From Flavobacteriales bacterium (GTDB lineage Bacteria; Bacteroidota; Bacteroidia; Flavobacteriales_D; UBA2798): a stretch of 64,000 nucleotides of DNA. Positions 1 to 64,000 of the stretch are shown in pieces. The notes under the pieces were generated by a model. It worked only from the letters and a program-made list of their open reading frames with translations. It was not told the origin of the DNA and did no database searches. How positions within the stretch are numbered: the first letter of the stretch is position 1; each line of letters starts with the position of its first letter. Location: assembly GCA_019694795.1 (NCBI GenBank), contig JAIBBF010000009.1:1-64000 (forward strand), given 5' to 3'. A program made the translations under genes and the position numbers.

Positions 1-6
1 TTTTTG

Positions 7-86
7 TACCCGGGGTCGGACTCGAACCGACATGTCCGTGAAGACAATGGTGTTTGATGCCGATAGCTATCGGCACATCGTGTCTA
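7..86 (-). pseudogene. broken tRNA-Leu copy interrupted by a palindrome
   Basis: Positions 1-57 repeat the 3' half of the intact tRNA-Leu gene at 418-500 base for base, including the run just past the tRNA 3' end. The match resumes for 11 bases at 76-86 (D-stem/anticodon side). Between these blocks, three bases of the anticodon stem-loop (GTC in tRNA orientation) are replaced by an 18-bp perfect palindrome. The 5' third of the tRNA, including the acceptor strand, is missing, so this copy cannot fold. The stop codon of the adjoining GIY-YIG gene lies inside the remnant. I read it as a relic of a duplication or insertion event at the tRNA gene. Confidence 0.85.
58..75. repeat. 18-bp perfect palindrome inside the tRNA-Leu remnant
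   Basis: TGCCGATAGCTATCGGCA equals its own reverse complement over all 18 bases. It sits exactly where the anticodon stem-loop of the tRNA copy is broken. From general knowledge, similar CCGATAGCTATCGG palindromes recur as dispersed elements in Bacteroidota genomes; I cannot count other copies here and see no second copy in this window. Confidence 0.8.
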
Positions 87-368
87 TCTATACTTAGAAA
101 TAAGCTTCTCTACCATTTCAGGATATTTTTTCAGGTTTTGAATGTAATTTTTGCTCTTCATCCGTTTAATATGAGATTCCATTTTTAATGCGGTGCCAAG
201 TGGTAAATCAGAAATTTCCAGATAAAGCTCCCAATCAGAGTATTTTGCTGTATAACTATTTCTAAATTCCCTGGACAGATGGTATTCAATTCGCTTTTCC
301 AGATCTTTAGTCACTCCGGTATAATATTTACCTGCGGTAAAAGAAAAAAGAATATAAACGCTAGCCAT
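84..368 (-). CDS. small GIY-YIG nuclease-domain protein
   Basis: The 94-residue protein is a stand-alone GIY-YIG domain (UvrC/Slx1-like nuclease fold) of the short UPF0213 type. The two signature strands are seen as VYI near residue 4 and YYTGVT near 15. The conserved arginine follows in the DLEKRI helix and the metal-binding glutamate in ALKMESHIKR. No DNA-binding domain is attached. The gene lies between an intact tRNA-Leu gene (and its terminator) and a broken copy of the same tRNA, and its TAG stop codon is supplied by that broken copy. Such ORFs are often annotated as endonucleases, but biochemical function is unproven for most. Its position suggests it is, or was, part of a mobile unit targeting tRNA genes. 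Confidence 0.85.
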   Translation of the reverse strand: MASVYILFSFTAGKYYTGVTKDLEKRIEYHLSREFRNSYTAKYSDWELYLEISDLPLGTALKMESHIKRMKSKNYIQNLKKYPEMVEKLISKYR

Positions 369-382
369 TTTTTCGCAAAATT

Positions 383-416
383 AAAAAAGCAGAGCTCTTT
401 CTGAACTCTGCTTTTT
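383..416 (-). terminator. intrinsic terminator after tRNA-Leu
   Basis: An 11-bp stem (384-394 with 406-416) encloses an 11-nt loop and ends in T runs on both strands. It directly follows the tRNA-Leu 3' end on the minus strand and separates the tRNA from the GIY-YIG gene. Confidence 0.75.
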
Positions 417-417
417 G

Positions 418-500
418 TACCCGGGGTCGGACTCGAACCGACATGTCCGTGAAGACAATGGTGTTTGAGACCATCGTGTCTACCATTCCACCACCCGGGC
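418..500 (-). tRNA. tRNA-Leu(CAA)
   Basis: The 83-nt minus-strand sequence folds as a type II tRNA. The 7-bp acceptor stem closes with a G1-U72 wobble and discriminator A73. The anticodon stem is ATGGT/ACCAT around loop CTCAAAC, giving anticodon CAA (UUG codons). A long variable arm (TGTC/GACA stem) and a T-loop with GGTTCGAGTCC are present. CCA is not encoded. A terminator hairpin follows. Immediately upstream, 506-525 is an ATGACC/GGTCAT inverted repeat of unknown role. Confidence 0.95.
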
Positions 501-754
501 AGAATATGACCATTTCAAGGGTCATTGGGTGATTCTGATCCTGGGTTGAACTGGCACCCTTAAAATCAGAACGGGGGCAAAAATAATAAAAGAATCCAAG
601 AAAACAGAAATAGAACAGCATTAGCCTATAAAATGGCCCTTAAAGTCTCCATTTAGGGTAGTGTCGACCCCAATTTCAGTTTTTTTCCACCTGCTCAGGC
701 ACTTAGAACACAATTGGCAAGGTTTTCGCTGTATATTTCAAAAAAATTGAATTC

Positions 755-1321
755 ATGAAAAAGTTCTTGCTTTCATTGGCATTTTTCGCTCCCGCCCTGA
801 TGGTTTGGAGTCAGGAAAACAATGTAATAAAACTACCCACCGATAAAAACGGAAAAATAGAGTTCACTGAGGTGGCCGACCAGGAAGGAATAAAAGCGGA
901 TAGCTTAAAAAAGAAAGCCATTGTTATTTTAAACCAATGGAAAAACATCAGCGATGTAAAAGTGGAAGGCAATTCGGTTACTGCAAACGGATTTGAAGAT
1001 TTTATTGGCGGAGCTAAAAAACAAAAAATGAAAATGAGTTATGGATTGAGAGTAGATTTTAAAGACAATCGATACAAAATTACATTCAGTAAAATAGAAT
1101 ACACGCCTTATCCCGATGCCAATAATCCCACGCAAATGACCACACCGGCAGAATCGTGGTATGGCGATTATCAACTTCTCATCGGAAAAGGAAAAGAAAG
1201 CTCATCCAAAGCGAAAATCTACTATCACATTTTCAATACCACCAGCAGAGATATTGAAGCATTAAAAATGCAATTGATCGATGCCATGGGAAGCACGGTT
1301 CCCGAAGGCGATGATTGGTAA
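755..1321 (+). CDS. DUF4468-type secreted protein
   Basis: The 188-residue protein has a signal peptide (KK, hydrophobic core LLSLAFFAPALMVWS, then Q). The mature start LPTDKNGKIEFTEV matches the DUF4468 family, a TBP-like fold common in Bacteroidota with no assigned reaction. The rest alternates beta strands with one helix, consistent with a single compact domain exported to the periplasm or surface. The ATG follows an A-rich leader. It is a single gene, closed by a strong bidirectional terminator shared with the convergent gene. Function unknown. Confidence 0.75.
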   Translation: MKKFLLSLAFFAPALMVWSQENNVIKLPTDKNGKIEFTEVADQEGIKADSLKKKAIVILNQWKNISDVKVEGNSVTANGFEDFIGGAKKQKMKMSYGLRVDFKDNRYKITFSKIEYTPYPDANNPTQMTTPAESWYGDYQLLIGKGKESSSKAKIYYHIFNTTSRDIEALKMQLIDAMGSTVPEGDDW

Positions 1322-1327
1322 AAATAA

Positions 1328-1353
1328 AAAAGCCCCGAACTGTCGGGGCTTTT
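1328..1353. terminator. bidirectional intrinsic terminator
   Basis: An 11-bp perfect stem (AAAAGCCCCGA at 1328-1338 with its complement at 1343-1353) around a 4-nt loop has A/T tails on both sides. It sits between two convergent stop codons and can serve both genes. Confidence 0.9.
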
Positions 1354-1366
1354 CATTTCAAAATAA

Positions 1367-1720
1367 TTATTGTTTTTTTATCGTTTTACGCATCACATAG
1401 TGATATTCATTTTCGCTGTTTGCACCGGGAACGTTGTAAGCATTTACAAAAACCCCCCCATCTGCAGCCATGAAATTTAGCGCATCGATCATAGAATTGA
1501 ATTTTTTCGGTTTCCCTGTAGCCGGATCTTTTAGTACATCGTTGTTGATGCCTTCGAACACTTTATTTTCTTGTCCGAAATCCACTTCAATTTTAATTTT
1601 TCCCGTAAAGGAAAAGGTAGCGCGACCAACAATTTCGCAATACACTTCTTTGGTGTCTTGTGCACCTGCAGAAAAGCTTAAGCCAAATGCCAAAGCAAAA
1701 AGTAAAAAGAGTTTTTTCAT
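1367..1720 (-). CDS. small secreted protein of unknown function
   Basis: The 117-residue protein starts with a clear signal peptide (MKKLFLLFALAFGLSFSAGA, cleavage before QD). The mature part of about 95 residues begins with beta strands (EVYCEIVGRATFSFTGKIKIEVDFG) and has a predicted helix (SMIDALNFMAADGG). It contains one cysteine, so no disulfide. I do not recognise the family. It is convergent with the DUF4468 gene and shares its terminator; there is no operon partner. Confidence 0.65.
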   Translation of the reverse strand: MKKLFLLFALAFGLSFSAGAQDTKEVYCEIVGRATFSFTGKIKIEVDFGQENKVFEGINNDVLKDPATGKPKKFNSMIDALNFMAADGGVFVNAYNVPGANSENEYHYVMRKTIKKQ

Positions 1721-1793
1721 AACATGGAGTTTTAATTAGGGCAAATCAGAAGCAATTATTGTGCCAACAAATTGATAATTAATCGAAAAGAGT

Positions 1794-2252
1794 ATGAATC
1801 GTATTACATTTTCTTATCAGACCAAAGATTACCGCAATTTTATTAGCGAATACACCTTTAGAGGTCCCAACAAAATGACCAGCTACCGACGTATTTTGAT
1901 TGCCATTTTTCTGGTAGTCATCTCCATCCTATTTTATAAAACGGCAAAACATCCCTTTGAACTGGCCATGAGCGGAGCCTATTTCATTATTGGTCTTTAT
2001 TACTTCATATTCCCTATTCTCAATACACGATTCAGAAAATTTGAAGCTTTTCCGGTTGAAATGGAACTCCATGCTAAACAACTGGAAATATCAAATCCCT
2101 ATTCGAAAACCTTTATTAATTACTCCGTTTTAAAATGGATAGAACTCAAAAACTGGATTGCAATGCCTCTTCCGAATCATCATATTATCATGTTGCCTAA
2201 GGACCGCATCTCCGAAACAGATTTGGCAGAAATCCGTAAACGCATCGGATGA
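1794..2252 (+). CDS. YcxB-like membrane protein
   Basis: The 152-residue protein has a polar N-terminal strand region, two adjacent membrane segments (about residues 33-50 and 58-76), and a cytosolic C-terminal half ending in the pattern 'hhhLPKdrhse.dhxxhrxxh'. This layout, with the final 'iiMLPKD' stretch, resembles the YcxB-like family, which has no known activity. It overlaps the next gene by 4 bp (ATGA), so the two are translationally coupled and probably work together. Confidence 0.55.
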   Translation: MNRITFSYQTKDYRNFISEYTFRGPNKMTSYRRILIAIFLVVISILFYKTAKHPFELAMSGAYFIIGLYYFIFPILNTRFRKFEAFPVEMELHAKQLEISNPYSKTFINYSVLKWIELKNWIAMPLPNHHIIMLPKDRISETDLAEIRKRIG

Positions 2253-2887
2253 AAAAATGGATCCTCTTACTGATAATTTTGAGTATTCCCTTTGCGATTT
2301 CTGCAAACGGAGATTCTTTACAAACCGATACGTTACGTTTTATTAAAGTGCATTTCCTCTATGGGAGTAAGCCTGCAAAAGGATTTAAAAAAACAGAAAA
2401 AAAACTGTTTGGTGGACTCCACGGCGGACATGTCACCATTGAAGCCGCCGGAAGAAACATTGGATTTAATCCCGTAGGATCGTATCATGTATTCCCGCAT
2501 AAAAAAAATAAACACGGAACATTTTCTTACGACTGGTCCAACTTTAAACGCGACACGCTGGGGAAAAAATTTCTAACCTTTATTATTCCCGTTTCAGCAG
2601 AACAAGAGCGCATCATCGACAGTTTGCATTCTGCCTATTTAAAAACTACACCCTACGATTACGCCATGTTTGGTTATCGTTGCGCATCGGCCAGCTGGGA
2701 TATTTTAGAGGAAGCGGGTATTCTTGAAAAGAAAAGTAAATTCTGGAAAACACAAGTAATTTTTTATCCGAAGCGAATTCGCAAACGAATGATACGAATG
2801 GCTGCAGAGGAAAACTGGATAATGGTCTATAAAGAAGGAAAAAAATCCAGAACATGGGAAAAAGACGTGCATCGTCCTGATAAATAG
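2249..2887 (+). CDS. exported protein, possible papain-like (NlpC/P60-type) fold
   Basis: The 212-residue protein has a signal peptide (MKKWILLLIILSIPFAISA). The mature part shows a histidine block (GGLHGGHVTIE, H58 and H61) followed about 85 residues later by YRCASASWDILEE with C145 at a helix start. A His-before-Cys order with 'GHV' and 'CAS' is what circularly permuted papain folds show (LRAT, YiiX and related NlpC/P60 branches). If so, it would be a periplasmic peptidase, amidase or acyl hydrolase. The C-terminus is very basic. It is coupled to the YcxB-like gene. The fold call is inference from spacing only. Confidence 0.4.
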   Translation: MKKWILLLIILSIPFAISANGDSLQTDTLRFIKVHFLYGSKPAKGFKKTEKKLFGGLHGGHVTIEAAGRNIGFNPVGSYHVFPHKKNKHGTFSYDWSNFKRDTLGKKFLTFIIPVSAEQERIIDSLHSAYLKTTPYDYAMFGYRCASASWDILEEAGILEKKSKFWKTQVIFYPKRIRKRMIRMAAEENWIMVYKEGKKSRTWEKDVHRPDK

Positions 2888-2902
2888 ACCTCTTTCCTCT
2901 AC

Positions 2903-2918
2903 TGTAACATATATCACT
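2903..2918 (+). promoter_or_regulatory. Crp/Fnr-like site upstream of the arsR-type gene
   Basis: TGTAACATATATCACT fits the Crp/Fnr half-site pattern TGTGA-N6-TCACA with two mismatches. With the next base it is 14/17 identical to the site at 8651-8667. Twenty bases separate the 17-bp block from the TATGTTTG element at 2940, the same as at 8651. This places the site near -41 from the expected start, a class II activator position. No TTG -33 element is present, which fits dependence on an activator. Confidence 0.5.
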
Positions 2919-2928
2919 TTCTTTATAT

Positions 2929-2947
2929 ATAGTTCTCGCTATGTTTG
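2929..2947 (+). promoter_or_regulatory. -7 element and overlapping inverted repeat before arsR-type gene
   Basis: TATGTTTG at 2940-2947 matches the Bacteroidota -7 consensus TAnnTTTG and lies 8 bases before the ATG. It is overlapped by an inverted repeat ATAG-N6-CTAT (2929-2942). ArsR-type repressors commonly bind such repeats over the core promoter, so this is a candidate autoregulatory operator. Confidence 0.45.
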
Positions 2948-2955
2948 TATCGTAA

Positions 2956-3258
2956 ATGAAAAACATGACGGCTATCCGCATCGATAAATTTGAAAGGGCT
3001 TCTCAGATTCTAAAAGCTTTGTCTCACCCCGTGAGAATGGCTATGATGGAGATGCTGATAAAGGATAAGCAATTAAATGTAACTACCATTTACGAACAAT
3101 TGGGGATTGAACAGGCAGTGGCATCGCAACATCTTGCAGTTTTAAAAAAGTATGGCGTTCTTGAAGTGAAAAAGAAAGGTAAAAACGCCTATTACTATAT
3201 CCGACAACCCCGCTTGTATAAAATCATTGAACTGATAAATAAATGTGAATTATGTTGA
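2956..3258 (+). CDS. ArsR-family transcriptional regulator, probably sulfur-responsive
   Basis: The 100-residue protein is a single winged-helix domain of the ArsR/SmtB type: ILKALSHPVRMAMMEML (helices 1-2), VTTIYEQLGIEQAVASQHLAVLKKYGVL (helix-turn-helix), KKGKNAYYYI (wing). The classical ELCVCDL metal site is absent. The only two cysteines are C97 and C100, forming CELC at the very C-terminus. It is first in a run encoding a sulfur exporter and a persulfide dioxygenase and overlaps the exporter gene by 7 bp. By analogy with BigR/SqrR, thiol sensors of the same family, I infer a persulfide- or sulfide-sensing repressor of this operon, though the cysteine positions differ from those proteins. 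Confidence 0.8.
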   Translation: MKNMTAIRIDKFERASQILKALSHPVRMAMMEMLIKDKQLNVTTIYEQLGIEQAVASQHLAVLKKYGVLEVKKKGKNAYYYIRQPRLYKIIELINKCELC

Positions 3259-4055
3259 TTGTTGCCGGATATATTTCTGCTCTGATTATGGGCATAGTGC
3301 TCGGCCTCATTGGTGGTGGTGGTTCAATATTAACCTTTCCGGTGCTGGTCTATTTTTTTGGTGTAGATCCCAATCACGCAGTGTCTGATTCGCTCTTTGT
3401 TGTTGGAGTCACTTCCATGGTAGGAGCAATCGGTTATATCCGGAATAATCTGGTAAGTCTTCGCTCCGTAATTGTGTTCGGAATTCCAAGTATCATCTCC
3501 ATTTACCTCACCAAAAAATATGTTTTCCCACCCATACCGGGTGAATTTCCGGTTTTCGGAATCATTGTAAGTAAAGCGGTAGCCATTAAAGTGTTGTTTT
3601 CAGTATTGATGGTAACTGCCTCCTACAGCATGATAAAACCCATTAAGGTGATTCGTCAGGACGATTACGAATCGGCTGAACGTTACCGTTATTTACTGAT
3701 TATGTTTATAGGTTTATCGGTTGGATTTCTGGCCGGTTTAGTGGGCGCAGGTGGAGGATTTTTAATTATTCCCGCACTGGTGATTTTGGCAAAACTTCCC
3801 ATGAAAAAAGCAATCGGAACTTCATTGGTAATTATTACGCTGAATTCATCACTCGGATTTATTGGTGGATTGAGTCACGACGTGCCGGTGAACTGGAAAT
3901 TTTTATTGAGTCTGGTAGCTATATCTGTGGTTGGCATTTTAGTGGGAATGACGCTTTCCAAAAAAATACCGGGATCAAAATTAAAACCGGCATTCGGTTG
4001 GTTTGTCCTCCTGGTGGGAAGTACCATGCTAATTTCAGAATTGTTTAAAAACTAA
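3252..4055 (+). CDS. TSUP (TauE/SafE) family sulfur anion exporter
   Basis: The 267-residue inner-membrane protein has about eight membrane segments in two related halves, each starting with a glycine-rich motif (GLIGGGGSILTFPVLVYFFG near residue 20 and GLVGAGGGFLIIPALVILA near 162). This is the TSUP signature. Family members export sulfite, sulfoacetate or related anions. Placement behind a candidate thiol-sensing ArsR and before a persulfide dioxygenase, whose product is sulfite, makes sulfite export the likeliest role. Its stop codon lies in the stem of a small hairpin (4050-4065) preceding the next gene. Confidence 0.85.
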   Translation: MLIVAGYISALIMGIVLGLIGGGGSILTFPVLVYFFGVDPNHAVSDSLFVVGVTSMVGAIGYIRNNLVSLRSVIVFGIPSIISIYLTKKYVFPPIPGEFPVFGIIVSKAVAIKVLFSVLMVTASYSMIKPIKVIRQDDYESAERYRYLLIMFIGLSVGFLAGLVGAGGGFLIIPALVILAKLPMKKAIGTSLVIITLNSSLGFIGGLSHDVPVNWKFLLSLVAISVVGILVGMTLSKKIPGSKLKPAFGWFVLLVGSTMLISELFKN

Positions 4056-4065
4056 AAACTTAGTT
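4050..4065 (+). repeat. AACTAA-N4-TTAGTT hairpin before the DUF983 gene
   Basis: A 6-bp perfect stem with an AAAC loop contains the stop codon of the exporter gene and ends 2 bases before the next ATG. The same stem occurs at 9172-9187, before the thioredoxin gene, and at 62068-62083. It could modulate translation initiation or RNA stability. Confidence 0.4.
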
Positions 4066-4067
4066 AT

Positions 4068-4517
4068 ATGATTTTTCGCAAAGGCACAAAAATGTACAGC
4101 ATTGTAAACAGAAAATGTCCGCATTGCCACGAAGGCGAATTTTTTATGTCGCGCAATCCTTACGATTTATCCAAAGCCGGAGAGATCTATGAAAAATGCG
4201 AGGTATGTCACCGCAAACTCATGATTGAGCCTGGGTTTTATTACGGCGCCATGTATGTAGCTTATGCATTAGCCGTTGCTACCTATGTTTCGGTGTATGT
4301 GGCTACGATTGTACTCTATCCGCAGGCTTCTACCTGGACCTACATCGGGCTGATTATTGCAACCTTAATTCTGGGCGGACCCTTCCTCTTTATGCTCTCA
4401 AAAATCATTTGGGGGAATTTCTTTATCAAATACAAAGGGGTACAACCTACTGCAAAAGAGCTGGAAGAAAAAGAAAAGAAAAAAGCAGAAAAAACGGAGC
4501 CGATGCAAAACGCATAA
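4068..4517 (+). CDS. DUF983 membrane protein with zinc-ribbon motif
   Basis: The 149-residue protein carries two CxxC pairs (CPHC near residue 18, CEVC near 45) that look like a zinc ribbon. Two membrane segments follow (about residues 58-85 and 92-115), then a charged Lys/Glu tail. This is the DUF983 family, widespread in Bacteroidota and Proteobacteria and without a known reaction. It sits 12 bp after the exporter and just before the persulfide dioxygenase, so it is probably co-transcribed. A role in thiol or metal handling is inference from context. Confidence 0.75.
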   Translation: MIFRKGTKMYSIVNRKCPHCHEGEFFMSRNPYDLSKAGEIYEKCEVCHRKLMIEPGFYYGAMYVAYALAVATYVSVYVATIVLYPQASTWTYIGLIIATLILGGPFLFMLSKIIWGNFFIKYKGVQPTAKELEEKEKKKAEKTEPMQNA

Positions 4518-4522
4518 TTCCG

Positions 4523-4530
4523 TAAATTTG
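4523..4530 (+). promoter_or_regulatory. -7 element upstream of the persulfide dioxygenase gene
   Basis: TAAATTTG fits TAnnTTTG and ends 19 bases before the ATG at 4550, so an internal promoter is possible. No matching TTG -33 element is present and no Crp-like site lies at the spacing seen at 2903 and 8651. Confidence 0.35.
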
Positions 4531-4549
4531 TAACCAGATACCAAAAACC

Positions 4550-5947
4550 ATGAAAATAGAACAACTCTATACCAACTGCCTTGCAGAGGCGGCCTATTAT
4601 ATCGAAAGTGAAGGAGAAGCAATAATCATTGATCCACTTCGCGAAACAGATCCTTATATCCGTAAAGCCGAAGAAAACAAAGCGAAAATCAAATATATTT
4701 TCGAAACGCATTTCCATGCCGACTTTGTTTCCGGACATGTTGATCTTGCCAAAAAAACCGGTGCTATCATTGTCTATGGTCCCACTGCCAATCCATCCTT
4801 TACTTGTCACGTAGCCAAGGACGGTGAACTGTTTCAACTCGGAAAAATTTCCATTACGGTTTTGCATACACCCGGACATACCATGGAATCGGTGAGCTAT
4901 CTGCTTAAAGATGAAAATGGAAAAGAAACGGCCCTTTTCACAGGTGATACCTTATTCATCGGCGATGTGGGTCGTCCGGATCTAGCCGTAAAATCGGATC
5001 TTACCGAAAAAGACCTCGCAGGATTATTGTACGATTCACTGCGCAATAAAATCATGACTTTACCGGATGATGTCATCATCTATCCTGCCCATGGAGCCGG
5101 TTCTGCATGCGGAAAAAACATCAGCAAAGAAACGTTTTCCACCCTGGGTGAACAGAAAAAAAGCAATTATGCTTTGCAAAATATCAGTCGCGAAGAATTC
5201 ATCGATGAATTAACCACAGGTATTTTACCCGCGCCCCAATACTTTGCAAAAAATGCCATGCTGAATAAAAACGGATACGATAGTATCGACGAAGTTATTT
5301 CGCGTGGAAATGTTGCGCTGTCGCTCGATGACTTCGCCACACAAATGGCAAATGGAGCGATGGTTTTGGATGTGCGTAAAAAAGAAGATTTCGCCGCAGC
5401 ACATATTCCCGGCTCGATGTACATCGGCATTGATGGTCAGTTCGCCGTTTGGGTAGGTGCGTTAATTAAAGACCTGAATCAACCCATCATTCTCATCACG
5501 CCAGAAGGAAGAGAAGAAGAAACGGTATTGCGACTGGCACGTGTTGGTTACGATCATTGCAAGGGATTTTTAAAAGGCGGTTTCGCAACCTGGAAAGAGG
5601 CCGGTAAAGCAACTGCTTCCGTAGAGCAAATTTCTGCCGAAAACCTGGAACAAATGGTTCGCGATGTAACGATTGTTGACGTACGTAAACCCGGGGAGTT
5701 TTCTGCCGAACATGTAGAAAATGCCCTCAGCATGCCGCTCGATTATATCAATGAAAAAATGGATTCGCTACAGAAAAATGAAAAATATTATGTGCATTGC
5801 AAAAGTGGATATCGTTCCATGATTGCAGTTTCCATTCTAAAAAGAAACGGATTTACACAACTGGTTGATGTGATCGGTGGTTTTGATGCCATCGCAAAAA
5901 CCAAGGCGCCTGTAACGGCTTATGTTTGTCCTTCTACCTTAAAATAA
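4550..5947 (+). CDS. persulfide dioxygenase (ETHE1-like) fused to two rhodanese domains
   Basis: The 465-residue protein begins with a metallo-beta-lactamase fold of the ETHE1/Blh type: H54, H56, D58 and H63 in THFHADFVSGH, H110 in TPGH, D133 in GDTLFIGDVGRPDL, and H181. Such enzymes oxidise glutathione or other low-molecular-weight persulfides to sulfite. Two rhodanese domains follow. In the first (about 262-355) the active-site loop reads ITPEGREEE and has no cysteine, so it should be inactive. In the second (about 365-460) the loop HCKSGYRS keeps C417. The fusion can couple persulfide oxidation to sulfur transfer (sulfite plus persulfide giving thiosulfate). A strong terminator follows. 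Confidence 0.9.
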   Translation: MKIEQLYTNCLAEAAYYIESEGEAIIIDPLRETDPYIRKAEENKAKIKYIFETHFHADFVSGHVDLAKKTGAIIVYGPTANPSFTCHVAKDGELFQLGKISITVLHTPGHTMESVSYLLKDENGKETALFTGDTLFIGDVGRPDLAVKSDLTEKDLAGLLYDSLRNKIMTLPDDVIIYPAHGAGSACGKNISKETFSTLGEQKKSNYALQNISREEFIDELTTGILPAPQYFAKNAMLNKNGYDSIDEVISRGNVALSLDDFATQMANGAMVLDVRKKEDFAAAHIPGSMYIGIDGQFAVWVGALIKDLNQPIILITPEGREEETVLRLARVGYDHCKGFLKGGFATWKEAGKATASVEQISAENLEQMVRDVTIVDVRKPGEFSAEHVENALSMPLDYINEKMDSLQKNEKYYVHCKSGYRSMIAVSILKRNGFTQLVDVIGGFDAIAKTKAPVTAYVCPSTLK

Positions 5948-5964
5948 TTTACACCTCATTCATG

Positions 5965-5990
5965 AAAGGAGCCTCAGCGGCTCCTTTTTT
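5965..5990 (+). terminator. intrinsic terminator after the persulfide dioxygenase gene
   Basis: A 9-bp stem AAAGGAGCC/GGCTCCTTT (5965-5973, 5979-5987) with a 5-nt loop and T run closes the first sulfur operon (2956-5947). Confidence 0.9.
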
Positions 5991-6038
5991 GTTTGATCAG
6001 AAGGTATAGGGCAAATCCGGCTAAAATTTAAACCTTCC

Positions 6039-6071
6039 TTGTAGCTACAATCTTGCCATTGTCTATTTTAG
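6039..6071 (+). promoter_or_regulatory. palindrome and promoter-like region before the YeeE/YedE pair
   Basis: TTGTAGCTACAA (6039-6050) is a perfect 12-bp palindrome whose TTG lies 22 bases before TATTTTAG (6064-6071), a near match to the -7 element. A palindrome over the -33 region is a candidate operator for the transporter pair. It does not resemble the Crp-like sites at 2903 and 8651. Confidence 0.35.
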
Positions 6072-6087
6072 CGGTCCAAATTCATCT

Positions 6088-6636
6088 ATGAAAGACTTAT
6101 TTTTCCAGTCCTGGCCATGGTATGTAACAGGACCACTCATCGGACTTATGGTACCCGCACTACTGATTTTAGCGAATCGTCATTTTGGTATTTCAACTAC
6201 TTTTCGTCACGTATGTGCAGCTTGTTTTCCTTCGGGACTAAAATTTTTCCAGTACGATTGGAAAAAGGAAAGCTGGATGCTTTTTCTGGCAGCGGGAATT
6301 ATTCTAGGTGGATTTATCGGCGGCGTTTTACTTAAAAATCCGGACCCCATTGCACTGAGTGATGCGGCAAAAGCAACTTTATCGCAACAAGGATTTTCCG
6401 ATTACTCAAAACTCCAGCCTACCGAATTGTTTAATTTTTCAAATGCAACAGGAATAATTCTTCTCATCGTTGGAGGATTTTTGGTTGGCTTTGGTACACG
6501 TTGGGCTAATGGATGTACTGCGGGACACGCCATCATGGGATTATCTTTGTTAAGTCTTGCCTCGCTGGTTGCCGTTATCGGATTTTTCATTGGAGGATTA
6601 GCTATTACTCATTTTGTTTATCCTTATTTATTTTAA
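6088..6636 (+). CDS. YeeE/YedE family sulfur transporter, N-terminal half (PmpA-like)
   Basis: The 182-residue membrane protein has about four to five segments and is a half-size YeeE/YedE (TsuA-type) permease. It carries the family's conserved cysteines in HVCAACFPSG (near residue 40) and in RWANGCTAGHAIMG (near 148). In the YeeE family these cysteines line the channel and pass thiosulfate by transient S-H...S contacts. Its partner starts 2 bp after its stop codon and supplies the other half. The arrangement matches the PmpA/PmpB pairs found with BigR and persulfide dioxygenase genes in proteobacteria. The substrate is inferred to be thiosulfate or a related sulfur species. Confidence 0.85.
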   Translation: MKDLFFQSWPWYVTGPLIGLMVPALLILANRHFGISTTFRHVCAACFPSGLKFFQYDWKKESWMLFLAAGIILGGFIGGVLLKNPDPIALSDAAKATLSQQGFSDYSKLQPTELFNFSNATGIILLIVGGFLVGFGTRWANGCTAGHAIMGLSLLSLASLVAVIGFFIGGLAITHFVYPYLF

Positions 6637-6638
6637 GT

Positions 6639-7052
6639 ATGCGCAATCTTTTGTTCCTCATCATCGGTATATTTTTTGGAATCGTGCTGATTAAAGGCGA
6701 GGTGGTTTCCTGGTTCCGCATTCAGGAAATGTTCCACTTTCAAAGTTTTCATATGTACGGCGTAATCGGATGCGCTGTTGTTGTTGGAGCTATTTCGGTT
6801 CAACTGATTAAGCGTTTTAATATTAAAACCATTCATGGAGAAACGATTAATCTGCAACAAAAGCCATTGCAATTTAAAGCACAATTGTTCGGTGGAATTT
6901 TATTTGGATTCGGTTGGGCCATGACGGGTGCTTGTCCCGCTCCCATATATGCTTTATTCGGCGCCGGTTATCTGCATATGATTCTCGTTCTCGCATCAGC
7001 CATTGCGGGCGTGTGGGTGTATGCACGTATCATGGATAAGCTTCCACATTAA
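6639..7052 (+). CDS. YeeE/YedE family sulfur transporter, C-terminal half (PmpB/DUF6691-like)
   Basis: The 137-residue protein has about four membrane segments with the DUF6691/YeeE signature GFGWAMTGACPAPIYALFGAG, whose cysteine is the conserved transport residue. The ATG at 6639, 2 bp after the preceding stop, was chosen because it begins directly with a membrane helix (MRNLLFLIIGIFFGIVL); the longer in-frame extension only overlaps the previous gene. It presumably pairs with the 6088 product. A 92-bp gap with its own -7 element (7118-7125) precedes the next gene. Confidence 0.85.
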   Translation: MRNLLFLIIGIFFGIVLIKGEVVSWFRIQEMFHFQSFHMYGVIGCAVVVGAISVQLIKRFNIKTIHGETINLQQKPLQFKAQLFGGILFGFGWAMTGACPAPIYALFGAGYLHMILVLASAIAGVWVYARIMDKLPH

Positions 7053-7144
7053 GTTTGGGTTTCCAAATTCAATCCTGTTTTTCCTTCGTTTTCAATTTCA
7101 CAATGGTGCATTAGTTTTAGTTTTGCAAAAAACATTTTTTGTTC

Positions 7145-8617
7145 ATGAAACTCGAGCACTATTTTTCTTCGTTCAGAAACAACATCATTGGTATACAGCA
7201 GGAATTTGAAAGTCCCTACGGTACCAAAAAAATTCTGTATGCCGACTGGACCGCCAGTGGGAGAATGTATGCCTCCATCGAGAATAAACTGATGCACGAA
7301 ATCGAGCCTTTCGTTGGTAATACCCATACTGAAACTTCCGTTTGCGGAACTACCATGACCAAAGCCTATCATGAAGCTTTACACATCATTAAAAAACATG
7401 TAAACGCCGGACCGAAAGACGCGATCATTTGTTACGGATCGGGAATGACGGCAGTGGTGAATAAATTTCAGCGCATTTTAGGATTGCGTGTGCACGAAAA
7501 ATACCGCGATCAGGTGATGCAGCAGGAAGCTAATCGACCGATTGTTTTTGTCACCCACATGGAACATCATTCCAACCAAACCTCATGGCTGGAAACGCTT
7601 GCCGATGTGCGAGTAATAGCGCCCAATGCAGAGGGACTCCCCGATCTCGAAAATCTGAATGTGTTATTGGAAGAATTTAAAAATCGTCCACTAAAAATTG
7701 CCGCTGTTACTTCCTGCAGCAACGTTACAGGAATCATTACACCATATCATGAAATTGCAAAAAAAATGCATCAGCATGGCGGATTTTGTTTCGTCGATTT
7801 TGCATGCAGTGCACCATACATCAACATCGATATGCACCCTTCGGGTGATGAGCAATCATCACTCGACGCCATCTTTTTTTCGCCGCATAAATTTCTTGGC
7901 GGACCCGGCACTTCGGGTGTTTTAATTTTTAATACCTCACTTTACACGAATAAAATTCCCGATAATCCCGGTGGTGGAACGGTAGACTGGACCAATCCCT
8001 GGGGAGAGCATAAATACGTTGACGATATTGAAGCGCGCGAAGACGGCGGTACACCCGGTTTTTTACAAGCCATACGCACAGCGATGTGTATTCGGTTGAA
8101 AGAAGAAATGGGAGTCGGTAATATTCTAAAACGGGAAGAAGAACTACTCGCCATTATCTGGCCCGGCTTAAAATCGATTCCAGGTTTACATTTATTAGCC
8201 GATCATCATCCGCATCGCCTGGGAGTTTTATCGTTTTACATTGAAGATTTACATTACAATCTCGCCGTAAAATTACTCAACGATAAATTTGGAATTCAGG
8301 TGAGAGGAGGTTGCTCTTGTGCGGGGACATATGGTCATTACCTGCTGGAAGTTTCTTACGAAAAATCACATTCCATTACATCCAATATCAATGCGGGAAT
8401 ATTAACCGATAAACCAGGATGGGTACGTATGTCGATCCACCCCACCATTACGGATGCGGAAGCAAACTACCTGGTGGAAGCAGTACGCGAGTTGTGTGCG
8501 CATCATAAGGAATGGTCGCAGGAATACAGCTATTCCCCATCCAACAACGAATTCACGCACAAACAGTTTAACGACGATTCAACGGAGCGGGTGCATAGCT
8601 GGTTCGAAAAAATTTAA
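7145..8617 (+). CDS. class V aminotransferase, cysteine-desulfurase-like
   Basis: The 490-residue PLP enzyme is of the NifS/SufS (aminotransferase class V) superfamily. The Schiff-base lysine is K249 in SPHKFLGGPGTSG. The PLP-contacting HxxH and Asp are THMEHHSN (about 138) and CFVDFAC (about 218). The loop RGGCSCAGTYGH (C390 and C392) holds the position of the SufS catalytic cysteine. At 490 residues it is about 80 longer than SufS, and no Suf or Isc genes are nearby, so housekeeping Fe-S assembly is unlikely. In this island it may release sulfur from cysteine or a persulfide donor. ATG 7145 is preferred over an upstream TTG. TAGTTTTG (7118-7125) is a likely -7 element. Confidence 0.8.
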   Translation: MKLEHYFSSFRNNIIGIQQEFESPYGTKKILYADWTASGRMYASIENKLMHEIEPFVGNTHTETSVCGTTMTKAYHEALHIIKKHVNAGPKDAIICYGSGMTAVVNKFQRILGLRVHEKYRDQVMQQEANRPIVFVTHMEHHSNQTSWLETLADVRVIAPNAEGLPDLENLNVLLEEFKNRPLKIAAVTSCSNVTGIITPYHEIAKKMHQHGGFCFVDFACSAPYINIDMHPSGDEQSSLDAIFFSPHKFLGGPGTSGVLIFNTSLYTNKIPDNPGGGTVDWTNPWGEHKYVDDIEAREDGGTPGFLQAIRTAMCIRLKEEMGVGNILKREEELLAIIWPGLKSIPGLHLLADHHPHRLGVLSFYIEDLHYNLAVKLLNDKFGIQVRGGCSCAGTYGHYLLEVSYEKSHSITSNINAGILTDKPGWVRMSIHPTITDAEANYLVEAVRELCAHHKEWSQEYSYSPSNNEFTHKQFNDDSTERVHSWFEKI

Positions 8618-8650
8618 GTATTGCATTTTTTTGTATTTTGAATTCAGATC

Positions 8651-8695
8651 TGTGACATGCATCACTTACCCTGCTTCAGATTTGGAGTAGTTTTG
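8651..8695 (+). promoter_or_regulatory. Crp/Fnr-like site plus -7 element before the rhodanese lipoprotein gene
   Basis: TGTGACATGCATCACT (8651-8666) matches TGTGA-N6-TCACA at nine of ten half-site bases. TAGTTTTG (8688-8695) matches TAnnTTTG and ends 18 bases before the ATG at 8714. The 20-base gap from the 17-bp block to the -7 element is identical to that at 2903-2947, and there is no TTG -33 element. Confidence 0.55.
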
Positions 8696-8713
8696 TAATT
8701 CAAAAAATAAAAC

Positions 8714-9169
8714 ATGAAAAAGTCAATTCTTTTCTTCGGACTCATTACCGCCTTTGCTGCTTGCACTTCTAAAACGGAAAGTCACTCCAGCACCAGCACC
8801 TCAAGTACCACTGTAACTCATTCCGACGGAACCACTGAAACGGTAAGCTCCAGCATATCTACCGTAGATGCCGGAACCTTTAAATCGCAAATGGAAAGTG
8901 CACCCGGAACTGTGCTGGATGTTCGTACTGCAGAAGAAGTGGCAGAAGGACATTTAGCCAATTCCATCAATATCGACATCAACGGCAGCGATTTCGAAAG
9001 CAAAATTAACGAGCTCGATAAACAAGCTCCCGTATATGTGTATTGTCGTTCCGGTGGAAGATCTGCACGTGCCGCTGATATTTTAAAAGCTAACGGATTT
9101 AGCACCATCGTGAATCTCGACGGAGGAATTACTGCCTGGACACAAGCCGGTAATGAAACCGTAAAATAA
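8714..9169 (+). CDS. rhodanese-domain lipoprotein
   Basis: The 151-residue protein has a lipoprotein signal ending FAAC with C17 as the lipid attachment residue. A Ser/Thr-rich linker (about 18-50) and one rhodanese domain (about 53-148) follow. The active loop YCRSGGRSARA carries catalytic C111, so it should be active in sulfur transfer, anchored in the periplasm. It has its own promoter with a Crp/Fnr-like site and is followed after 21 bp by thioredoxin. The pair could move and reduce sulfane sulfur, though the thioredoxin shows no signal peptide. Confidence 0.9.
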   Translation: MKKSILFFGLITAFAACTSKTESHSSTSTSSTTVTHSDGTTETVSSSISTVDAGTFKSQMESAPGTVLDVRTAEEVAEGHLANSINIDINGSDFESKINELDKQAPVYVYCRSGGRSARAADILKANGFSTIVNLDGGITAWTQAGNETVK

Positions 9170-9171
9170 TC

Positions 9172-9187
9172 AACTAAATTCTTAGTT
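9172..9187 (+). repeat. AACTAA-N4-TTAGTT hairpin before the thioredoxin gene
   Basis: A 6-bp perfect stem with ATTC loop lies 3 bases after the preceding stop and 3 bases before the ATG. From 9167 the sequence is identical for 21 bases to 62063-62083, and both copies begin at a TAA stop codon. The stem also recurs at 4050-4065. Confidence 0.4.
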
Positions 9188-9190
9188 ATC

Positions 9191-9490
9191 ATGGGGAATT
9201 TCAATCAGCTGATTCAATCCGATAAGCCTGTCCTGGTCGATTTTTTTGCTACCTGGTGCGGACCCTGCAAAATGATGAGTCCGATATTGGAAGATGTCTC
9301 TAAAAAAATCGGCAATAAAGCACATGTGTTAAAAGTGGATGTGGATAAAAATCCCCAAGCCGCTGCTCACTATGGCGTGCAAGGAGTGCCGACTTTAATC
9401 CTGTTTAAAAAAGGAAAAATTGTTTGGCGACAAGCCGGTGTTGTTCCCGCGAATACACTGGTACAGCTCCTTCAACAACATGCTGCCTAA
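9191..9490 (+). CDS. thioredoxin
   Basis: The 99-residue protein is a single thioredoxin domain with the canonical active site W22-C23-G24-P25-C26 and the cis-proline in GVPTLILFKKGK. It has no signal peptide, so it is cytoplasmic. It is the second gene after the rhodanese lipoprotein. Thioredoxins release sulfide from protein persulfides, which fits the island. The 3' end overlaps the next gene by 11 bp. Confidence 0.9.
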   Translation: MGNFNQLIQSDKPVLVDFFATWCGPCKMMSPILEDVSKKIGNKAHVLKVDVDKNPQAAAHYGVQGVPTLILFKKGKIVWRQAGVVPANTLVQLLQQHAA

Positions 9491-10772
9491 GATTTCCAAA
9501 AACAGTTTTGTAGTTATTGCAGGGGTGCTGCTTTTAGCACCCTTTTTTATTGCGGCCTGGTATTGCAGACCCGCCGCTGATGATTTTTGTGCCTCACTCT
9601 ATTTAAAATCTATTTCCGGTGCCGGCGAGGCTTTGGTTAAATTGTATCATGACTATAACGGAAGATACACGGCCAATTTTATTTTGTTTTTTTCTCCGCT
9701 GAAACATCAACTCGAGAGCAATTATCAATGGTGGATTACAGCTCAATTGGTGTTTGTGTCGCTGAGTTTTTTTATGGCGTTTAAAAAATTCAATGATCAT
9801 TTTCTTGAAGGCGAACAAACTTCGCTCTTATCGCTGATTCAGGTCTTTTTAGTGTTTGCCTTAATGCCCAATAGTGCAGAAGGTCTGTATTGGACAACCG
9901 GAACTGCTGCATATTTAATAGGACCTGCATTTGCCTTTTGGCATATTTGGTTGCGGTTAAACACAAATCTGGACCATGCATTAAGAATTACATTGGCAGG
10001 AATCGTTTTGTTTTTAGCGCAGGGATTTAGTGAAGTTCAAAGTGTTTTAATTTTATTTTTTCTCACTGCGTTATTATTGCTGGATTCCAAAAACAGAAAA
10101 GAAAATTTAATTTATTTAATCATTGCTGCCATTGGTGCATACATCATGTTCTCGGCGCCGGGGAACCATGCACGTCTCCAGCAATATCCGGATGCATTTC
10201 GGTGGGGACATAGCCTTTTTTACTCACTGTTGCAAAGTGGACGATTTGGCGGATGGTGGTTGATACATCCACTAACCGTGATTGTAATCATTTATTATGT
10301 TTCTGTTTCAAACCATGAAATCAGAAGAGCACCCTTGTCCTTACCCTTATTATTTTTCGTGTTATTCGGAATGGTATTTATCGCTGCCTTCATGCCTTAT
10401 TTGTTTACGGGAATTTTAGGTCAGCACCGTACCATGAATGCAACACTTCCCTTTTTTATTTTATTACTCGGATGGTTAATGGTGAGTATTCGTTTTTATC
10501 TCCCGCGTTTGTATCAGCCTAAAATTAAATTAATAGTGATGTTCATTGCACTGGCAGCTTTTTTCTCGAATAACTATCACCAGATTTTACTCGATTTGAA
10601 AAGAGGAGAATTGCAATCCTTTGCCCAAGAATTCGATGAAAAAACCAGATCAAACCCATTTAGAAAATTAAACCATCAACCCAAATCGGTGTTTGTGCTC
10701 GACCCTACGGGAAAGCCCGGCGATTGGATTGGTGATTGCATGAATAATTATTATTTAAGTCATAAAGAATAA
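9480..10772 (+). CDS. DUF6056-type polytopic membrane protein
   Basis: The 430-residue protein has about ten to eleven membrane segments. The first external loop holds RPAADDFCASLYL, resembling the conserved Asp-Asp of GT-C-like glycosyltransferases and of DUF6056. Further on is YNGRYTANFILF, the 'GR' motif of that family. The long last loop is soluble. Members are thought to be envelope glycosyltransferases, but no substrate is known. The start at 9480 was chosen because a membrane helix follows at once; the gene overlaps thioredoxin by 11 bp. Coupling to thioredoxin may be only positional. Confidence 0.6.
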   Translation: MLPKISKNSFVVIAGVLLLAPFFIAAWYCRPAADDFCASLYLKSISGAGEALVKLYHDYNGRYTANFILFFSPLKHQLESNYQWWITAQLVFVSLSFFMAFKKFNDHFLEGEQTSLLSLIQVFLVFALMPNSAEGLYWTTGTAAYLIGPAFAFWHIWLRLNTNLDHALRITLAGIVLFLAQGFSEVQSVLILFFLTALLLLDSKNRKENLIYLIIAAIGAYIMFSAPGNHARLQQYPDAFRWGHSLFYSLLQSGRFGGWWLIHPLTVIVIIYYVSVSNHEIRRAPLSLPLLFFVLFGMVFIAAFMPYLFTGILGQHRTMNATLPFFILLLGWLMVSIRFYLPRLYQPKIKLIVMFIALAAFFSNNYHQILLDLKRGELQSFAQEFDEKTRSNPFRKLNHQPKSVFVLDPTGKPGDWIGDCMNNYYLSHKE

Positions 10773-10774
10773 GC

Positions 10775-11020
10775 ATGAAAGAAATTATTAATGATTGGAA
10801 AATTGTGTTGATGTTAAGTCTTTCATTAGGACTTGCCCCATTTTTCCCCGAGCCGCATATTTGGGGTAAATTACTTTGGGTAGCCGGTGGTGCGGTGGGT
10901 ATGGGTGCTATGGATTGGTTCGATTTTTTATTCCACGGATTCCCATGGTTCCTACTCATCCGCTTAGGGATATTAAAATTAATTCCCAAAAAGAAAACAG
11001 ATCAGCCGATGGGGAAATAA
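10775..11020 (+). CDS. small conserved membrane protein
   Basis: The 81-residue protein has two hydrophobic stretches (about 11-28 and 31-66), the motif PFFPEPHIWGKLLWVAGGA, and a basic tail. I recall close relatives in Bacteroidota, sometimes mislabelled as RND transporter, without known function. It starts 2 bp after the DUF6056 stop codon, so the two are co-transcribed. The 3' end overlaps the convergent histidine kinase gene by 19 bp. Confidence 0.65.
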   Translation: MKEIINDWKIVLMLSLSLGLAPFFPEPHIWGKLLWVAGGAVGMGAMDWFDFLFHGFPWFLLIRLGILKLIPKKKTDQPMGK

Positions 11021-12459
11021 AAGGAAAAATGAAATCCATTCTCATTCTTCACTTCTACTTCAGCGTTTAACTGCTTGCATAAATCATTGATTAATCCCAT
11101 TCCCAGTGAATGACCATCCTTGAGGTGAGTATCCATTCCTTTCCCGGTATCCATACAGGAAACCTGAAGAGAATTATCTTTTACCTGTGTTGTTAAAGCA
11201 ATCATTCCCTTCGTATTATTCGGGAAACCGTGTTTGATGGAATTGGTGATGAGTTCATTGATGATTAGTCCACATGCCGTAGCCTGGGCAGTAGAAATAT
11301 TTTGCTGAACGCAATTAACCTTCAGTTCAATGTTTTTCTCTTTCGAAATCAGCGAATCGAAAACATGATGCGCAATGGTGCTGAAAAATTCAGAGGAGTC
11401 AACCGCTTCCACCGAATCCGATTTCATGAGCATATCCTGCAATGCAGAAGTGGTATAAAGTCGATTTAAACACTCCGTGAAGAGTTCGCGGTGGAATTCA
11501 TCTTTGGTTTGCTCACGTTGCAGCGTGATTAAGGAATAGAGAATTGAAAAATTATTTTTCACCCGGTGATTGAGCTCCTTTAACAGCACTTTATTTTCTT
11601 CGAGCGATCGTTCAAGTTCATTGCGGTAATTGTTTTTCTCAACCGTTTCCACCACCAGTGCAATCATTTGCGCAATGAGTAATCCGAATTTTTGTTCAAA
11701 TAAATCCCATTCTTTTACCTCACCCGTCTTTTCAAAACAAACTACGCCACGCATTAATCCGTTAATCCGAACCGGAATTTCGAGCATGGAATAAATGTTA
11801 TTCGGACGTAAATACGATTCCACCAGTTCACCGGTTTTCGGATCGCTGTAAACATCATTAGTAATGATAATTTCGCGGCTTTCCAGCAATGAAAAATAAG
11901 CCGGCATCATTTCTTTGGTCAATACCGCCCCGCTCATTTCTTCGGATCCGGCATTTCCGATGCAGGTGATTCGTGTAAAATCTTTGCTGATTTTCCAGGC
12001 ATTCACCCGCTCCACACCCATGGCTTTCGATGCATGTTTAAGAATGGTTTTTATCGCCTCCTGTAAATTTCCTTCGCTCGAAATTTTTAAGAGCGACAAT
12101 TGCTCCACCACATTAATTTTCTGCAATAGGGAATCGCGCAAAAAGAATCGATGCGTAAGATTTTTAAAAAAATACGCTTTCTGTTGCTGATCACCCCAGT
12201 GAACATGTTTTACCGAAACCGGAACTTTTGCATCGTCTTTGCCGCGGATAAACAATTGCATGCGTTTATTGGCTCTCGTTTTCTGCAGCTCATCGTACTC
12301 CGGAAAAATTTCTCCCATAGTTGTTTTACCCAACGCCACCTTTTCTTTTCCGAATAATTTTTGTGCTGCATTGTTCCAGTGAACAATCCGGTGATCGGAT
12401 GTTGTAAGGACAATAGCCTCGCTGGAATAATCCAGCAAATGGAGCGTTTCCTTTTCCAT
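11002..12459 (-). CDS. PAS-GAF sensor histidine kinase (HisKA_2 type)
   Basis: The 485-residue protein has no membrane segment. A PAS domain (about 5-115; IVLTTSDHRIVHWNNAAQ) is followed by a GAF domain (about 130-275; AMGVERVNAWKIS), a HisKA_2 dimerisation helix with phospho-acceptor ELNHRVKNNFSIL (about 300), and an ATPase domain with N box IINELITNSIKHGF and G motif DTGKGMD and GLGMGL-like GHSLGMGLIND. This is a cytoplasmic two-component kinase. No response regulator gene is adjacent, so it is an orphan here. The signal is unknown. An inverted repeat overlaps its likely transcription start. Confidence 0.9.
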   Translation of the reverse strand: MEKETLHLLDYSSEAIVLTTSDHRIVHWNNAAQKLFGKEKVALGKTTMGEIFPEYDELQKTRANKRMQLFIRGKDDAKVPVSVKHVHWGDQQQKAYFFKNLTHRFFLRDSLLQKINVVEQLSLLKISSEGNLQEAIKTILKHASKAMGVERVNAWKISKDFTRITCIGNAGSEEMSGAVLTKEMMPAYFSLLESREIIITNDVYSDPKTGELVESYLRPNNIYSMLEIPVRINGLMRGVVCFEKTGEVKEWDLFEQKFGLLIAQMIALVVETVEKNNYRNELERSLEENKVLLKELNHRVKNNFSILYSLITLQREQTKDEFHRELFTECLNRLYTTSALQDMLMKSDSVEAVDSSEFFSTIAHHVFDSLISKEKNIELKVNCVQQNISTAQATACGLIINELITNSIKHGFPNNTKGMIALTTQVKDNSLQVSCMDTGKGMDTHLKDGHSLGMGLINDLCKQLNAEVEVKNENGFHFSFYFPIG

Positions 12460-12464
12460 AAAAC

Positions 12465-12509
12465 TGAGGAAATTTTACCTCAATATAGAAAAATAAACGA
12501 CCTAAACAA
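12465..12509 (-). promoter_or_regulatory. promoter and inverted repeat before the histidine kinase
   Basis: On the minus strand, TTG (12507-12509) and TATATTGA (12480-12487) are 19 bases apart, one base off the TAnnTTTG consensus. An inverted repeat TGAGG-N8-CCTCA (12465-12482) covers the expected transcription start, 5 bases before the ATG. It could be an operator or a leader hairpin. Confidence 0.4.
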
Positions 12510-12540
12510 CTGATTAGTATAATTTTATGTCGACCGCTAG

Positions 12541-13911
12541 TTAAGAGGCAAACAGCGCTTTAAACACCTCTTCAATTTTACCTACCTGCAACACGCGAAT
12601 GGCATATTGACCGGGGATTACGCCTTTATTGTATTTAGAAATAATGATGGTTTCGTAGCCGAGTTTTTCAGCTTCAGAAATACGTTGCTCAACGCGGTTT
12701 ACGGGACGAATCTCACCGGATAAGCCAACCTCAGCCGACAAACATGTTTTCGAGGATAAAGGCATGTCGACATTCGACGATAAGATGGCACAAACAACAG
12801 CAAGATCAATGGCGGGATCATCAACTTTTAGTCCGCCCGCAATATTTAAAAACACATCTTTAGCTCCCAGTTTAAATCCGCATCGTTTTTCTAAAACGGC
12901 CAACAACATGTTCAATCGTTTTACATCAAATCCCGTTGCCGAGCGCTGCGGCATTCCATAAGCAGCAGTACTCACCAGGGCCTGGACTTCGATTAACAGT
13001 GGACGCATCCCTTCGAGTGTGGCAGAGATGGCAATTCCACTTAAGCCGTCATCATTCGATGAAACCAAAATTTCAGAAGGATTCTCCACTTCACGTAATC
13101 CAGCCCCGCGCATTTCGTAAATACCCAATTCGTTGGTGGAACCAAAACGATTTTTTACACTGCGCAATAAACGATAAACGTGATTGCGGTCGCCTTCAAA
13201 TTGAAGTACGGTATCAACCATATGCTCCAGTACTTTCGGTCCCGCAATACTTCCGTCTTTGGTAATATGTCCAATTAAAAACACGGGAGTATTCGTCTCC
13301 TTGGCAAAACGCATTAATTCGGCTGTGCATTCCCGAATTTGAGAAATGCTTCCGGGAGAAGATTCGATGTAGGAAGTATGCAATGTTTGAATTGAATCGA
13401 TGATGAGCAGATCCGGTTCCAATTGTTCGATCTGACGAAAAATATTTTGCGTATTGGTTTCAGTAAGAATGAAACATTCCGGATTTTCGAAACCAATTCG
13501 CTCACCGCGCATACGGATTTGCTTTTCGCTTTCTTCACCCGAAACATACAACACTTTTTGTCCTTTGTTCTTCACCGCTATCTGAAGCATGAGTGTTGAC
13601 TTTCCAATTCCGGGCTCTCCTCCAATGAGAATGAGCGAACCGGGAACAAGTCCACCACCTAAAACACGATTCAGTTCTTTATCGTTTAACAGTACACGTT
13701 CTTCTTCCTGAAGCGTAATAGAGGAAATCAATTGCGGTTGCGCAACACGTTTGGATCCGTTGCTTCCCGTTCTGAAATTTCCCTTTTCTTCTTTTTCAAT
13801 TACTTCTTCTACAAATGAATTCCACGCCGAACAGGAAGGACACTTACCCAACCACTTTGCCGATTCGTATCCACAACTCTGGCAGAAATATGCCGATTTA
13901 ACTTTAGCCAT
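12541..13911 (-). CDS. radA: DNA repair protein RadA (Sms)
   Basis: The 456-residue protein has a four-cysteine zinc finger (CQSCGYESAKWLGKCPSC) at the N-terminus. A RecA-like ATPase follows with Walker A GGEPGIGKSTL and Walker B LLIIDSIQT, the RadA-specific KNRFG motif, and a C-terminal Lon-protease-like domain (GLKVDDPAIDLAVVCAILSS). RadA is a hexameric helicase that promotes branch migration in recombination. ATG 13911 was chosen because the zinc finger begins eight residues later; a longer in-frame extension lacks similarity to the family. Confidence 0.95.
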   Translation of the reverse strand: MAKVKSAYFCQSCGYESAKWLGKCPSCSAWNSFVEEVIEKEEKGNFRTGSNGSKRVAQPQLISSITLQEEERVLLNDKELNRVLGGGLVPGSLILIGGEPGIGKSTLMLQIAVKNKGQKVLYVSGEESEKQIRMRGERIGFENPECFILTETNTQNIFRQIEQLEPDLLIIDSIQTLHTSYIESSPGSISQIRECTAELMRFAKETNTPVFLIGHITKDGSIAGPKVLEHMVDTVLQFEGDRNHVYRLLRSVKNRFGSTNELGIYEMRGAGLREVENPSEILVSSNDDGLSGIAISATLEGMRPLLIEVQALVSTAAYGMPQRSATGFDVKRLNMLLAVLEKRCGFKLGAKDVFLNIAGGLKVDDPAIDLAVVCAILSSNVDMPLSSKTCLSAEVGLSGEIRPVNRVEQRISEAEKLGYETIIISKYNKGVIPGQYAIRVLQVGKIEEVFKALFAS

Positions 13912-14098
13912 GGAACGAAAATAGAAACAAAGCACGCAATGTAAATGCGTTGTGGAAAAGGAAATAAAAACAATTTTAACCATTGACCTGAAAAACAAAG
14001 CCTTTCACTAAATGGATTTAGATAAGAGTTCAAGAATGGTTAGTTTTAGGTTTGGCCTAATGTTATTTCGGTCCTATTTTTATTGCAATGCTTGCCTT

Positions 14099-16027
14099 AT
14101 GAATAAATGGATTTTTGTTTTTGCGCTGTTTACAATGGCTCAATGGGCTTCGGCCACCAATGGTGATACTACAGTTGTTACTAGTCACAATAATGTTTTA
14201 GTGGTCACCAATCCGGGTGCAGGTTGGAATGAATACCGGCAATGGGCGGACTTCCCTGCAGCGGGTACCGACTACCGGAAGGTTTGGGTGAAGATGAGTT
14301 ATGAATGTCCCACCGGACAAAACTGCGGCGAGTGGGATTACATCGATCAGATTTGGTTGCGCAGGCAAGGGAGTGTGGACAGTGTTTCGATGGATTTGGA
14401 AATGGTGCGCTTTATTACGCCCTACGGAAATTCATTCACCGGATTGTGGAATTTTCAGTGGACGATGGACATTTCCGACTTCGCATCTTTTCTTCACGAC
14501 AGTATAGAAATTGGTTATGTGCATACCGGTTATGAAACCAACGTTGGAAGAGGATGGATGGTAACCCTCGAATTTTTTATGGTTGAGGGAACACCGGTTT
14601 CCGATTTTATTTCTTTATCACCACTGTGGAATGGAAGTTATACCTATGGCAATGCAGCAGATCCCATCGAAAATCACCTGGTGAACGTAAATAAATCATT
14701 CGCCTCTAACGCTGCACGGGCGCACTTGCGAATCAATCATACCGGTCATGGTTCCGACAATAACGGATGCTCTGAATTTTGCAATGCCTATCGCGATTTA
14801 TATTACGACGGAAATTTTGTAGAACGCATTCAACGCTGGAGAACCTGTGGCGATAATGCCTTGTATCCGCAAGCAGGAACCTGGGTGTACGACCGCGGGA
14901 ATTGGTGTCCGGGAGCAGTGGTTTATCCTTATCAAAAAGATTTTGATGTTGCAGCCAATTCATCTCATAGTTTCGATATTGATATGGAAGCCTACACCAT
15001 TACTTCTCCTTCGGGAAATGAATATGTAGTGGGATATTTATTTGAATACGCAGCGCCCAATGCGGCAGTGGATGCTTCCATTGAAGAAATTCTTGAGCCA
15101 AACGATATGAAGCAATTCAGTCGGCATAACCCCATTTGCGCCGAACCGCGCATTGTCATTCGCAATAACGGATCTCAGAATTTAAGCTCAGCAACCATTG
15201 CTTACGGATTTAATAATCAACCACAGTTCAATTACAACTGGAGCGGAAATTTATCGTTTGGAGAAAGTGATACCGTTACACTTCCTGGTACTCTGGTGGC
15301 ACAGAGTGGACAAACAACCTTTACGGCTACATTGTTAAATCCCAATGGCACGAGTGATGAATATCCGCTCGATAACAGTCATTCAGCAAATGCAGTTATT
15401 CCGCCATCCTACAATGTAAATACGATCGTTGTAGAATTTAAATCGAACAATGAACCGCAGGATAATGCATATCGTTTACTGGATGAAAACAACAATGTTA
15501 TTCTTGAACGCACACAAGGATCGATGGCCGCTAATATTACCTATAAAGACACTTTAGTCCTTAGCAACGGATGTTACCGTTTAATCGTAGATGATATTAA
15601 AGACGGCGGAGGTGACGGTCTCGCATTTTGGGCCAACAACAACGACGGATCAGGTTATGTCCGCTTAAGAAGTCTGAACAACATTTTAAAAAGTTTTTCG
15701 GCCGATTTCGGATCATTGATCGATTACAGTTTTACGCTTGGATCGGTGTTTACATCCACAGCAAACATCGAACAGCAGGTGGACATCGTTATATTTCCGA
15801 ATCCAAATTCCGGCGTATTTTCCATTGATTTTGCATCCAACAGCAATGGAATTGCACAGGTTGAAATTTATGATTTGAAAGGTTCGAAAATTATGGGAGA
15901 AAATTATGCCTATTCGCAAAACACCCGCCAAACGATAGATATGTCCTCCCAACCCAACGGAATTTATCTTGTAAAAATCACCGGAGAATTTGGAATGAAA
16001 ATGCAAAAGGTGGTGTTGAGCAGATAA
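14099..16027 (+). CDS. secreted PNGase F-like peptide:N-glycosidase with T9SS tail
   Basis: The 642-residue protein has a signal peptide (MNKWIFVFALFTMAQWASA). The two beta-sandwich domains of PNGase F follow: the N-terminal part with CPTGQNCGEWDYIDQIWL, and the C-terminal part with HTGHGSDNNGCSEFCNAYRDLYYDG and QAGTWVYDRGNWCPG. The catalytic region of this family uses an Asp and two Glu of such motifs to cut the Asn-GlcNAc bond. A CARDB-like Ig module (about 360-460) and a T9SS type A tail (IVIFPNPNSGVFSIDF to the end) complete it. The product is therefore exported and attached to the cell surface, releasing N-glycans from glycoproteins. It ends flush against the next gene's stop codon. Confidence 0.85.
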   Translation: MNKWIFVFALFTMAQWASATNGDTTVVTSHNNVLVVTNPGAGWNEYRQWADFPAAGTDYRKVWVKMSYECPTGQNCGEWDYIDQIWLRRQGSVDSVSMDLEMVRFITPYGNSFTGLWNFQWTMDISDFASFLHDSIEIGYVHTGYETNVGRGWMVTLEFFMVEGTPVSDFISLSPLWNGSYTYGNAADPIENHLVNVNKSFASNAARAHLRINHTGHGSDNNGCSEFCNAYRDLYYDGNFVERIQRWRTCGDNALYPQAGTWVYDRGNWCPGAVVYPYQKDFDVAANSSHSFDIDMEAYTITSPSGNEYVVGYLFEYAAPNAAVDASIEEILEPNDMKQFSRHNPICAEPRIVIRNNGSQNLSSATIAYGFNNQPQFNYNWSGNLSFGESDTVTLPGTLVAQSGQTTFTATLLNPNGTSDEYPLDNSHSANAVIPPSYNVNTIVVEFKSNNEPQDNAYRLLDENNNVILERTQGSMAANITYKDTLVLSNGCYRLIVDDIKDGGGDGLAFWANNNDGSGYVRLRSLNNILKSFSADFGSLIDYSFTLGSVFTSTANIEQQVDIVIFPNPNSGVFSIDFASNSNGIAQVEIYDLKGSKIMGENYAYSQNTRQTIDMSSQPNGIYLVKITGEFGMKMQKVVLSR

Positions 16028-16888
16028 TTAATCCAACACTATTTTTTGAAACGATTCATTGATCCTCAATAGATAAATTCCTCTGCTTAATCCAGAAGTG
16101 GATAATGAATAAGTTTTCTGAACGGCAGGGCCACCTTCCTCCTGGAAAACTAATTTCCCATAGATGTCAAACAATTCTATTCTGTTGATGTTGGAATTAG
16201 TTGTAATCTGAATTTTATCTTTAGCAGGGTTCGGATATACTTGAAAGGATTCTTTTTCATTGGCAGAAATACCAACCGTGTTTAAATCGAGTCTTTGTAA
16301 CAGAATGGAGCCTTCCGGAGATTTTTTTGAAAACAATAGCTGAACGGGAAGATTACCGCAAGATGCAGATATCATTTCTGAATTATAAGCGAATGACACC
16401 ACATAAAAATAATACCTGTTACCCGGCACAAAAGGGCCGTTTGTAAACTGGTCAGTATATAAATCAAAGTAATTCGTAACTCCCGCATTAACCGAATCCA
16501 TTGCCTGAAAATAATTACAGGAAAGACTGGAACCGATTGCCATTCCTGAATAAATACTATCCTGCAAATCCATTTGTGCGGCTAAGCGGCTTTTCGTTGT
16601 GTTATTTATAATTTCAAAAAAATCGGATATGGTATCATTGACCTGATAAACATGATATCCTTGAAAGCGGACAATATTATTTGCAAAATTATTATTGTTA
16701 AAATCCAACTCCTGATACCAATTGTTATAATTGTTCGAATTAGGAGGATTGTCGAGCGTTAACTTAAACCCGTTTGGAGGAATTAAACTCGGAATAACCA
16801 TTGGCGCATCTGGTCCATCCATAACAAATTGCGCATTGCTACAAACACCGAAAGCAGCAAAAAAATAAAGTAACAAAAACACTCTCAT
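16028..16888 (-). CDS. secreted T9SS cargo of unknown function
   Basis: The 286-residue protein has a signal peptide (MRVFLLLYFFAAFGVCSNA). An Asn-rich beta domain reads like a fibronectin type III module (LDFNNNNFANNIVRFQGYHVYQV). Then comes a T9SS type A tail (FQVYPNPAKDKIQITTNSN... ending IYLLRINESFQKIVLD). It is exported through the outer membrane. I do not recognise the central part. It is convergent with the PNGase F-like gene with no intergenic base, so read-through antisense is likely. Confidence 0.7.
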   Translation of the reverse strand: MRVFLLLYFFAAFGVCSNAQFVMDGPDAPMVIPSLIPPNGFKLTLDNPPNSNNYNNWYQELDFNNNNFANNIVRFQGYHVYQVNDTISDFFEIINNTTKSRLAAQMDLQDSIYSGMAIGSSLSCNYFQAMDSVNAGVTNYFDLYTDQFTNGPFVPGNRYYFYVVSFAYNSEMISASCGNLPVQLLFSKKSPEGSILLQRLDLNTVGISANEKESFQVYPNPAKDKIQITTNSNINRIELFDIYGKLVFQEEGGPAVQKTYSLSTSGLSRGIYLLRINESFQKIVLD

Positions 16889-16972
16889 TATTTTTCTTTT
16901 TGCTAATCAACGAAAAAAAGAATGGAGGGTTTTTCAAAAATTTCTCAATAATATACCTGTCCAACTTCCATT

Positions 16973-17455
16973 TCATCCCTTTTTCAGATCTTCAACAATC
17001 TCAAGTACAGCGGGACAAACCATGGTGTTTTTCCAGGTGAGATCTAGCAACTGAATCATTTTACGGCGATCCGTATGCGGATATTCCCGGCAGGCAGTTG
17101 GTCGTCCCTCATAAACCGAGCAGTAATTATCTGCGCCTAAAAATGGACAAGGCGAGCTTTTCATGATGTAGGTCCCGTCCTTCTCGGGCAGTAAAAAGCG
17201 ATCGATTAATTCGGAGGGACGAATCCGCATATGTCTGGCCAATCGTTCAACATCACTTTCTTTCACCATGGGCGAAGTGGTTTTGCAGCAATTGGCACAT
17301 TCCAGACAATCGATTCTCGAAAAAACTTCATCATGCAATCCATGAAATCGTTCATCCAGCTTTCTGGGATCCGATTTTTTTAATGCACTCAGAAACTTTT
17401 TATTTTCTGCTTTTTTATCCTGCGCCTTTCGGGCAAACGCAAGCAGATCAATCAT
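16973..17455 (-). CDS. YkgJ family cysteine-cluster protein
   Basis: The 160-residue protein carries the UPF0153/YkgJ pattern CLECANCCKT (about 50), CPFLGADNYCSVYEGRPTACREYP (about 103-127) and one further Cys near the end. These cysteines bind zinc or an iron-sulfur cluster; the role is unknown. It lacks a signal peptide. It starts 2 bp after the heptose adenylyltransferase gene ends and is probably the last gene of the panC-to-YkgJ run. Confidence 0.85.
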   Translation of the reverse strand: MIDLLAFARKAQDKKAENKKFLSALKKSDPRKLDERFHGLHDEVFSRIDCLECANCCKTTSPMVKESDVERLARHMRIRPSELIDRFLLPEKDGTYIMKSSPCPFLGADNYCSVYEGRPTACREYPHTDRRKMIQLLDLTWKNTMVCPAVLEIVEDLKKG

Positions 17456-17457
17456 AA

Positions 17458-17976
17458 CTAAGATTTTAGTTTTGCAATGGTAGAGGTAGTAGAAAATCCG
17501 TCAACCAAAGGAATGGTTACCACTTTTCCGCCTTTCGATTTTACCAGATCAGAACCCACGATGTATTTTTTTGAAGCTGGATTGCTTTCTTCCGCATCAT
17601 AATCTCCTCCCTTCACTAAAACATCCGGCATTAATGCACGAATAAGTTCCAGCGGAGTGTCCTCATCAAACAAAACAACAGCATCTACCAAATGAAGTGA
17701 AGCCAAAACAATGGCGCGCGATTCCTGATCATTCACCGGCCTGCCCTCTCCTTTTCCCTGGCGACGAACACTGGCATCGGTATTTAATCCCACCACCAGT
17801 TTATTCCCCAATTCGGCAGCTTGTGCAAGATAGGTAACGTGTCCACGATGCAAAATATCGAAACAACCATTGGTAAAAACCACCTTATCGCTTTTTAAAT
17901 GCCAGCTGCTCATTTGGCGTTTCATGGTGGTAAGATCGTGGATCTTGTGTTTTAAAATTTCGAATTTCCCTTCCAT
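17458..17976 (-). CDS. rfaE2: D-glycero-beta-D-manno-heptose 1-phosphate adenylyltransferase
   Basis: The 172-residue nucleotidyltransferase has the motif [16 protein letters not shown] (HxGH at about 42) and the downstream loop of the cytidylyltransferase-like fold. The length equals the stand-alone C-terminal domain of HldE (RfaE domain II). It makes ADP-heptose for lipopolysaccharide core or surface glycans. The kinase partner (HldE domain I) is not in the window. It is in one orientation with the flippase-like gene upstream (19 bp). Confidence 0.9.
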
Positions 17977-17995
17977 GATGGTGACGGTATAAAAA

Positions 17996-18976
17996 TTATA
18001 AATCGTTATTGATACGGGGCATCAGATAAAATGAAATAGCGCCTGCTACAACCAATAAAATCGTTTGAGCTGCCCAGGTAACCCAACCCAATGCAATGAC
18101 TATATCATGATCTGCACCATACAAGGTGAGCGCAGATGCAACCAGCATCGGATAAACACCAACACCTCCCTGCACCAAAATTATTCCCAAACTTCCTCCT
18201 AAAAATCCGAGCATTAACCCTTTAAATTCAATCTGACTCGTTTCCTCAATGGAATAAAAACAAACAATGTATAATCCGATATACAAGACCCAGATCAATA
18301 CGGTTAATCCGATAAACTCCCAGCGTTTTTTCAGGCGAAGAATAGCTAATAAACCATCAGCGAGTCCTTTTAAAATAGCATTGACTTTCGCTCTTATTTT
18401 CGGATTAATAATATAAAGCACCAAACCGGCGATAGCTAAAGCGGCAACTACATAAACAATGTAGGAGGTCCAGGACGAACCTGAATTTTTTGTTTGTCCG
18501 CTCCCCAAATCATCCAGTTTCTTTTTGAGTAGTTCAAATTTATCGTACTGCATAAAAATGGTAATCAGCGAAATGGTTCCCAGCATAAACACATCCACCA
18601 CCCGCTCTGCGAGAATGGTACCGAATGCTTTTTCGAAAGGCACTTTTTCGTAACGGGTCATCATCCCTGCGCGACTTACCTCTCCGGCTCGTGGAAGCAG
18701 TAAATTCATAAAATAACCGATCATCACTGCGTGATAATTATTCCACACATTGGTTTTATAGCCCATCGGTTCGAGCAGGTATTTCCAGCGAAGGGCACGG
18801 GTAAAGTGACTGAACCAGGAAAATAAAACAGAAAAAGCGATGAATAAATAATTGGCGCGATTTAAAACCGAAGCCACTTTGTCTTTGTCCTGAATGGAGT
18901 CGAAGGAGTACCAGGCTAAATAAATTCCTAAGGAAAGCGGAACTATTACCTTGAGAGCTCCAATCAGCTTTTTCAC
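17996..18976 (-). CDS. flippase-like membrane protein (UPF0104/lysylphosphatidylglycerol synthase TM family)
   Basis: The 326-residue polytopic protein has about eight membrane segments. Its pattern is typical of the LPG_synthase_TM family: [14 protein letters not shown], then [38 protein letters not shown], and near the end [13 protein letters not shown]. Relatives translocate or modify lipids, or act in glycan export; no substrate can be assigned. It overlaps panD by 4 bp. This gene next to panD is common in Bacteroidota. Confidence 0.8.
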
Positions 18977-19326
18977 GCTTTCAGAGAATTGGTTTCAGGA
19001 TCGGGGAAAATTACCATTGGTTTAAAGCTTTTAGCCGCTTCAAATTCCATTCCCGCATAAGAAATGACAATTACATCGTCGCCCGGACTAAACTTCAATG
19101 CCGCCGGACCATTCAGGCAAATCACGCCACTGCCGCGGGGGCCTTTGATCACGTATGTGATGATGCGTTCACCATTTCGGTAATTGAGTACATGCACTTG
19201 TTCGTTCTCAATAAGATTAGCAGCATCCATCAGATTTTCATCGATGGTGATACTTCCGATATAATTCAGATCAGCCTCTGTAACACGACAGCGGTGAATC
19301 TTGGATTTCATAACCTGGATTTCCAT
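18973..19326 (-). CDS. panD: aspartate 1-decarboxylase proenzyme
   Basis: The 117-residue protein is a full-length PanD. Self-cleavage occurs at G-S in NYIGSITID (about 23-24), creating the pyruvoyl cofactor. Other conserved parts are [27 protein letters not shown] (about 58-76) and YAGMEFEAA. It makes beta-alanine for pantothenate, the other substrate of PanC encoded just upstream (80 bp). Confidence 0.95.
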
Positions 19327-19406
19327 GGGCTCAAAGTTAGAAAGGAAAATTGGATTGAATAGGGAATTGCGTGAAAAACAATTGAATTATCGATTGAGGA
19401 TAAAAA

Positions 19407-20255
19407 TCAGAGCGAAAACAGCTCCATATTATCGATAAGCCGAACCTTTCCCACAAAAGCAGCCACCAATGCCACAGCAGGTTCCGATTCCGGATGTAAA
19501 ACGGGTTTCAGTGTTTTACTGTTACAGATGGAGAAATACTCCAGACGGAGTCCCTCAATATGATTCAATTTTTCGATCGCCGATTTTTCTGTTAGCTCAA
19601 CACCCTTTTGGGAATACTCCGCTTTCGCCTCACGCAGCACCCGGCTCAAATGCAGCGCAATTTGCCGATCCGTTTCCGATAACAGAAGATTTCTGGAGCT
19701 CATGGCTAAACCGTCGGCTTCCCGCTTGGTCTCCAAAGCCACAATCTGTATAGGAAAGGAAAATTTCTTTACTAAAGCCCGGATAATCATTACTTGCTGA
19801 AAATCTTTTTTACCGAAAAAAGCTACATCCGGCTGTACAATTTCAAAAAAGCGTTTCACCACCATGCCCACTCCGGAAAAGTGACCCGGACGATGTTTCC
19901 CTTCGAGCACGGTTTCGATATAACCGAAATCTATCTTTAGCCTCGACGATTCATCCGGATACATGTCTTTCACCTCCGGCAGAAAAACAACATCACAACC
20001 TGCTTCCTCTAACATCGTGGCATCTTTTTCAACTACACGAGGGTAGCGCTCAAAATCCGAAGGGTCGTTAAATTGGGTGGGATTCACAAAAACGGAGGCG
20101 ATAACCACATCACACGTGGCTTTTGCCGCCTGAATCAAAGAGATATGTCCCGCATGCAAAGCCCCCATCGTGGGGACAAATCCAACTTTTTTACCCAGCG
20201 CCTTTTGTGAGCGGGAAAAATCTGAAATTTCATTGGGGGAACTTAATCTTTTCAA
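19407..20255 (-). CDS. panC: pantothenate synthetase
   Basis: The protein joins pantoate and beta-alanine using ATP. Key motifs are VPTMGALHAGHISLI (HxGH), FFGKKDFQQ and AMSSRN(L), with the final VRLIDN. I place the start at a TTG at 20255 (282 residues): this puts VPTMG at the same distance from the start as in E. coli PanC, and a more upstream TTG (20294) lies inside the TAGATTTG promoter element. It is followed by panD, so both enzymes of pantothenate assembly are co-transcribed. Confidence 0.92.
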   Translation of the reverse strand: MKRLSSPNEISDFSRSQKALGKKVGFVPTMGALHAGHISLIQAAKATCDVVIASVFVNPTQFNDPSDFERYPRVVEKDATMLEEAGCDVVFLPEVKDMYPDESSRLKIDFGYIETVLEGKHRPGHFSGVGMVVKRFFEIVQPDVAFFGKKDFQQVMIIRALVKKFSFPIQIVALETKREADGLAMSSRNLLLSETDRQIALHLSRVLREAKAEYSQKGVELTEKSAIEKLNHIEGLRLEYFSICNSKTLKPVLHPESEPAVALVAAFVGKVRLIDNMELFSL

Positions 20256-20291
20256 GGGCAGAAATAAGGGTCCGATTTCGTCGGGGGGCGG

Positions 20292-20340
20292 CAAATCTAA
20301 GGCGATTTGTTGAAAGTCCGATTTTTTTTCTATATTTTTG
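20292..20340. promoter_or_regulatory. divergent promoters for panC and the glycogen-synthase-like gene
   Basis: On the plus strand, TTG (20310-20312) is followed after 20 bases by TATTTTTG (20333-20340). On the minus strand, TAGATTTG occupies 20292-20299 without a clear TTG partner. The two transcripts start back to back, so the genes may be co-controlled. Confidence 0.6.
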
Positions 20341-20383
20341 TACCCAGTTTTTCAACTACCGTAAGAAATCGCAAAACCAGTAT

Positions 20384-21205
20384 ATGGAAAAATTACGAGT
20401 ACTATACGTTTCCCAGGAGATTACTCCATTTCTACCGGAAACAGCAATCTCGACTATTGCAAGAAAATTACCACAAGGCGTACAGGAGATCGATAAGGAG
20501 GTTCGCGTCTTCATGCCCCGCTATGGTTGTATCAATGAAAGAAGACATCAACTTCACGAAGTGATACGCCTGTCCGGTATGAACATTATCATTAATGATA
20601 ACGACCATCCCTTAATTATTAAGGTAGCTTCGATCCCTTCGGCACGTTTGCAGGTTTATTTCATCGATAACGAAGACTATTTTAAAAGAAAGCACGTTGT
20701 TAATGACGACAGCGGAAAGTTCTTTGAAGACAATGACGAGCGTTCGATTTTCTTTTGCAGAGGTGTACTTGAAACCGTAAAAAAACTAGGATGGGTTCCC
20801 GATGTTATTCACTGCCACGGCTGGATGACTGCATTGATGCCCGCTTATGTGAAAAAGTTTTATGGTGATGATCCGCACTTTGCAGATACGAAAGTGGTTT
20901 ACTCAGTTTATGATAACGGATTTGCAGGTTCTTTCGATAAGAAACTTGCCAATAAGATGAAGTTCGACGGATTCAGCGAAAATGAATTAAGCGTTCTTAA
21001 ATCGCCCGATTTCGTAAACCTGACTAAAATGGCAATTAACTTCTCCGACGGGGTAATTCTCGGAAGTGAAAAAGTTGATGCGAAAATTTCTTCTCATTTA
21101 AAGGAAACCGGAAAACCGGTACTTAATTATCACAATGAAGAAACCTACGTAGCCGCCTATAACGAATTCTACGACAAAGTCGCCGAAGAAATGCTGGTCG
21201 ACTAA
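20384..21205 (+). CDS. glycogen/starch-synthase-like GT5 domain protein, truncated
   Basis: The 273-residue protein matches only the N-terminal catalytic domain of glycogen synthase (GT5): RVLYVSQEITPFL, RVFMPRYGCINER, DVIHCHGWMTALMPAYVKK. The C-terminal Rossmann half of the usual 470-500 residue enzyme is absent. The ADP-glucose loop KxGGL, expected right after the first strand, is replaced by TAISTIARKL. It should therefore not make glycogen. Start 20384 follows a good promoter (20310-20340). It is followed by a DUF4270 lipoprotein (6 bp) and glmS, a layout I recall from other Bacteroidota, which implies a conserved but different job. Confidence 0.75.
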   Translation: MEKLRVLYVSQEITPFLPETAISTIARKLPQGVQEIDKEVRVFMPRYGCINERRHQLHEVIRLSGMNIIINDNDHPLIIKVASIPSARLQVYFIDNEDYFKRKHVVNDDSGKFFEDNDERSIFFCRGVLETVKKLGWVPDVIHCHGWMTALMPAYVKKFYGDDPHFADTKVVYSVYDNGFAGSFDKKLANKMKFDGFSENELSVLKSPDFVNLTKMAINFSDGVILGSEKVDAKISSHLKETGKPVLNYHNEETYVAAYNEFYDKVAEEMLVD

Positions 21206-21211
21206 CCCACC

Positions 21212-22552
21212 ATGAAATTGAAAACATCATCTCTTAAAGCTCAGCGGTCCTATTTGGCCGCTGTCTTTTTTGTATCACTCACCCTGTTCTCCTGTAGAAA
21301 AACAGAAGGCGATTTAGGATTGCTGGTTCAACCCCAGGAGGACCAACTCCATGGAGACGTATTAGACACCTTAACGCTCCAGACTTATACCATTCTATCG
21401 GATTCGATACGGACCGATGAATTGCAAAACAATTTACTGGGCAGCATGGTAGATCCGGTATTCGGAAAAACAAAAGCCGGATTGTTTACACAAATTCGTC
21501 TCGAAGCAAATGCCCCAGCGTTTAATCCTTCGGATATCATTGTAGATTCCATTGTACTATCGATTGCTTACCAATCGTACTACGGCGAACTCGATGCGCA
21601 GAATTTTCATGTGTACGAAGTGTTAGATACCATGAATCAAGATTCGGTATATTATTCGAATCAGGTTTTGGATTACGATCCAACCGATCTGGTTATGAGC
21701 GGATACAATACGCAGAATCCCGACATGTTTAATTATTATCACGACGCTATTACCGGAGATTCATCCAAACCACAACTGAGATTACGTCTCGATAATAACC
21801 TTGCACAACGATTTGTAAACGCAGGAGGAACCGCAGATCTGGCCGACAATACCGCATTCACCAATTGGTTTAAAGGTTTATATGTTACGGTTGACAATCC
21901 CGCACAAAGCACAGGTGATGGAGGGATTTTGTATATGGACATGGGCGATGCCGCTACGAAAGTGACTATGTATTACCGTGAAATCACCAGTGGAGACACC
22001 ATTCGCTTTACCTTTTTAATCAACGACCGTTGTGCCCGCTATACCACCTTTGAGCATGATTACAGTGGTACCGTAATTGAACAGCAATTATTGGATTCAA
22101 CCCGCGGAAATAGTCAATTCTATTTACAAGGAGGAGCAGGATTGCAGGCGATGATTCACGTTCCGCATTTAATGAATGTGAACAACCTCGGTAATTGCGT
22201 GCTTAACCTGGCAGAATTAATTATTCCCGTAGAATATTTTAATCTCGATCCATTGGCCCCCGCACCACAAATTATGCTGAGTGGAATTAATGATGATGGA
22301 ACAACCTATGTTCCTCTCGATATTCAATTGGGCGATTTGGTGTTTGGCGGATTTTACGATGCAAGCAATAAAGTTTACCGCTTTGCTATTACGCGCCATT
22401 TGCAGGAAATATTATTGGGACACAAAAACAACAACGGAATGAAATTATTTGTGGTTGGTTCTGCCGTATCTGCTTACCGCAGTGTAATGGCGGGTCCGAA
22501 TTCAGATAATCGCCGGCAACCTTCTTTAAAAATTATTTATACCAAATACTAA
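21212..22552 (+). CDS. DUF4270 outer-membrane-associated lipoprotein
   Basis: The 446-residue protein has a lipoprotein signal (AAVFFVSLTLFSC, lipid Cys about 28). The DUF4270 pattern follows: GDLGLLVQPQED, then SDSIRTDELQNNLLGSMVDPVFGKTKAGLFTQ split over two strands, and a C-terminal repeat of jelly-roll-like strands ending in SLKIIYTKY. No enzymatic motif is seen. DUF4270 proteins are confined to Bacteroidota; the role is unknown. It lies between the GT5-like gene and glmS with gaps of 6 bp, so all three form one operon. Confidence 0.8.
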   Translation: MKLKTSSLKAQRSYLAAVFFVSLTLFSCRKTEGDLGLLVQPQEDQLHGDVLDTLTLQTYTILSDSIRTDELQNNLLGSMVDPVFGKTKAGLFTQIRLEANAPAFNPSDIIVDSIVLSIAYQSYYGELDAQNFHVYEVLDTMNQDSVYYSNQVLDYDPTDLVMSGYNTQNPDMFNYYHDAITGDSSKPQLRLRLDNNLAQRFVNAGGTADLADNTAFTNWFKGLYVTVDNPAQSTGDGGILYMDMGDAATKVTMYYREITSGDTIRFTFLINDRCARYTTFEHDYSGTVIEQQLLDSTRGNSQFYLQGGAGLQAMIHVPHLMNVNNLGNCVLNLAELIIPVEYFNLDPLAPAPQIMLSGINDDGTTYVPLDIQLGDLVFGGFYDASNKVYRFAITRHLQEILLGHKNNNGMKLFVVGSAVSAYRSVMAGPNSDNRRQPSLKIIYTKY

Positions 22553-22558
22553 TTTACC

Positions 22559-24403
22559 ATGTGCGGAATTGTAGGATACATTGGAACCAAAGAAGCATAT
22601 CCGATTATTGTAAAAGGATTAAAACGTCTCGAATACAGAGGTTATGATTCTGCAGGAATTGCATTGCTGGAAAACGGCGAAGTAAATGTGTACAAGAAAA
22701 AAGGAAAAGTTGCCGACCTCGAAGCTTTTTGCAATGGAAAAGATATTACCGGTAATATCGGAATCGGTCACACCCGCTGGGCAACGCATGGTCAACCTAA
22801 CGACGAAAACGCACATCCGCACACCTCCGGTGATGGAGAATTGGCTTTAATTCACAATGGAATTATTGAGAATTACGCCATCATTAAAGAAGAACTTTTA
22901 AAACGCGGACACCAATTCAAATCGGAAACCGATACTGAAGTGTTGGTTCATTTTATTGAAGAAATTAAACGCAAAGAAAAAGTAGATTTATTTGAAGCCG
23001 TTCGTATTGCCCTCAATGAAGTACACGGTGCATATGCCATTGTTGTAATTGATAAATCGAATCCCAATCAATTAATCGCAGCAAAAAAATCATCACCACT
23101 GGTGATAGGAATTGGTGAAGAAGGTGAATTCTTTTTGGCTTCGGATGCTACTCCAATTGTAGAATACACTAAAAACGTAGTTTACCTCGAAGACGAAGAA
23201 ATTGCAGTGCTGGATCGTAACAGTGGTTTGAAATTAAAAAACATAAAAAATCAGGATAAACGTCCTTCCATCACTGAGCTCGAGTTGCAACTTGAAGCAT
23301 TGGAAAAAGGTGGCTTTGAACATTTCATGCTAAAAGAAATCTATGAACAACCGCGCTCCATTCGCGATTGTATGCGTGGAAGAATCAGCTCAACACAGGG
23401 CTGGGTTCAATTAGGCGGTATCAAAGATTTCGAAGAAAAAATGAGCAATGCCAAGCGCATCATTATGGTCGCTTGTGGCACATCATGGCATGCAGGATTG
23501 GTAGGCGAATATCTATTTGAAGAATTAGCCCGCATTCCTGTTGAAGTTGAATACGCTTCTGAATTCCGTTACAGAAATCCGATTGTAGATGAAAATGATG
23601 TGATCATTGCTATTTCTCAGTCTGGAGAAACTGCTGATACGTTAGCTGCTATTCAACTGGCAAAATCCAAAGGTGCAACCATCATTGGTATTTGTAATGT
23701 GGTTGGATCAACCATCGCGCGCTCTACCGATGCAGGTTCGTATACGCATGCGGGACCCGAAATCGGTGTGGCTTCTACCAAAGCGTTTACTGCACAGGTT
23801 ACCGTTCTTACGTTAATGGCATTGATGATCGGAAAAAAACGCGGAACAATTCCTGCATCGCGCTTCAATCGCTTATTGGTAGAAATGGATTCCATTCCCG
23901 AAAAAGTAGAAGAAGTATTGCAAGCCAATGCACAAATAAAATACATTGCCGATATCTATAAAGACGCTCAAAACGCATTATATCTGGGCCGAGGTAATTC
24001 CTTCCCTGTTGCATTAGAAGGCGCCTTAAAACTCAAAGAAATATCATACATCCATGCCGAGGGATATCCTGCAGCAGAAATGAAGCACGGACCTATCGCA
24101 TTAATCGATGAAGAAATGCCGGTGTTTGTTATCGCAACGCAGGGTCCTTCTTATGAAAAAGTAGTCAGCAACATTCAAGAAGTAAAAGCTCGTAAAGGAA
24201 AAATTATTGCTATTGTCACCAAAGGTGATACTGTTGTAAAAGGACTCGCCGATCACATCATTGAAATTCCCGATGCAGATGATGTACTGGTTCCTTTACT
24301 GGCAGTAATTCCACTTCAGCTTTTATCGTATCACATTGCCGTGATGCGCGGATGCAATGTGGACCAACCCCGAAATCTTGCAAAATCTGTAACTGTAGAA
24401 TAA
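22559..24403 (+). CDS. glmS: glutamine--fructose-6-phosphate aminotransferase
   Basis: The 614-residue protein begins MCGIVGYIG, so Cys2 is the glutaminase nucleophile after Met removal. The class II amidotransferase domain (1-230; GHTRWATHG, HNGIIENY) is followed by two SIS domains (about 285-420 and 455-600; CGTSWHAG, SQSGETADT, GRGNSFPVALEGALKLKE). It makes glucosamine-6-phosphate for peptidoglycan and lipid A. There is no room for a glmS ribozyme: the gap to the preceding gene is 6 bp. Confidence 0.97.
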   Translation: MCGIVGYIGTKEAYPIIVKGLKRLEYRGYDSAGIALLENGEVNVYKKKGKVADLEAFCNGKDITGNIGIGHTRWATHGQPNDENAHPHTSGDGELALIHNGIIENYAIIKEELLKRGHQFKSETDTEVLVHFIEEIKRKEKVDLFEAVRIALNEVHGAYAIVVIDKSNPNQLIAAKKSSPLVIGIGEEGEFFLASDATPIVEYTKNVVYLEDEEIAVLDRNSGLKLKNIKNQDKRPSITELELQLEALEKGGFEHFMLKEIYEQPRSIRDCMRGRISSTQGWVQLGGIKDFEEKMSNAKRIIMVACGTSWHAGLVGEYLFEELARIPVEVEYASEFRYRNPIVDENDVIIAISQSGETADTLAAIQLAKSKGATIIGICNVVGSTIARSTDAGSYTHAGPEIGVASTKAFTAQVTVLTLMALMIGKKRGTIPASRFNRLLVEMDSIPEKVEEVLQANAQIKYIADIYKDAQNALYLGRGNSFPVALEGALKLKEISYIHAEGYPAAEMKHGPIALIDEEMPVFVIATQGPSYEKVVSNIQEVKARKGKIIAIVTKGDTVVKGLADHIIEIPDADDVLVPLLAVIPLQLLSYHIAVMRGCNVDQPRNLAKSVTVE

Positions 24404-25135
24404 ATGAAAAATTTCATTGTTCAATTAGCAGGAGGGGTGTTGATCTCCTCCTTCTTTTTTTCCTGCACCAACCAGGAAACACCAGTCTACGAAAAACGTC
24501 AGGCGGATTCCACCCACCAAAAAACAGAAGAGCATGGTCACCACCACCACCAGGATGCGAATGCTTACATGAATGAAAGTGAATTCGAAGAATTGGTTGA
24601 TCGTTTCGAAAATCCTTCGCGCAATGAATGGCAAAAACCGGAAGAGGTAATTCAACTCCTTGGCGACTTAAAAGGAAAAACCATTTTAGACATCGGAGCG
24701 GGAACGGGTTATTATTCGTTTCGTTTTGCAGAGAAGGCAGAGAAAGTAATCGCCGCAGATGTAGATGAGCGTTTTCTGGAATACATGGAGGACAAAAACC
24801 TGAATCTGGGCAAAAAAAACATGGAATTCCGCAAAGCTGAAATGAATAATCCCCCCATTCTGGAAAATGAAGCTGATGTGGTTATACTGGTGGACGTGTA
24901 TCATCACATCGATCGCCGTAAAACCTATTTTTCTGCACTGAAAAAAGGATTGAAAAAAGGGGGACATCTCTTTATCATCGATTTTAAAAAAGGTGATCTG
25001 CCGCAAGGTCCTCCCAATGAAATGAAAATTGGTCCTAACACCGTAATACAGGAAATGAAAGAAGCTGGTTTTCAATCGGAATTAATGGACACTACCACCT
25101 TGCCTTATCAATATGTGTTAAAATTTGGGCATTAA
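24404..25135 (+). CDS. methyltransferase-fold lipoprotein with His-rich segment
   Basis: The 243-residue protein starts with a lipoprotein signal (GGVLISSFFFSC, Cys about 21). Next are a His-rich stretch (EEHGHHHHQDANAYMNE, about 43-59) and a class I SAM-methyltransferase fold: KTILDIGAGTGYYSFRFA (motif I), VIAADVDERFLEYME (motif II), ADVVILVDVYHHI (motif IV). Its ATG directly follows the glmS stop. The odd point is location: the lipid signal puts it in the periplasm, where S-adenosylmethionine is not known to be available. The His run suggests a metal site. Substrate unknown. Confidence 0.75.
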   Translation: MKNFIVQLAGGVLISSFFFSCTNQETPVYEKRQADSTHQKTEEHGHHHHQDANAYMNESEFEELVDRFENPSRNEWQKPEEVIQLLGDLKGKTILDIGAGTGYYSFRFAEKAEKVIAADVDERFLEYMEDKNLNLGKKNMEFRKAEMNNPPILENEADVVILVDVYHHIDRRKTYFSALKKGLKKGGHLFIIDFKKGDLPQGPPNEMKIGPNTVIQEMKEAGFQSELMDTTTLPYQYVLKFGH

Positions 25136-25184
25136 GTCACTTATTCATTGAATCGCTTGACTCATATCGCTTAGTCGCTATATA
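25134..25184. repeat. degenerate short tandem repeat upstream of the LamG surface protein
   Basis: About six successive 6-9-base units resembling AGTCACTT (ATTCATTG, AATCGCTT, GACTCATA, TCGCTT, AGTCGCTA) fill most of the gap between two genes. Their spacing is too regular for ordinary intergenic sequence, but each unit is degenerate. Confidence 0.4.
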
Positions 25185-25192
25185 TTTAGAAA

Positions 25193-27760
25193 ATGAAACA
25201 GATCATTCTTCTCGTTCTGCTAATCTCATCCTTCATTTTTACGGATGCTCAAACAGTATGCAGCTACAAATACCGTAAACGCATCACCTTTGATCCTACC
25301 AAAGTTTCTGGACCGAGCGACCTGAACAACTTTAATGCTTTAATAAAAATTACTTCCGATAATGATTTGAAACATACAGGAAGTGGCGGACATGTAGAAA
25401 ACACCAATGGCTATGATATCATGTTTACCGCAGCCGATGGCATAACGGTACTCAGCCACCAAATGGAAAGTTATACATCCACCTCTGGTCAATACACCGC
25501 TTGGGTACAAGTTCCAATACTATCTACCTCCGTCAACACTTATATTTATCTCTACTACGGAAATTCTTCGGTAACAACAGACCCCTCCACAACATCCATC
25601 TGGTCGAACTATTACAGCGTTTATCATTTCCAGAATAATAATTTTAATGATCAATCGCCCAGTGGTTATAATCTGACCAACCAAAGCACCACCAATCAAT
25701 CCCCCGCATTTATTGGCGACGGCAGGGCAATGACCGGAACGCAATACATGGATGTTTCTTCATCCTTTCCCAATATTACCGGAAGCTTTACCATTAGCGG
25801 ATGGATTTATACCACGGCGAATAACACTGCCGGTCAGCGCGTTTTTTGCGACGACAGAAACAATACAGGAGGATATGCATTAAGTCTTGGAGATCCCGGA
25901 ACAGGCCGGCTCCGCTTTTATTCCCGGTCTACCAATCCGGTTAGTTTAGATATTCCCAGTAATTCCATTGCCAACAATACCTGGTACCACGTTGCCGCGG
26001 TGCACGATGCCAGCACTAAAACAAAATACATTTATGTAAATGGTGTATTGCTCGCCTCCGGAACCTATACCAATAGTTGGGGAACAGATGCAGGATTATC
26101 TTCGGTGGGTGGAGAAACAGCAGGTGGAGAAACAGCAAATCGTTTCAGAGGAAGACTGGATGAAATTCGTGTTTCGCAAAATGCACTCAATGCCGATTGG
26201 CTGCTTACTGAATACAACAATCAGAATTCACCGACCACCTTTTATTCTATTTCCGCAGAACCGAAAGTATGGACCGGCGGAAGTAATACCAATTGGAATG
26301 CCTCTGCTAATTGGTTAAACAATAGCCGACCATCCAGCACCGCACCATTCGATGATGTAATCATTACCAACGGAAGCAATCAACCCACCATGAATGGAAC
26401 AGAGTCCATCAAAGGATTGTGGGTGTATTCCGGTGCTACCTTATCACAAGGTGCAAATACATTGAATGTTTCGTTTGATATTTTGAATTGCGGTACAATC
26501 AGCGGGAATACCGGGACCATTGTTTTGAACTCGACCAATAACGAAATTCTCGATCAATATTTATCGGGTAGCGGTACCTACAACCTGAATAATTTAACCG
26601 TAAACAACACCTATAGCGGCACCCCAACCGTGCGATTAAATAATTCCGTAAACGTTAGTGGCGCATTAACATTAACGAGTGGTATTGTTTATACTACCAG
26701 TTCCAATATTCTAAATCTTGGTTCATCCTCTAGTTCCAGTTCCGGATCGGCAACAAGTTTTGTGGATGGACCCATGACAAAAACAGGGACCACAAACTTC
26801 ATTTTTCCTGTTGGTAAAGGAAGCAAATGGAGAAGAGCTTCGCTCACGAATATTAGCAGTTCTTCCACCTACTCGGTTGAATATTTTAATACGCCCTATT
26901 CAAGTCTGACTCCAGTTAATAGTCCACTCTACAACGTAAGTCAGGTAGAATATTGGCAAATCAACAGAACATCCGGAAGTGGTGATGCAAACGTTGCGTT
27001 GTATTGGGAAGATGCCGCTGTTTCGGGTATTACCAATTGCGCTGATTTAACCATTGCGCGCTGGAATGGTGCAAGCTGGGATGAACAAGCAGCAACTACT
27101 GTTGGTGGTTCTACCTGCACAGGAAGTGGCACAGGTTCTGTTTTAACGAATTCATTGATCTCAGCATTTAGTCCCTGGACCTTTGCTTCCAAATCGGCCG
27201 GCGTTAATCCATTGCCTGTTGAACTATTATTTTTTGATGCACAATTTGATGGTGCGAATGTAGAATGCGTTTGGCAAACTGCCAGCGAACAAAACAGTGC
27301 ACATTTTATTGTACAACGTTCAGCCGATGGAATTCAATTTGAAAATATCGGATTAATTCCTGCGGCAGGACACAGCAACATCTTGTTGAATTATCATTTT
27401 ACCGATACAAATCCACTCAACGGAATATCCTATTATCGTTTAATGCAAACCGACATGAATGGTGCCGTGGAATATTTTGGTCCTGTAGCCGTACAACGTT
27501 CTTCGGAAGAATTATCTGTTCAGGTATTTCCTAATCCAGCATCATCTTCCAATGCAACCTTAGTGGTACAATCGAAATCCAATCTGAATGGTGAAATTAA
27601 GATTGTAGATGTTACGGGTCGACTCATTCATGCTTTTCCATTTAATGCGCAAGCTGGATTTACATCTCTGCCGTTAAATACATCTCTTGCTAAGGGACAT
27701 TATTTCATTTTACTGGAGAGTGCCGGAGAATTAAAAACGGCGCGCTTAATTATCGAGTAA
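25193..27760 (+). CDS. large secreted protein: DUF2341, LamG lectin-like domain, T9SS tail
   Basis: The 855-residue protein has a signal peptide (MKQIILLVLLISSFIFTDAQ). A DUF2341 domain (about 25-120; YRKRITFDPTKVSG, YTAWVQVPIL, YLYYGN) precedes a LamG/concanavalin-like domain (about 145-335; FTISGWIYTT, WYHVAAVHD, GRLDEIRV). A beta-rich stretch of filamentous character follows, then a T9SS type A tail (VQVFPNPASSSNATL...). It is exported to the surface and likely binds carbohydrate. No hydrolase motif is seen. An AT-rich hairpin follows its stop codon. Confidence 0.8.
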   Translation: MKQIILLVLLISSFIFTDAQTVCSYKYRKRITFDPTKVSGPSDLNNFNALIKITSDNDLKHTGSGGHVENTNGYDIMFTAADGITVLSHQMESYTSTSGQYTAWVQVPILSTSVNTYIYLYYGNSSVTTDPSTTSIWSNYYSVYHFQNNNFNDQSPSGYNLTNQSTTNQSPAFIGDGRAMTGTQYMDVSSSFPNITGSFTISGWIYTTANNTAGQRVFCDDRNNTGGYALSLGDPGTGRLRFYSRSTNPVSLDIPSNSIANNTWYHVAAVHDASTKTKYIYVNGVLLASGTYTNSWGTDAGLSSVGGETAGGETANRFRGRLDEIRVSQNALNADWLLTEYNNQNSPTTFYSISAEPKVWTGGSNTNWNASANWLNNSRPSSTAPFDDVIITNGSNQPTMNGTESIKGLWVYSGATLSQGANTLNVSFDILNCGTISGNTGTIVLNSTNNEILDQYLSGSGTYNLNNLTVNNTYSGTPTVRLNNSVNVSGALTLTSGIVYTTSSNILNLGSSSSSSSGSATSFVDGPMTKTGTTNFIFPVGKGSKWRRASLTNISSSSTYSVEYFNTPYSSLTPVNSPLYNVSQVEYWQINRTSGSGDANVALYWEDAAVSGITNCADLTIARWNGASWDEQAATTVGGSTCTGSGTGSVLTNSLISAFSPWTFASKSAGVNPLPVELLFFDAQFDGANVECVWQTASEQNSAHFIVQRSADGIQFENIGLIPAAGHSNILLNYHFTDTNPLNGISYYRLMQTDMNGAVEYFGPVAVQRSSEELSVQVFPNPASSSNATLVVQSKSNLNGEIKIVDVTGRLIHAFPFNAQAGFTSLPLNTSLAKGHYFILLESAGELKTARLIIE

Positions 27761-27778
27761 ACATCCTGTATTTATTTT

Positions 27779-27800
27779 AACCTTTTTTAAAGGTTACCTT
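27779..27800 (+). terminator. weak terminator-like hairpin after the LamG protein
   Basis: AACCTTT (27779-27785) pairs with AAAGGTT (27789-27795), followed by ACCTTTTCCC. The stem is only 7 bp and AT-rich, so termination is uncertain. Confidence 0.4.
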
Positions 27801-27842
27801 TTCCCTTTCTCTGGTATTAAAGAATAACGAATCGTTCTTTCT

Positions 27843-28268
27843 TTATTCTTTCGTGTTCCACATAAACACATGCGGATTGTTTCGATAAGGACTTAAATCT
27901 TTTGAAAAACAGATCAGCATTAAATCAATTACAGGAAGAACACCCATTCCGCCACCAAGTGTAAGCGTATAGGCAACCGGTACACCCGGTTTTGTTCCTA
28001 AATAAAGACGGTGCGCACCGAATGGTCCAAGGGTTACGCAAAGCAATGCGGCAACCAGACGAGGATGTTCTTTCTTTTGCTTCACCGAATTCTCCTGTGG
28101 CACGTCAAAAAAATAAAGCGAGTCCTGAACCTCCAGTAATTCTGCGTGTACAGCAGAATGGTGAATCAGTACCGAGTCCGTCGCTTGTGCACGAAGTGAT
28201 GATGGAAATAAAGACGATAACAATATCATGAGAACGAACCATACCGATGTTGTAATTCGGTATACCAT
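27843..28268 (-). CDS. TM2-domain membrane protein
   Basis: The protein has an export signal (MVYRITTSVWFVLMILLSS...SLRAQA) and a C-terminal TM2 domain: LVAALLCVTLGPFGAHRLYLGTK, then a second helix ending in PVIDLMLICFS. The start is uncertain: ATGs also lie at 28292 and 28334, but a -7-like TATTTTTG (minus strand, 28297-28304) would put the transcript start downstream of both. I chose 28268 because it gives a standard signal peptide (141 residues). TM2 proteins have no defined biochemical role in bacteria. Confidence 0.65.
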   Translation of the reverse strand: MVYRITTSVWFVLMILLSSLFPSSLRAQATDSVLIHHSAVHAELLEVQDSLYFFDVPQENSVKQKKEHPRLVAALLCVTLGPFGAHRLYLGTKPGVPVAYTLTLGGGMGVLPVIDLMLICFSKDLSPYRNNPHVFMWNTKE

Positions 28269-28344
28269 GCAGGATCCGGCAATTGTTCTCATAAAGCAAA
28301 AATACAAATCAAAAATTTCAATACCTTGATTCAAAATTCAGGTT

Positions 28345-28608
28345 ATGAAAAAAGCCGTAAAATACATCGCTATTGCTCTGATTACACTGCTGGTCGGATT
28401 TCTTGGATACCGTTATTTCTACACCATGTTTACCGGTCCGAGCGACGAACAGTTAAAGAAAGACAAGGAGAGGGACGATAAAGTAGTTGCCCCTAATGGA
28501 TTAAACAAACTTGAAGAAGATTATAAAGCATATGAAGAATCTCAAAATGCTTATAACGACAGCATAGCAAATAGTTCTACGGCAACCGACAGTATTCCGA
28601 ACCACTAA
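28345..28608 (+). CDS. small membrane-anchored protein
   Basis: The 87-residue protein has one N-terminal membrane helix (about 6-26) followed by a highly charged, helical tail (EQLKKDKERDDK) and a Ser/Thr-rich end. No domain is recognised. The gap to the DUF4349 gene is 11 bp, so they are probably in one operon. It is divergent from the TM2 gene. Confidence 0.6.
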   Translation: MKKAVKYIAIALITLLVGFLGYRYFYTMFTGPSDEQLKKDKERDDKVVAPNGLNKLEEDYKAYEESQNAYNDSIANSSTATDSIPNH

Positions 28609-28619
28609 AACTGAATTTC

Positions 28620-29615
28620 ATGAAAAGCACATTATTGACGGCGACATTGATCGCGGTCCTGACCCTCTCATGCGGTAACGGAATGGACAACCGATCCTAT
28701 TCCGACGATAGTCCAAGCACAGAATATGCAAAATCCGAAGGCGCCGCCATGCCAATGGAAGAATCTTCTCCTGCAGCAACAGAACAAGAATTTGATGCCC
28801 AAAAGGATGAGTATTTGCAGCAACAAATTTTATCCGGCAGTACCATGCGTTTTGGAATGAATGATAGTTTGCGCAAATTCATCCGCACTGCCGATATCCG
28901 TTTCCGTGTTAAGGATGTTATCCGCTCCAGTTACCGTATTGAAGAAGTTACAGAACACTTAAACGGTTATGTTCAACATTCCGATTTACACTCTACCATC
29001 CAGAAAACAGAAGTGATCCGGATCTCTAACGATTCAATTCTGGAGCGCACGCATTACGTCACCGAAAACGTTGTGACCTTACGTGTCCCCGCCCGCAAAA
29101 CAGATTCTTTACTGAAAGCCATCGCTAGCGAAGTGGAGCATCTGGACTATCGTGTTTTGGATGCAGAGGATATCCGTTATGAATTATTGGAAAAAGATCT
29201 CCTGCGAAAAAGAAATGAAAAATTTAAAACGCGCATGAGTTCGAACATTGAGGACAATGGTAAAAAACTTAATGATGTTACCAATGCAGAAGAATCAATT
29301 CTCCGCGCAGAAGAAGAAAGTGATGCTGCTTTTGTAGATCGTTTAAGAAGACTGGATTTGGTAGAATATGCTACCATTACACTCACCATTTACCAGCGCG
29401 AAAATTTTAAAGATGTAGTACTGGCCAATGAAAAAAATCTGACTGCCTACGAACCTTCGTTCTGGAGTAAAATGGGCGATAGCTTAAAAACGGGATGGTA
29501 TGCGTTGGAGGAATTATTGGTTGAACTAACAAAAGGATGGTTTTTCATTCTGTTAATTATCGTGCTTTACTATTTCCTCCGAAAAAAATTCCGGAAGAAT
29601 AAAGTAAATTCGTAA
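28620..29615 (+). CDS. DUF4349 lipoprotein
   Basis: The 331-residue protein has a lipoprotein signal (LIAVLTLSC, lipid Cys 18) and a low-complexity linker. The DUF4349 domain (about 85-265) begins IRTADIRFRVKDV and includes VTLRVPARKTDSLLKAI and a coiled coil (about 185-245) rich in Glu and Arg. A membrane helix (about 302-320) followed by RKKFRKNK is at the C-terminus. It is thus tethered at both ends, likely in the periplasmic face of the inner membrane. Function unknown. It is followed after 1 bp by another lipoprotein. Confidence 0.8.
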   Translation: MKSTLLTATLIAVLTLSCGNGMDNRSYSDDSPSTEYAKSEGAAMPMEESSPAATEQEFDAQKDEYLQQQILSGSTMRFGMNDSLRKFIRTADIRFRVKDVIRSSYRIEEVTEHLNGYVQHSDLHSTIQKTEVIRISNDSILERTHYVTENVVTLRVPARKTDSLLKAIASEVEHLDYRVLDAEDIRYELLEKDLLRKRNEKFKTRMSSNIEDNGKKLNDVTNAEESILRAEEESDAAFVDRLRRLDLVEYATITLTIYQRENFKDVVLANEKNLTAYEPSFWSKMGDSLKTGWYALEELLVELTKGWFFILLIIVLYYFLRKKFRKNKVNS

Positions 29616-29616
29616 T

Positions 29617-30087
29617 ATGAATTTGAAGAAATCAATTTCCAACTTTATACTGATTATCGCGATTGCTATGGGTGTTTCCTGTGGCAATCGCGAGACTTCA
29701 GAGCCGCAAACCGAAGAAAGCGATAGCAGTAAAATTCTTCAGGAAAAACAAAACGCACTGGAAGCAGAAATTCTGGATCAAATCGACCAGCTGCCCGAAG
29801 TAAAAAAGCGCCGGGAAGTGGTAGACAGCATCACCAAAGGTGAACACCAGTTGATTAGTTATATCGCTATGCGTCCCACCGATGGTGAAGATCATTACTG
29901 GGTAGAAGTTTCTGAGGACAACGGTGATGTGTTGGTGAATCATTTTCATTTTTTTTATTACCCCGCCGAAAAAACGATCCGTTATTACGACCCTATCGAA
30001 GATCAGATTCTCGAATTAGAAGAATGGCGATCCGACACCCTTCATCTGGGGGGAGCAATAAAAAACGAGAAGGATTACAATTTTTAA
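29617..30087 (+). CDS. small lipoprotein of unknown function
   Basis: The 156-residue protein has a lipoprotein signal (LIIAIAMGVSC, Cys 22), a Glu-rich helix (about 30-65), and a beta domain with aromatic strands (DHYWVEVSEDNGDVLVNHFHFFYYPAEK). It starts 1 bp after the DUF4349 stop, so the two are translationally coupled. No family is recognised. Confidence 0.65.
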   Translation: MNLKKSISNFILIIAIAMGVSCGNRETSEPQTEESDSSKILQEKQNALEAEILDQIDQLPEVKKRREVVDSITKGEHQLISYIAMRPTDGEDHYWVEVSEDNGDVLVNHFHFFYYPAEKTIRYYDPIEDQILELEEWRSDTLHLGGAIKNEKDYNF

Positions 30088-30175
30088 TCTCCTCAAATAG
30101 TGCTATTGTTTAATTAGGGTTAATTCATTCGGCCAAAAAACAAACTATTCCCTGATATTGCCGTAAAAATAAAAT

Positions 30176-30946
30176 ATGGCTAAGGGGACTACAATTGATT
30201 GGGCGGAACAGGGAGATAAAATCTCTAAATGCATCCGGAAATCTACTTCCGGCAAGAAGGAAGCCGTACATAAACTTCGCGTTACAATTAAAAAAACCAG
30301 AAGCTTATTGGCATTGGTTGAGGGTACAAAGAGTCGAAAAAGTAGTTTAGGCAAATACCTGTCTTATATCGACCTGGTGTACATCCCCACAGGAAAATAT
30401 CGAGATCTGCAGATTTTCGAAGCCTTACTTAAAAAGGAGAAATCGCAACAAGCCCGCGTAGTAGAAAAGTTGATTCGCCACAAAAAAACAAAAAGGAAAA
30501 AAGAAATGAAATCGGCACTACGCCACTTTCCGTTCGACGCCTTTCAACAAGTATCTAAAGAGTTTAACCAAACGCAAAAAAACAGGAGCTCAACGCTTCT
30601 TGATCAAAACGCAACCCGCCTAATCAGGAATGAAAAAAGTAAAATTAAAAAAGCGTTGAGGTCGGGACGAAAACCTAAAAACCTTCATGAAATAAGAAAG
30701 CATTTAAAAACCATTAAGGGTCTGCTCGAATGGAAAAATGATGATAAATCACTCAAGAAAATTCATGATACCGAACAGTTCATCGGAGAATGGCATGATA
30801 TGGATTTACTGGTGATGAAGATGAAGAAATGGAAAAACAAAAAATCCGGCGAAGCCATTCAAGGACGTTTCATTTCAAGCTTAGAAAGAAAAAACAACAA
30901 ACATATTACTCCATTGCTCAAAATGATTCGGAACGCTATTCTTTAA
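30176..30946 (+). CDS. CHAD domain protein
   Basis: The 256-residue all-helical basic protein matches the CHAD domain: VHKLRVTIKKTRSLLALVEG (about 35-54) and again LHEIRKHLKTIKGLLEW (about 182-198), the paired His-x-x-R repeats of the fold. CHAD domains bind polyphosphate; no triphosphate tunnel (CYTH) domain or polyphosphate kinase is nearby. It ends 11 bp inside the convergent gene. Confidence 0.85.
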   Translation: MAKGTTIDWAEQGDKISKCIRKSTSGKKEAVHKLRVTIKKTRSLLALVEGTKSRKSSLGKYLSYIDLVYIPTGKYRDLQIFEALLKKEKSQQARVVEKLIRHKKTKRKKEMKSALRHFPFDAFQQVSKEFNQTQKNRSSTLLDQNATRLIRNEKSKIKKALRSGRKPKNLHEIRKHLKTIKGLLEWKNDDKSLKKIHDTEQFIGEWHDMDLLVMKMKKWKNKKSGEAIQGRFISSLERKNNKHITPLLKMIRNAIL

Positions 30947-31658
30947 TGCCGAATTCATTCTTTACTTTTTCGTAGAGCGGACGAAATCCTTCATACAGTT
31001 GGGCCGACTTTTTAATCCAGGGAACTGCCAGTTGAATTTCATTGGCGGCAGTAGCAGTAATTTCTGAAACCTTATCCTCGTTGCTGCCTTCCTCAATGGA
31101 ATTGATCAGAAAAACGGCGTAATTATAATGCCATCTGCCAATCATAAAATGAAACGTTGCATTGTTTGGAAATGACTTTTGTAAAATATGGTAGCAATGC
31201 AGTTTTAAATACAAAAAGCTTTCGCAATCCGAAGGAAGGCTGTCCGCGTAAAAATTTACCCCAACAAATTCACGCATATATAAGCGCGCGAGTTCATCAT
31301 ACAGTAAAAAGGAAGATTCAGGTTCATCCAGAATTTTTCCGCACAAAAACTCCTCTTTTTCTTCCTTTGTTTTTAAATCATCGTAACTTTTTGGAACCTG
31401 ATGCACGATTAATGTATCAGGAGATTCCAAAAAAACTTCACCGCGAAGTGCAAATTTTTTCATGTATTCCATTGCTAACTCAGTGAAATGAGAAACACAA
31501 TGAGCAATCTTGCGGACCTGCTTTTTTTTGAGATAAGTAGCTAAATCACTTTGTAAACTTTCCGTCCATGCCTCACGCGAAAGAATAAGTGAATCTGCCG
31601 CTGCCTTAGATTGCCGGTGTACGCTTAGAATAAACAGTATGAAAAGCAGGTAGCGCAT
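30936..31658 (-). CDS. exported helical protein of unknown function
   Basis: The 240-residue protein has a signal peptide (MRYLLFILFILSVHRQSKA, ATG 31658 chosen for it). The rest is helical, with TPR-like pairs (ESFLYLKLHCYHILQKSFPNNATFHFMIGRWHYN and following AAQLYEGF-like helix), so a helical-repeat scaffold is plausible. No catalytic motif is seen. It is convergent with the CHAD gene with an 11-bp overlap. Confidence 0.55.
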   Translation of the reverse strand: MRYLLFILFILSVHRQSKAAADSLILSREAWTESLQSDLATYLKKKQVRKIAHCVSHFTELAMEYMKKFALRGEVFLESPDTLIVHQVPKSYDDLKTKEEKEEFLCGKILDEPESSFLLYDELARLYMREFVGVNFYADSLPSDCESFLYLKLHCYHILQKSFPNNATFHFMIGRWHYNYAVFLINSIEEGSNEDKVSEITATAANEIQLAVPWIKKSAQLYEGFRPLYEKVKNEFGIKE

Positions 31659-31708
31659 TATGCTACAATTTACGGAATTCCATTGCCAAAAAATAGTAAA
31701 CAAAAAAA

Positions 31709-31733
31709 AGGCCGGATAAACCGGCCTCTTCTT
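31709..31733 (-). terminator. intrinsic terminator of the rimP-nusA-infB operon
   Basis: AGGCCGG...CCGGCCT forms a 7-bp GC-rich stem with a 5-nt loop (31709-31727) and A/T-rich tails. On the minus strand it lies 12-36 bases after the infB stop codon, followed by a T-run. Confidence 0.85.
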
Positions 31734-31744
31734 TTATGGTTGTA

Positions 31745-34498
31745 TTACAACTTACTTTTTACTTCCACTTCTTCGTAGGCTTCAACAATATCTCCTTCGT
31801 TGATATCATTAAAATTATGAAGACTCAATCCACACTCATACCCACTCGCTACTTCTTTCACATCGTCCTTAAAGCGTTTTAACTGATTTAAGGATCCGTC
31901 GTGAATTACGATGCCATCGCGAATAATTCGGACTTTGGAGTTTCTTGTAATTTTTCCGTCCTGCACGTAAGTACCGGCAACCGATCCCACTTTGGAAATG
32001 CGGAACACCTGACGAATTTCTGCTGTACCGATAATTTTTTCCTGCTTCTCGGGCGATAACATTCCTTCCATAGCATCTTTAACCTCTTCGATGGCTTTGT
32101 AGATGATGGAGTAAAGACGGATATCAATTTCTTCCGTTTCTGCTAAGCGACGTGCCGAAGCTGAAGGACGTACCTGGAATCCGATGATAATCGCATTGGA
32201 AGCTGAAGCCAGCAATACATCGCTTTCTGAAATAGCTCCTACACCTTTGTGTACAATTTTCACCTGAATACGGTCGGTAGATAATTTTAATAAAGAGTCG
32301 GATAATGCCTCAACAGATCCATCCACGTCACCTTTAATAATGATGTTAAGCTCTTTAAAGTCACCAATCGCAAGACGGCGACCAATTTCATCCAGCGTAA
32401 TATGTTTATGCGTACGCATTCCCTGTTCGCGAATGAGTTGCTGACGACGTGTAGCGATATTTCGCGCTTCGCGTTCATCGTCCATCACATTAAATATATC
32501 ACCGGCATTCGGTGCACCATCTAATCCGAGAATGGAAACCGGAGTAGAAGGACCTGCCTCTTTAATGGCAACACCACGTTCGTTGAACATCGCTTTTACG
32601 CGTCCGCTAAATGGACCGGCAAGCAACACATCTCCAATACGCAATGTACCTGTAGATACGAGGATGGTAGATATATATCCACGTCCCTTATCGAGCATGG
32701 ATTCGATTACTGTTCCTTTTGCTAAGCGATCAGGATTAGCTTTTAATTCGAGCATTTCTGCTTCGAGCAATACTTTTTCAAGTAATTCTTTTACACCTAA
32801 TCCTTTTTTCGCAGAAATTTCCTGGCTTTGGTATTTACCGCCCCATTCTTCAACAAGGAGGTCCATATTAGCAAGGTCTTCTCTTAATTTATCGGGCTTA
32901 GCTTCGGGCTTATCAATTTTGTTGAATGCAAAAATCATGGGTACACCCGCAGCCTGAGCATGCGCAATAGCTTCTTTGGTTTGCGGCATCACAGAGTCGT
33001 CGGCCGCGATTACGATAATAGCAATATCGGTCACCTTAGCACCACGAGCACGCATGGCCGTAAAGGCTTCGTGACCCGGAGTATCGAGGAAGGTGATTTT
33101 TTTACCATTATCCAATTGCACCGAATAAGCTCCGATGTGCTGGGTAATTCCACCCGCTTCACCGGCGATTACATTGGCTTTACGGATGTAATCGAGCAAT
33201 GAAGTTTTACCGTGGTCAACGTGACCCATTACAGTAACAATTGGAGGACGAGAAGCCATTTGATCGGCATCATCATCATTATCTTCATCGATGGATTCCT
33301 GAATATCCGCAGTTACAAATTGTACCTGATAACCGAATTCCTCTGCGATAATAGCAATGGTTTCTGCATCAAGTCGCTGGTTAATCGAAGCAAAAATTCC
33401 GAGTGTCATACACGCAGAAATAATTTGCGTTGGTGTAACATTCATCATCTTCGCCAAATCCGAAACGGTAACGAATTCGGTCAGCTTAAGAATTTTATCT
33501 TCTTCTGCCTGACGAATCATTTCTTCCTCGCGCAATTGAGAACGGATTTCACGTTTCTCGCGACGAATTTTGGAAGCTTTGGATTTACCACCCTGGCTAC
33601 TTAAGCGGGCAAGTGTTTCCTTGATTTCTTTTTGAATATCTTCTTCAGAAACTTCAGGTTTGGCAACACGCTCCTGGCGCTTTTGTTTGTTTTGCTGATT
33701 CGATTGTTGTTTGGCCGCCTGATCAATATTTACCTTCTTAATGCGTTTGCGTTTCTTACGCGATTCAGCATTTTGATTGGAAGAATTTGAACTTTCTTTG
33801 GCAACCGGTAAAACAATTTTTCCGAGAATTTTTGGTCCGGTAAGTTTATTTACTTCCGCACGGATGGTTTCAATCTCTGCCGGTTTATCTTCTGCCGGAG
33901 GCGTTTCAACTTTTACTTCTTCAACCGGTTTTTCTTCAACCACAACTGGTGTTACCACTTCCTCTACAGGAGCTTTAACCTCTTCTGCAGGTTCTTCCTT
34001 TTTAGGTGTTTTAGCAGCAACTTTCTTCTCTGGTTTTACTTCTTCCTGAATCGGTTTTTCTTCGGCAGCTTTAACAGGTTTTTCTGTTTTTTTCTTTTTG
34101 CCAACGGTAGATAAATCGATTTTTCCTACAACAGAAACTTTCATATCAGTTTCTACTTTAGGCTTCACTATTTCCGGTTCTGGTGATCCGGAAACATTTT
34201 TAATCATGATTTCCTCCGTCTCTGCTTCAGGCTCATCTACAGGACGCTTAACATCAGCAATGGTAACGGTTTCTCGTTTTTCGCGACTGCTGGATGTCAC
34301 TTTGCGCGATTTTTCTTTTTCAGATTTCTCTGTCTGGAATTCGCCCAACAGCACATTGTAGATCTCATCGTCGATTTTTGCGTTTGGATTGTTCTCAACG
34401 GTGTAGCCTTTCTTGTTCAGAAATTCTACAATCGTCGACAATCCCACGTTTAATTCGCGTGCGACCTTGTTCAGACGTATGGCTTTGGCTTCGGACAT
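31745..34498 (-). CDS. infB: translation initiation factor IF-2
   Basis: The 917-residue protein has an N-terminal IF-2N domain ([21 protein letters not shown]). A long Lys/Glu/Pro/Val-rich linker (about 50-300) precedes a second IF2_N domain. The GTPase follows with G1 [10 protein letters not shown]3 DTPGHEAF and G4 NKID, then domains II-IV. It positions initiator tRNA on the ribosome. The acidic-basic linker is typical of Bacteroidota IF-2. It is the third gene of the rimP-nusA-infB operon. Confidence 0.97.
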
Positions 34499-34549
34499 GT
34501 GTTTCTTTCCGTAATTAAGTTTTATTCTTTAAGACCGTAGTCTTGGGTA

Positions 34550-35785
34550 TTATTCAAATTCAGCTTTTAAAATGCGGATAACTTCCTTCACTGTTTCTTC
34601 TTCCAGATCGGTACGTTTTACTAAATCATCCGGATTTAATTCCAACACTGAGCGTGCAGTATCACATCCGATTGCTTTAAGTTCATCCAGAATCCATGCA
34701 TCGATTTCGTCGCTGAATTCATCCAGATCAACGTCATCCACATCTTCTGCTCCTTCGCGGTACACATCAATTTCGTAGCCGGTTAATTTGCTTGCAAGTT
34801 TGATGTTGTGTCCGCCCTTACCAATAGCGAGCGATACCTGATCCGGCTTCAGATAAACCTCAGCGCGTTTATTTTCATCGTCGAGATTAATTGAAGTAAC
34901 CTTAGCGGGAGAAAGTGCACGGGTGATGAGTAATTGATTATTGTTAGTGTAATTGATTACATCGATATTCTCGTTGCGCAACTCACGAACAATTCCGTGA
35001 ATACGCGATCCTTTCATACCCACACAAGCACCAACCGGATCAATACGATCGTCATACGACTCAACTGCCACTTTTGCACGCTCACCTGGTTCGCGAACAA
35101 TTTTCTTAATGGTAATTAAACCGTCGAATACTTCAGGTACTTCAAGTTCAAACAAGCGCTCAAGGAATACAGGAGATGTACGCGAAAGAATTACAACAGG
35201 ACTTCCGTTACGTAAATCCACTTTGTAAACCACTGCACGAAGTGAATCGCCCTTTTTGAAGAAGTCTGTAGGAATCTGTTCACTTTTAGGAAGTATCAAT
35301 TCATTTCCTTCATCATCAAGAACAAGAATTTCTTTTTTCCAGATCTGATAAACTTCACCGGTCATAATTTCACCGATACGTTCTTTATACTTCTTGTAAA
35401 CATTGTCTTTCTCAAGTTCAAGAACGCGTGAAATCAGATTCTGACGAAGCGCAAGAATATTTCTGCGTCCGAAATCATCGATTTCAATTTTTTCTGAAAC
35501 CTCTTCACCGATTTCGAAATCCGGTTCGATTTTCACCGCATCGCTGTATGCAATTTGAGTGGAAGCATCTTCCAGCTCTTCATCGCGAACAATTTCACGG
35601 TTCATCCAGATCTCGAGGTCACCCTTCTCAACGTTCAGGATGATATCGATATGGTCGTCGGTGCCATACTTTTTCTTCAGCATTCCGCGAAATACATCTT
35701 CAAGAATGCTCATCATGGTCACTCTGTCGATGTTTTTGAATTCCTTAAACTCCGAAAAGGATTCGATTAGATTCAAACTATTCAT
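34550..35785 (-). CDS. nusA: transcription termination/antitermination factor NusA
   Basis: The 411-residue protein has the N-terminal RNA-polymerase-binding domain, an S1 domain (about 135-200; GEIMTGEVYQIWKKEI), and two KH domains with VGACVGMKGSRI and SLAIGKGGHNIKLA. An acidic C-terminal helix-hairpin-helix repeat (about 365-411) follows. It lacks the two acidic repeat domains of E. coli NusA but has one HhH unit. NusA controls pausing and termination, so the terminator-like hairpin in this operon's leader could be an autoregulatory target. Confidence 0.96.
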   Translation of the reverse strand: MNSLNLIESFSEFKEFKNIDRVTMMSILEDVFRGMLKKKYGTDDHIDIILNVEKGDLEIWMNREIVRDEELEDASTQIAYSDAVKIEPDFEIGEEVSEKIEIDDFGRRNILALRQNLISRVLELEKDNVYKKYKERIGEIMTGEVYQIWKKEILVLDDEGNELILPKSEQIPTDFFKKGDSLRAVVYKVDLRNGSPVVILSRTSPVFLERLFELEVPEVFDGLITIKKIVREPGERAKVAVESYDDRIDPVGACVGMKGSRIHGIVRELRNENIDVINYTNNNQLLITRALSPAKVTSINLDDENKRAEVYLKPDQVSLAIGKGGHNIKLASKLTGYEIDVYREGAEDVDDVDLDEFSDEIDAWILDELKAIGCDTARSVLELNPDDLVKRTDLEEETVKEVIRILKAEFE

Positions 35786-35791
35786 AGTTTG

Positions 35792-36259
35792 TCATTTAAA
35801 TGAAATAAGAACTTTAGTTTGTTTTATATCGCTCATTTTTATTGCATGCTTGCGGATCACTTCCTGTTTGGATTTTTTGCCTTCTACTTTTTCCTTCCCT
35901 TTGGTTTCAACTTCAATTTCAACTTCGGTTGCGCCCAATAATTGACCTTCAAGTTTTTTCCCGTCGATTAACTCAACCGATACTTTCCGACCAACATTTT
36001 TCAGGTACTGCGGAAATACTCTGAAAGGCTTTTCAAGTCCCGGTGAAGAAACAGTTAATTCAAAATCCTCCTTGTCGCGATCCAATCCGGATTCCACCTG
36101 CCTGCTGATCTTGCGGACCTCCTCAATGGTGATTCCATTTGGACTATCCAGCTCAATATTGATTTTAGCTCCCGGATTTACAGCGACTTCCACCAGGAAA
36201 TAACTGCTTCCTTGAATGGCCTCTTCTGCCAGTTGCTTTACCAATGCTTCGTTGATCAT
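35792..36259 (-). CDS. rimP: ribosome maturation factor RimP
   Basis: The 155-residue protein has the RimP pattern: YFLVEVAVNPGAKINIELDS, IEEVRKISRQVESGLDRD, and FELTVSSPGLEKPFR followed by a Sm-like C-terminal barrel. It is needed for 30S assembly. ATG 36259 was chosen: an upstream ATG (36304) would make the first residues be encoded by the leader hairpin. It is followed by nusA after 6 bp. Confidence 0.93.
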   Translation of the reverse strand: MINEALVKQLAEEAIQGSSYFLVEVAVNPGAKINIELDSPNGITIEEVRKISRQVESGLDRDKEDFELTVSSPGLEKPFRVFPQYLKNVGRKVSVELIDGKKLEGQLLGATEVEIEVETKGKEKVEGKKSKQEVIRKHAIKMSDIKQTKVLISFK

Positions 36260-36278
36260 GTCAGGGTTTTGAAATAAA

Positions 36279-36299
36279 AGAGGGGACGCTGTCCCCTCT
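36279..36299 (-). promoter_or_regulatory. terminator-like hairpin in the rimP-nusA-infB leader (possible attenuator)
   Basis: AGAGGGGAC/GTCCCCTCT forms a 9-bp perfect stem with a 3-nt loop, and on the minus strand is followed by TTTATTTC. It lies between the promoter at 36324-36354 and the rimP start. No gene ends between the promoter and this hairpin, so its natural reading is premature termination in the leader. Confidence 0.6.
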
Positions 36300-36323
36300 G
36301 CCATTAATCCGTATTTGATGCTG

Positions 36324-36354
36324 CAAATATATAACGAAAAAGCGCTGAAAGCAA
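36324..36354 (-). promoter_or_regulatory. promoter of rimP-nusA-infB
   Basis: On the minus strand, TTG (36352-36354) is separated by 20 bases from TATATTTG (36324-36331), a full match to the Bacteroidota consensus. The predicted start leaves a leader of about 60 bases before rimP. Confidence 0.7.
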
Positions 36355-36376
36355 ACTTTTTTAACTGAACAGCAAA

Positions 36377-38068
36377 TTATTTCTGAGGCAATTTATCCTT
36401 GATCACCTTTCCGTTCTTATAAACGAGATGTTTCGACAACTTTCCTTTGGAATCCCAGATTTTATACTCCCCGTTAAACACTCCTTGCTTATAGTGTATT
36501 TCGCTGATTTTCTGACCTTTCTTATCATAACTGATGCTTACGCCATCCAGTTCACCCATTTTATAATTCATCTCTTGCGCAATCAGAATTTCGCCGGGTT
36601 GAAAAAACAACCATTTACCATCCATCACCCCATCGGTGTAATTACCTTCTGCGGTTTTTTCGCCGCGTTCATCGTAAGAAATCCATTTACCGTGACGAAC
36701 ACTTTCTTCGTAAGTCTGAGGTGCAGGCGATCCTTTTTCAAGCACTGCTGTTTTCTTGAGTAATTTGTACTCGCCCTCATCGCGTTTTTTGCCGTTGGAG
36801 AAATAATAAATCCATTTCCCCGATTTTAATCCCCGGGTGTAATATCCCTGATAGGTTAATTTTCCGTTGGGAAACCAGCCTTTCCAAACGCCCGACATGG
36901 ATCCCATATCGAAACTTCCTTCGTCTTTGGTTCCGCCATCCTGGTACCAGCTGGTCCATACGCCATGCTCTTTACCTTTCGAAAAATTTCCTTCACTGAG
37001 TCGATTGCCATTTTCAAAATAGGTCGTCCATTGCCCATCTTTCAGGTCAGCATGAAAACTGCCTTTCATGTAGGTTTGACCTTCCGGGTAAAAATAAATC
37101 CATTCGCCTTCGCGTTGCCCGGCAGTAAAGCTTCCTTTATAATTGATTTTTCCATTGTTATAACCGAAGTACCATTCGCCTTCCTGCAAGTCGTTTTCAA
37201 AGGCGCCTTTCATGTCGACCGTCCCGTTTTCGAATTGCCACAACCAAATACCCGTCTTTTTTCCTTCGCGGTATTCGCCTTTCACATTCAAGGTGTCGTT
37301 TTCAAAATACTCCACATAACTGCCGTGCAAAAGATCATTGTTGTAATTGGAGATCCGCTTGATTTTTCCATTGGCATTTTTGTAGGTCCATTTCCCTGTT
37401 TTCTTTCCCATTAAATGTTCACCACTGGTGACCACTCTACCCAGTGCATTCTTTTCGTAAAAAGGTCCGTTTCTTAGTCCTTCGCGATAGCTGTATTCCT
37501 CTTTCACCGAGCCGGCGGTGCTGTAGATATACATTTTACCTGTGCCGTTTACAATGGTTTGCTCACCATTTTTATCCCAATACGAAATCACCTTTTCTAC
37601 ACCATTGTGATGCTCTTCTTCGAGTAATTGTTTGCCGGATGCATTGTAATATTTCCAAACACCTTCCTTCTTACCCATCAGGTAAGCGCCGGTTTCCTGA
37701 AGTTGTCCGTTATTAAACCAGAAGTTGGAAACTGAATCCTGGAGGCCCATTTTAAACCAGCCTTCCTGCATTTTTTTTCCGTTCTCATAATATTTTACCA
37801 GATATCCATCCAGCTTTCCATTATGAAAATTGATTACCCCTTCGAGTTGACCATTTTCGTACCAATATTTCCATTCGCCTTCTTCCAGACCAATACCCGA
37901 AAAACCGTCCTCCTTGTATTTCCCCATGGAGCGGATTTTTTTCCGTTGTTTGTCCCAATACGTTTTTTCAACTTCTCCTTTTTTCTTCTTCGGATCATCT
38001 TCTCCGGTTTGCGCCAAAAGTGGTGCACTCAGAAAAAACAACATCAGCAATGCAAATAATCTGTTCAT
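36377..38068 (-). CDS. exported MORN/YwqK-repeat protein
   Basis: The 563-residue protein has a signal peptide (MNRLFALLMLFFLSAPLLAQ). About twenty tandem repeats of 21-24 residues follow, of the form 'G.w..Yy.nGk...eG.y..G...G', the MORN-like/YwqK pattern. Such proteins form extended beta hairpin stacks. In Bacteroidota they are surface or periplasmic; some are called antitoxins by homology to YwqK, but no toxin is nearby. No enzymatic motif is seen. ATG 38068 was chosen for the signal peptide. The downstream rimP operon has its own promoter. Confidence 0.8.
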   Translation of the reverse strand: MNRLFALLMLFFLSAPLLAQTGEDDPKKKKGEVEKTYWDKQRKKIRSMGKYKEDGFSGIGLEEGEWKYWYENGQLEGVINFHNGKLDGYLVKYYENGKKMQEGWFKMGLQDSVSNFWFNNGQLQETGAYLMGKKEGVWKYYNASGKQLLEEEHHNGVEKVISYWDKNGEQTIVNGTGKMYIYSTAGSVKEEYSYREGLRNGPFYEKNALGRVVTSGEHLMGKKTGKWTYKNANGKIKRISNYNNDLLHGSYVEYFENDTLNVKGEYREGKKTGIWLWQFENGTVDMKGAFENDLQEGEWYFGYNNGKINYKGSFTAGQREGEWIYFYPEGQTYMKGSFHADLKDGQWTTYFENGNRLSEGNFSKGKEHGVWTSWYQDGGTKDEGSFDMGSMSGVWKGWFPNGKLTYQGYYTRGLKSGKWIYYFSNGKKRDEGEYKLLKKTAVLEKGSPAPQTYEESVRHGKWISYDERGEKTAEGNYTDGVMDGKWLFFQPGEILIAQEMNYKMGELDGVSISYDKKGQKISEIHYKQGVFNGEYKIWDSKGKLSKHLVYKNGKVIKDKLPQK

Positions 38069-38196
38069 GTTTTTATTTTGATGGGCTAATACAAATGCCA
38101 TGCAATTTCAGTTTTTAAAGGGCGATGCCGACCCTCAAGTGGAATAAGATTTTAACAACGTATTCTTATATGAATGCGAAAGGGAAAAGGTTACGC

Positions 38197-38832
38197 TCAG
38201 GCAAAGAGTTTCATGCCTTTCACCATCATTACTGCCCCAAATAGCATAAGAATAACACCAATTGCGCGATTGAGGTGATGCATAAATTCCGGCGTAACCA
38301 CTTTTTTTAACTGACGAGCACCAATGATTTTTAATACATCGATGGAGAAAAACGAGGCCATAATTGCACAGAGAAACATAATCATTTCATTGTCGGTAAA
38401 GGCATTTTTAGAAAAGCCTACGAAAATCATCCCGAACCAATACAATAGAATGGTGGGGTTGATTATGTTAATCAGAAATCCTTTTAAAAACAGACGCAAA
38501 TCTTTGCTTCGGGTACGGATTAAGTGTTGCGGTTCATGCATGGCCTTTTTCTTTTTCTTTCCCAGAAACTGATAAAGACCGAAAAACACCAGCAGAATTC
38601 CCGTAACCAGGGTAATGGAATGCTCGTGCTCCATAATGGAGTCGCGCTGACTAAAGAAGTGCAACGCGATATAGATATAGAGCACATCACTTAAAAAAAC
38701 TCCGAAATCCAACAATAAAGCAGCCCGGATTCCCTCTTTGATGCTGGTCTCCAAGATCAAAAAGAAGCTCGGGCCAAGCATAAAACTTAGCACGAAACCA
38801 AAAAACAATCCTTCAAATACTGCTTCTAACAA
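38197..38832 (-). CDS. LysE family exporter
   Basis: The 211-residue inner-membrane protein has six predicted helices, starting GLFFGFVLSFMLGPSFFLILETSIKEGIRAAL, the LysE/RhtB signature, and containing the conserved INPTILLYW. Family members export amino acids or similar small molecules. The substrate is unknown. There is no clear operon partner. Confidence 0.85.
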   Translation of the reverse strand: MLEAVFEGLFFGFVLSFMLGPSFFLILETSIKEGIRAALLLDFGVFLSDVLYIYIALHFFSQRDSIMEHEHSITLVTGILLVFFGLYQFLGKKKKKAMHEPQHLIRTRSKDLRLFLKGFLINIINPTILLYWFGMIFVGFSKNAFTDNEMIMFLCAIMASFFSIDVLKIIGARQLKKVVTPEFMHHLNRAIGVILMLFGAVMMVKGMKLFA

Positions 38833-38891
38833 TTTACAGGTAGTGAGGGGCTAAAGATAAAAACAATCGTTGATTTCAAAGCTGATTCTGC

Positions 38892-39467
38892 TCAGACCAG
38901 GCTCTTAAATGCGTAATTCTGCTTTGAAAAATAATCCAACACCCTGGGCAAGGCATAGAGCATACGGTCAGCCGCTTTTAGACTATCGTGAAATACAATA
39001 ATGGAACCGGGAACGGCGTGGTCCACCACATTCCGGTAACATTTTTCATAGGAAATACTCGTATCGAAATCGGCACTGAGCACGTCCCACATGATGATGC
39101 GATAGCGTTTTTTTAAAGCTCTTGCCTGAGAGAAGGTGATTTTACCATAAGGCGGACGGAACAATTCGCTTTGAACCAATTGCTGGCATTTCTGTGCATT
39201 TCTGAAATAAGAAAAATCATTGGTTTTCCATCCGTTAAGATGGTTAAAGGTATGATTACCGATGGCATGACCATCCTTCTTTACGGCTTCAAAAATAGCG
39301 GGGTGTTTTTGTACATTATCTCCAATGCAAAAAAAAGTGGCTTTGGCCTCATAGCTTTTTAAAATACGGAGAACTTCAGGAGTGATTTCCGGTATGGGAC
39401 CATCATCGAAGGTGATAAAAAGATCACGACCCTGAACGGTTTTTTTCCATTCAAGGTCGTGATACAA
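38892..39467 (-). CDS. polysaccharide deacetylase (NodB domain)
   Basis: The protein has the five NodB motifs: TFDDGP, HTFNH (metal His), RPPYG, DVLSADFD and IVFHDS. It is a metal-dependent carbohydrate esterase acting on peptidoglycan or exopolysaccharide. The TTG at 39467 is the first usable canonical codon. However, the coding frame continues upstream as LYTAKTPYIVKALYHDLEW, which matches the usual N-terminus of homologs if translation starts at a CTG (39503). It lies 11 bp after the DUF2723 gene when the CTG is used. Confidence 0.88.
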   Translation of the reverse strand: MYHDLEWKKTVQGRDLFITFDDGPIPEITPEVLRILKSYEAKATFFCIGDNVQKHPAIFEAVKKDGHAIGNHTFNHLNGWKTNDFSYFRNAQKCQQLVQSELFRPPYGKITFSQARALKKRYRIIMWDVLSADFDTSISYEKCYRNVVDHAVPGSIIVFHDSLKAADRMLYALPRVLDYFSKQNYAFKSLV

Positions 39468-39514
39468 TGCTTTTACGATATACGGTGTTTTAGCTGTATA
39501 CAGTTGCTTCGTTT

Positions 39515-42500
39515 TTATTTTTCGAATACCTCGGGGAATGTCTGATACAGTTTCATTCCTCCGATTTTACTATCGTACTTAATAATTGCATTCATCCAGG
39601 AATAGAATGCCGCATCCTGGCGTTGAAGTACAGCTTCTACTTTTGCTGCCACTTCAGGTTTTTTATACGATTGGGTGGTAATTCCATACATCATCATCAA
39701 AATACGACGGGACAATGAAATATCATCCATCATGTTAATGGAGAAACGCTCACCGGCATTGAAATAATACGTGAGGTTTTCATCGTGCATTTTAACCAGC
39801 GATTCAACCAGACGATTCCCCAGGGTGTCGTCGCCCACTTCATAACAAAGCGGAACATACGAAGGAACGATACGGTCGAGCGGAACATTTTCTTCCGGCA
39901 TTACTTCAAAGGCTTTATTCAATACCTTTTTCGCTTTATCGTATTTTTCTGCCTTCAGGTTTTTGTTTTTATCCAATTGCACCTTAAGATTAGCCAATCG
40001 TTTTTCCATCGCCTCGCCACCTCCGCGGTTCAGTGAATCTTCGGTGATGCGAACCATGTTTTCATAATACAATCGTTTTTGGTCTGCTTCACGTCCTTCA
40101 TTCACCAAGGCTTCGGCAAGATTCAGGAATTGCAGGCGGTAATTGTTGGTAAGGCGACGCGTGTAATAATCCACATAAACCCCTTTTCCATTCATATTCC
40201 CCCAACGATATACATCCATAAACATATGATACATGGTATCGGTATCAACTTTACCAAATTCCTGACGGGAAGGATTTGGATTGTAGAGTGGAACAAATTT
40301 GTAGTTGAGTCCTTTTAAAAGGAAATAATCGCCGAGACCAAGATACGTTTCCGCATCGGCTGTACCGGCGAAATAAACCGGACGCTTCCAATCGAAATGT
40401 GCAAGGAGATCAAGAATCATTACATCATTCTTAAACATGTATCCTTTAGGGACAACGAATTTGATGGTATCCACCACATTATTCATATCCTCATCACGCA
40501 CTACATGGTTCTCTTTGATTTTATTTTTATCGATCACCATATACAGTTTATTGGTATTCATCATACCAAAGGTTCTTCCTTCATACGGCATATGGTTATC
40601 ATCATTTGCCAGTGAATCCATAGCGAAGGTAAGGTCTTCCCATTTTTGTGATCCGGAATTGATAAATACCTGATCGATGGCGCCGCCCTGACGATAAATA
40701 TCTTCCGTAATGGTAAATGGCACCGGTTCACTTTCGTAGGCTTTACGTATCATTTGATCGATGTACCAGTCGGTCCCCAATAAAGAAAGGTTAACTACAC
40801 GTACATCGCGACGGATACCTTCCACTTCCTGTGCATACCAAAGCGGGAAGGTATCATTATCACCATGGGTGAAGAGAATAGCGTTCGGCTCGCAGGTTTG
40901 TAAATAATTCCATGCTAAATCCAATGCCGCCGTTCTGTTTGAACGATCGTGATCATCCCAACCTTCTGCGCCCATCAGATATGGAGCGGGAATACAAATA
41001 ATGGTAGCCAGTGTTGCAGTAACCCGATCTTGCTTTAAGAACATGCCAACTGCAAAAATCACAGCGATCATGGCAAAAGAAACTAAGGCGATGTACAACA
41101 TTACATGCGAGAAAGCGTGTCCTTCGGAACCTTCCATCACATAAATTATTCCTGAAAGCGCAAAAACACCGCCAACGAAATAAGCGAATTCGCGCAGTTT
41201 TAAATTCTTCGCCATGTCGAACAAAGCATATACTGCTAATCCAACCCAAATAGCGAATGCATAGAATGAACCGGCATAGGCATAGTCACGTTCACGTGGT
41301 TCGTATGGTTTCGGATTGAGGTATAAAATAATGGCTATTCCGGTGAAGAAAAAGAGAAGGAATACCACAAACCAGTTTTTCGGATCACGCAGCATTTGCC
41401 AGAAGAACCCGATTAATCCGAGTATCAATGGCAACATATAAAAACGATTATAGGATTTATTCGCTTTCATATGCGCAGGAAGATTTTCCTGATTTCCGAT
41501 CAGTTCATTATCCACAAAATTTACTCCCGAAATCCAGTTGCCTTCCAATGGTGTTCCGTCGTAACCCTGCTCATCGTTTTGTCGACCCGAGAAGTTCCAC
41601 ATGAAGTATCTCCAGTACATCCATCCCATTTGGTATTCCAGCATGTAGGTAAGGTTGTTTCCAAAAGTTGGTAATCCTTCCACCTCTCCTCTGGCATTGG
41701 TCACTTTTACCCGGCCTTTTCCATCGTAACCCGACCAGTTTTTATAACCGGCAATGTGACGGGGATCGCGGCTGAACATACGTGGCAGGAAAGTAGTCTG
41801 CTCATAAACATATTCTGTTCCTTTACGGTCATCCGCAATAAAGTATTCCTCATTCACCTTTACTCCGGTGAGTCCTTTTTTAGCGATATAACGATTTGCT
41901 TCTTCTTCTGTACGGAAACCTTTAATTAAACGGTCGCCGCGTTTAACCGCAAAACCGCGCATAAAAATGGGATTACCATCTACCGATTTCTTGATTTCGG
42001 AATTCCAGTATGGTCCGCTAAGAATAGGCCATGATCCGTACTGCTCACGATTAAGATAAGAAAGCAGCGTTACGAAGTTCTCCGGATTATTTTCATCGAT
42101 AGGGGTGTTGGCTTGTGAACGAATGATGATCATTCCGAAACAGGAATAACCAATAACCACCACTGCAAATGAATTTAATGCAAGATTTAAAATGTATTTG
42201 CTATGCTTATGCGAATACATGATTCCCCAAACCAATAATCCGATCAGCACCAGGAAGAAAAACCATGCACCGAAATTGAAAGGCATTCCTGAATTGGAAA
42301 ACACACGCTCGAAAAAGGCAGGCATACTTACCATTCCCGGAATGATCAGTGCCTGAATTACGCCAAGTATAACAATGGAAATAACTCCGGCCATAATAAA
42401 TCCTTTATTGGAATAGGTATAGCGACGGAAATAATATACAAAGCCCATTGCCGGGATAGCAAGTAAGTTCAGTAAGTGAACTCCCACCGACAAACCGATC

Positions 42501-43042
42501 AGGAACATGATGAATACAATCCAGCGATCCGATCCGGCTTCGTCGGCCACTTCATCCCATTTATAAATCGCCCATACAACCACGGCGGTAAAGAAGCTCG
42601 ACATCGCATAAACCTCACCTTCAACAGCCGAAAACCAGAATGAATCGGAAAAGGTGTAAGCCAGCGAACCCACAAATCCACTACCGATTATGGCAATGAT
42701 TTTCGAATCATTTAAAGGTTCACCATTACGGGTGGCTAATTTTCTGGCGATATGGGTGATGGTCCAGAACAAAAACAAAATGGAGAATGAAGAGGACAAA
42801 GCCGACATGCGGTTAATGGCCGCTGCCACTTCATGCGGTTCAGAAAAGGCCGAGAACAAACGCCCGATCATATTAAACAAAGGAGCTCCCGGAGGGTGAC
42901 CCACCTGTAATCCGTTTGCAGTTGAAATGTACTCTCCGCAGTCCCAGAGACTCACCGTCTCTTCCATGGTTGCGAAATAAACCCAGGTGGAAATGGCAAA
43001 AACCAGCCAGCCTGTAACGTTGTTCAATAGTTTATAATTCAT
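39515..43042 (-). CDS. DUF2723 protein (protein O-mannosyltransferase-like, GT117)
   Basis: The 1175-residue protein has about twelve membrane segments in the first 700 residues. The external loop SLWDCGEYISTANGLQVGHPPGAPLF holds the Asp-Glu pair of the GT-C superfamily (DUF2723, related to TMEM260). A soluble C-terminal domain with helical repeats follows. These enzymes likely mannosylate exported proteins in Bacteroidota. ATG 43042 starts at a membrane helix; a longer extension has no family match. It is followed by the polysaccharide deacetylase. Confidence 0.85.
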   Translation of the reverse strand: MNYKLLNNVTGWLVFAISTWVYFATMEETVSLWDCGEYISTANGLQVGHPPGAPLFNMIGRLFSAFSEPHEVAAAINRMSALSSSFSILFLFWTITHIARKLATRNGEPLNDSKIIAIIGSGFVGSLAYTFSDSFWFSAVEGEVYAMSSFFTAVVVWAIYKWDEVADEAGSDRWIVFIMFLIGLSVGVHLLNLLAIPAMGFVYYFRRYTYSNKGFIMAGVISIVILGVIQALIIPGMVSMPAFFERVFSNSGMPFNFGAWFFFLVLIGLLVWGIMYSHKHSKYILNLALNSFAVVVIGYSCFGMIIIRSQANTPIDENNPENFVTLLSYLNREQYGSWPILSGPYWNSEIKKSVDGNPIFMRGFAVKRGDRLIKGFRTEEEANRYIAKKGLTGVKVNEEYFIADDRKGTEYVYEQTTFLPRMFSRDPRHIAGYKNWSGYDGKGRVKVTNARGEVEGLPTFGNNLTYMLEYQMGWMYWRYFMWNFSGRQNDEQGYDGTPLEGNWISGVNFVDNELIGNQENLPAHMKANKSYNRFYMLPLILGLIGFFWQMLRDPKNWFVVFLLFFFTGIAIILYLNPKPYEPRERDYAYAGSFYAFAIWVGLAVYALFDMAKNLKLREFAYFVGGVFALSGIIYVMEGSEGHAFSHVMLYIALVSFAMIAVIFAVGMFLKQDRVTATLATIICIPAPYLMGAEGWDDHDRSNRTAALDLAWNYLQTCEPNAILFTHGDNDTFPLWYAQEVEGIRRDVRVVNLSLLGTDWYIDQMIRKAYESEPVPFTITEDIYRQGGAIDQVFINSGSQKWEDLTFAMDSLANDDNHMPYEGRTFGMMNTNKLYMVIDKNKIKENHVVRDEDMNNVVDTIKFVVPKGYMFKNDVMILDLLAHFDWKRPVYFAGTADAETYLGLGDYFLLKGLNYKFVPLYNPNPSRQEFGKVDTDTMYHMFMDVYRWGNMNGKGVYVDYYTRRLTNNYRLQFLNLAEALVNEGREADQKRLYYENMVRITEDSLNRGGGEAMEKRLANLKVQLDKNKNLKAEKYDKAKKVLNKAFEVMPEENVPLDRIVPSYVPLCYEVGDDTLGNRLVESLVKMHDENLTYYFNAGERFSINMMDDISLSRRILMMMYGITTQSYKKPEVAAKVEAVLQRQDAAFYSWMNAIIKYDSKIGGMKLYQTFPEVFEK

Positions 43043-43158
43043 CGTTTCGAATGATAGCGTTGCGAAAATAGGAAAATAAATCCCCCTGCCTCTCATCGTT
43101 AACGTAAATTAACCCCAAAGCGCTGTTCACTTAATTTTTCTTAATCCGTGAAAAAATT

Positions 43159-43188
43159 TTGCTAACATCATCAAGTTCCTTACTTTTG
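43159..43188 (+). promoter_or_regulatory. promoter of tRNA-Gln
   Basis: TTG (43159-43161) is followed after exactly 19 bases by TACTTTTG (43181-43188), the ideal Bacteroidota promoter. The tRNA starts 11 bases later. Confidence 0.85.
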
Positions 43189-43198
43189 CACCCGCGAT

Positions 43199-43272
43199 TG
43201 CCCGATCGTCTAATGGCAGGACTTCAGATTTTGGTTCTGACTGTGTTGGTTCGAATCCAGCTCGGGCAACCA
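43199..43272 (+). tRNA. tRNA-Gln(TTG)
   Basis: The acceptor stem TGCCCGA/TCGGGCA, anticodon stem TCAGA/TCTGA with loop TTTTGGT (anticodon TTG), and T-loop GGTTCGAATCC are all intact. The 3' CCA is encoded (43270-43272), unlike the tRNA-Leu gene at 418-500. Confidence 0.97.
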
Positions 43273-43303
43273 AAACCCCGGAATAAACCCCGGGGTTTTT
43301 TAT
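43273..43303 (+). terminator. intrinsic terminator after tRNA-Gln
   Basis: AAAACCCCGG (from 43272) pairs with CCGGGGTTTT (43290-43299) around an 8-nt loop, followed by a T run. Confidence 0.9.
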
Positions 43304-43361
43304 TTTTATACCCCTAAATCGGTTTCGACCAATTTTATAATAGAATCGACCAGTGGACATA

Positions 43362-43393
43362 TTGCAGGTATGAATATTAATTTGTTACTTTTG
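43362..43393 (+). promoter_or_regulatory. promoter of the STAS-like gene
   Basis: TTG (43362-43364), 21 bases, then TACTTTTG (43386-43393); the -7 element matches the tRNA-Gln promoter base for base. It lies 24 bases before the ATG. Confidence 0.55.
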
Positions 43394-43417
43394 CGGAAAG
43401 TCGAATTTAGATTCTAA

Positions 43418-43858
43418 ATGGTTGGTTCAGAAGAAATATCGCGTATAGATATGGGGATTCCGGAAGGGGTTTCCGTGTCGGGTGATTTTGGGCGACTCAA
43501 CTATACCGGTAAAATTCTAACCTGGAGCTTATCCGATTTTCACAATCCTGTGATTGATTTGCCTATGGTTCGCGAATTAATCTCCGTGATGAACCGCATC
43601 ACCCGTGGTGAAAAAAGCACCTTGCTGATCGATTTGAAAAATTGCGGAATTCCAATGATAACTCCCACTGCAAAAGCAGCATTATTGGGAAGCGATATGA
43701 CCAAACTTCGTGTGGCTATTGCTTTTTCGCTGGATACCATTACACGGAAAACTGTTTTTTTAAATCTGGTTTCATTTAACAAGTTTAATATTCCCTTGCG
43801 CGCATTCGAAAGTGAACAAGAAGCGAATAACTGGTTGTCGGCACTGCACCTTAATTAA
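43418..43858 (+). CDS. STAS/SpoIIAA-like small protein
   Basis: The 146-residue cytoplasmic protein alternates strands and helices: LNYTGKILTWSLSDF, STLLIDLKNCGIPMITPTAKAALLG, LRVAIAFSLDTITRKTVFLNLVSF, AFESEQEANNWLSAL. This is the layout of the SpoIIAA/STAS superfamily as seen in small Bacteroidota proteins. There is no phosphorylatable Ser in a typical DSxG motif. It has its own promoter. Function unknown. Confidence 0.5.
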   Translation: MVGSEEISRIDMGIPEGVSVSGDFGRLNYTGKILTWSLSDFHNPVIDLPMVRELISVMNRITRGEKSTLLIDLKNCGIPMITPTAKAALLGSDMTKLRVAIAFSLDTITRKTVFLNLVSFNKFNIPLRAFESEQEANNWLSALHLN

Positions 43859-43887
43859 TTCAGGAGCAGTATATTTGACCTCCGGGC

Positions 43888-46716
43888 ATGAAAAAATCGA
43901 GAATACTTTTAGTTTTAATAGCTGGACTACTGGGAAGTATTGCGCTGATGTATATCCTCTGGCCGGCTAAAGTTCCTGCCGAAAAAACAGAACCCGAAAA
44001 ACTACAAGCTGCATTTCTTGATGTGGACCCGCATTGGGCAGATTCGGTATTGGCAACTTTGAGTCCCGACCAACAACTTGCTCAGCTTTTTTTTCCCATT
44101 ATTCCGCTGGATTTAATTCCTGCCGACAGTTTTAATTTGAAATCGGACATGGAGCCCGGTGGCGTTTTTTTTAAAGGACACCATACCGAAAATCAAATTC
44201 GCATCACCGATAAAATTATCCGTCAACAAAAAGTCCCCCTACTATTAGCCAATCTGGATCCCTTTTCGAATCTCCTGGCCGGCACAAGGGAATTTGCAGA
44301 TGAAGACTTGTTTGCATCCAAAGACAGTAATTGGGTAAATGAAATTCGTGATTCCATTATTTCGTTTAACAAAAAACTAGGCTGCGATCTGATCCTGTTG
44401 CCCGATCCCGGTAAAACGGATTATACCATAAGCGGAAAACGATTAAACAATTGGCAAAAAATAATTTCCGAAGATCATGTTTTATGTTCCGCCGGAAGAT
44501 TACGGTATCTGCCCGAAAATTCGGACGACAGTCTCTTATTGCGCGACACCTTGTTACAACCTTTTCGGATGTTAGCAGATAGTGGACTTTCGGTAATGGA
44601 GCTGGATAGTGCACTTATAAAAAGCCGAAAAACATCAGATAAGATCGACCAGTTTTGCAGGGAGGAATTAGAGTTTAAAGGATTATTAATGGCTCGTTTT
44701 CCGGAAGAAAGTAATGCGGAAGAAGATTGGATTAAAAGCTATTTTAACCATGGAGTAGAAATTTTCATTACCGGGAAAAATCATTTTAGCGTAATTGAAA
44801 AAACCCGCGGTTTAGTAAAACAGGGAATCATCCCATCTGCAGAAATAAAAAACCGTGCACGAAAAGTACTAATGGCAAAATCGTGGATTCGAAAATACCA
44901 TTACCGCGACAGTAGTTTTTTCAGCAACAAACCTCAGCTCAATTTCCCGAAAGCAAGCTGGATGAATGAGCTCATGAAGCGAAAGAAAATTGTTTTACTC
45001 CATCAGAAAGATGAAGTACTTCCGCTCGTTTTTGAAGAAAAAAGTTTTCCTGCATTTTTCATCGCCGGTAAAAAAACGGAGCGAATGATTCAACGCATTT
45101 CTTCCTATGGAAAAATAAAAGTGAAGTATGAAAAAGATTTAAGCGGACTAGATCAATGGCTGGCAACGGAATCGAAAAACACAAAAAAAATGGTGGTACT
45201 TGCAATGGATGACTCGTTGCTCATACAACAATTAAAAAATAAAAAAAATCTATTCTCCGATAAACATCTTTTAATCGTTCACTTCGGTGATCAAAAACAA
45301 TTAAGTGCTCTTTCTGCAGCCAGAAATTTAATTCACATGAATGAGTTAAACGCAAGTGCAGAGATGGCCATGGCGGATGCTTTAAGTGGGACGGATGATG
45401 TTTGCGGACAACTGTGTTATCAAATTCCCGGGTATAAAAGTGGACAAGGAATTATCTTAAATCACGAGCGGCTTCGCTATGCAAATCCGGAAGAAAGTGG
45501 AGTTAACTACTGGCGTTTTGCAGAGGTGGACGGAATCATGGAAGAAGCCATTCGCAATAAAGCTTTGCCCGGTGGTCAGGTTTTATTCGCTTACAAGGGA
45601 AAAATTATTTATCACAAGAGTTATGGGTATCACACCTATGAAAAAAAACAGGTAGTTAGAAACAGCGACCTCTACGATATGGCCAGTGTAACAAAAGTTG
45701 CAGCAACCACTATGATGGCCATGCATTTTTATGAAAAAAAGAAATACCATTTAGACGATTCTCTTTACCGGTATTTACCTGACACCTTACAAAAATATTT
45801 ACCGGGTAAAAGTACCTTATCACACATTACCTTTCGGCAAATTTTAATTCACGCCAGTGGACTACCGGCCGGACATAATATTATTCGCTTTCTTCGTTTT
45901 GATGAAGATACCAGTCCCTACGATCTTTATTTCTGCGACGAGAAAAGCAAACAATTTGATTTGGCTGTTGCCGACAGTTTTTACATTGATCATGATTGCT
46001 TGGATACCTTGTGGATCGACCTGAATAAAATCTGGGTAGAACCCTCCAAACCTTACCGGTATTCCGATGCCAACATGAATCTCATGTACAGCATGTTGCT
46101 ACCTTATTGCAAAAAACAAAGCTGGGAAAAATACATCGACTCCGTTTTTTATTCTCCATTAGGAATGAAAAGAACTTGTTTTAATCCCCTGAACAAAGGC
46201 ATTCCAAAAGAAGAAATTGCTCCAACGGAAAAAGATCGTTTTTGGCGCCGGCAATTGGTGCATGGTCACGTTCACGATCCAACCGCTGCTTTATATGGGG
46301 GTGTAGCGGGTAATGCAGGATTGTTCAGTAATGCCTACGACATGGCTGTATTGTTCGAGATGATTTTGCAAAATGGTCGCTATTCCGGGAAAAAAATTCT
46401 CGATAAAAAAACCGTTGAACTTTTTACCAGCCGACAAAGCGGCTCGCACAGAGGTTTAGGTTTTAATATGCAGATTAAAGGGAACACCTATGGTTGTTCT
46501 CCTTATGCTTCAGAAAAAACGTATGGTCACACCGGTTTTACGGGCACTGCCGTTTGGGTGGATCCTGAAATTGACTTGATCTATGTTTTTATCTCCAACC
46601 GCGTACACCCTGATCCGGAAAATAAAACCATTATTCGCCTGGGCACTACCAAACGTGTTCACAATGTGATGTACAAAGCCTTAGGCCTGGCAACTGAAGA
46701 GGCCGTTGAAATCTGA
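43888..46716 (+). CDS. degenerate GH3 domain fused to a beta-lactamase-like serine hydrolase
   Basis: The 942-residue protein starts with an N-terminal membrane helix (about 5-23). A GH3-type TIM barrel follows (about 45-345) with PLLLANLDPFSNLLAG and the ending NRARKVLMAKSWI. The KHFPGHG loop and the catalytic Asp region of active GH3/NagZ enzymes are not present. A flavodoxin-like linker domain (about 360-500) leads to a class C beta-lactamase/penicillin-binding domain (about 540-925) with SxxK in MASVTKVAATT, Y(S)xN in YRYSDANM, and HTG in YGHTGFTGT. The second domain should be an active serine hydrolase, probably of peptidoglycan; the first looks inactive as a glycosidase. Confidence 0.85.
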   Translation: MKKSRILLVLIAGLLGSIALMYILWPAKVPAEKTEPEKLQAAFLDVDPHWADSVLATLSPDQQLAQLFFPIIPLDLIPADSFNLKSDMEPGGVFFKGHHTENQIRITDKIIRQQKVPLLLANLDPFSNLLAGTREFADEDLFASKDSNWVNEIRDSIISFNKKLGCDLILLPDPGKTDYTISGKRLNNWQKIISEDHVLCSAGRLRYLPENSDDSLLLRDTLLQPFRMLADSGLSVMELDSALIKSRKTSDKIDQFCREELEFKGLLMARFPEESNAEEDWIKSYFNHGVEIFITGKNHFSVIEKTRGLVKQGIIPSAEIKNRARKVLMAKSWIRKYHYRDSSFFSNKPQLNFPKASWMNELMKRKKIVLLHQKDEVLPLVFEEKSFPAFFIAGKKTERMIQRISSYGKIKVKYEKDLSGLDQWLATESKNTKKMVVLAMDDSLLIQQLKNKKNLFSDKHLLIVHFGDQKQLSALSAARNLIHMNELNASAEMAMADALSGTDDVCGQLCYQIPGYKSGQGIILNHERLRYANPEESGVNYWRFAEVDGIMEEAIRNKALPGGQVLFAYKGKIIYHKSYGYHTYEKKQVVRNSDLYDMASVTKVAATTMMAMHFYEKKKYHLDDSLYRYLPDTLQKYLPGKSTLSHITFRQILIHASGLPAGHNIIRFLRFDEDTSPYDLYFCDEKSKQFDLAVADSFYIDHDCLDTLWIDLNKIWVEPSKPYRYSDANMNLMYSMLLPYCKKQSWEKYIDSVFYSPLGMKRTCFNPLNKGIPKEEIAPTEKDRFWRRQLVHGHVHDPTAALYGGVAGNAGLFSNAYDMAVLFEMILQNGRYSGKKILDKKTVELFTSRQSGSHRGLGFNMQIKGNTYGCSPYASEKTYGHTGFTGTAVWVDPEIDLIYVFISNRVHPDPENKTIIRLGTTKRVHNVMYKALGLATEEAVEI

Positions 46717-46755
46717 CCAATTTTCAACAGTCGAACTACCGAGTTCATATTTAGT

Positions 46756-46763
46756 TAATTTTG
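46756..46763 (+). promoter_or_regulatory. -7 element directly before the GH3-type adenylating enzyme gene
   Basis: TAATTTTG fits TAnnTTTG and ends 6 bases before the ATG at 46770. The predicted transcript would start at or within a few bases of the start codon (leaderless). Confidence 0.35.
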
Positions 46764-46769
46764 CGCCCT

Positions 46770-48296
46770 ATGGCCTACGTTGGAACGGTACTTCAGGAAC
46801 TGCTCAAGATCAACAAACGTATCCGGAAACGGATTGTGAAGTATGATGAGCGCTTGCAGGATAAGACGCTGCGCAAATTACTTTCCAGAGCAAAAAATAC
46901 CCGATTCGGAAAAAAATACGGGTTCAAAGATATTTTACTGTGCGATAACGTTCGTGAAGAATTTCGCAAACGTGTTCCGGTTTACGATTACGATAAATTG
47001 TACAACGAATTCTGGGTGCACACTTTAAAAGGAAGAAGAAACATTACCTGGCCGGGTAAAATGAAATTTTTCGCTTTAACCTCCGGCACCTCAGGATCCG
47101 CCTCAAAGCGTGTACCGGTGAGTTTACGTCAGATCAAAGCCGTTCGGAAAGCCAGTGTCCGCCAAATGCTCACCATTCCAGATTTTAAGTTCAGTCCCGA
47201 TTTCTACGAAAAAAGCGTGTTAATGGTGGGAGGCACAACCGACCTGAAACGCATTCCAACCGGATACGAGGGCGACCTCAGCGGTATATTACAACGTAAT
47301 ATCCCAAAATGGTTTGATCGCTTTTATAAACCCGGTAAAAAAATTGCTTCCATTCGCGACTGGAATGAAAAACTGGATGCCATGGCGAAAGAGGCCCACA
47401 AGTGGGATATTGGAATAATTTGTGGTGTGCCTGCATGGATACAAATGTTGTTCGAACGCATTCTTGCGCATCACCAGGTGAAGAACATACATGAAATCTG
47501 GCCTAACCTGAATGTGTACATCCATGGAGGAGTAGCCTTTACGCCCTATCGCGAATCGTTTAAAAAGTATTTAGGAAAAGAAATTCAATACCTCGATACC
47601 TATCTGGCTTCGGAAGGTTTTCTCGCATTACAAACTGCAGAAAACAAACAGGGAATGCAGTTAATTCTTGACAACTGGATCTATTATGAGTTTGTCCCCT
47701 TTACCGAAGAGAATTTCGATGTTGACGGCAATCTGAAAAAGGATGCCAAAATCTTAATTCTGGAAGAAACGGAAACAGATAAAGATTATGCCATTCTCAT
47801 TTCCACCTGCAGTGGTGCATGGCGCTATTTAATCGGCGATACGATTCGTTTTAAAGATAAATCAACCTTTGAAATAATTATTTCCGGTCGTACCAAACAT
47901 TTCTTATCACTCTGTGGCGAGCATTTATCGGTCGACAATATGAACATGGGAATTCGGATGGCCAGTGAAGAGTTGGATGTTCGCGTAAATGAATTTACTG
48001 TTGCTGGTGAACCTTATGAAGGGAGTTTCCGGCATCATTGGTACATCGGTGTGGATCGCGAAATCAATAGCGAATTATTCAAGAAAAAACTTGATGAAGC
48101 ATTGTGTGTGCTGAACGACGATTATGCCACAGAACGGAAACACGCGCTCAAAGATCTTATAGTGGAGCAAGTACCCATTGCAAAATTTTACGCTTACCTC
48201 GAATCGAAAGGGAAAATAGGCGGACAAAATAAATTCCCCCGTGTGATAAAAAATTCTCAGTACGAAGACTGGAAACAGTTTTTAAGCAAGCATTAA
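46770..48296 (+). CDS. GH3 (auxin-responsive) family adenylating enzyme
   Basis: The 508-residue protein belongs to the plant GH3/JAR1-type acyl-adenylate superfamily. The ATP loop is FALTSGTSGSASKRVPVS (about 109-126). Further conserved parts are YLDTYLASEGFLALQ and WRYLIGDTIRFKDK, with IISGRTKHFLSLCGEHLS. In plants these conjugate amino acids to carboxylic acids; in bacteria the substrates are mostly unknown. It is separate from the beta-lactamase fusion gene by 53 bp and overlaps the convergent TonB-dependent receptor gene by 4 bp. ATG 46770 is preferred over an upstream TTG. Confidence 0.85.
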   Translation: MAYVGTVLQELLKINKRIRKRIVKYDERLQDKTLRKLLSRAKNTRFGKKYGFKDILLCDNVREEFRKRVPVYDYDKLYNEFWVHTLKGRRNITWPGKMKFFALTSGTSGSASKRVPVSLRQIKAVRKASVRQMLTIPDFKFSPDFYEKSVLMVGGTTDLKRIPTGYEGDLSGILQRNIPKWFDRFYKPGKKIASIRDWNEKLDAMAKEAHKWDIGIICGVPAWIQMLFERILAHHQVKNIHEIWPNLNVYIHGGVAFTPYRESFKKYLGKEIQYLDTYLASEGFLALQTAENKQGMQLILDNWIYYEFVPFTEENFDVDGNLKKDAKILILEETETDKDYAILISTCSGAWRYLIGDTIRFKDKSTFEIIISGRTKHFLSLCGEHLSVDNMNMGIRMASEELDVRVNEFTVAGEPYEGSFRHHWYIGVDREINSELFKKKLDEALCVLNDDYATERKHALKDLIVEQVPIAKFYAYLESKGKIGGQNKFPRVIKNSQYEDWKQFLSKH

Positions 48297-50722
48297 AAAT
48301 CGATCCGATAATAGAACAGCGGCAAAAATCCGAGTTGATAATTATAACTGGTGTATTGCGGCGTTCCGTATTTATCGGCAGGAACTGCACCATTATTCGG
48401 ATTCCAGGTCAAATTCAGAATATTCTGTATCCCTAAAACATTTACGAGATCAAGCGCAAATTCATGCGTGGTTTTCTTTGCGTTGATTTTAAAATTGATC
48501 TTGAAATCGAGTCGGTAGTATGGTTTAAATTGAACGGTGTTGTATCCTGAATTTTTAAATACCAATTCATTTTTTGTTGCCGATGCCAATGAATCTACAA
48601 ATCCATGCCATCTGCCGCCGGCTGTTGTAAATTTTGTTCCGATTCCGAGCGTTGTTTTTTTTCCGGTTTTAAATTCTTTTCCGAAAAGAAAATTTGCAGC
48701 ATAACGCGTGTTAAAATCAGTATTGCGCAAGGTGTCGTCGCTTCCTTTATATTTAGCATCAAACACCGATGCCGTTGCTAAAAAGAAAAAACTTTTATTA
48801 AAGAATTTCTCCAGCGTTAATTCTAATCCATAATTCCTTGCCGTGCCTTTGTTCACCAGGGTGTCGGGGAAAAAACGGACAAATCCTGAGCCCATATTGG
48901 TCAATGAAAAGGGCGATGCATTTTTCTCAACGGGAATATGGTAGAGGTATTGATAATAACCTTCAACACGCAGTTTGGTAGTGGCGTTAAAGGAATGATC
49001 ATAGCCTGCTACGGTATGCAGACTTTTTGTAAAATCCATCCCCAGATTATGCGGCGATTTGTTAGTGCCATCATTGTTGTAGAGATGATAAAAATACGTG
49101 TAGTAAGGTTGCGTTTGAGAATGAAGTCCAGTTCCGAAATGCAATGATTTTTTATTATCGATAGCATAACGAATTCCAAATCGCGGTTCCAGGGGAGAGA
49201 AACTATTGCTCACGCTAAAAAATTGTGAATGGATTCCGGCCGACATCGATAATTTTTCATTGGGTTTCCATTTCCATTGTACGTAAGCCTGACCTAAAAA
49301 TCCGGTTCCCAAATAATCCCAGCGGTTATGCCAGGAAGTATCCGTAAAACTTACGGCAGAGTCTTTCATATCGAAGCGTAATACATTGGCGTTTATGCCA
49401 TATTTAATAACATGATTTTTGCTGATTTTCGTGTTGAACGATATCATGTAAGTGAAGCGATTGGTTCTAAAGCGATATTGCAAAACACTAAATGTTGAAT
49501 CCAGTACCCATAAATTTTGAGTGCTGTCCACGTGACGAATTACATATTCATGTTCTGCCGCATTTCGTTTGTGTGCCATGGCAAGACCGGTGCGCATAAA
49601 TGTTTTTCCTCCAATGGTTTTAGTGTAGGAAACACCTGCCATTCCCATTTGTGTTCGGAAATGCTGATCGCGATCGTCTTCGCCGTAAAAATCTGATTTC
49701 GGTTTTTTCTGTTCAGAAATCATAATGTTGATTTCCGATTTTCCTCCAATGGCAAACACCGAAAAATTACCGGCCTTCTTTGTCGGGAAATTTAATTTGA
49801 ATGCACCGTCCTGATACTGCGGTACAGCATCTGTTCCCAATGAAATTCCCAGTGTTTTAAACAAGCTTAATGTTGAATATCGATACACCGCCAGATAGGA
49901 AGATCCTTTCGCTTTGTTGATGGGTCCCTCTGCTGCAAGTTCAGTTCCTAAAAACCCGAATTGTCCGGAAAACTCATGCTTGTTATTATTTCCCGGCCGC
50001 ATTTTTAAATCGAAAACGGCAGAGGTAGAATTTCCGTATTCAGCAGGGAATGCAGAAGTGAAAAAATCGGAATTGGATAACACTTTATTGTTTAAAATAG
50101 AGACGGGTCCGCCCGCTGATCCTGCAATGGCAAAGTGATTCGGATTAGGCAAATCGAAGCCTTCCATTTTATACAAAACACCAAGTGGAGAATTTCCTCT
50201 AACTACAATATCGTTGCGCGAATCATCTGCTCCCTGTACTCCAGCAAAATTCGAAGCCATCCGGGCAGGGTCTCCTCTAGAACCGGCATATCGTTCCGTT
50301 TCGGAAACATCAAAAGAACGAGTACTTACCAGCGACATTTCATTGTTCACTTCACCACGTTGTGATGCTACAACTTCAATTTCCGTTATAATCGTAGAAG
50401 ACTCTTCCAATTCAATTTGCATTACTGTTTCTTTACCTGAGCTTAACGTAAGATCAATAACACGTTCAGAATAGCCGATAAACGAAATTACAGCCGTGTG
50501 TTTACCAACCGGAATTCCTGAGATACTAAAATTACCTTCGCCATCTGTAGAGGCACCATAGTGATGAAGGGAATCATCGGAAAAACGAACATTAGCTCCG
50601 GGTAATGGCGATTGCGTTTCTTTGTCTACCACTTTCCCTCTGAACGTCTGAGTAATCTGAGCAAGGACCGGCGAACTACAGCACAAAACAAAAAGAATAA
50701 CCAGTGGATTCAGAATTTTCAT
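48293..50722 (-). CDS. TonB-dependent receptor with carboxypeptidase-like regulatory domain
   Basis: The 809-residue outer-membrane protein has a signal peptide (ILNPLVILFVLCCSSPVLA), then a CarboxypepD_reg-like domain (about 25-105; FRGKVVDKETQSPLPGANVRF). A plug domain (GSRGDPARMASNFAGVQGADDSRNDIVVRGNSPLG split across two strands) and a 22-strand barrel ending in aromatic LPLFYYRIDF complete it. No SusD partner is adjacent, so it is not a typical SusCD pair. The substrate is unknown. Confidence 0.9.
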   Translation of the reverse strand: MKILNPLVILFVLCCSSPVLAQITQTFRGKVVDKETQSPLPGANVRFSDDSLHHYGASTDGEGNFSISGIPVGKHTAVISFIGYSERVIDLTLSSGKETVMQIELEESSTIITEIEVVASQRGEVNNEMSLVSTRSFDVSETERYAGSRGDPARMASNFAGVQGADDSRNDIVVRGNSPLGVLYKMEGFDLPNPNHFAIAGSAGGPVSILNNKVLSNSDFFTSAFPAEYGNSTSAVFDLKMRPGNNNKHEFSGQFGFLGTELAAEGPINKAKGSSYLAVYRYSTLSLFKTLGISLGTDAVPQYQDGAFKLNFPTKKAGNFSVFAIGGKSEINIMISEQKKPKSDFYGEDDRDQHFRTQMGMAGVSYTKTIGGKTFMRTGLAMAHKRNAAEHEYVIRHVDSTQNLWVLDSTFSVLQYRFRTNRFTYMISFNTKISKNHVIKYGINANVLRFDMKDSAVSFTDTSWHNRWDYLGTGFLGQAYVQWKWKPNEKLSMSAGIHSQFFSVSNSFSPLEPRFGIRYAIDNKKSLHFGTGLHSQTQPYYTYFYHLYNNDGTNKSPHNLGMDFTKSLHTVAGYDHSFNATTKLRVEGYYQYLYHIPVEKNASPFSLTNMGSGFVRFFPDTLVNKGTARNYGLELTLEKFFNKSFFFLATASVFDAKYKGSDDTLRNTDFNTRYAANFLFGKEFKTGKKTTLGIGTKFTTAGGRWHGFVDSLASATKNELVFKNSGYNTVQFKPYYRLDFKINFKINAKKTTHEFALDLVNVLGIQNILNLTWNPNNGAVPADKYGTPQYTSYNYQLGFLPLFYYRIDF

Positions 50723-50834
50723 TGCAATGCTTTAATGTGACCTAATATTAAAAAAAATCTGCCAGCTATAACAAAACCGCAGAATAGATTTGCGCAAGTT
50801 CAATTTGAATAGAAATCTGTCTTAATTTAGTTGC

Positions 50835-51485
50835 ATGAAAAGATTGAGCAATATCATTTATTACCTGGCTCTGATACCGGCCATTGCCTATGGATTATTT
50901 CTTTGGTTTTCAGGAGATGCATATAAGTGGACCGCTCTGTTTTTCACCATTACATTTTTTCTTTCGCTGATTGCTTATGTAATCAATGCGGTGGACCGCT
51001 ATTCGTCCTTGCTGATTTTTTTACGTCCCCAAAACCAACATTTCCATTTTGTTTCTCCATTGGGCAAGGATGCATTGCGATGGAGTAATATGACGTTTAT
51101 AATGGGAATTATTTTTGCTTTTGTATTCGGACCATTCCTGTTTATTGCCTATCCCGACACTGAAAAAATTGGCGTGCTTTTATGTATTTCGGGTCTTGAA
51201 AAACTTGTGTTTTGGTTTGTATCGCGCAGTATGAAACTTTTTGCGCTGGGACTAAATAAAAATGCGCTGATTATTAATAATGGCGGATTCATTCTTATTC
51301 CCTTCGGCGGATTAAAATCGATAGAAAGCAAATACGATGAATTATTATTTCATTACGGAGAACACGAAGTGAAATCCACTTATCGTTTTTTGCCTGTAAA
51401 AGAAAACACAGAATCGTTTTTTAATGCGCTAGAATCACTCTGTGCAGAGCGAAACATTCCGGTAAGCATTAATCGTTCGAAATAA
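50835..51485 (+). CDS. membrane protein of unknown function
   Basis: The 216-residue protein has four membrane helices (about 8-25, 32-50, 90-108, 118-135) and a C-terminal soluble part with PH-like strands (NALIINNGGFILIPFGGLKSIESKYDELLFHYG). I see no named domain, although the last region resembles PH-like bPH domains. The 3' end overlaps lspA by 17 bp on the opposite strand. Confidence 0.55.
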   Translation: MKRLSNIIYYLALIPAIAYGLFLWFSGDAYKWTALFFTITFFLSLIAYVINAVDRYSSLLIFLRPQNQHFHFVSPLGKDALRWSNMTFIMGIIFAFVFGPFLFIAYPDTEKIGVLLCISGLEKLVFWFVSRSMKLFALGLNKNALIINNGGFILIPFGGLKSIESKYDELLFHYGEHEVKSTYRFLPVKENTESFFNALESLCAERNIPVSINRSK

Positions 51486-52164
51486 CCGGCGCCGGATTTT
51501 CCGGTTCTTCCGGAGTAACAACTTCTTCTGCAACATTTTCGTCCACCTTACTTTTTTGTCCGAAAAATGTTTTTTGTTTAATGATCAACAGGATTACTCC
51601 AATTGAAATTGCAGCGTCGGCAAGATTAAAAATTGGACGGAAGAAAATGAATGGTTGTCCACCCCAAACCGGCAGCCAGTCCGGAAAGGTTCCTTCGATC
51701 AGCGGGAAGTAAAGCATGTCCACAACATGTCCGTGTAAAAACCCTGCATATCCACCATCTTCCGGCATAAATGTGGCCACCGTGTGATAGCTATCGCTAA
51801 ATAATAATCCGTAGAAAAGTGAATCAATAATATTACCGAAAGCCCCTGCCCATACCATGGCGATGCTAAAAATAAGCAGTGGCCGATCTTTGCGCTGAAT
51901 TAAACGGTAGATATAAATTCCCAATAAAACACAGGCAACAACCCGAAACAGGGATAAAAATAATTTTCCCCAATACGTTCCCTTTCCTCCGATTTCCATT
52001 CCGAAGGCCATTCCCTTGTTTTCGGTAAAATAAATCTGGAACCAATCGGTAATGGTAATGGAATCGCCCAGCACCATATGAGTTTTTACCCATATTTTGA
52101 GCCATTGGTCCAAAAACAAGACAAATAGAATCGTCAGAAATGCGAGAGCAGTCCGTGATTTCAA
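51469..52164 (-). CDS. lspA: lipoprotein signal peptidase (signal peptidase II)
   Basis: The 231-residue protein has four membrane helices. The two catalytic aspartates are in GNIIDSLFYG and FNLADAAISIG, and the conserved FTENKGMAFG is present. It removes signal peptides from prolipoproteins, several of which are encoded in this window. It is longer than proteobacterial LspA (about 165) owing to an insert between the third and fourth helix (about 125-165) and a charged tail, both usual in Bacteroidota. Confidence 0.93.
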   Translation of the reverse strand: MKSRTALAFLTILFVLFLDQWLKIWVKTHMVLGDSITITDWFQIYFTENKGMAFGMEIGGKGTYWGKLFLSLFRVVACVLLGIYIYRLIQRKDRPLLIFSIAMVWAGAFGNIIDSLFYGLLFSDSYHTVATFMPEDGGYAGFLHGHVVDMLYFPLIEGTFPDWLPVWGGQPFIFFRPIFNLADAAISIGVILLIIKQKTFFGQKSKVDENVAEEVVTPEEPENPAPVISND

Positions 52165-52180
52165 GGTGAGAACTTAAAAA

Positions 52181-53266
52181 TTAGTTCTGCAAATTCTTAG
52201 CCTCAATAGAAAGTGTAGTGTGGGGCACCAGACGTAAACGATCTTTATTGATTAGTTTACCGGTTACACGACAAATTCCATAAGTCTTATTCTCGATGCG
52301 TACCAGGGCACTTTCAAGCGCAGAGATAAACTTTTCCTGGCGACCCGCCAACTGAGCTGTTTCTTCTCTGGATAACGTTTCAGAACCATCTTCCATCATT
52401 TTAAAGGTAGGAGAGGTATCGTCTGTACCATGATCATCATTATGGCTTAGTGAACCTTTCAGTAATTCGAGGTCACGTTTTGCTTCATCTAATTTCTTCA
52501 GAATAATTTCGCGGAACTCCTGCAATTCTGCATCGGAATAACGGGTTCTGGTGTCGACTTCTTGCGGCTTCTTTGGCTTCTCTACTACGACAGGTTTTTT
52601 GGTGTAAACAGGAATAGAAATATTGTGACCAACAGTCATAACTGATTCGCCTGTTGGGGTGACTTCAATTTTTTTCTCCACTTTAGGAACTGGCTTACGT
52701 ACCGGTTCAGCCATTTTCTTTGGCTCGGCCTCAGTCTTAGCAACAGGTTTTTCAACTTTCGTTTCAACCACTTTTGCAGGAGTAGTTACCTTTTTCGCAG
52801 GAACTTCTTTTTTAACGGGAGCGGCCTCCTTTTTTGCTACAGGTTTAACAGGAGCAGGAGCAGGTTTTTTAGCCGGAACTTCTTTTTTAACCGGAGCAGG
52901 CGCTGCTTTTTTTACCGGAGCTGCTGCCTTTTTAACGGGAGCAACCGGTTTTTTCGCTGGTGCTGCTTTTTTTATAGGTGCCGCTTTTTTAGCCGGAGCT
53001 GCTTTTTTAGCAGGTGCCGCCTTTTTAGCTGGAGCTGATTTCTTTACAGGTGCCGCCTTTTTTACCGGAGCCGCTTTTTTAGCCGGTGCCGCTTTTTTAG
53101 CCGGAGCCTTTTTTGCAGGTGCCGCCTTTTTAGCCGGAGCCGCTTTTTTAGCAGGTGCTTTCTTAGCCGGAGCTGCTTTTTTAGCAGGTGCCGCCTTTTT
53201 CGCAGGAGCTGCCTTTTTAACGGGTTTCTTTGCTGCCTTAGGCGCAGGTTTCTTTTTTGCCGCCAT
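52181..53266 (-). CDS. DksA/TraR-like protein with long histone-H1-like Lys-Ala-Pro tail
   Basis: The 361-residue protein begins with about 180 residues of tandem KKAAPAK-like repeats, as in eukaryotic histone H1 tails and bacterial H1-like proteins. A Val/Pro/Lys linker (to about 235) and a DksA/TraR-type domain (about 240-361) follow: coiled coil LQEFREIILKKLDEAKRDLELL, then YGICRVTGKLINKDRLRLVP. The four-cysteine zinc finger of DksA is lost: only one Cys remains, and the second pair is absent. It lies 11 bp after ileS and 16 bp before lspA, so the three are co-transcribed. It likely binds nucleic acid with its tail. Confidence 0.85.
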   Translation of the reverse strand: MAAKKKPAPKAAKKPVKKAAPAKKAAPAKKAAPAKKAPAKKAAPAKKAAPAKKAPAKKAAPAKKAAPVKKAAPVKKSAPAKKAAPAKKAAPAKKAAPIKKAAPAKKPVAPVKKAAAPVKKAAPAPVKKEVPAKKPAPAPVKPVAKKEAAPVKKEVPAKKVTTPAKVVETKVEKPVAKTEAEPKKMAEPVRKPVPKVEKKIEVTPTGESVMTVGHNISIPVYTKKPVVVEKPKKPQEVDTRTRYSDAELQEFREIILKKLDEAKRDLELLKGSLSHNDDHGTDDTSPTFKMMEDGSETLSREETAQLAGRQEKFISALESALVRIENKTYGICRVTGKLINKDRLRLVPHTTLSIEAKNLQN

Positions 53267-53277
53267 AACTATCTGGT

Positions 53278-56200
53278 TTAATGGGCTTTTTCTAGTGCTA
53301 TACGTGTTTTAATATGGTCATCGACCTCCACCTCAACTCCGTTACCATTCACCGAATCAACGAGTTCGAGACGGGTGGCCAATGTTTCCGAGCAAATATA
53401 ACTTAAATTGTTATTGATAGCATCATTGATTGCATCGTGACGCTGAATTTCGAGCACGATTTTATCGGTAAGCTCGAGACCCTTGTCCTTACGCAGGTTT
53501 TGGATCCTGTTAACTACCTCTCTTGCAAGACCTTCCTGTTTTAATTCGTCGCTTATTGTAACATCCAGCGCCACGGTAACCGCGCCTTCTGAGGCCACTA
53601 ACCAGCCCGGAATATCTTGCGATTGAATTTCAACATCTTCACGTTCCAGCAGGATGTTTTCTCCATCGTTTTCAAAGGAATAATTTCCGGAACGTTCGAT
53701 GGAAGCAATTTCTTCGGCACCAAACGAAGCCACTTTTGCGGAGATGGCCTTCATGTGCTTGCCGTACTTTTTACCCAGCGTTTTAAAATTCGGTTTTATG
53801 CTTTTTACCAGCACATTGGAACTATCGTCGAGGTACTGCAGCTCTTTAACATTCACTTCCGATAAAATCAATTCTTCTACCGACTTCAGTTGTTCTCCCA
53901 TTTTTGGATCGAGCACGGGGACCATAATTCTTCCCAGAGGCTGACGGACTTTGATGTCGTTCTTTTTACGAAGAGCCAACACCATGGAGCTTACCTTTTG
54001 AGCCAGCGTCATTTTTTCCTCGAGATAAATATCAATAGCCTTTTCATCTACGGTTGGAAAATCAGCCAGGTGAACAGAGTCTACTTTATGTCGACCACTC
54101 ACCGCATTTAAATCCAAAAACAATCGGTCGCTGTAAAACGGCGCGATGGAAGAAGAAAGCAATGCAACAGTTTCGAGGCAGGTATACAAAGTTTGATAAG
54201 CAGCGATTTTATCCTGAGAATATTCTCCCTTCCAAAAACGTCGACGGCACAAGCGCACATACCAATTGCTTAAATGATCGAGCACAAACTCCTCAATATC
54301 GCGACCTGCTTTGGTTGGTTCGTATTCATTTAAACTGTTATCTACCGATTTGATCAACGAGTTTAATCGCGATAAAATCCAGCGATCAATTTCCGGACGT
54401 TCACTTAGAGGAATTTCTTTTTCCGCAAAAGCAAATCCGTCAACATTCGCGTACAAAGCAAAAAATGCATAGGTATTATGAAGGGCACGGAAATATTTTC
54501 GTTGTGTTTCTGTGATTCCTTCCAGGTCGAATTTCAAATTTTCCCATGGAGCAGCATTGGTAATCATATACCAACGTGTAGCATCCGGACCGTATTTTTT
54601 CAAGGTATCAAAAGGATCGACCGCATTCCCTAAACGCTTCGACATTTTTTGTCCGTTTTTATCCAGAACGAGTCCGTTTGATACAACATTTTTATAAGCT
54701 ACTGAATCGAAACAAAGAGTAGCAATAGCATGAAGGGTATAAAACCAACCACGGGTTTGGTCGACACCTTCCGCAATGAAATCGGCCGGATAATATTTCT
54801 TATTATCGATAAGCTCCTTGTTTTCGAAAGGGTAATGCAATTGCGCATAAGGCATAGCTCCTGAATCGAACCACACATCAATGAGGTCGCTTTCGCGTTT
54901 CATGGCTTGTCCCTTTGAAGAAACAAGAATAATATCATCGGCATACGGGCGATGCAAATCGAAGGAATGATAATTTTCTTCCGACATATTTCCGGGGACA
55001 AAATCTGCGAAAGGATTCGTTTTCATCCATCCTTTTGCCACAGCCTGATCTACCTCTGCTTTTAATTCTTCTACCGAAGAAATGCATTTTTCTTCTCCAT
55101 CTTCACTTCTCCAGATTGGGAGAGGAATTCCCCAGTAACGCGAACGGGAAAGATTCCAGTCGTTAAGATTATTTAACCACTCACCGAATCTTCCGGTTCC
55201 TGTATGTTCCGGTTTCCAGTTGATGGTTTTATTGAGTGCAATCATTCTATCCTTTACCGCTGTGGCTCTCACAAACCAGGAATCGAGCGGATAATAAAGC
55301 ACCGGCTTATCGGTTCTCCAGCAATGCGGATAATTGTGTTCGTACTTTTCCTTTTTAAATAATTTTCCTTCGTTCTGTAATTTCAAGATCAATCGTTCAT
55401 CAACACTCAGGTAACTGAGTTTGGAAGTATCGGCAATAATTCCCTTGAGCAATTCTTTTTGCTTCGCCAGTTCTTCCGCTTTTTCTTTTTCGTTGAGATA
55501 ATCTTCTTTTACAAATTCACCGGCAAATCCGAATTGATCATCCTGCATCTCCGGTCTGAATTTTCCGCGCAGATCTACCAATGGAACGGCTTTCCCTTGC
55601 TCATTCATCACCAGCATGGGAGGAACACCCGCTTCACGCGCTACACGCATATCGTCGGCACCGAACGTTGGCGCTATATGTACGATTCCGGTACCATCAG
55701 AAGTAGTAACAAAATCTCCGGCTATTACACGAAATGCCTGATCCGGATTTTCGCATGGCAAAGCATAAGGCAATAACTGATGATAGTGAATTCCGACTAA
55801 ATCAGAACCTTTACATTTTCCAAGTACCTTGTAAGGAATTAATTTATCTCCCGGTTTATACTCCGATAAGGCGATTTCCTTTGCCTTTTCATTGAAATGT
55901 TTACTCAGTAAATCGGCTGCCAAAACAACACGAACAGGTTGATGCGAATATTGATTGAAACTCTCCACCAAAACATACTCAATATCTTTCCCAACAGCTA
56001 ATGCAGTATTGGAAGATAAGGTCCATGGTGTTGTGGTCCATGCTAAAATAGAAGCCTCTTCTTTTTGTTCAGATTGAAATGCGCTGAATAATTTTGCAAG
56101 TGAATCACTTTTCACTGAAAACATCACCACCGCTGTATTGTCTTTCACATTACGATAGCAGCCGGGCTGATTTAACTCATGTGAGGATAATCCAGTACCA

Positions 56201-56760
56201 GCAGCCGGCGAATAGGGTTGAATGGTGTATCCTTTGTAAAGCAATCCTTTTTTGTACAAATCGCCCAATAACCACCAAACGCTTTCAATGTATTTGTTTT
56301 CGTAAGTAACATAGGGATGATCCATGTCCACCCAATAACCCATTTTGGATGTAAGGTCGTTCCACACATCGGTATATTTCATCACTGCTTTACGGCAAGC
56401 GCTGTTGTATTCTTCGATGGTGATTTTTTTTCCGATATCTTCTTTGGTGATTCCTAATTCCTTCTCCACTCCCAATTCAATCGGGAGTCCGTGCGTATCC
56501 CAACCGGCTTTGCGTTTTACCTGATATCCTTTTAGGGTTTTATAGCGACAAAAAATATCCTTAATGGTTCTGGCCATCACATGGTGAATTCCGGGCATAC
56601 CGTTGGCAGAAGGGGGACCTTCATAAAACACATAAGGAGTTTTTCCTTCACGTGTGCTTACGGAACGCTCAAACACCTTGTTCTTTTCCCAATAAGCGAG
56701 AATTTCTTCTGCTACGGAAGGAAGATTTAAGGTTTCATAACTACGGTAATTCGCTGACAT
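53278..56760 (-). CDS. ileS: isoleucyl-tRNA synthetase
   Basis: The 1160-residue class I synthetase has a HIGH-type motif PSANGMPGIHHV (about 52), an editing domain (about 200-420; TTPWTLSSNTALAVG), KMSKR in GQKMSKRLGN (about 698), and an anticodon-binding domain. Its length and GIHH form resemble the eukaryote-like IleRS type 2, which resists mupirocin; this is inference. There is no T-box-like leader. It is the first gene of the ileS-dksA-like-lspA run. Confidence 0.96.
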   Translation of the reverse strand: MSANYRSYETLNLPSVAEEILAYWEKNKVFERSVSTREGKTPYVFYEGPPSANGMPGIHHVMARTIKDIFCRYKTLKGYQVKRKAGWDTHGLPIELGVEKELGITKEDIGKKITIEEYNSACRKAVMKYTDVWNDLTSKMGYWVDMDHPYVTYENKYIESVWWLLGDLYKKGLLYKGYTIQPYSPAAGTGLSSHELNQPGCYRNVKDNTAVVMFSVKSDSLAKLFSAFQSEQKEEASILAWTTTPWTLSSNTALAVGKDIEYVLVESFNQYSHQPVRVVLAADLLSKHFNEKAKEIALSEYKPGDKLIPYKVLGKCKGSDLVGIHYHQLLPYALPCENPDQAFRVIAGDFVTTSDGTGIVHIAPTFGADDMRVAREAGVPPMLVMNEQGKAVPLVDLRGKFRPEMQDDQFGFAGEFVKEDYLNEKEKAEELAKQKELLKGIIADTSKLSYLSVDERLILKLQNEGKLFKKEKYEHNYPHCWRTDKPVLYYPLDSWFVRATAVKDRMIALNKTINWKPEHTGTGRFGEWLNNLNDWNLSRSRYWGIPLPIWRSEDGEEKCISSVEELKAEVDQAVAKGWMKTNPFADFVPGNMSEENYHSFDLHRPYADDIILVSSKGQAMKRESDLIDVWFDSGAMPYAQLHYPFENKELIDNKKYYPADFIAEGVDQTRGWFYTLHAIATLCFDSVAYKNVVSNGLVLDKNGQKMSKRLGNAVDPFDTLKKYGPDATRWYMITNAAPWENLKFDLEGITETQRKYFRALHNTYAFFALYANVDGFAFAEKEIPLSERPEIDRWILSRLNSLIKSVDNSLNEYEPTKAGRDIEEFVLDHLSNWYVRLCRRRFWKGEYSQDKIAAYQTLYTCLETVALLSSSIAPFYSDRLFLDLNAVSGRHKVDSVHLADFPTVDEKAIDIYLEEKMTLAQKVSSMVLALRKKNDIKVRQPLGRIMVPVLDPKMGEQLKSVEELILSEVNVKELQYLDDSSNVLVKSIKPNFKTLGKKYGKHMKAISAKVASFGAEEIASIERSGNYSFENDGENILLEREDVEIQSQDIPGWLVASEGAVTVALDVTISDELKQEGLAREVVNRIQNLRKDKGLELTDKIVLEIQRHDAINDAINNNLSYICSETLATRLELVDSVNGNGVEVEVDDHIKTRIALEKAH

Positions 56761-56827
56761 CGCCTTGAATTTTAAGGCGCAAAGCTAAGGAAAATAAGCC
56801 ATAAAAACGGCTTTTTCTATTGACCAA

Positions 56828-57952
56828 TTAGGCTTTTACAAAGCGATTCAGCCACAGGTAAAATGCGGGGTCTACAAAAACATATTTACCATTTCGCTTT
56901 TCGATAATTTCCTTTTTTACCAGACTATCAATTACACGGATAACCGCTGCAGAAGAACTGAGGCGGTACTTATCGATTACCGGACGGGTGGTGAATCCAT
57001 CTTCTACCCCATCCAGCAGGAGGCGAATAAAATTAGCCTGCAATACACTGAGGTTTTCATATTCCTTCTGGAATGGAATCAGGTTCCGTTCGATCAATTC
57101 ATCCACGCAACGCAACACGAGCGGATCGTCCACTTTACCTTCGGAACTGGTATAAACCAAATGGGCCAATTGCTGGGTATAATAGGGGTGACAATTCATG
57201 GCCTGACAAATCTTTTCTGCGAACTGCAAAGCACATGTTTTTCCGTTTTCTGCAAAACGATTCATAATAAATGGGGCCAACTCATCCTGTGCAATCCGGT
57301 CGAGCATAATTAAATCGCCAAACTGATACAGTGGCATTACCGGATTGGTAAGTGCATCATAGAGAAAAGATGTCTTGGTTCCACAAATGCAATACACCGT
57401 TTTATCCTGCCCTTCGATGTATGTTTTTAATTTTTTCTGGAATGAAAGATTGTTTTCGAAACGCTCGATGTTTTGAAAATTATCGATACAAACAATGAGA
57501 ATAAAATTCTTTTTGCGCGCAATTTCATTTCCCAGATTCAAGGCATCATCGGAGATGTCCTCATCGTTCATTACCGCCAGATTATAATCGCGGGATTGCG
57601 TTAAACTCAATGCCAGTTTAGAAGAGGATTTAGCCATAAACTGACGGGAAAACTCGATGGCTTCTTCCATGTTTCCGGCACATGCTTTTATTACCTCAGC
57701 GGCAAAATAGCTATAGAAACCTTCTTCATCCTGCACACGAAATGCATCGATGTAACAAAAGCGGTAATAGGAAAGTCCGGAATACTCAGCAGTTATTTTC
57801 CGAATGAGCGAGGTTTTTCCTATACGACGGGGACCCATCACCACGGTGTGGATTTTATTTCTGAGATTGCCCGAAATACGTTGCAATTCATTCTTACGAT
57901 TAGCAAAGGAAGATCCCTCTGCAAGGCGACCGAAAATAAAAGGTGATGCCAT
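56828..57952 (-). CDS. AAA-type ATPase with C-terminal winged helix
   Basis: The 374-residue cytoplasmic protein has Walker A GPRRIGKTSLIRK (about 40) and Walker B FILIVCIDNFQN (about 150). A sensor region with YCICGTKTSFLYD follows. A winged-helix domain (about 295-370; FTTRPVIDKYRLSSSAAVIRVIDSLVKKEIIEKR) is at the C-terminus. This is the archaeal-type ATPase fold (STAND-like). Partner and substrate are unknown; related proteins act in stress or defence. ATG 57952 was chosen since GRLAEGSSFANRKNEL is the usual N-terminus of the family. It is a single gene. Confidence 0.8.
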   Translation of the reverse strand: MASPFIFGRLAEGSSFANRKNELQRISGNLRNKIHTVVMGPRRIGKTSLIRKITAEYSGLSYYRFCYIDAFRVQDEEGFYSYFAAEVIKACAGNMEEAIEFSRQFMAKSSSKLALSLTQSRDYNLAVMNDEDISDDALNLGNEIARKKNFILIVCIDNFQNIERFENNLSFQKKLKTYIEGQDKTVYCICGTKTSFLYDALTNPVMPLYQFGDLIMLDRIAQDELAPFIMNRFAENGKTCALQFAEKICQAMNCHPYYTQQLAHLVYTSSEGKVDDPLVLRCVDELIERNLIPFQKEYENLSVLQANFIRLLLDGVEDGFTTRPVIDKYRLSSSAAVIRVIDSLVKKEIIEKRNGKYVFVDPAFYLWLNRFVKA

Positions 57953-58243
57953 AGCATTCAGTTTTTTGGTTCGGAGGGATCCGGTCCTTCTCTTCTGTTT
58001 CGCCTCGTTCCGTTTTGTAAACAAATCCGGACACCCTTGTTAACAAATATAAGAACCGAATCCTTAGTAACAAAATTGTTCGCAAGGAAATTTAGGCCTT
58101 TCAGAAGATTTTAACAGCCTGTTGAAAATGAGTCGACTAAACCGTTTTTTATGGGGGAAATCCTCAAAACCGATCAAAATACCGCTTCAGGAGATTCCTT
58201 TTCTGAAGAAAAACAAAATGATAACTTGCATAAAAAATGAAGT
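57953..58243. other. 291-base intergenic region, no feature recognised
   Basis: The stretch lies between divergent genes. I see no strong promoter, RNA gene or repeat. A GC-rich direct run (GGTCCTTCTCTTCTG) at 57981-57995 and a poly-A stretch near 58200 are ordinary. Confidence 0.5.
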
Positions 58244-58828
58244 ATGGAATACATTGGTATTGTATTGTTGGTGGTGGTAATGGTGGTGATAGCCTGGGTG
58301 ATTTTAGGATCGGGGAACAAGAAGGAAAAAGCGGCTCCCGCTGAAAAGAAAAAAGAAAACGTATATGAAGATCTTCGTGGATTAGCGTTTAAAACCACGC
58401 ATCATCAACTGGGCATTGAACTTCCTTTTGATGTAAAAACCCCTTATGGAATAGTGATGGATTGGTACATAGGAAATGGAGTGGCAACGCTAACCTGTTT
58501 TTCTTCGGGCGATACTTCACTTTATTTTTCCGGTGGTGCTGCCATCTTAGGCGGTATCGGAATTACGGGGATTCGGGATATGGCCAAAACCTATGTTTCG
58601 CAGGCCGTTGAAATTTTGCCTTTGACTTCGAAAACAGAAGAATTCCCCTTACCGGAACCTCAAACGGTGCGATTTTATATTCTTACCAATCAGGGTGTTT
58701 ATGTTGGGACCGAAAGCATGGCCCAATTTCAAACGGGTCAATCCAAATGGTTCCCCTTGTTTATTTCTGCCAACAACATCATGAGCGAAATGCGCAAGGC
58801 CGATGAAGCACGCCTGGCGGCTAAATAA
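58244..58828 (+). CDS. membrane-anchored protein of unknown function
   Basis: The 194-residue protein has one N-terminal membrane helix (GIVLLVVVMVVIAWVIL), a Lys/Glu linker (NKKEKAAPAEKKKENVY), and a compact alpha/beta domain (about 45-190) with YGIVMDWYIGNGVATLTCFSSGDTSLYFSGG split over adjacent strands. The domain faces the cytoplasm by the positive-inside rule. No family is recognised. Confidence 0.6.
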   Translation: MEYIGIVLLVVVMVVIAWVILGSGNKKEKAAPAEKKKENVYEDLRGLAFKTTHHQLGIELPFDVKTPYGIVMDWYIGNGVATLTCFSSGDTSLYFSGGAAILGGIGITGIRDMAKTYVSQAVEILPLTSKTEEFPLPEPQTVRFYILTNQGVYVGTESMAQFQTGQSKWFPLFISANNIMSEMRKADEARLAAK

Positions 58829-58923
58829 TTCTTTGCAGGAAAACGATCGTTTCGTCGTCTGATTTTAATCTCCCGACTAATTCCCAAAGGAAGTCATAAG
58901 AATGGGGTTAAATTTAGAATGAA

Positions 58924-59610
58924 ATGCGAAAATTGCTTTTGATACTTGCTGCAACATTGTTTCTGCTTTCGTTTGTACCCTCTAAGCGAATTTCACTTTC
59001 ACTTTCGATTATACATACCTACCAAGGTAAAATTGTAAAACCGGGCGACACCTTATTTTTTCATAATGGGGCTCCTGTTAAATTAAATGTGTTGAAATAC
59101 TACATTTCTGATGTTTCTTTTTCAAAAAAAAATGGCGGAAAATATGCTGACTACAACAAAACACATTTAATCGATTTCTCGAGCGACACAACAAATATCG
59201 TTTTTGGTGGTTCCGGAAATGCAGACGTAGATACCCTGGCATTTTATTTGGGAATTGACAGCAGCTTGAGTTGTTCCGGTGTACATGAAGGTGATCTTGA
59301 TCCGGTAAAAGGAATGTACTGGACCTGGCAAAGTGGTTACATCAATTTAAAACTAGAAGGCATTCACCCATTATCACCAACACGGGATCATGGCTTTCAA
59401 TTTCATTTGGGCGGATACCGAAATCCATTTTCTGCGATTCAACGCGTGGCTCTGCCTGTAAACGAAAAACACATTCTACTCGAAGTTAAGCTTGAACATT
59501 TTCTGAATGCTATTTCGGTTGATTCATTACACACGGTGATGTCGCCCGGCGAGAATGCGGTAAAACTATCGAAGCAAGCAATAACCATGTTTAGGGCGCA
59601 TGATTTATAA
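58924..59610 (+). CDS. MbnP family protein
   Basis: The 228-residue exported protein has a signal peptide (MRKLLLILAATLFLLSFVPS). The MbnP fold follows: KYYISDVSFSKKNG, DVDTLAFYLGIDSSLSCSG, then GDLDPVKGMYWTWQSGYINLK split by the domain core, and FQFHLGGYR. In the described MbnP/MbnH pair, one Trp of MbnP is oxidised to kynurenine by the diheme partner and creates a copper site. Here the only two Trp in the protein are W133 and W135 in YWTWQSGY. The gene overlaps its MbnH partner by 11 bp. Confidence 0.88.
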   Translation: MRKLLLILAATLFLLSFVPSKRISLSLSIIHTYQGKIVKPGDTLFFHNGAPVKLNVLKYYISDVSFSKKNGGKYADYNKTHLIDFSSDTTNIVFGGSGNADVDTLAFYLGIDSSLSCSGVHEGDLDPVKGMYWTWQSGYINLKLEGIHPLSPTRDHGFQFHLGGYRNPFSAIQRVALPVNEKHILLEVKLEHFLNAISVDSLHTVMSPGENAVKLSKQAITMFRAHDL

Positions 59611-60634
59611 ATCCAAAATAATTGCTGCATTATTTGTTATCACCGTGGTGATGACCGCTGCAGTTTTGGGGCCCGACAAAAAATTCATTTCCATTTCCTA
59701 TCCAGAAAGCTGGCCAAAACCGGTGTATGATTTTTCGAAATCTCCTTTGGAAAATGCAAAAGTGGAGTTGGGTCGTCATTTATTTTACGATCCGATTCTT
59801 TCGCTGGACAGTAGTATTTCCTGTTCGAGTTGTCATTTGTCCTTTACCGCATTTACCCATGTAGATCATGCGCTGAGTCATGGTATAGGCGACAGTATTG
59901 GAACGCGTAATTCGCCCGTGATTTTTAATCTGGCATGGAGTAAAGAATTGATGTGGGACGGTGCCGTAAATCATATCGATGTTCAGGCGCTCGCTCCCAT
60001 TAATCACCCTTTGGAAATGGGTGAAAGCACTGAACATGTTTTAATGAAATTAAACCGAAATGATTTTTACAAACAACGTTTTAAAGCCATTTACAAAAGC
60101 TCAGTAATCGGAAGTAAGGAATTGCTTTCTGCACTTGCACAATTTCAATTGAGTCTGGTTTCCTGCGGATCGAAATACGACCGATATATGGCGGGTGATA
60201 AAAAAGCTGAATTCTCGGAACAGGAAAAACGTGGATTAATACTTTTCCGAAAACACTGCAGCAGTTGTCACCCCGAACCGCTCTTCACCACCGGTGAATT
60301 TGCCAATAACGGACTAGCCATGGACACGGTGCTAAAGGATATTGGACGAATGCGTATTACGTTGCAGAAAACAGATTCCCTCAAATTTAAAATCCCGACA
60401 CTGCGCAATATTGAATTTTCATTCCCCTATATGCATGATGGTCGTTTTAAATCGTTAAATGAAGTTTTAAACCATTACCGCAAAGGCATACATGAAAGCA
60501 GCACCCTTGCTCCGGAATTAAGAGGTGGAGTATCCATTAGTCCCGAAGAAAAAACCGATATCGTGGCCTTTTTGCTAACGCTCAGCGACCGAAGCTTTTT
60601 ACTAGACCCCAAACATGCATTTCCAAAAAATTAA
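59600..60634 (+). CDS. MbnH-type diheme cytochrome c peroxidase-like protein
   Basis: The 344-residue exported protein has two CxxCH heme sites (SCSSCHLSF about 74, CSSCHPEP about 219) and the fold of bacterial diheme cytochrome c peroxidases: SPVIFNLAWSKELMWDGAV and FPYMHDGRFKSLNEVLNHY, including the distal residues of the family. MbnH forms a bis-Fe(IV) state that oxidises the Trp of MbnP. It overlaps the MbnP gene and is followed after 63 bp by the YHYH protein. Confidence 0.9.
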   Translation: MIYKSKIIAALFVITVVMTAAVLGPDKKFISISYPESWPKPVYDFSKSPLENAKVELGRHLFYDPILSLDSSISCSSCHLSFTAFTHVDHALSHGIGDSIGTRNSPVIFNLAWSKELMWDGAVNHIDVQALAPINHPLEMGESTEHVLMKLNRNDFYKQRFKAIYKSSVIGSKELLSALAQFQLSLVSCGSKYDRYMAGDKKAEFSEQEKRGLILFRKHCSSCHPEPLFTTGEFANNGLAMDTVLKDIGRMRITLQKTDSLKFKIPTLRNIEFSFPYMHDGRFKSLNEVLNHYRKGIHESSTLAPELRGGVSISPEEKTDIVAFLLTLSDRSFLLDPKHAFPKN

Positions 60635-60697
60635 TATCCCGGCGCAGGATTATAAAAATAAGATCGTCATATACCCACCAAAACAGAAATTGGACCT

Positions 60698-62065
60698 ATG
60701 ATAAAGAAAACAATTTTAAGCATGGCTGCCCTTTGTAGCCTCTCTGCTCTTCAGGCACAAACCAATCCTGCCATTTTAAATTGGTTGCAAAATACCAGTG
60801 TAACAGCCAGACATTATGTGTCCGGCAATTCCACTCCGATTAATGATGCAACCATTGTGAATGTGCAGCAGGTGGAATATTCGGCAAACTATGTTTACAT
60901 CCATACCAGCGGAGTACCTGCCTATGTAACCGGTCCGTTTTTAGATGGAAATCCTTCCGTAGCAACCGACCAAAGCGTAATTTTTAAATTTCCGCTGAAC
61001 CCAACTCAAAACACAGGTACTCCAACCTCAACTACCATGGGGAATATTGGCGTGTTTATTAATGGCGTGGCTTTATTTGATTACCGCGATGGAGTGGCAT
61101 GGAATACGGCTACCAATGCTTATTGCGGCGGACCCGGAAATCCTCCTTGCAGTGGTCAAACCTATTGGAACCGCGATGCTGTAGTTGCAGAAAAACCGGG
61201 ATTCGATTGTTCCAAAGGACATCCGGCAATGGGGAATTATCACCATCATCAAAATCCTTCTGCCTACAAATTGGATTTGAATGTGATTTCTACCATTTGT
61301 AATCTCTATGATGCGGATGGCTTATACACGATTGATTCAACTCAACATTCACCTTTAATCGGATTTGCTTATGACGGCTTTCCGATTTACGGAGCATACG
61401 GTTATAAAAATGCGGATGGAAGTGGTGGAATTGTTCGAATTAAATCGGGCTATCAACTCCGATCCATTACCGATAGAACGGTATGGGCCGATGGCACCAA
61501 TGTTCCCGACGGACCTGTTGTAAACACGACTTATCCATTAGGAACATTTAAGGAGGATTACGAATTTATCAGTCACCCCGGTCAAGAAGATTATCTCGAT
61601 GAGCACAATGGTCGCTTTTGTGTTACACCGGAATATCCTGCAGGAATTTATTGCTATTTCGCGACCGTAGATGCCAATTGGAATTCTGCTTTTCCTTATG
61701 CGGTTGGTCCAACATTTTACGGTGTATATGCTGCATCTACCGTAACCAATATCAGTGAATCCACAACGGTTTATACTCCATCTGCCAATGCTATTTCTGA
61801 AGAAGAAATTTCGATGATGCAGATGAACATTTATCCGAATCCCGCCAGCGATTTAATTGCCGTGCAGGTAAACGGACTGGTAAAAGAAAATATGGAGATT
61901 TCATTGTTTGATATGTCGGGCCGACTCATTGAAACCAAAACGTTATTTCAGGGAAGCACCATTATCTATTTTGATGCAAAAACACTTTACAGTGGTCAAT
62001 ACATTGTTCGTTTAAATCACAACAATGGAAGTGTTACCGGAAAAGTTATTATTATGAAAGATTAA
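60698..62065 (+). CDS. YHYH-domain secreted protein with T9SS tail
   Basis: The 455-residue protein has a signal peptide (MIKKTILSMAALCSLSALQAQ). The YHYH domain (about 100-260) follows: GVFINGVALFDYRDG, CSKGHPAMGNYHHHQNP and IGFAYDGFPIYGAYGY. The name-giving motif reads YHHH here. A T9SS type A tail (MNIYPNPASDLIAVQV ... GKVIIMKD) targets it to the surface. YHYH proteins are often found beside MbnP/MbnH-like genes, which suggests copper binding or handling. A terminator follows. Confidence 0.85.
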   Translation: MIKKTILSMAALCSLSALQAQTNPAILNWLQNTSVTARHYVSGNSTPINDATIVNVQQVEYSANYVYIHTSGVPAYVTGPFLDGNPSVATDQSVIFKFPLNPTQNTGTPTSTTMGNIGVFINGVALFDYRDGVAWNTATNAYCGGPGNPPCSGQTYWNRDAVVAEKPGFDCSKGHPAMGNYHHHQNPSAYKLDLNVISTICNLYDADGLYTIDSTQHSPLIGFAYDGFPIYGAYGYKNADGSGGIVRIKSGYQLRSITDRTVWADGTNVPDGPVVNTTYPLGTFKEDYEFISHPGQEDYLDEHNGRFCVTPEYPAGIYCYFATVDANWNSAFPYAVGPTFYGVYAASTVTNISESTTVYTPSANAISEEEISMMQMNIYPNPASDLIAVQVNGLVKENMEISLFDMSGRLIETKTLFQGSTIIYFDAKTLYSGQYIVRLNHNNGSVTGKVIIMKD

Positions 62066-62067
62066 TC

Positions 62068-62083
62068 AACTAAATTCTTAGTT
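62068..62083 (+). repeat. AACTAA-N4-TTAGTT hairpin after the YHYH gene
   Basis: A 6-bp perfect stem with an ATTC loop follows 2 bases after a TAA stop codon. 62063-62083 is identical to 9167-9187 over 21 bases. Confidence 0.4.
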
Positions 62084-62086
62084 GTG

Positions 62087-62115
62087 AAAGGTCCTCTGTT
62101 GTGGGGACCTTTTTT
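62087..62115 (+). terminator. intrinsic terminator of the copper cassette
   Basis: AAAGGTCC (62087-62094) pairs with GGACCTTT (62105-62112) around a 10-nt loop, then a T run. It lies between two convergent genes and can end both transcripts. Confidence 0.85.
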
Positions 62116-64000
62116 ATTTAATGATAGAAACGTGTCCCTTGTAATTGTATTCTTTACCCGGATTATCAACATAAACCATCAGCACCCACACGTAAGTATC
62201 GATGGGGCATCGCACGCCTTTGTAGGTTCCGTCCCAGGCCACACCCGGTGTAAAACTTTCGAATAACAAGGCCCCCCAGCGATCGAAAATCATAAAATGA
62301 TACTCGTCTGTTTGTCCCGAAACAATGGGCATAAAATAGTTATTGTAGGAATCGCCATTGGGTGTAAAGGCATTGGGGACATATATAGCGATATCCGGAA
62401 TTATTTCAATTTCTGCGCAAACGGAATCAGCACACCCCAAATCATTGTATGCCGCCAGGCAAATCTGGTATGGTTCTTCCGATTGAATATCGAACACCAG
62501 GTTTTCGTTTTCCTGATTTGAAAAAAACGATGAATTGAGATACCAGAAATAACTTGTGGCATTTGAACTGCTGTTTTGCAATTCAACCTGATTATTAAAT
62601 GTTGAAACGGAATAAGTGGAAGGAACAAAAGAAGCCGTTGGATTGGGAACAGCACAAATCATTTGTGGAACAGTTACTGACGTGGAGCAACCATCTGTAG
62701 TGGTTAATGCATAACTAATATCGTAACAACCCGTTTGTGAAAACGTAAATGTACTATTCATGCAATCATCCGTTGAACCGGCATTTCCAAAGGTCCACAC
62801 ACAATTGTTTCCCGCCATTCCGCTGGTTTCAGAAAATGCAACTGTTAGCGGAACGCAACCTGTAATAACATCTGAAACAATGGTTGGCACTGCTACATTG
62901 AATAGTTGAATGTTTACTGTATCATTTACTGTTGCACAAAGATCTTGTACAGAAAAAACAATGCTGGAATTTGCCGATGGAATAAAACTCAAGCTTGTAT
63001 TATTCCCCAATGAAATTCCTGACTCCATCCAATTCATAATGTATGGCGCACCACTACCGGAAAGGATGCTGGCGTTTAATTGAACTAAACTTCCGGGACA
63101 AACAGTGGTATCTGCACTTAGTTGAATTTGTAAACTATCGTAAACCTGCACTATGGAGCAGATTTGTAGTGCAGGACAATTGTTTGCATCGGTCACCGAA
63201 ACACAAGAAGTAGAATCACTAATAACTGTAATTGTATTTTGCGCTGATGTGTTTCCATTGTCCCAGGCATAAACATAAGGAGCCGTTCCTCCGCTGGCAA
63301 TAACATCTAAGTTAATGACTGTACCAGGACAAACAGTTTGATTAGGACTTATGGTAGCACTTAATGCTGCAGGTTCTGAAATGATTACACTACTCGTTGC
63401 GCTACATCCTCCAGCGTCTGAAACAATTACTGAATAAGTTCCGGCAGGCAAGGTTGAAAGATCTTCCTGCGCAGAAGAAAATGACGGCCCTGTCCATGCA
63501 ATTACAAAAGGTGCAATTCCATTAACCGTTAAATCAATACTTCCATTGTTCCCTCCGTTGCAACTTACATCCGTAAACACGTGCGATAAGGTGGGAGCTC
63601 CGGGTTGAATGAGTGTGATCATTCCCGATGCAGAGCAACCATTGTCATCAGCAACTACCACTGTATAATCACCCGGTGAAAGATTGCTTAAGCTTTGCGT
63701 GGATGGTAAAACATTAAATGCATTATCGAACCAGATATATGAATACGCAGTGGCGATGGTTCCTCCGGCGGGATTAGCCTGCACTGTTCCATTGTTGTTT
63801 CCGCAGGTAGGATCCGTTCCTGTTACACTTACCGTTATTGCAGTCGGTTCTGTGATGGTGGCACTGGCGCTTGTTGTGCACCCTCCGTTATCGCTTACCG
63901 TTACAGAATAGTTCCCTGCACAAAGTGAATTGAGATTGGATGATGAAGCTCCATTGCTCCAGGAATAAGAATAAGGTGTTTGTCCGCCGGTAATCACCAA
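62114..64000 (-). CDS. large SprB-like repeat adhesin, C-terminal part (partial)
   Basis: At least 628 residues lie inside the window; the N-terminus is past the right edge. The visible part has several SprB-type repeats of about 80 residues (GNYSVTVSDNGGCTTSASATITEP, GDYTVVVADDNGC, GTYSVIVSDAGGC pattern). A PKD-like region (NCVWTFGNAGSTDDC) and a gliding-motility-type C-terminal domain (CHU_C; YVPNAFTPNGDSYNNYFMP ... YKGHVSIIK) follow. This is a T9SS type B cargo, a surface filament of the gliding type. Partial because of the window edge, not by truncation. Confidence 0.88.
   Translation of the reverse strand: MVITGGQTPYSYSWSNGASSSNLNSLCAGNYSVTVSDNGGCTTSASATITEPTAITVSVTGTDPTCGNNNGTVQANPAGGTIATAYSYIWFDNAFNVLPSTQSLSNLSPGDYTVVVADDNGCSASGMITLIQPGAPTLSHVFTDVSCNGGNNGSIDLTVNGIAPFVIAWTGPSFSSAQEDLSTLPAGTYSVIVSDAGGCSATSSVIISEPAALSATISPNQTVCPGTVINLDVIASGGTAPYVYAWDNGNTSAQNTITVISDSTSCVSVTDANNCPALQICSIVQVYDSLQIQLSADTTVCPGSLVQLNASILSGSGAPYIMNWMESGISLGNNTSLSFIPSANSSIVFSVQDLCATVNDTVNIQLFNVAVPTIVSDVITGCVPLTVAFSETSGMAGNNCVWTFGNAGSTDDCMNSTFTFSQTGCYDISYALTTTDGCSTSVTVPQMICAVPNPTASFVPSTYSVSTFNNQVELQNSSSNATSYFWYLNSSFFSNQENENLVFDIQSEEPYQICLAAYNDLGCADSVCAEIEIIPDIAIYVPNAFTPNGDSYNNYFMPIVSGQTDEYHFMIFDRWGALLFESFTPGVAWDGTYKGVRCPIDTYVWVLMVYVDNPGKEYNYKGHVSIIK

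Follow-up and report, generated by a model that had tools for sequence, protein, structure and literature searches.

Why should the gene of a small GIY-YIG nuclease stand between an intact tRNA-Leu gene and a second copy of that gene broken by a perfect palindrome? This question is raised by the first 500 positions of the window, that is, the whole stretch of 64,000 nucleotides of a Flavobacteriales genome that was analysed. An earlier note, made from the letters alone, had read the place as a minimal mobile unit of nuclease and palindrome that duplicated or homed into a tRNA gene while leaving a working copy. The elements it described, including the nuclease stop codon inside the tRNA remnant, were all present:

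417 to 500, minus strand: intact tRNA-Leu(CAA), the upstream member of the unit (ARAGORN; Rfam RF00005, 55.6 bits)
383 to 412, minus strand: intrinsic terminator-like hairpin separating the tRNA from the nuclease gene (read directly as AGCAGAGTTCAGAAAGAGCTCTGCTTTTTT on the minus strand)
84 to 368, minus strand: GIY-YIG nuclease open reading frame (ORF) of 94 amino acids, a single compact domain (PF01541, E = 2.8e-9)
76 to 86, minus strand: 5' piece of the tRNA-Leu copy, tRNA bases 19-29, an exact match to the intact gene
58 to 75, no strand assigned: perfect 18-bp palindrome TGCCGATAGCTATCGGCA, in place of tRNA bases 30-32 (GTC)
6 to 57, minus strand: 3' piece of the tRNA-Leu copy, tRNA bases 33-84, with no difference from the intact gene
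1 to 127, no strand assigned: assembly overlap, the same 127 bases lying at C111:3617 and C111:4028

The minus-strand order is intact tRNA-Leu(CAA) (500-417), terminator, GIY-YIG ORF (368-84) and tRNA-Leu copy. The broken copy retains only tRNA bases 19-29 and 33-84, the stop codon of the ORF (TAG, 84-86) is formed by tRNA bases 19-21, and positions 1-57 are exactly identical to positions 412-468. The two tRNA-Leu copies are identical, with no foreign half visible in either, and DNA and tRNA searches of the genome found no other intact close copy of this gene. The window starts at a contig end, and its first 127 bases recur at two places in contig C111 that are 411 bp apart and enclose one further nuclease gene. 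The locus is therefore an array of identical 411-bp units in tandem, at least two in number, each comprising the tRNA-Leu 3' part with its palindrome, the terminator and the GIY-YIG gene. This leftward extension, which the note had proposed, also answers its question of whether the terminator is duplicated: it is part of every unit. Thus, the mobile-looking unit of nuclease and palindrome with a working tRNA gene preserved stood, but as an array and not as one triplet. The GIY-YIG ORF is the only ORF of the 411-bp unit, which holds no tyrosine or serine integrase.

Palindromes in this genome were counted by pattern search. The core of the window palindrome, CCGATAGCTATCGG, was confined to the array (3 of 3 places), so that the widespread occurrence without GIY-YIG genes or tRNA copies that would have spoken against the note was not observed. 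Palindromes of the type CCCGA..TCGGG were enriched (25 places, against 2 in the control); they were dropped as evidence, at least one of them (window position 1334) being visibly a terminator. Past the last unit lies a distal terminator, ACAGAGCGAGAATG...CATTCTCGCTCTGT, which differs from the one beside the intact tRNA-Leu gene and by eye resembles the terminator following a tRNA-Leu(TAA) gene of another family (L186), which the one beside the intact gene does not. On this one comparison, the difference would be in keeping with a native end displaced to the downstream side and with an end beside the intact gene that was imported.

When the broken copy was folded as RNA, no tRNA fold appeared and its stability was not significant (z = -0.72). 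A tRNA-like RNA function was not favoured by this result, which is weak evidence, the intact gene itself reaching only z = -1.66 in the same test. A clean empty site was also sought for the window, and the tRNA-Leu(CAA) gene of a genome of the same family (G002) was not in a matching gene context. In that genome a 5' fragment of tRNA-Leu lies upstream of an intact tRNA-Leu(CAA) gene devoid of a nuclease (L183); its D loop has a palindrome that includes CCGATAGCTATCGG, and the fragment is probably the scar of a lost cassette. Draft contigs often end within or near such arrays (e.g., G000:C9, C111, and C73; G001:C46 and C81), and the number of copies, and even of occupied tRNA genes, is probably under-counted in draft assemblies.

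The nuclease and its spread at tRNA genes

The window nuclease retains the catalytic residues Y5, Y16, G18, R26, H30, and E64, and its AlphaFold2 model (pLDDT 93.7) is one compact GIY-YIG domain, so that both the fold and the catalytic Y, Y, R, H, and E place it in the GIY-YIG superfamily. By sequence and by fold its closest counterparts were UPF0213, SLX1, and I-TevI, with modest E-values for the fold matches. Across 153 proteins (108 + 45) the catalytic residues were retained with few exceptions, and one close pair of nucleases gave a dN of 0.036 against a dS of 0.38; on these grounds, selection appears to keep the nuclease active. Decayed nuclease genes with stop codons were present as well. 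The window protein had no match by tblastn in 50,697 phage records, and no vehicle of transfer between species was found.

Such nucleases also adjoin tRNA-Phe, tRNA-Ala, tRNA-Asp, and tRNA-Met genes of the same genome, amounting together with tRNA-Leu to 5 of its 36 tRNA matches. A profile built from 19 proteins of this kind was searched against the class (Bacteroidota, 149 genomes) and the phylum Patescibacteria (145 genomes), and matched 102 and 105 genomes, respectively. The loci examined were mostly the better-scoring matches, with others hand-picked from the same lists, and were not a random draw; among them an intact tRNA gene lay within 300 bp at 81 of 100 Bacteroidota loci and 30 of 46 Patescibacteria loci, and a further 8 of the 100 Bacteroidota loci ended near a contig edge. 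The linked tRNA was on the strand of the nuclease gene in 111 cases and on the opposite strand in none. Low-scoring, UPF0213-like GIY-YIG genes were at a tRNA gene in only 1 of 12 cases, and that one is a member of the family interrupted by a stop. Tandem arrays reached 10 near-identical units (L085, period 457 bp), and tRNA-linked members were also found in Ignavibacteria (L193 and L198). tRNA-Leu is no special host: cassettes occur at Phe, Met, Asn, Ala, Val, Pro, Arg, Asp, Ser, Thr, His, and Leu tRNAs. The triplets of tRNA, GIY-YIG gene, and palindrome that the note had advised looking for in related genomes were thus recovered in dozens of genera.

The broken tRNA copies have a strict polarity. 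Of the tRNA ends reached by upstream fragments, 50 were 5' and 5 were 3'; for downstream fragments the counts were 75 for the 3' end and 3 for the 5' end. Exact stretches of the tRNA are exchanged for palindromes, usually with no stray bases, at positions 26-35 in Asn, 29-45 in Val, 36-41 in Ala, and about 38-48 or 36-40 in Met; others lie between positions 22 and 23 in Arg, in the D loop (about 14-17), or in the T loop (about 55-62). The palindromes vary in loop length and sequence, and their arms stay perfect. A palindrome abutted a tRNA fragment at 67 loci, at least 2 of these palindromes being merely terminators; considering that only about 1.6% of random positions abut such a palindrome and that the arrangement recurs in dozens of genera, chance is excluded. 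Where a second tRNA 3' end was present in the class, the 45 bases following it were closely repeated at 23 of 46 loci and in none of 85 controls; the remaining loci, at which these bases differ, fit older or imported units. There are also arrays composed of 5' fragments only, upstream of an intact gene, such as 8 repeats of 74 bp at a tRNA-Val gene (L010). A guide-RNA reading of the fragment arrays was dropped, the repeats having no variable spacers between them.

Occupied sites, empty sites, and target specificity

The comparison of empty sites that the note had called for was possible at the tRNA-Met(CAT) gene of Aquimarina, where the terminator follows the gene directly in most species and a cassette is present in two. 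These loci are homologous tRNA genes with matching promoters; their flanking genes are not common to all, and the loci are not fully syntenic. Free-standing homing endonuclease genes typically occupy a given site in some lineages and leave it empty in related ones, and tRNA-Met of Aquimarina has this pattern. In each of the two occupied species the duplicated terminator is that of its own intact gene, and the terminators differ between the two. Being the species' own, the duplicated 3' part is local in origin, as would be expected from repair or recombination at the site. In the Aquimarina group, two further loci downstream of tRNA-Met (L276 and L279) have solo tRNA 3' ends with repeated terminators and no nuclease gene; they also have an insert of the GTTTACCCTGAG..GAAGGG type.

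The clearest sign of a cassette bringing a substitute for the gene that it breaks comes from an 818,817-bp contig of Patescibacteria (G235). Its native tRNA-Val(GAC) gene is split in the anticodon arm, in the order GGGACGGTTAGCTCAGTTGGTTAG / TCCCGATT - nuclease - intact tRNA-Val - AATCGGGA / TGACGTGCGAAAGG...CCGTCCA, and the inner tRNA-Val, of a different sequence, is the only intact Val(GAC) among 40 tRNA matches. The combination of an apparently foreign intact gene or 3' half with a native remnant was seen in Patescibacteria at L211/L321 and, judged by eye, at L209, L220, and L235; the last three have an arrangement like that of G235 at tRNA-Ser.

Nuclease lineages follow the tRNA. On a tree of 112 nucleases there were 29 changes of tRNA isotype, against 64.1 with shuffled labels; the nearest nuclease from a different host family was at the same isotype in 51 of 83 cases (shuffled mean 8.7, maximum 18), and for none of 35 nucleases was the nearest relative found within its own genome. 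Moreover, nuclease identity correlated with the tRNA position of the palindrome, both within an isotype (r = 0.48, the same site rising from 14% to 70%, p = 0.0005) and between isotypes (r = 0.21, from 7% to 33%, p = 0.0005). The isotype and within-isotype correlations could partly be products of vertical descent of whole loci; the between-isotype correlation counts most, because shared descent of a tRNA locus cannot yield it. For instance, the sister nucleases L040 (Phe) and L088 (Val) both have TCCGCCGCGGCGGA-type palindromes in the T loop, and the lineage of the window nuclease has CCGATAGCTATCGG-like palindromes in Leu, Phe, Asn, Thr, and Met tRNAs. The palindrome is no fixed common part of the cassettes: its sequence and tRNA position vary with the lineage of the nuclease. 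Since nuclease similarity predicts this position within and between isotypes, we read the palindrome as a mark of the nuclease's target.

Proposed mechanism and competing explanations

Our preferred explanation, to which we give a probability of about 60%, is that the locus belongs to a large family of minimal selfish cassettes built around a free-standing GIY-YIG homing endonuclease, each targeting and replacing one tRNA gene, with the palindrome marking the destroyed target. The sequences themselves show the layout, the specificity, the polarity, occupied beside empty sites, tandem arrays, and, in one Patescibacteria genome, the replacement of a native tRNA; cleavage of tRNA genes, homing, immunity through the palindrome, and amplification driven by the nuclease are what we infer from them. 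First of all, the nuclease would cut a tRNA gene that has no cassette, in the D, anticodon, or T arm and at a place that depends on the nuclease lineage. An occupied copy would then serve as template for repair, which would restore a full tRNA gene and terminator and import the nuclease gene, pushing the old tRNA 3' part downstream or, in other layouts, leaving the old 5' part upstream. With a palindrome in place of the cut region, the displaced parts would be uncuttable and could serve as homology arms, and later cutting and unequal recombination would lead to tandem amplification such as that in the window. In the broken copies the presumed site is replaced. Several observations stand against the homing explanation: the presumed target is still present in the intact tRNA beside the nuclease, which requires some limit on self-cutting; the two tRNA copies of the window are identical and reveal no foreign half; simple target destruction does not explain where the palindrome comes from or why its sequence recurs; some Patescibacteria loci have no tRNA and instead carry inverted repeats around the nuclease gene; and the searches for a phage match of the window protein and for a vehicle of transfer found none. 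A broader version is that the cassettes act as a cut-and-replace gene drive on tRNA genes, bridge homing endonucleases and transposons through inverted-repeat (palindrome) ends, and have entered structured RNA genes of the rnpB kind; this we offer tentatively and consider doubtful as a whole. If the gene-drive reading were true, destruction of a single-copy tRNA gene together with supply of a substitute would make loss of the element costly or lethal, and in Bacteroidota and Patescibacteria few small mobile elements would be commoner than the cassettes.

The main rival is a minimal DNA transposon. Its transposase would be the GIY-YIG protein and its terminal inverted repeats the halves of the palindrome; an unsplit palindrome would have arisen where the cargo was lost and the ends stayed behind, joined. 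Its best examples are the tRNA-less loci of Patescibacteria (L226, L239, L241, L243, and L257), intergenic units of about 350 bp that resemble a minimal transposon and in which the nuclease gene is bounded by CCCCGTAGA or CCCCGTTAGA inverted repeats. A split tRNA gene in which TCCCGATT and AATCGGGA bound the nuclease and tRNA on either side (L211), and a similar locus (L253), point the same way, as do two insertions of inverted-repeat-flanked GIY-YIG genes near the 5' end of the RNase P RNA gene, rnpB (L217, around 990-1790; L244, around 850-1764). However, a transposon would not explain why fixed tRNA bases are replaced by palindromes or why the Bacteroidota nuclease gene lies outside unsplit ones, and the repeats are not dispersed: in the window's genome CCGATAGCTATCGG stays within the array, and the rnpB repeat is found at rnpB only, bar two inexact matches. 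We know of no GIY-YIG transposase, and a transposon seems to us unlikely as a general account; homing and transposon-like forms may nevertheless be stages of one system. The place of the L217 and L244 insertions is apparently the P3 arm of the RNase P RNA, and L217 has a second, gene-less inverted-repeat insert in the same RNA.

Less probable still is a structure-specific, Slx1-like nuclease that recognises folded DNA, either the hairpin of the palindrome or the cloverleaf of the tRNA, the tRNA copies being kept as its substrate. In its favour, UPF0213 and SLX1 are the nearest solved relatives, and the palindromes combine perfect arms with variable loops and sequences; but a pure reader of structure would have no need of a tree that follows the tRNA isotype, and each nuclease has its own exact site in the tRNA. 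A domesticated host or defence device, for example one that adjusts tRNA dosage or offers broken tRNAs as decoys to tRNA-cutting nucleases, finds a parallel in phage T6, where tRNA amplification driven by SegB overcomes a tRNA-cutting defence (PMC13096335); it is very improbable here, considering that the extra copies are broken and add no tRNA, that presence is patchy even within one genus, and that decayed nuclease genes exist. Ordinary tandem duplication and decay of a tRNA gene with the nuclease gene as a passenger, akin to the unrelated tandem duplication that the note had named among its refuting findings, accounts for the commonness of near-identical-unit arrays and is scarcely credible in view of the 111:0 strand bias, the isotype specificity across host families, the exact palindrome replacements, the strict fragment polarity, and the purifying selection on the nuclease.

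Relation to known systems

One of the two closest precedents for the homing explanation is SegB of phages T4 and T6, a free-standing GIY-YIG homing endonuclease that cuts within tRNA genes at the motif RAWTSGAAC and drives tandem amplification of a segment of tRNA and nuclease genes (PMC13096335). The motif looks like the T-loop read backwards. The end of the SegB gene shares microhomology with the 5' region of the tRNA, and its authors raise the same question of how the intact tRNA escapes cutting (PMC13096335). As with SegB, our GIY-YIG genes lie beside tRNA genes, at the proportions given above. The tandem arrays of the cassettes may likewise be products of their nuclease. However, SegB is phage-borne and palindrome-marked split tRNA copies have not been described for it, whereas the cassettes are chromosomal in Bacteroidota and Patescibacteria, their lineages are tied to isotypes, and the window protein lacks a phage match.

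Replacement of a gene end is known from fungal mitochondria, in which mobile ORFs carry a substitute for the end of Allomyces atp6 and of Glomus atp6, atp9, cox2, and nad3; the endonuclease gene lies downstream of the restored host gene and the displaced native 3' end further downstream (PMC3630166). These elements are mostly LAGLIDADG, the one of atp9 being GIY-YIG, and no palindromes were reported in them (PMC3630166). The cassettes share with the Allomyces atp6 type the duplicated 3' part of the host gene downstream of the nuclease gene (75 cases against 3), but they occupy bacterial tRNA genes and form tandem arrays, whereas the mitochondrial hosts are protein genes.

Other comparisons are more distant. 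UPF0213 (YhbQ-like) and SLX1 proteins provide the closest solved structures to the cassette nuclease in sequence and fold; UPF0213 is nevertheless separated from it by profile score, and its genes in the same genomes are rarely at tRNA genes (the 1 in 12 above). Integrase-type islands and prophages in tRNA genes likewise keep the tRNA intact and leave a 3' copy at the far end, but the cassettes have no integrase, measure about 0.4 kb as a whole unit, carry a palindrome in the copy, and also leave D-arm and 5' fragments. In REP/RAYT systems, too, short palindromes are linked to a nuclease-like gene; unlike these, the cassettes have palindromes that do not occur outside them, and a GIY-YIG nuclease in place of a Y1 transposase.

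A full-text literature search, covering open-licence papers, returned no description of chromosomal, tRNA-linked, palindrome-marked GIY-YIG cassettes, and searching the 2006 survey of the GIY-YIG superfamily by terms brought up no tRNA link of this kind. The family is very widespread and apparently undescribed: the profile matched nucleases in about 70% of the genomes sampled from two major bacterial groups, and of the nucleases examined the majority are located at tRNA genes. Cassettes of this kind could lie behind tRNA pseudogenes, odd palindromes, assembly breaks linked to tRNA genes, and the replacement of tRNAs in both groups. The nucleases are very small (about 80-100 amino acids, with no extra DNA-binding domain), and, each being apparently tied to an isotype and an exact place in the tRNA, they form a panel with which target recognition by GIY-YIG proteins is directly testable. 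For gene drives in which an essential gene is cut and replaced, the cassettes also offer a natural model.

Among the loci with other host genes, a tmRNA gene was followed directly downstream by a GIY-YIG gene in Aquimarina brevivitae (L206) and at two loci of Patescibacteria (L227 and L246). At another Patescibacteria locus (L225), the tRNA-Asn gene beside the nuclease gene seems to be split by an intron-like insert of the group I type.
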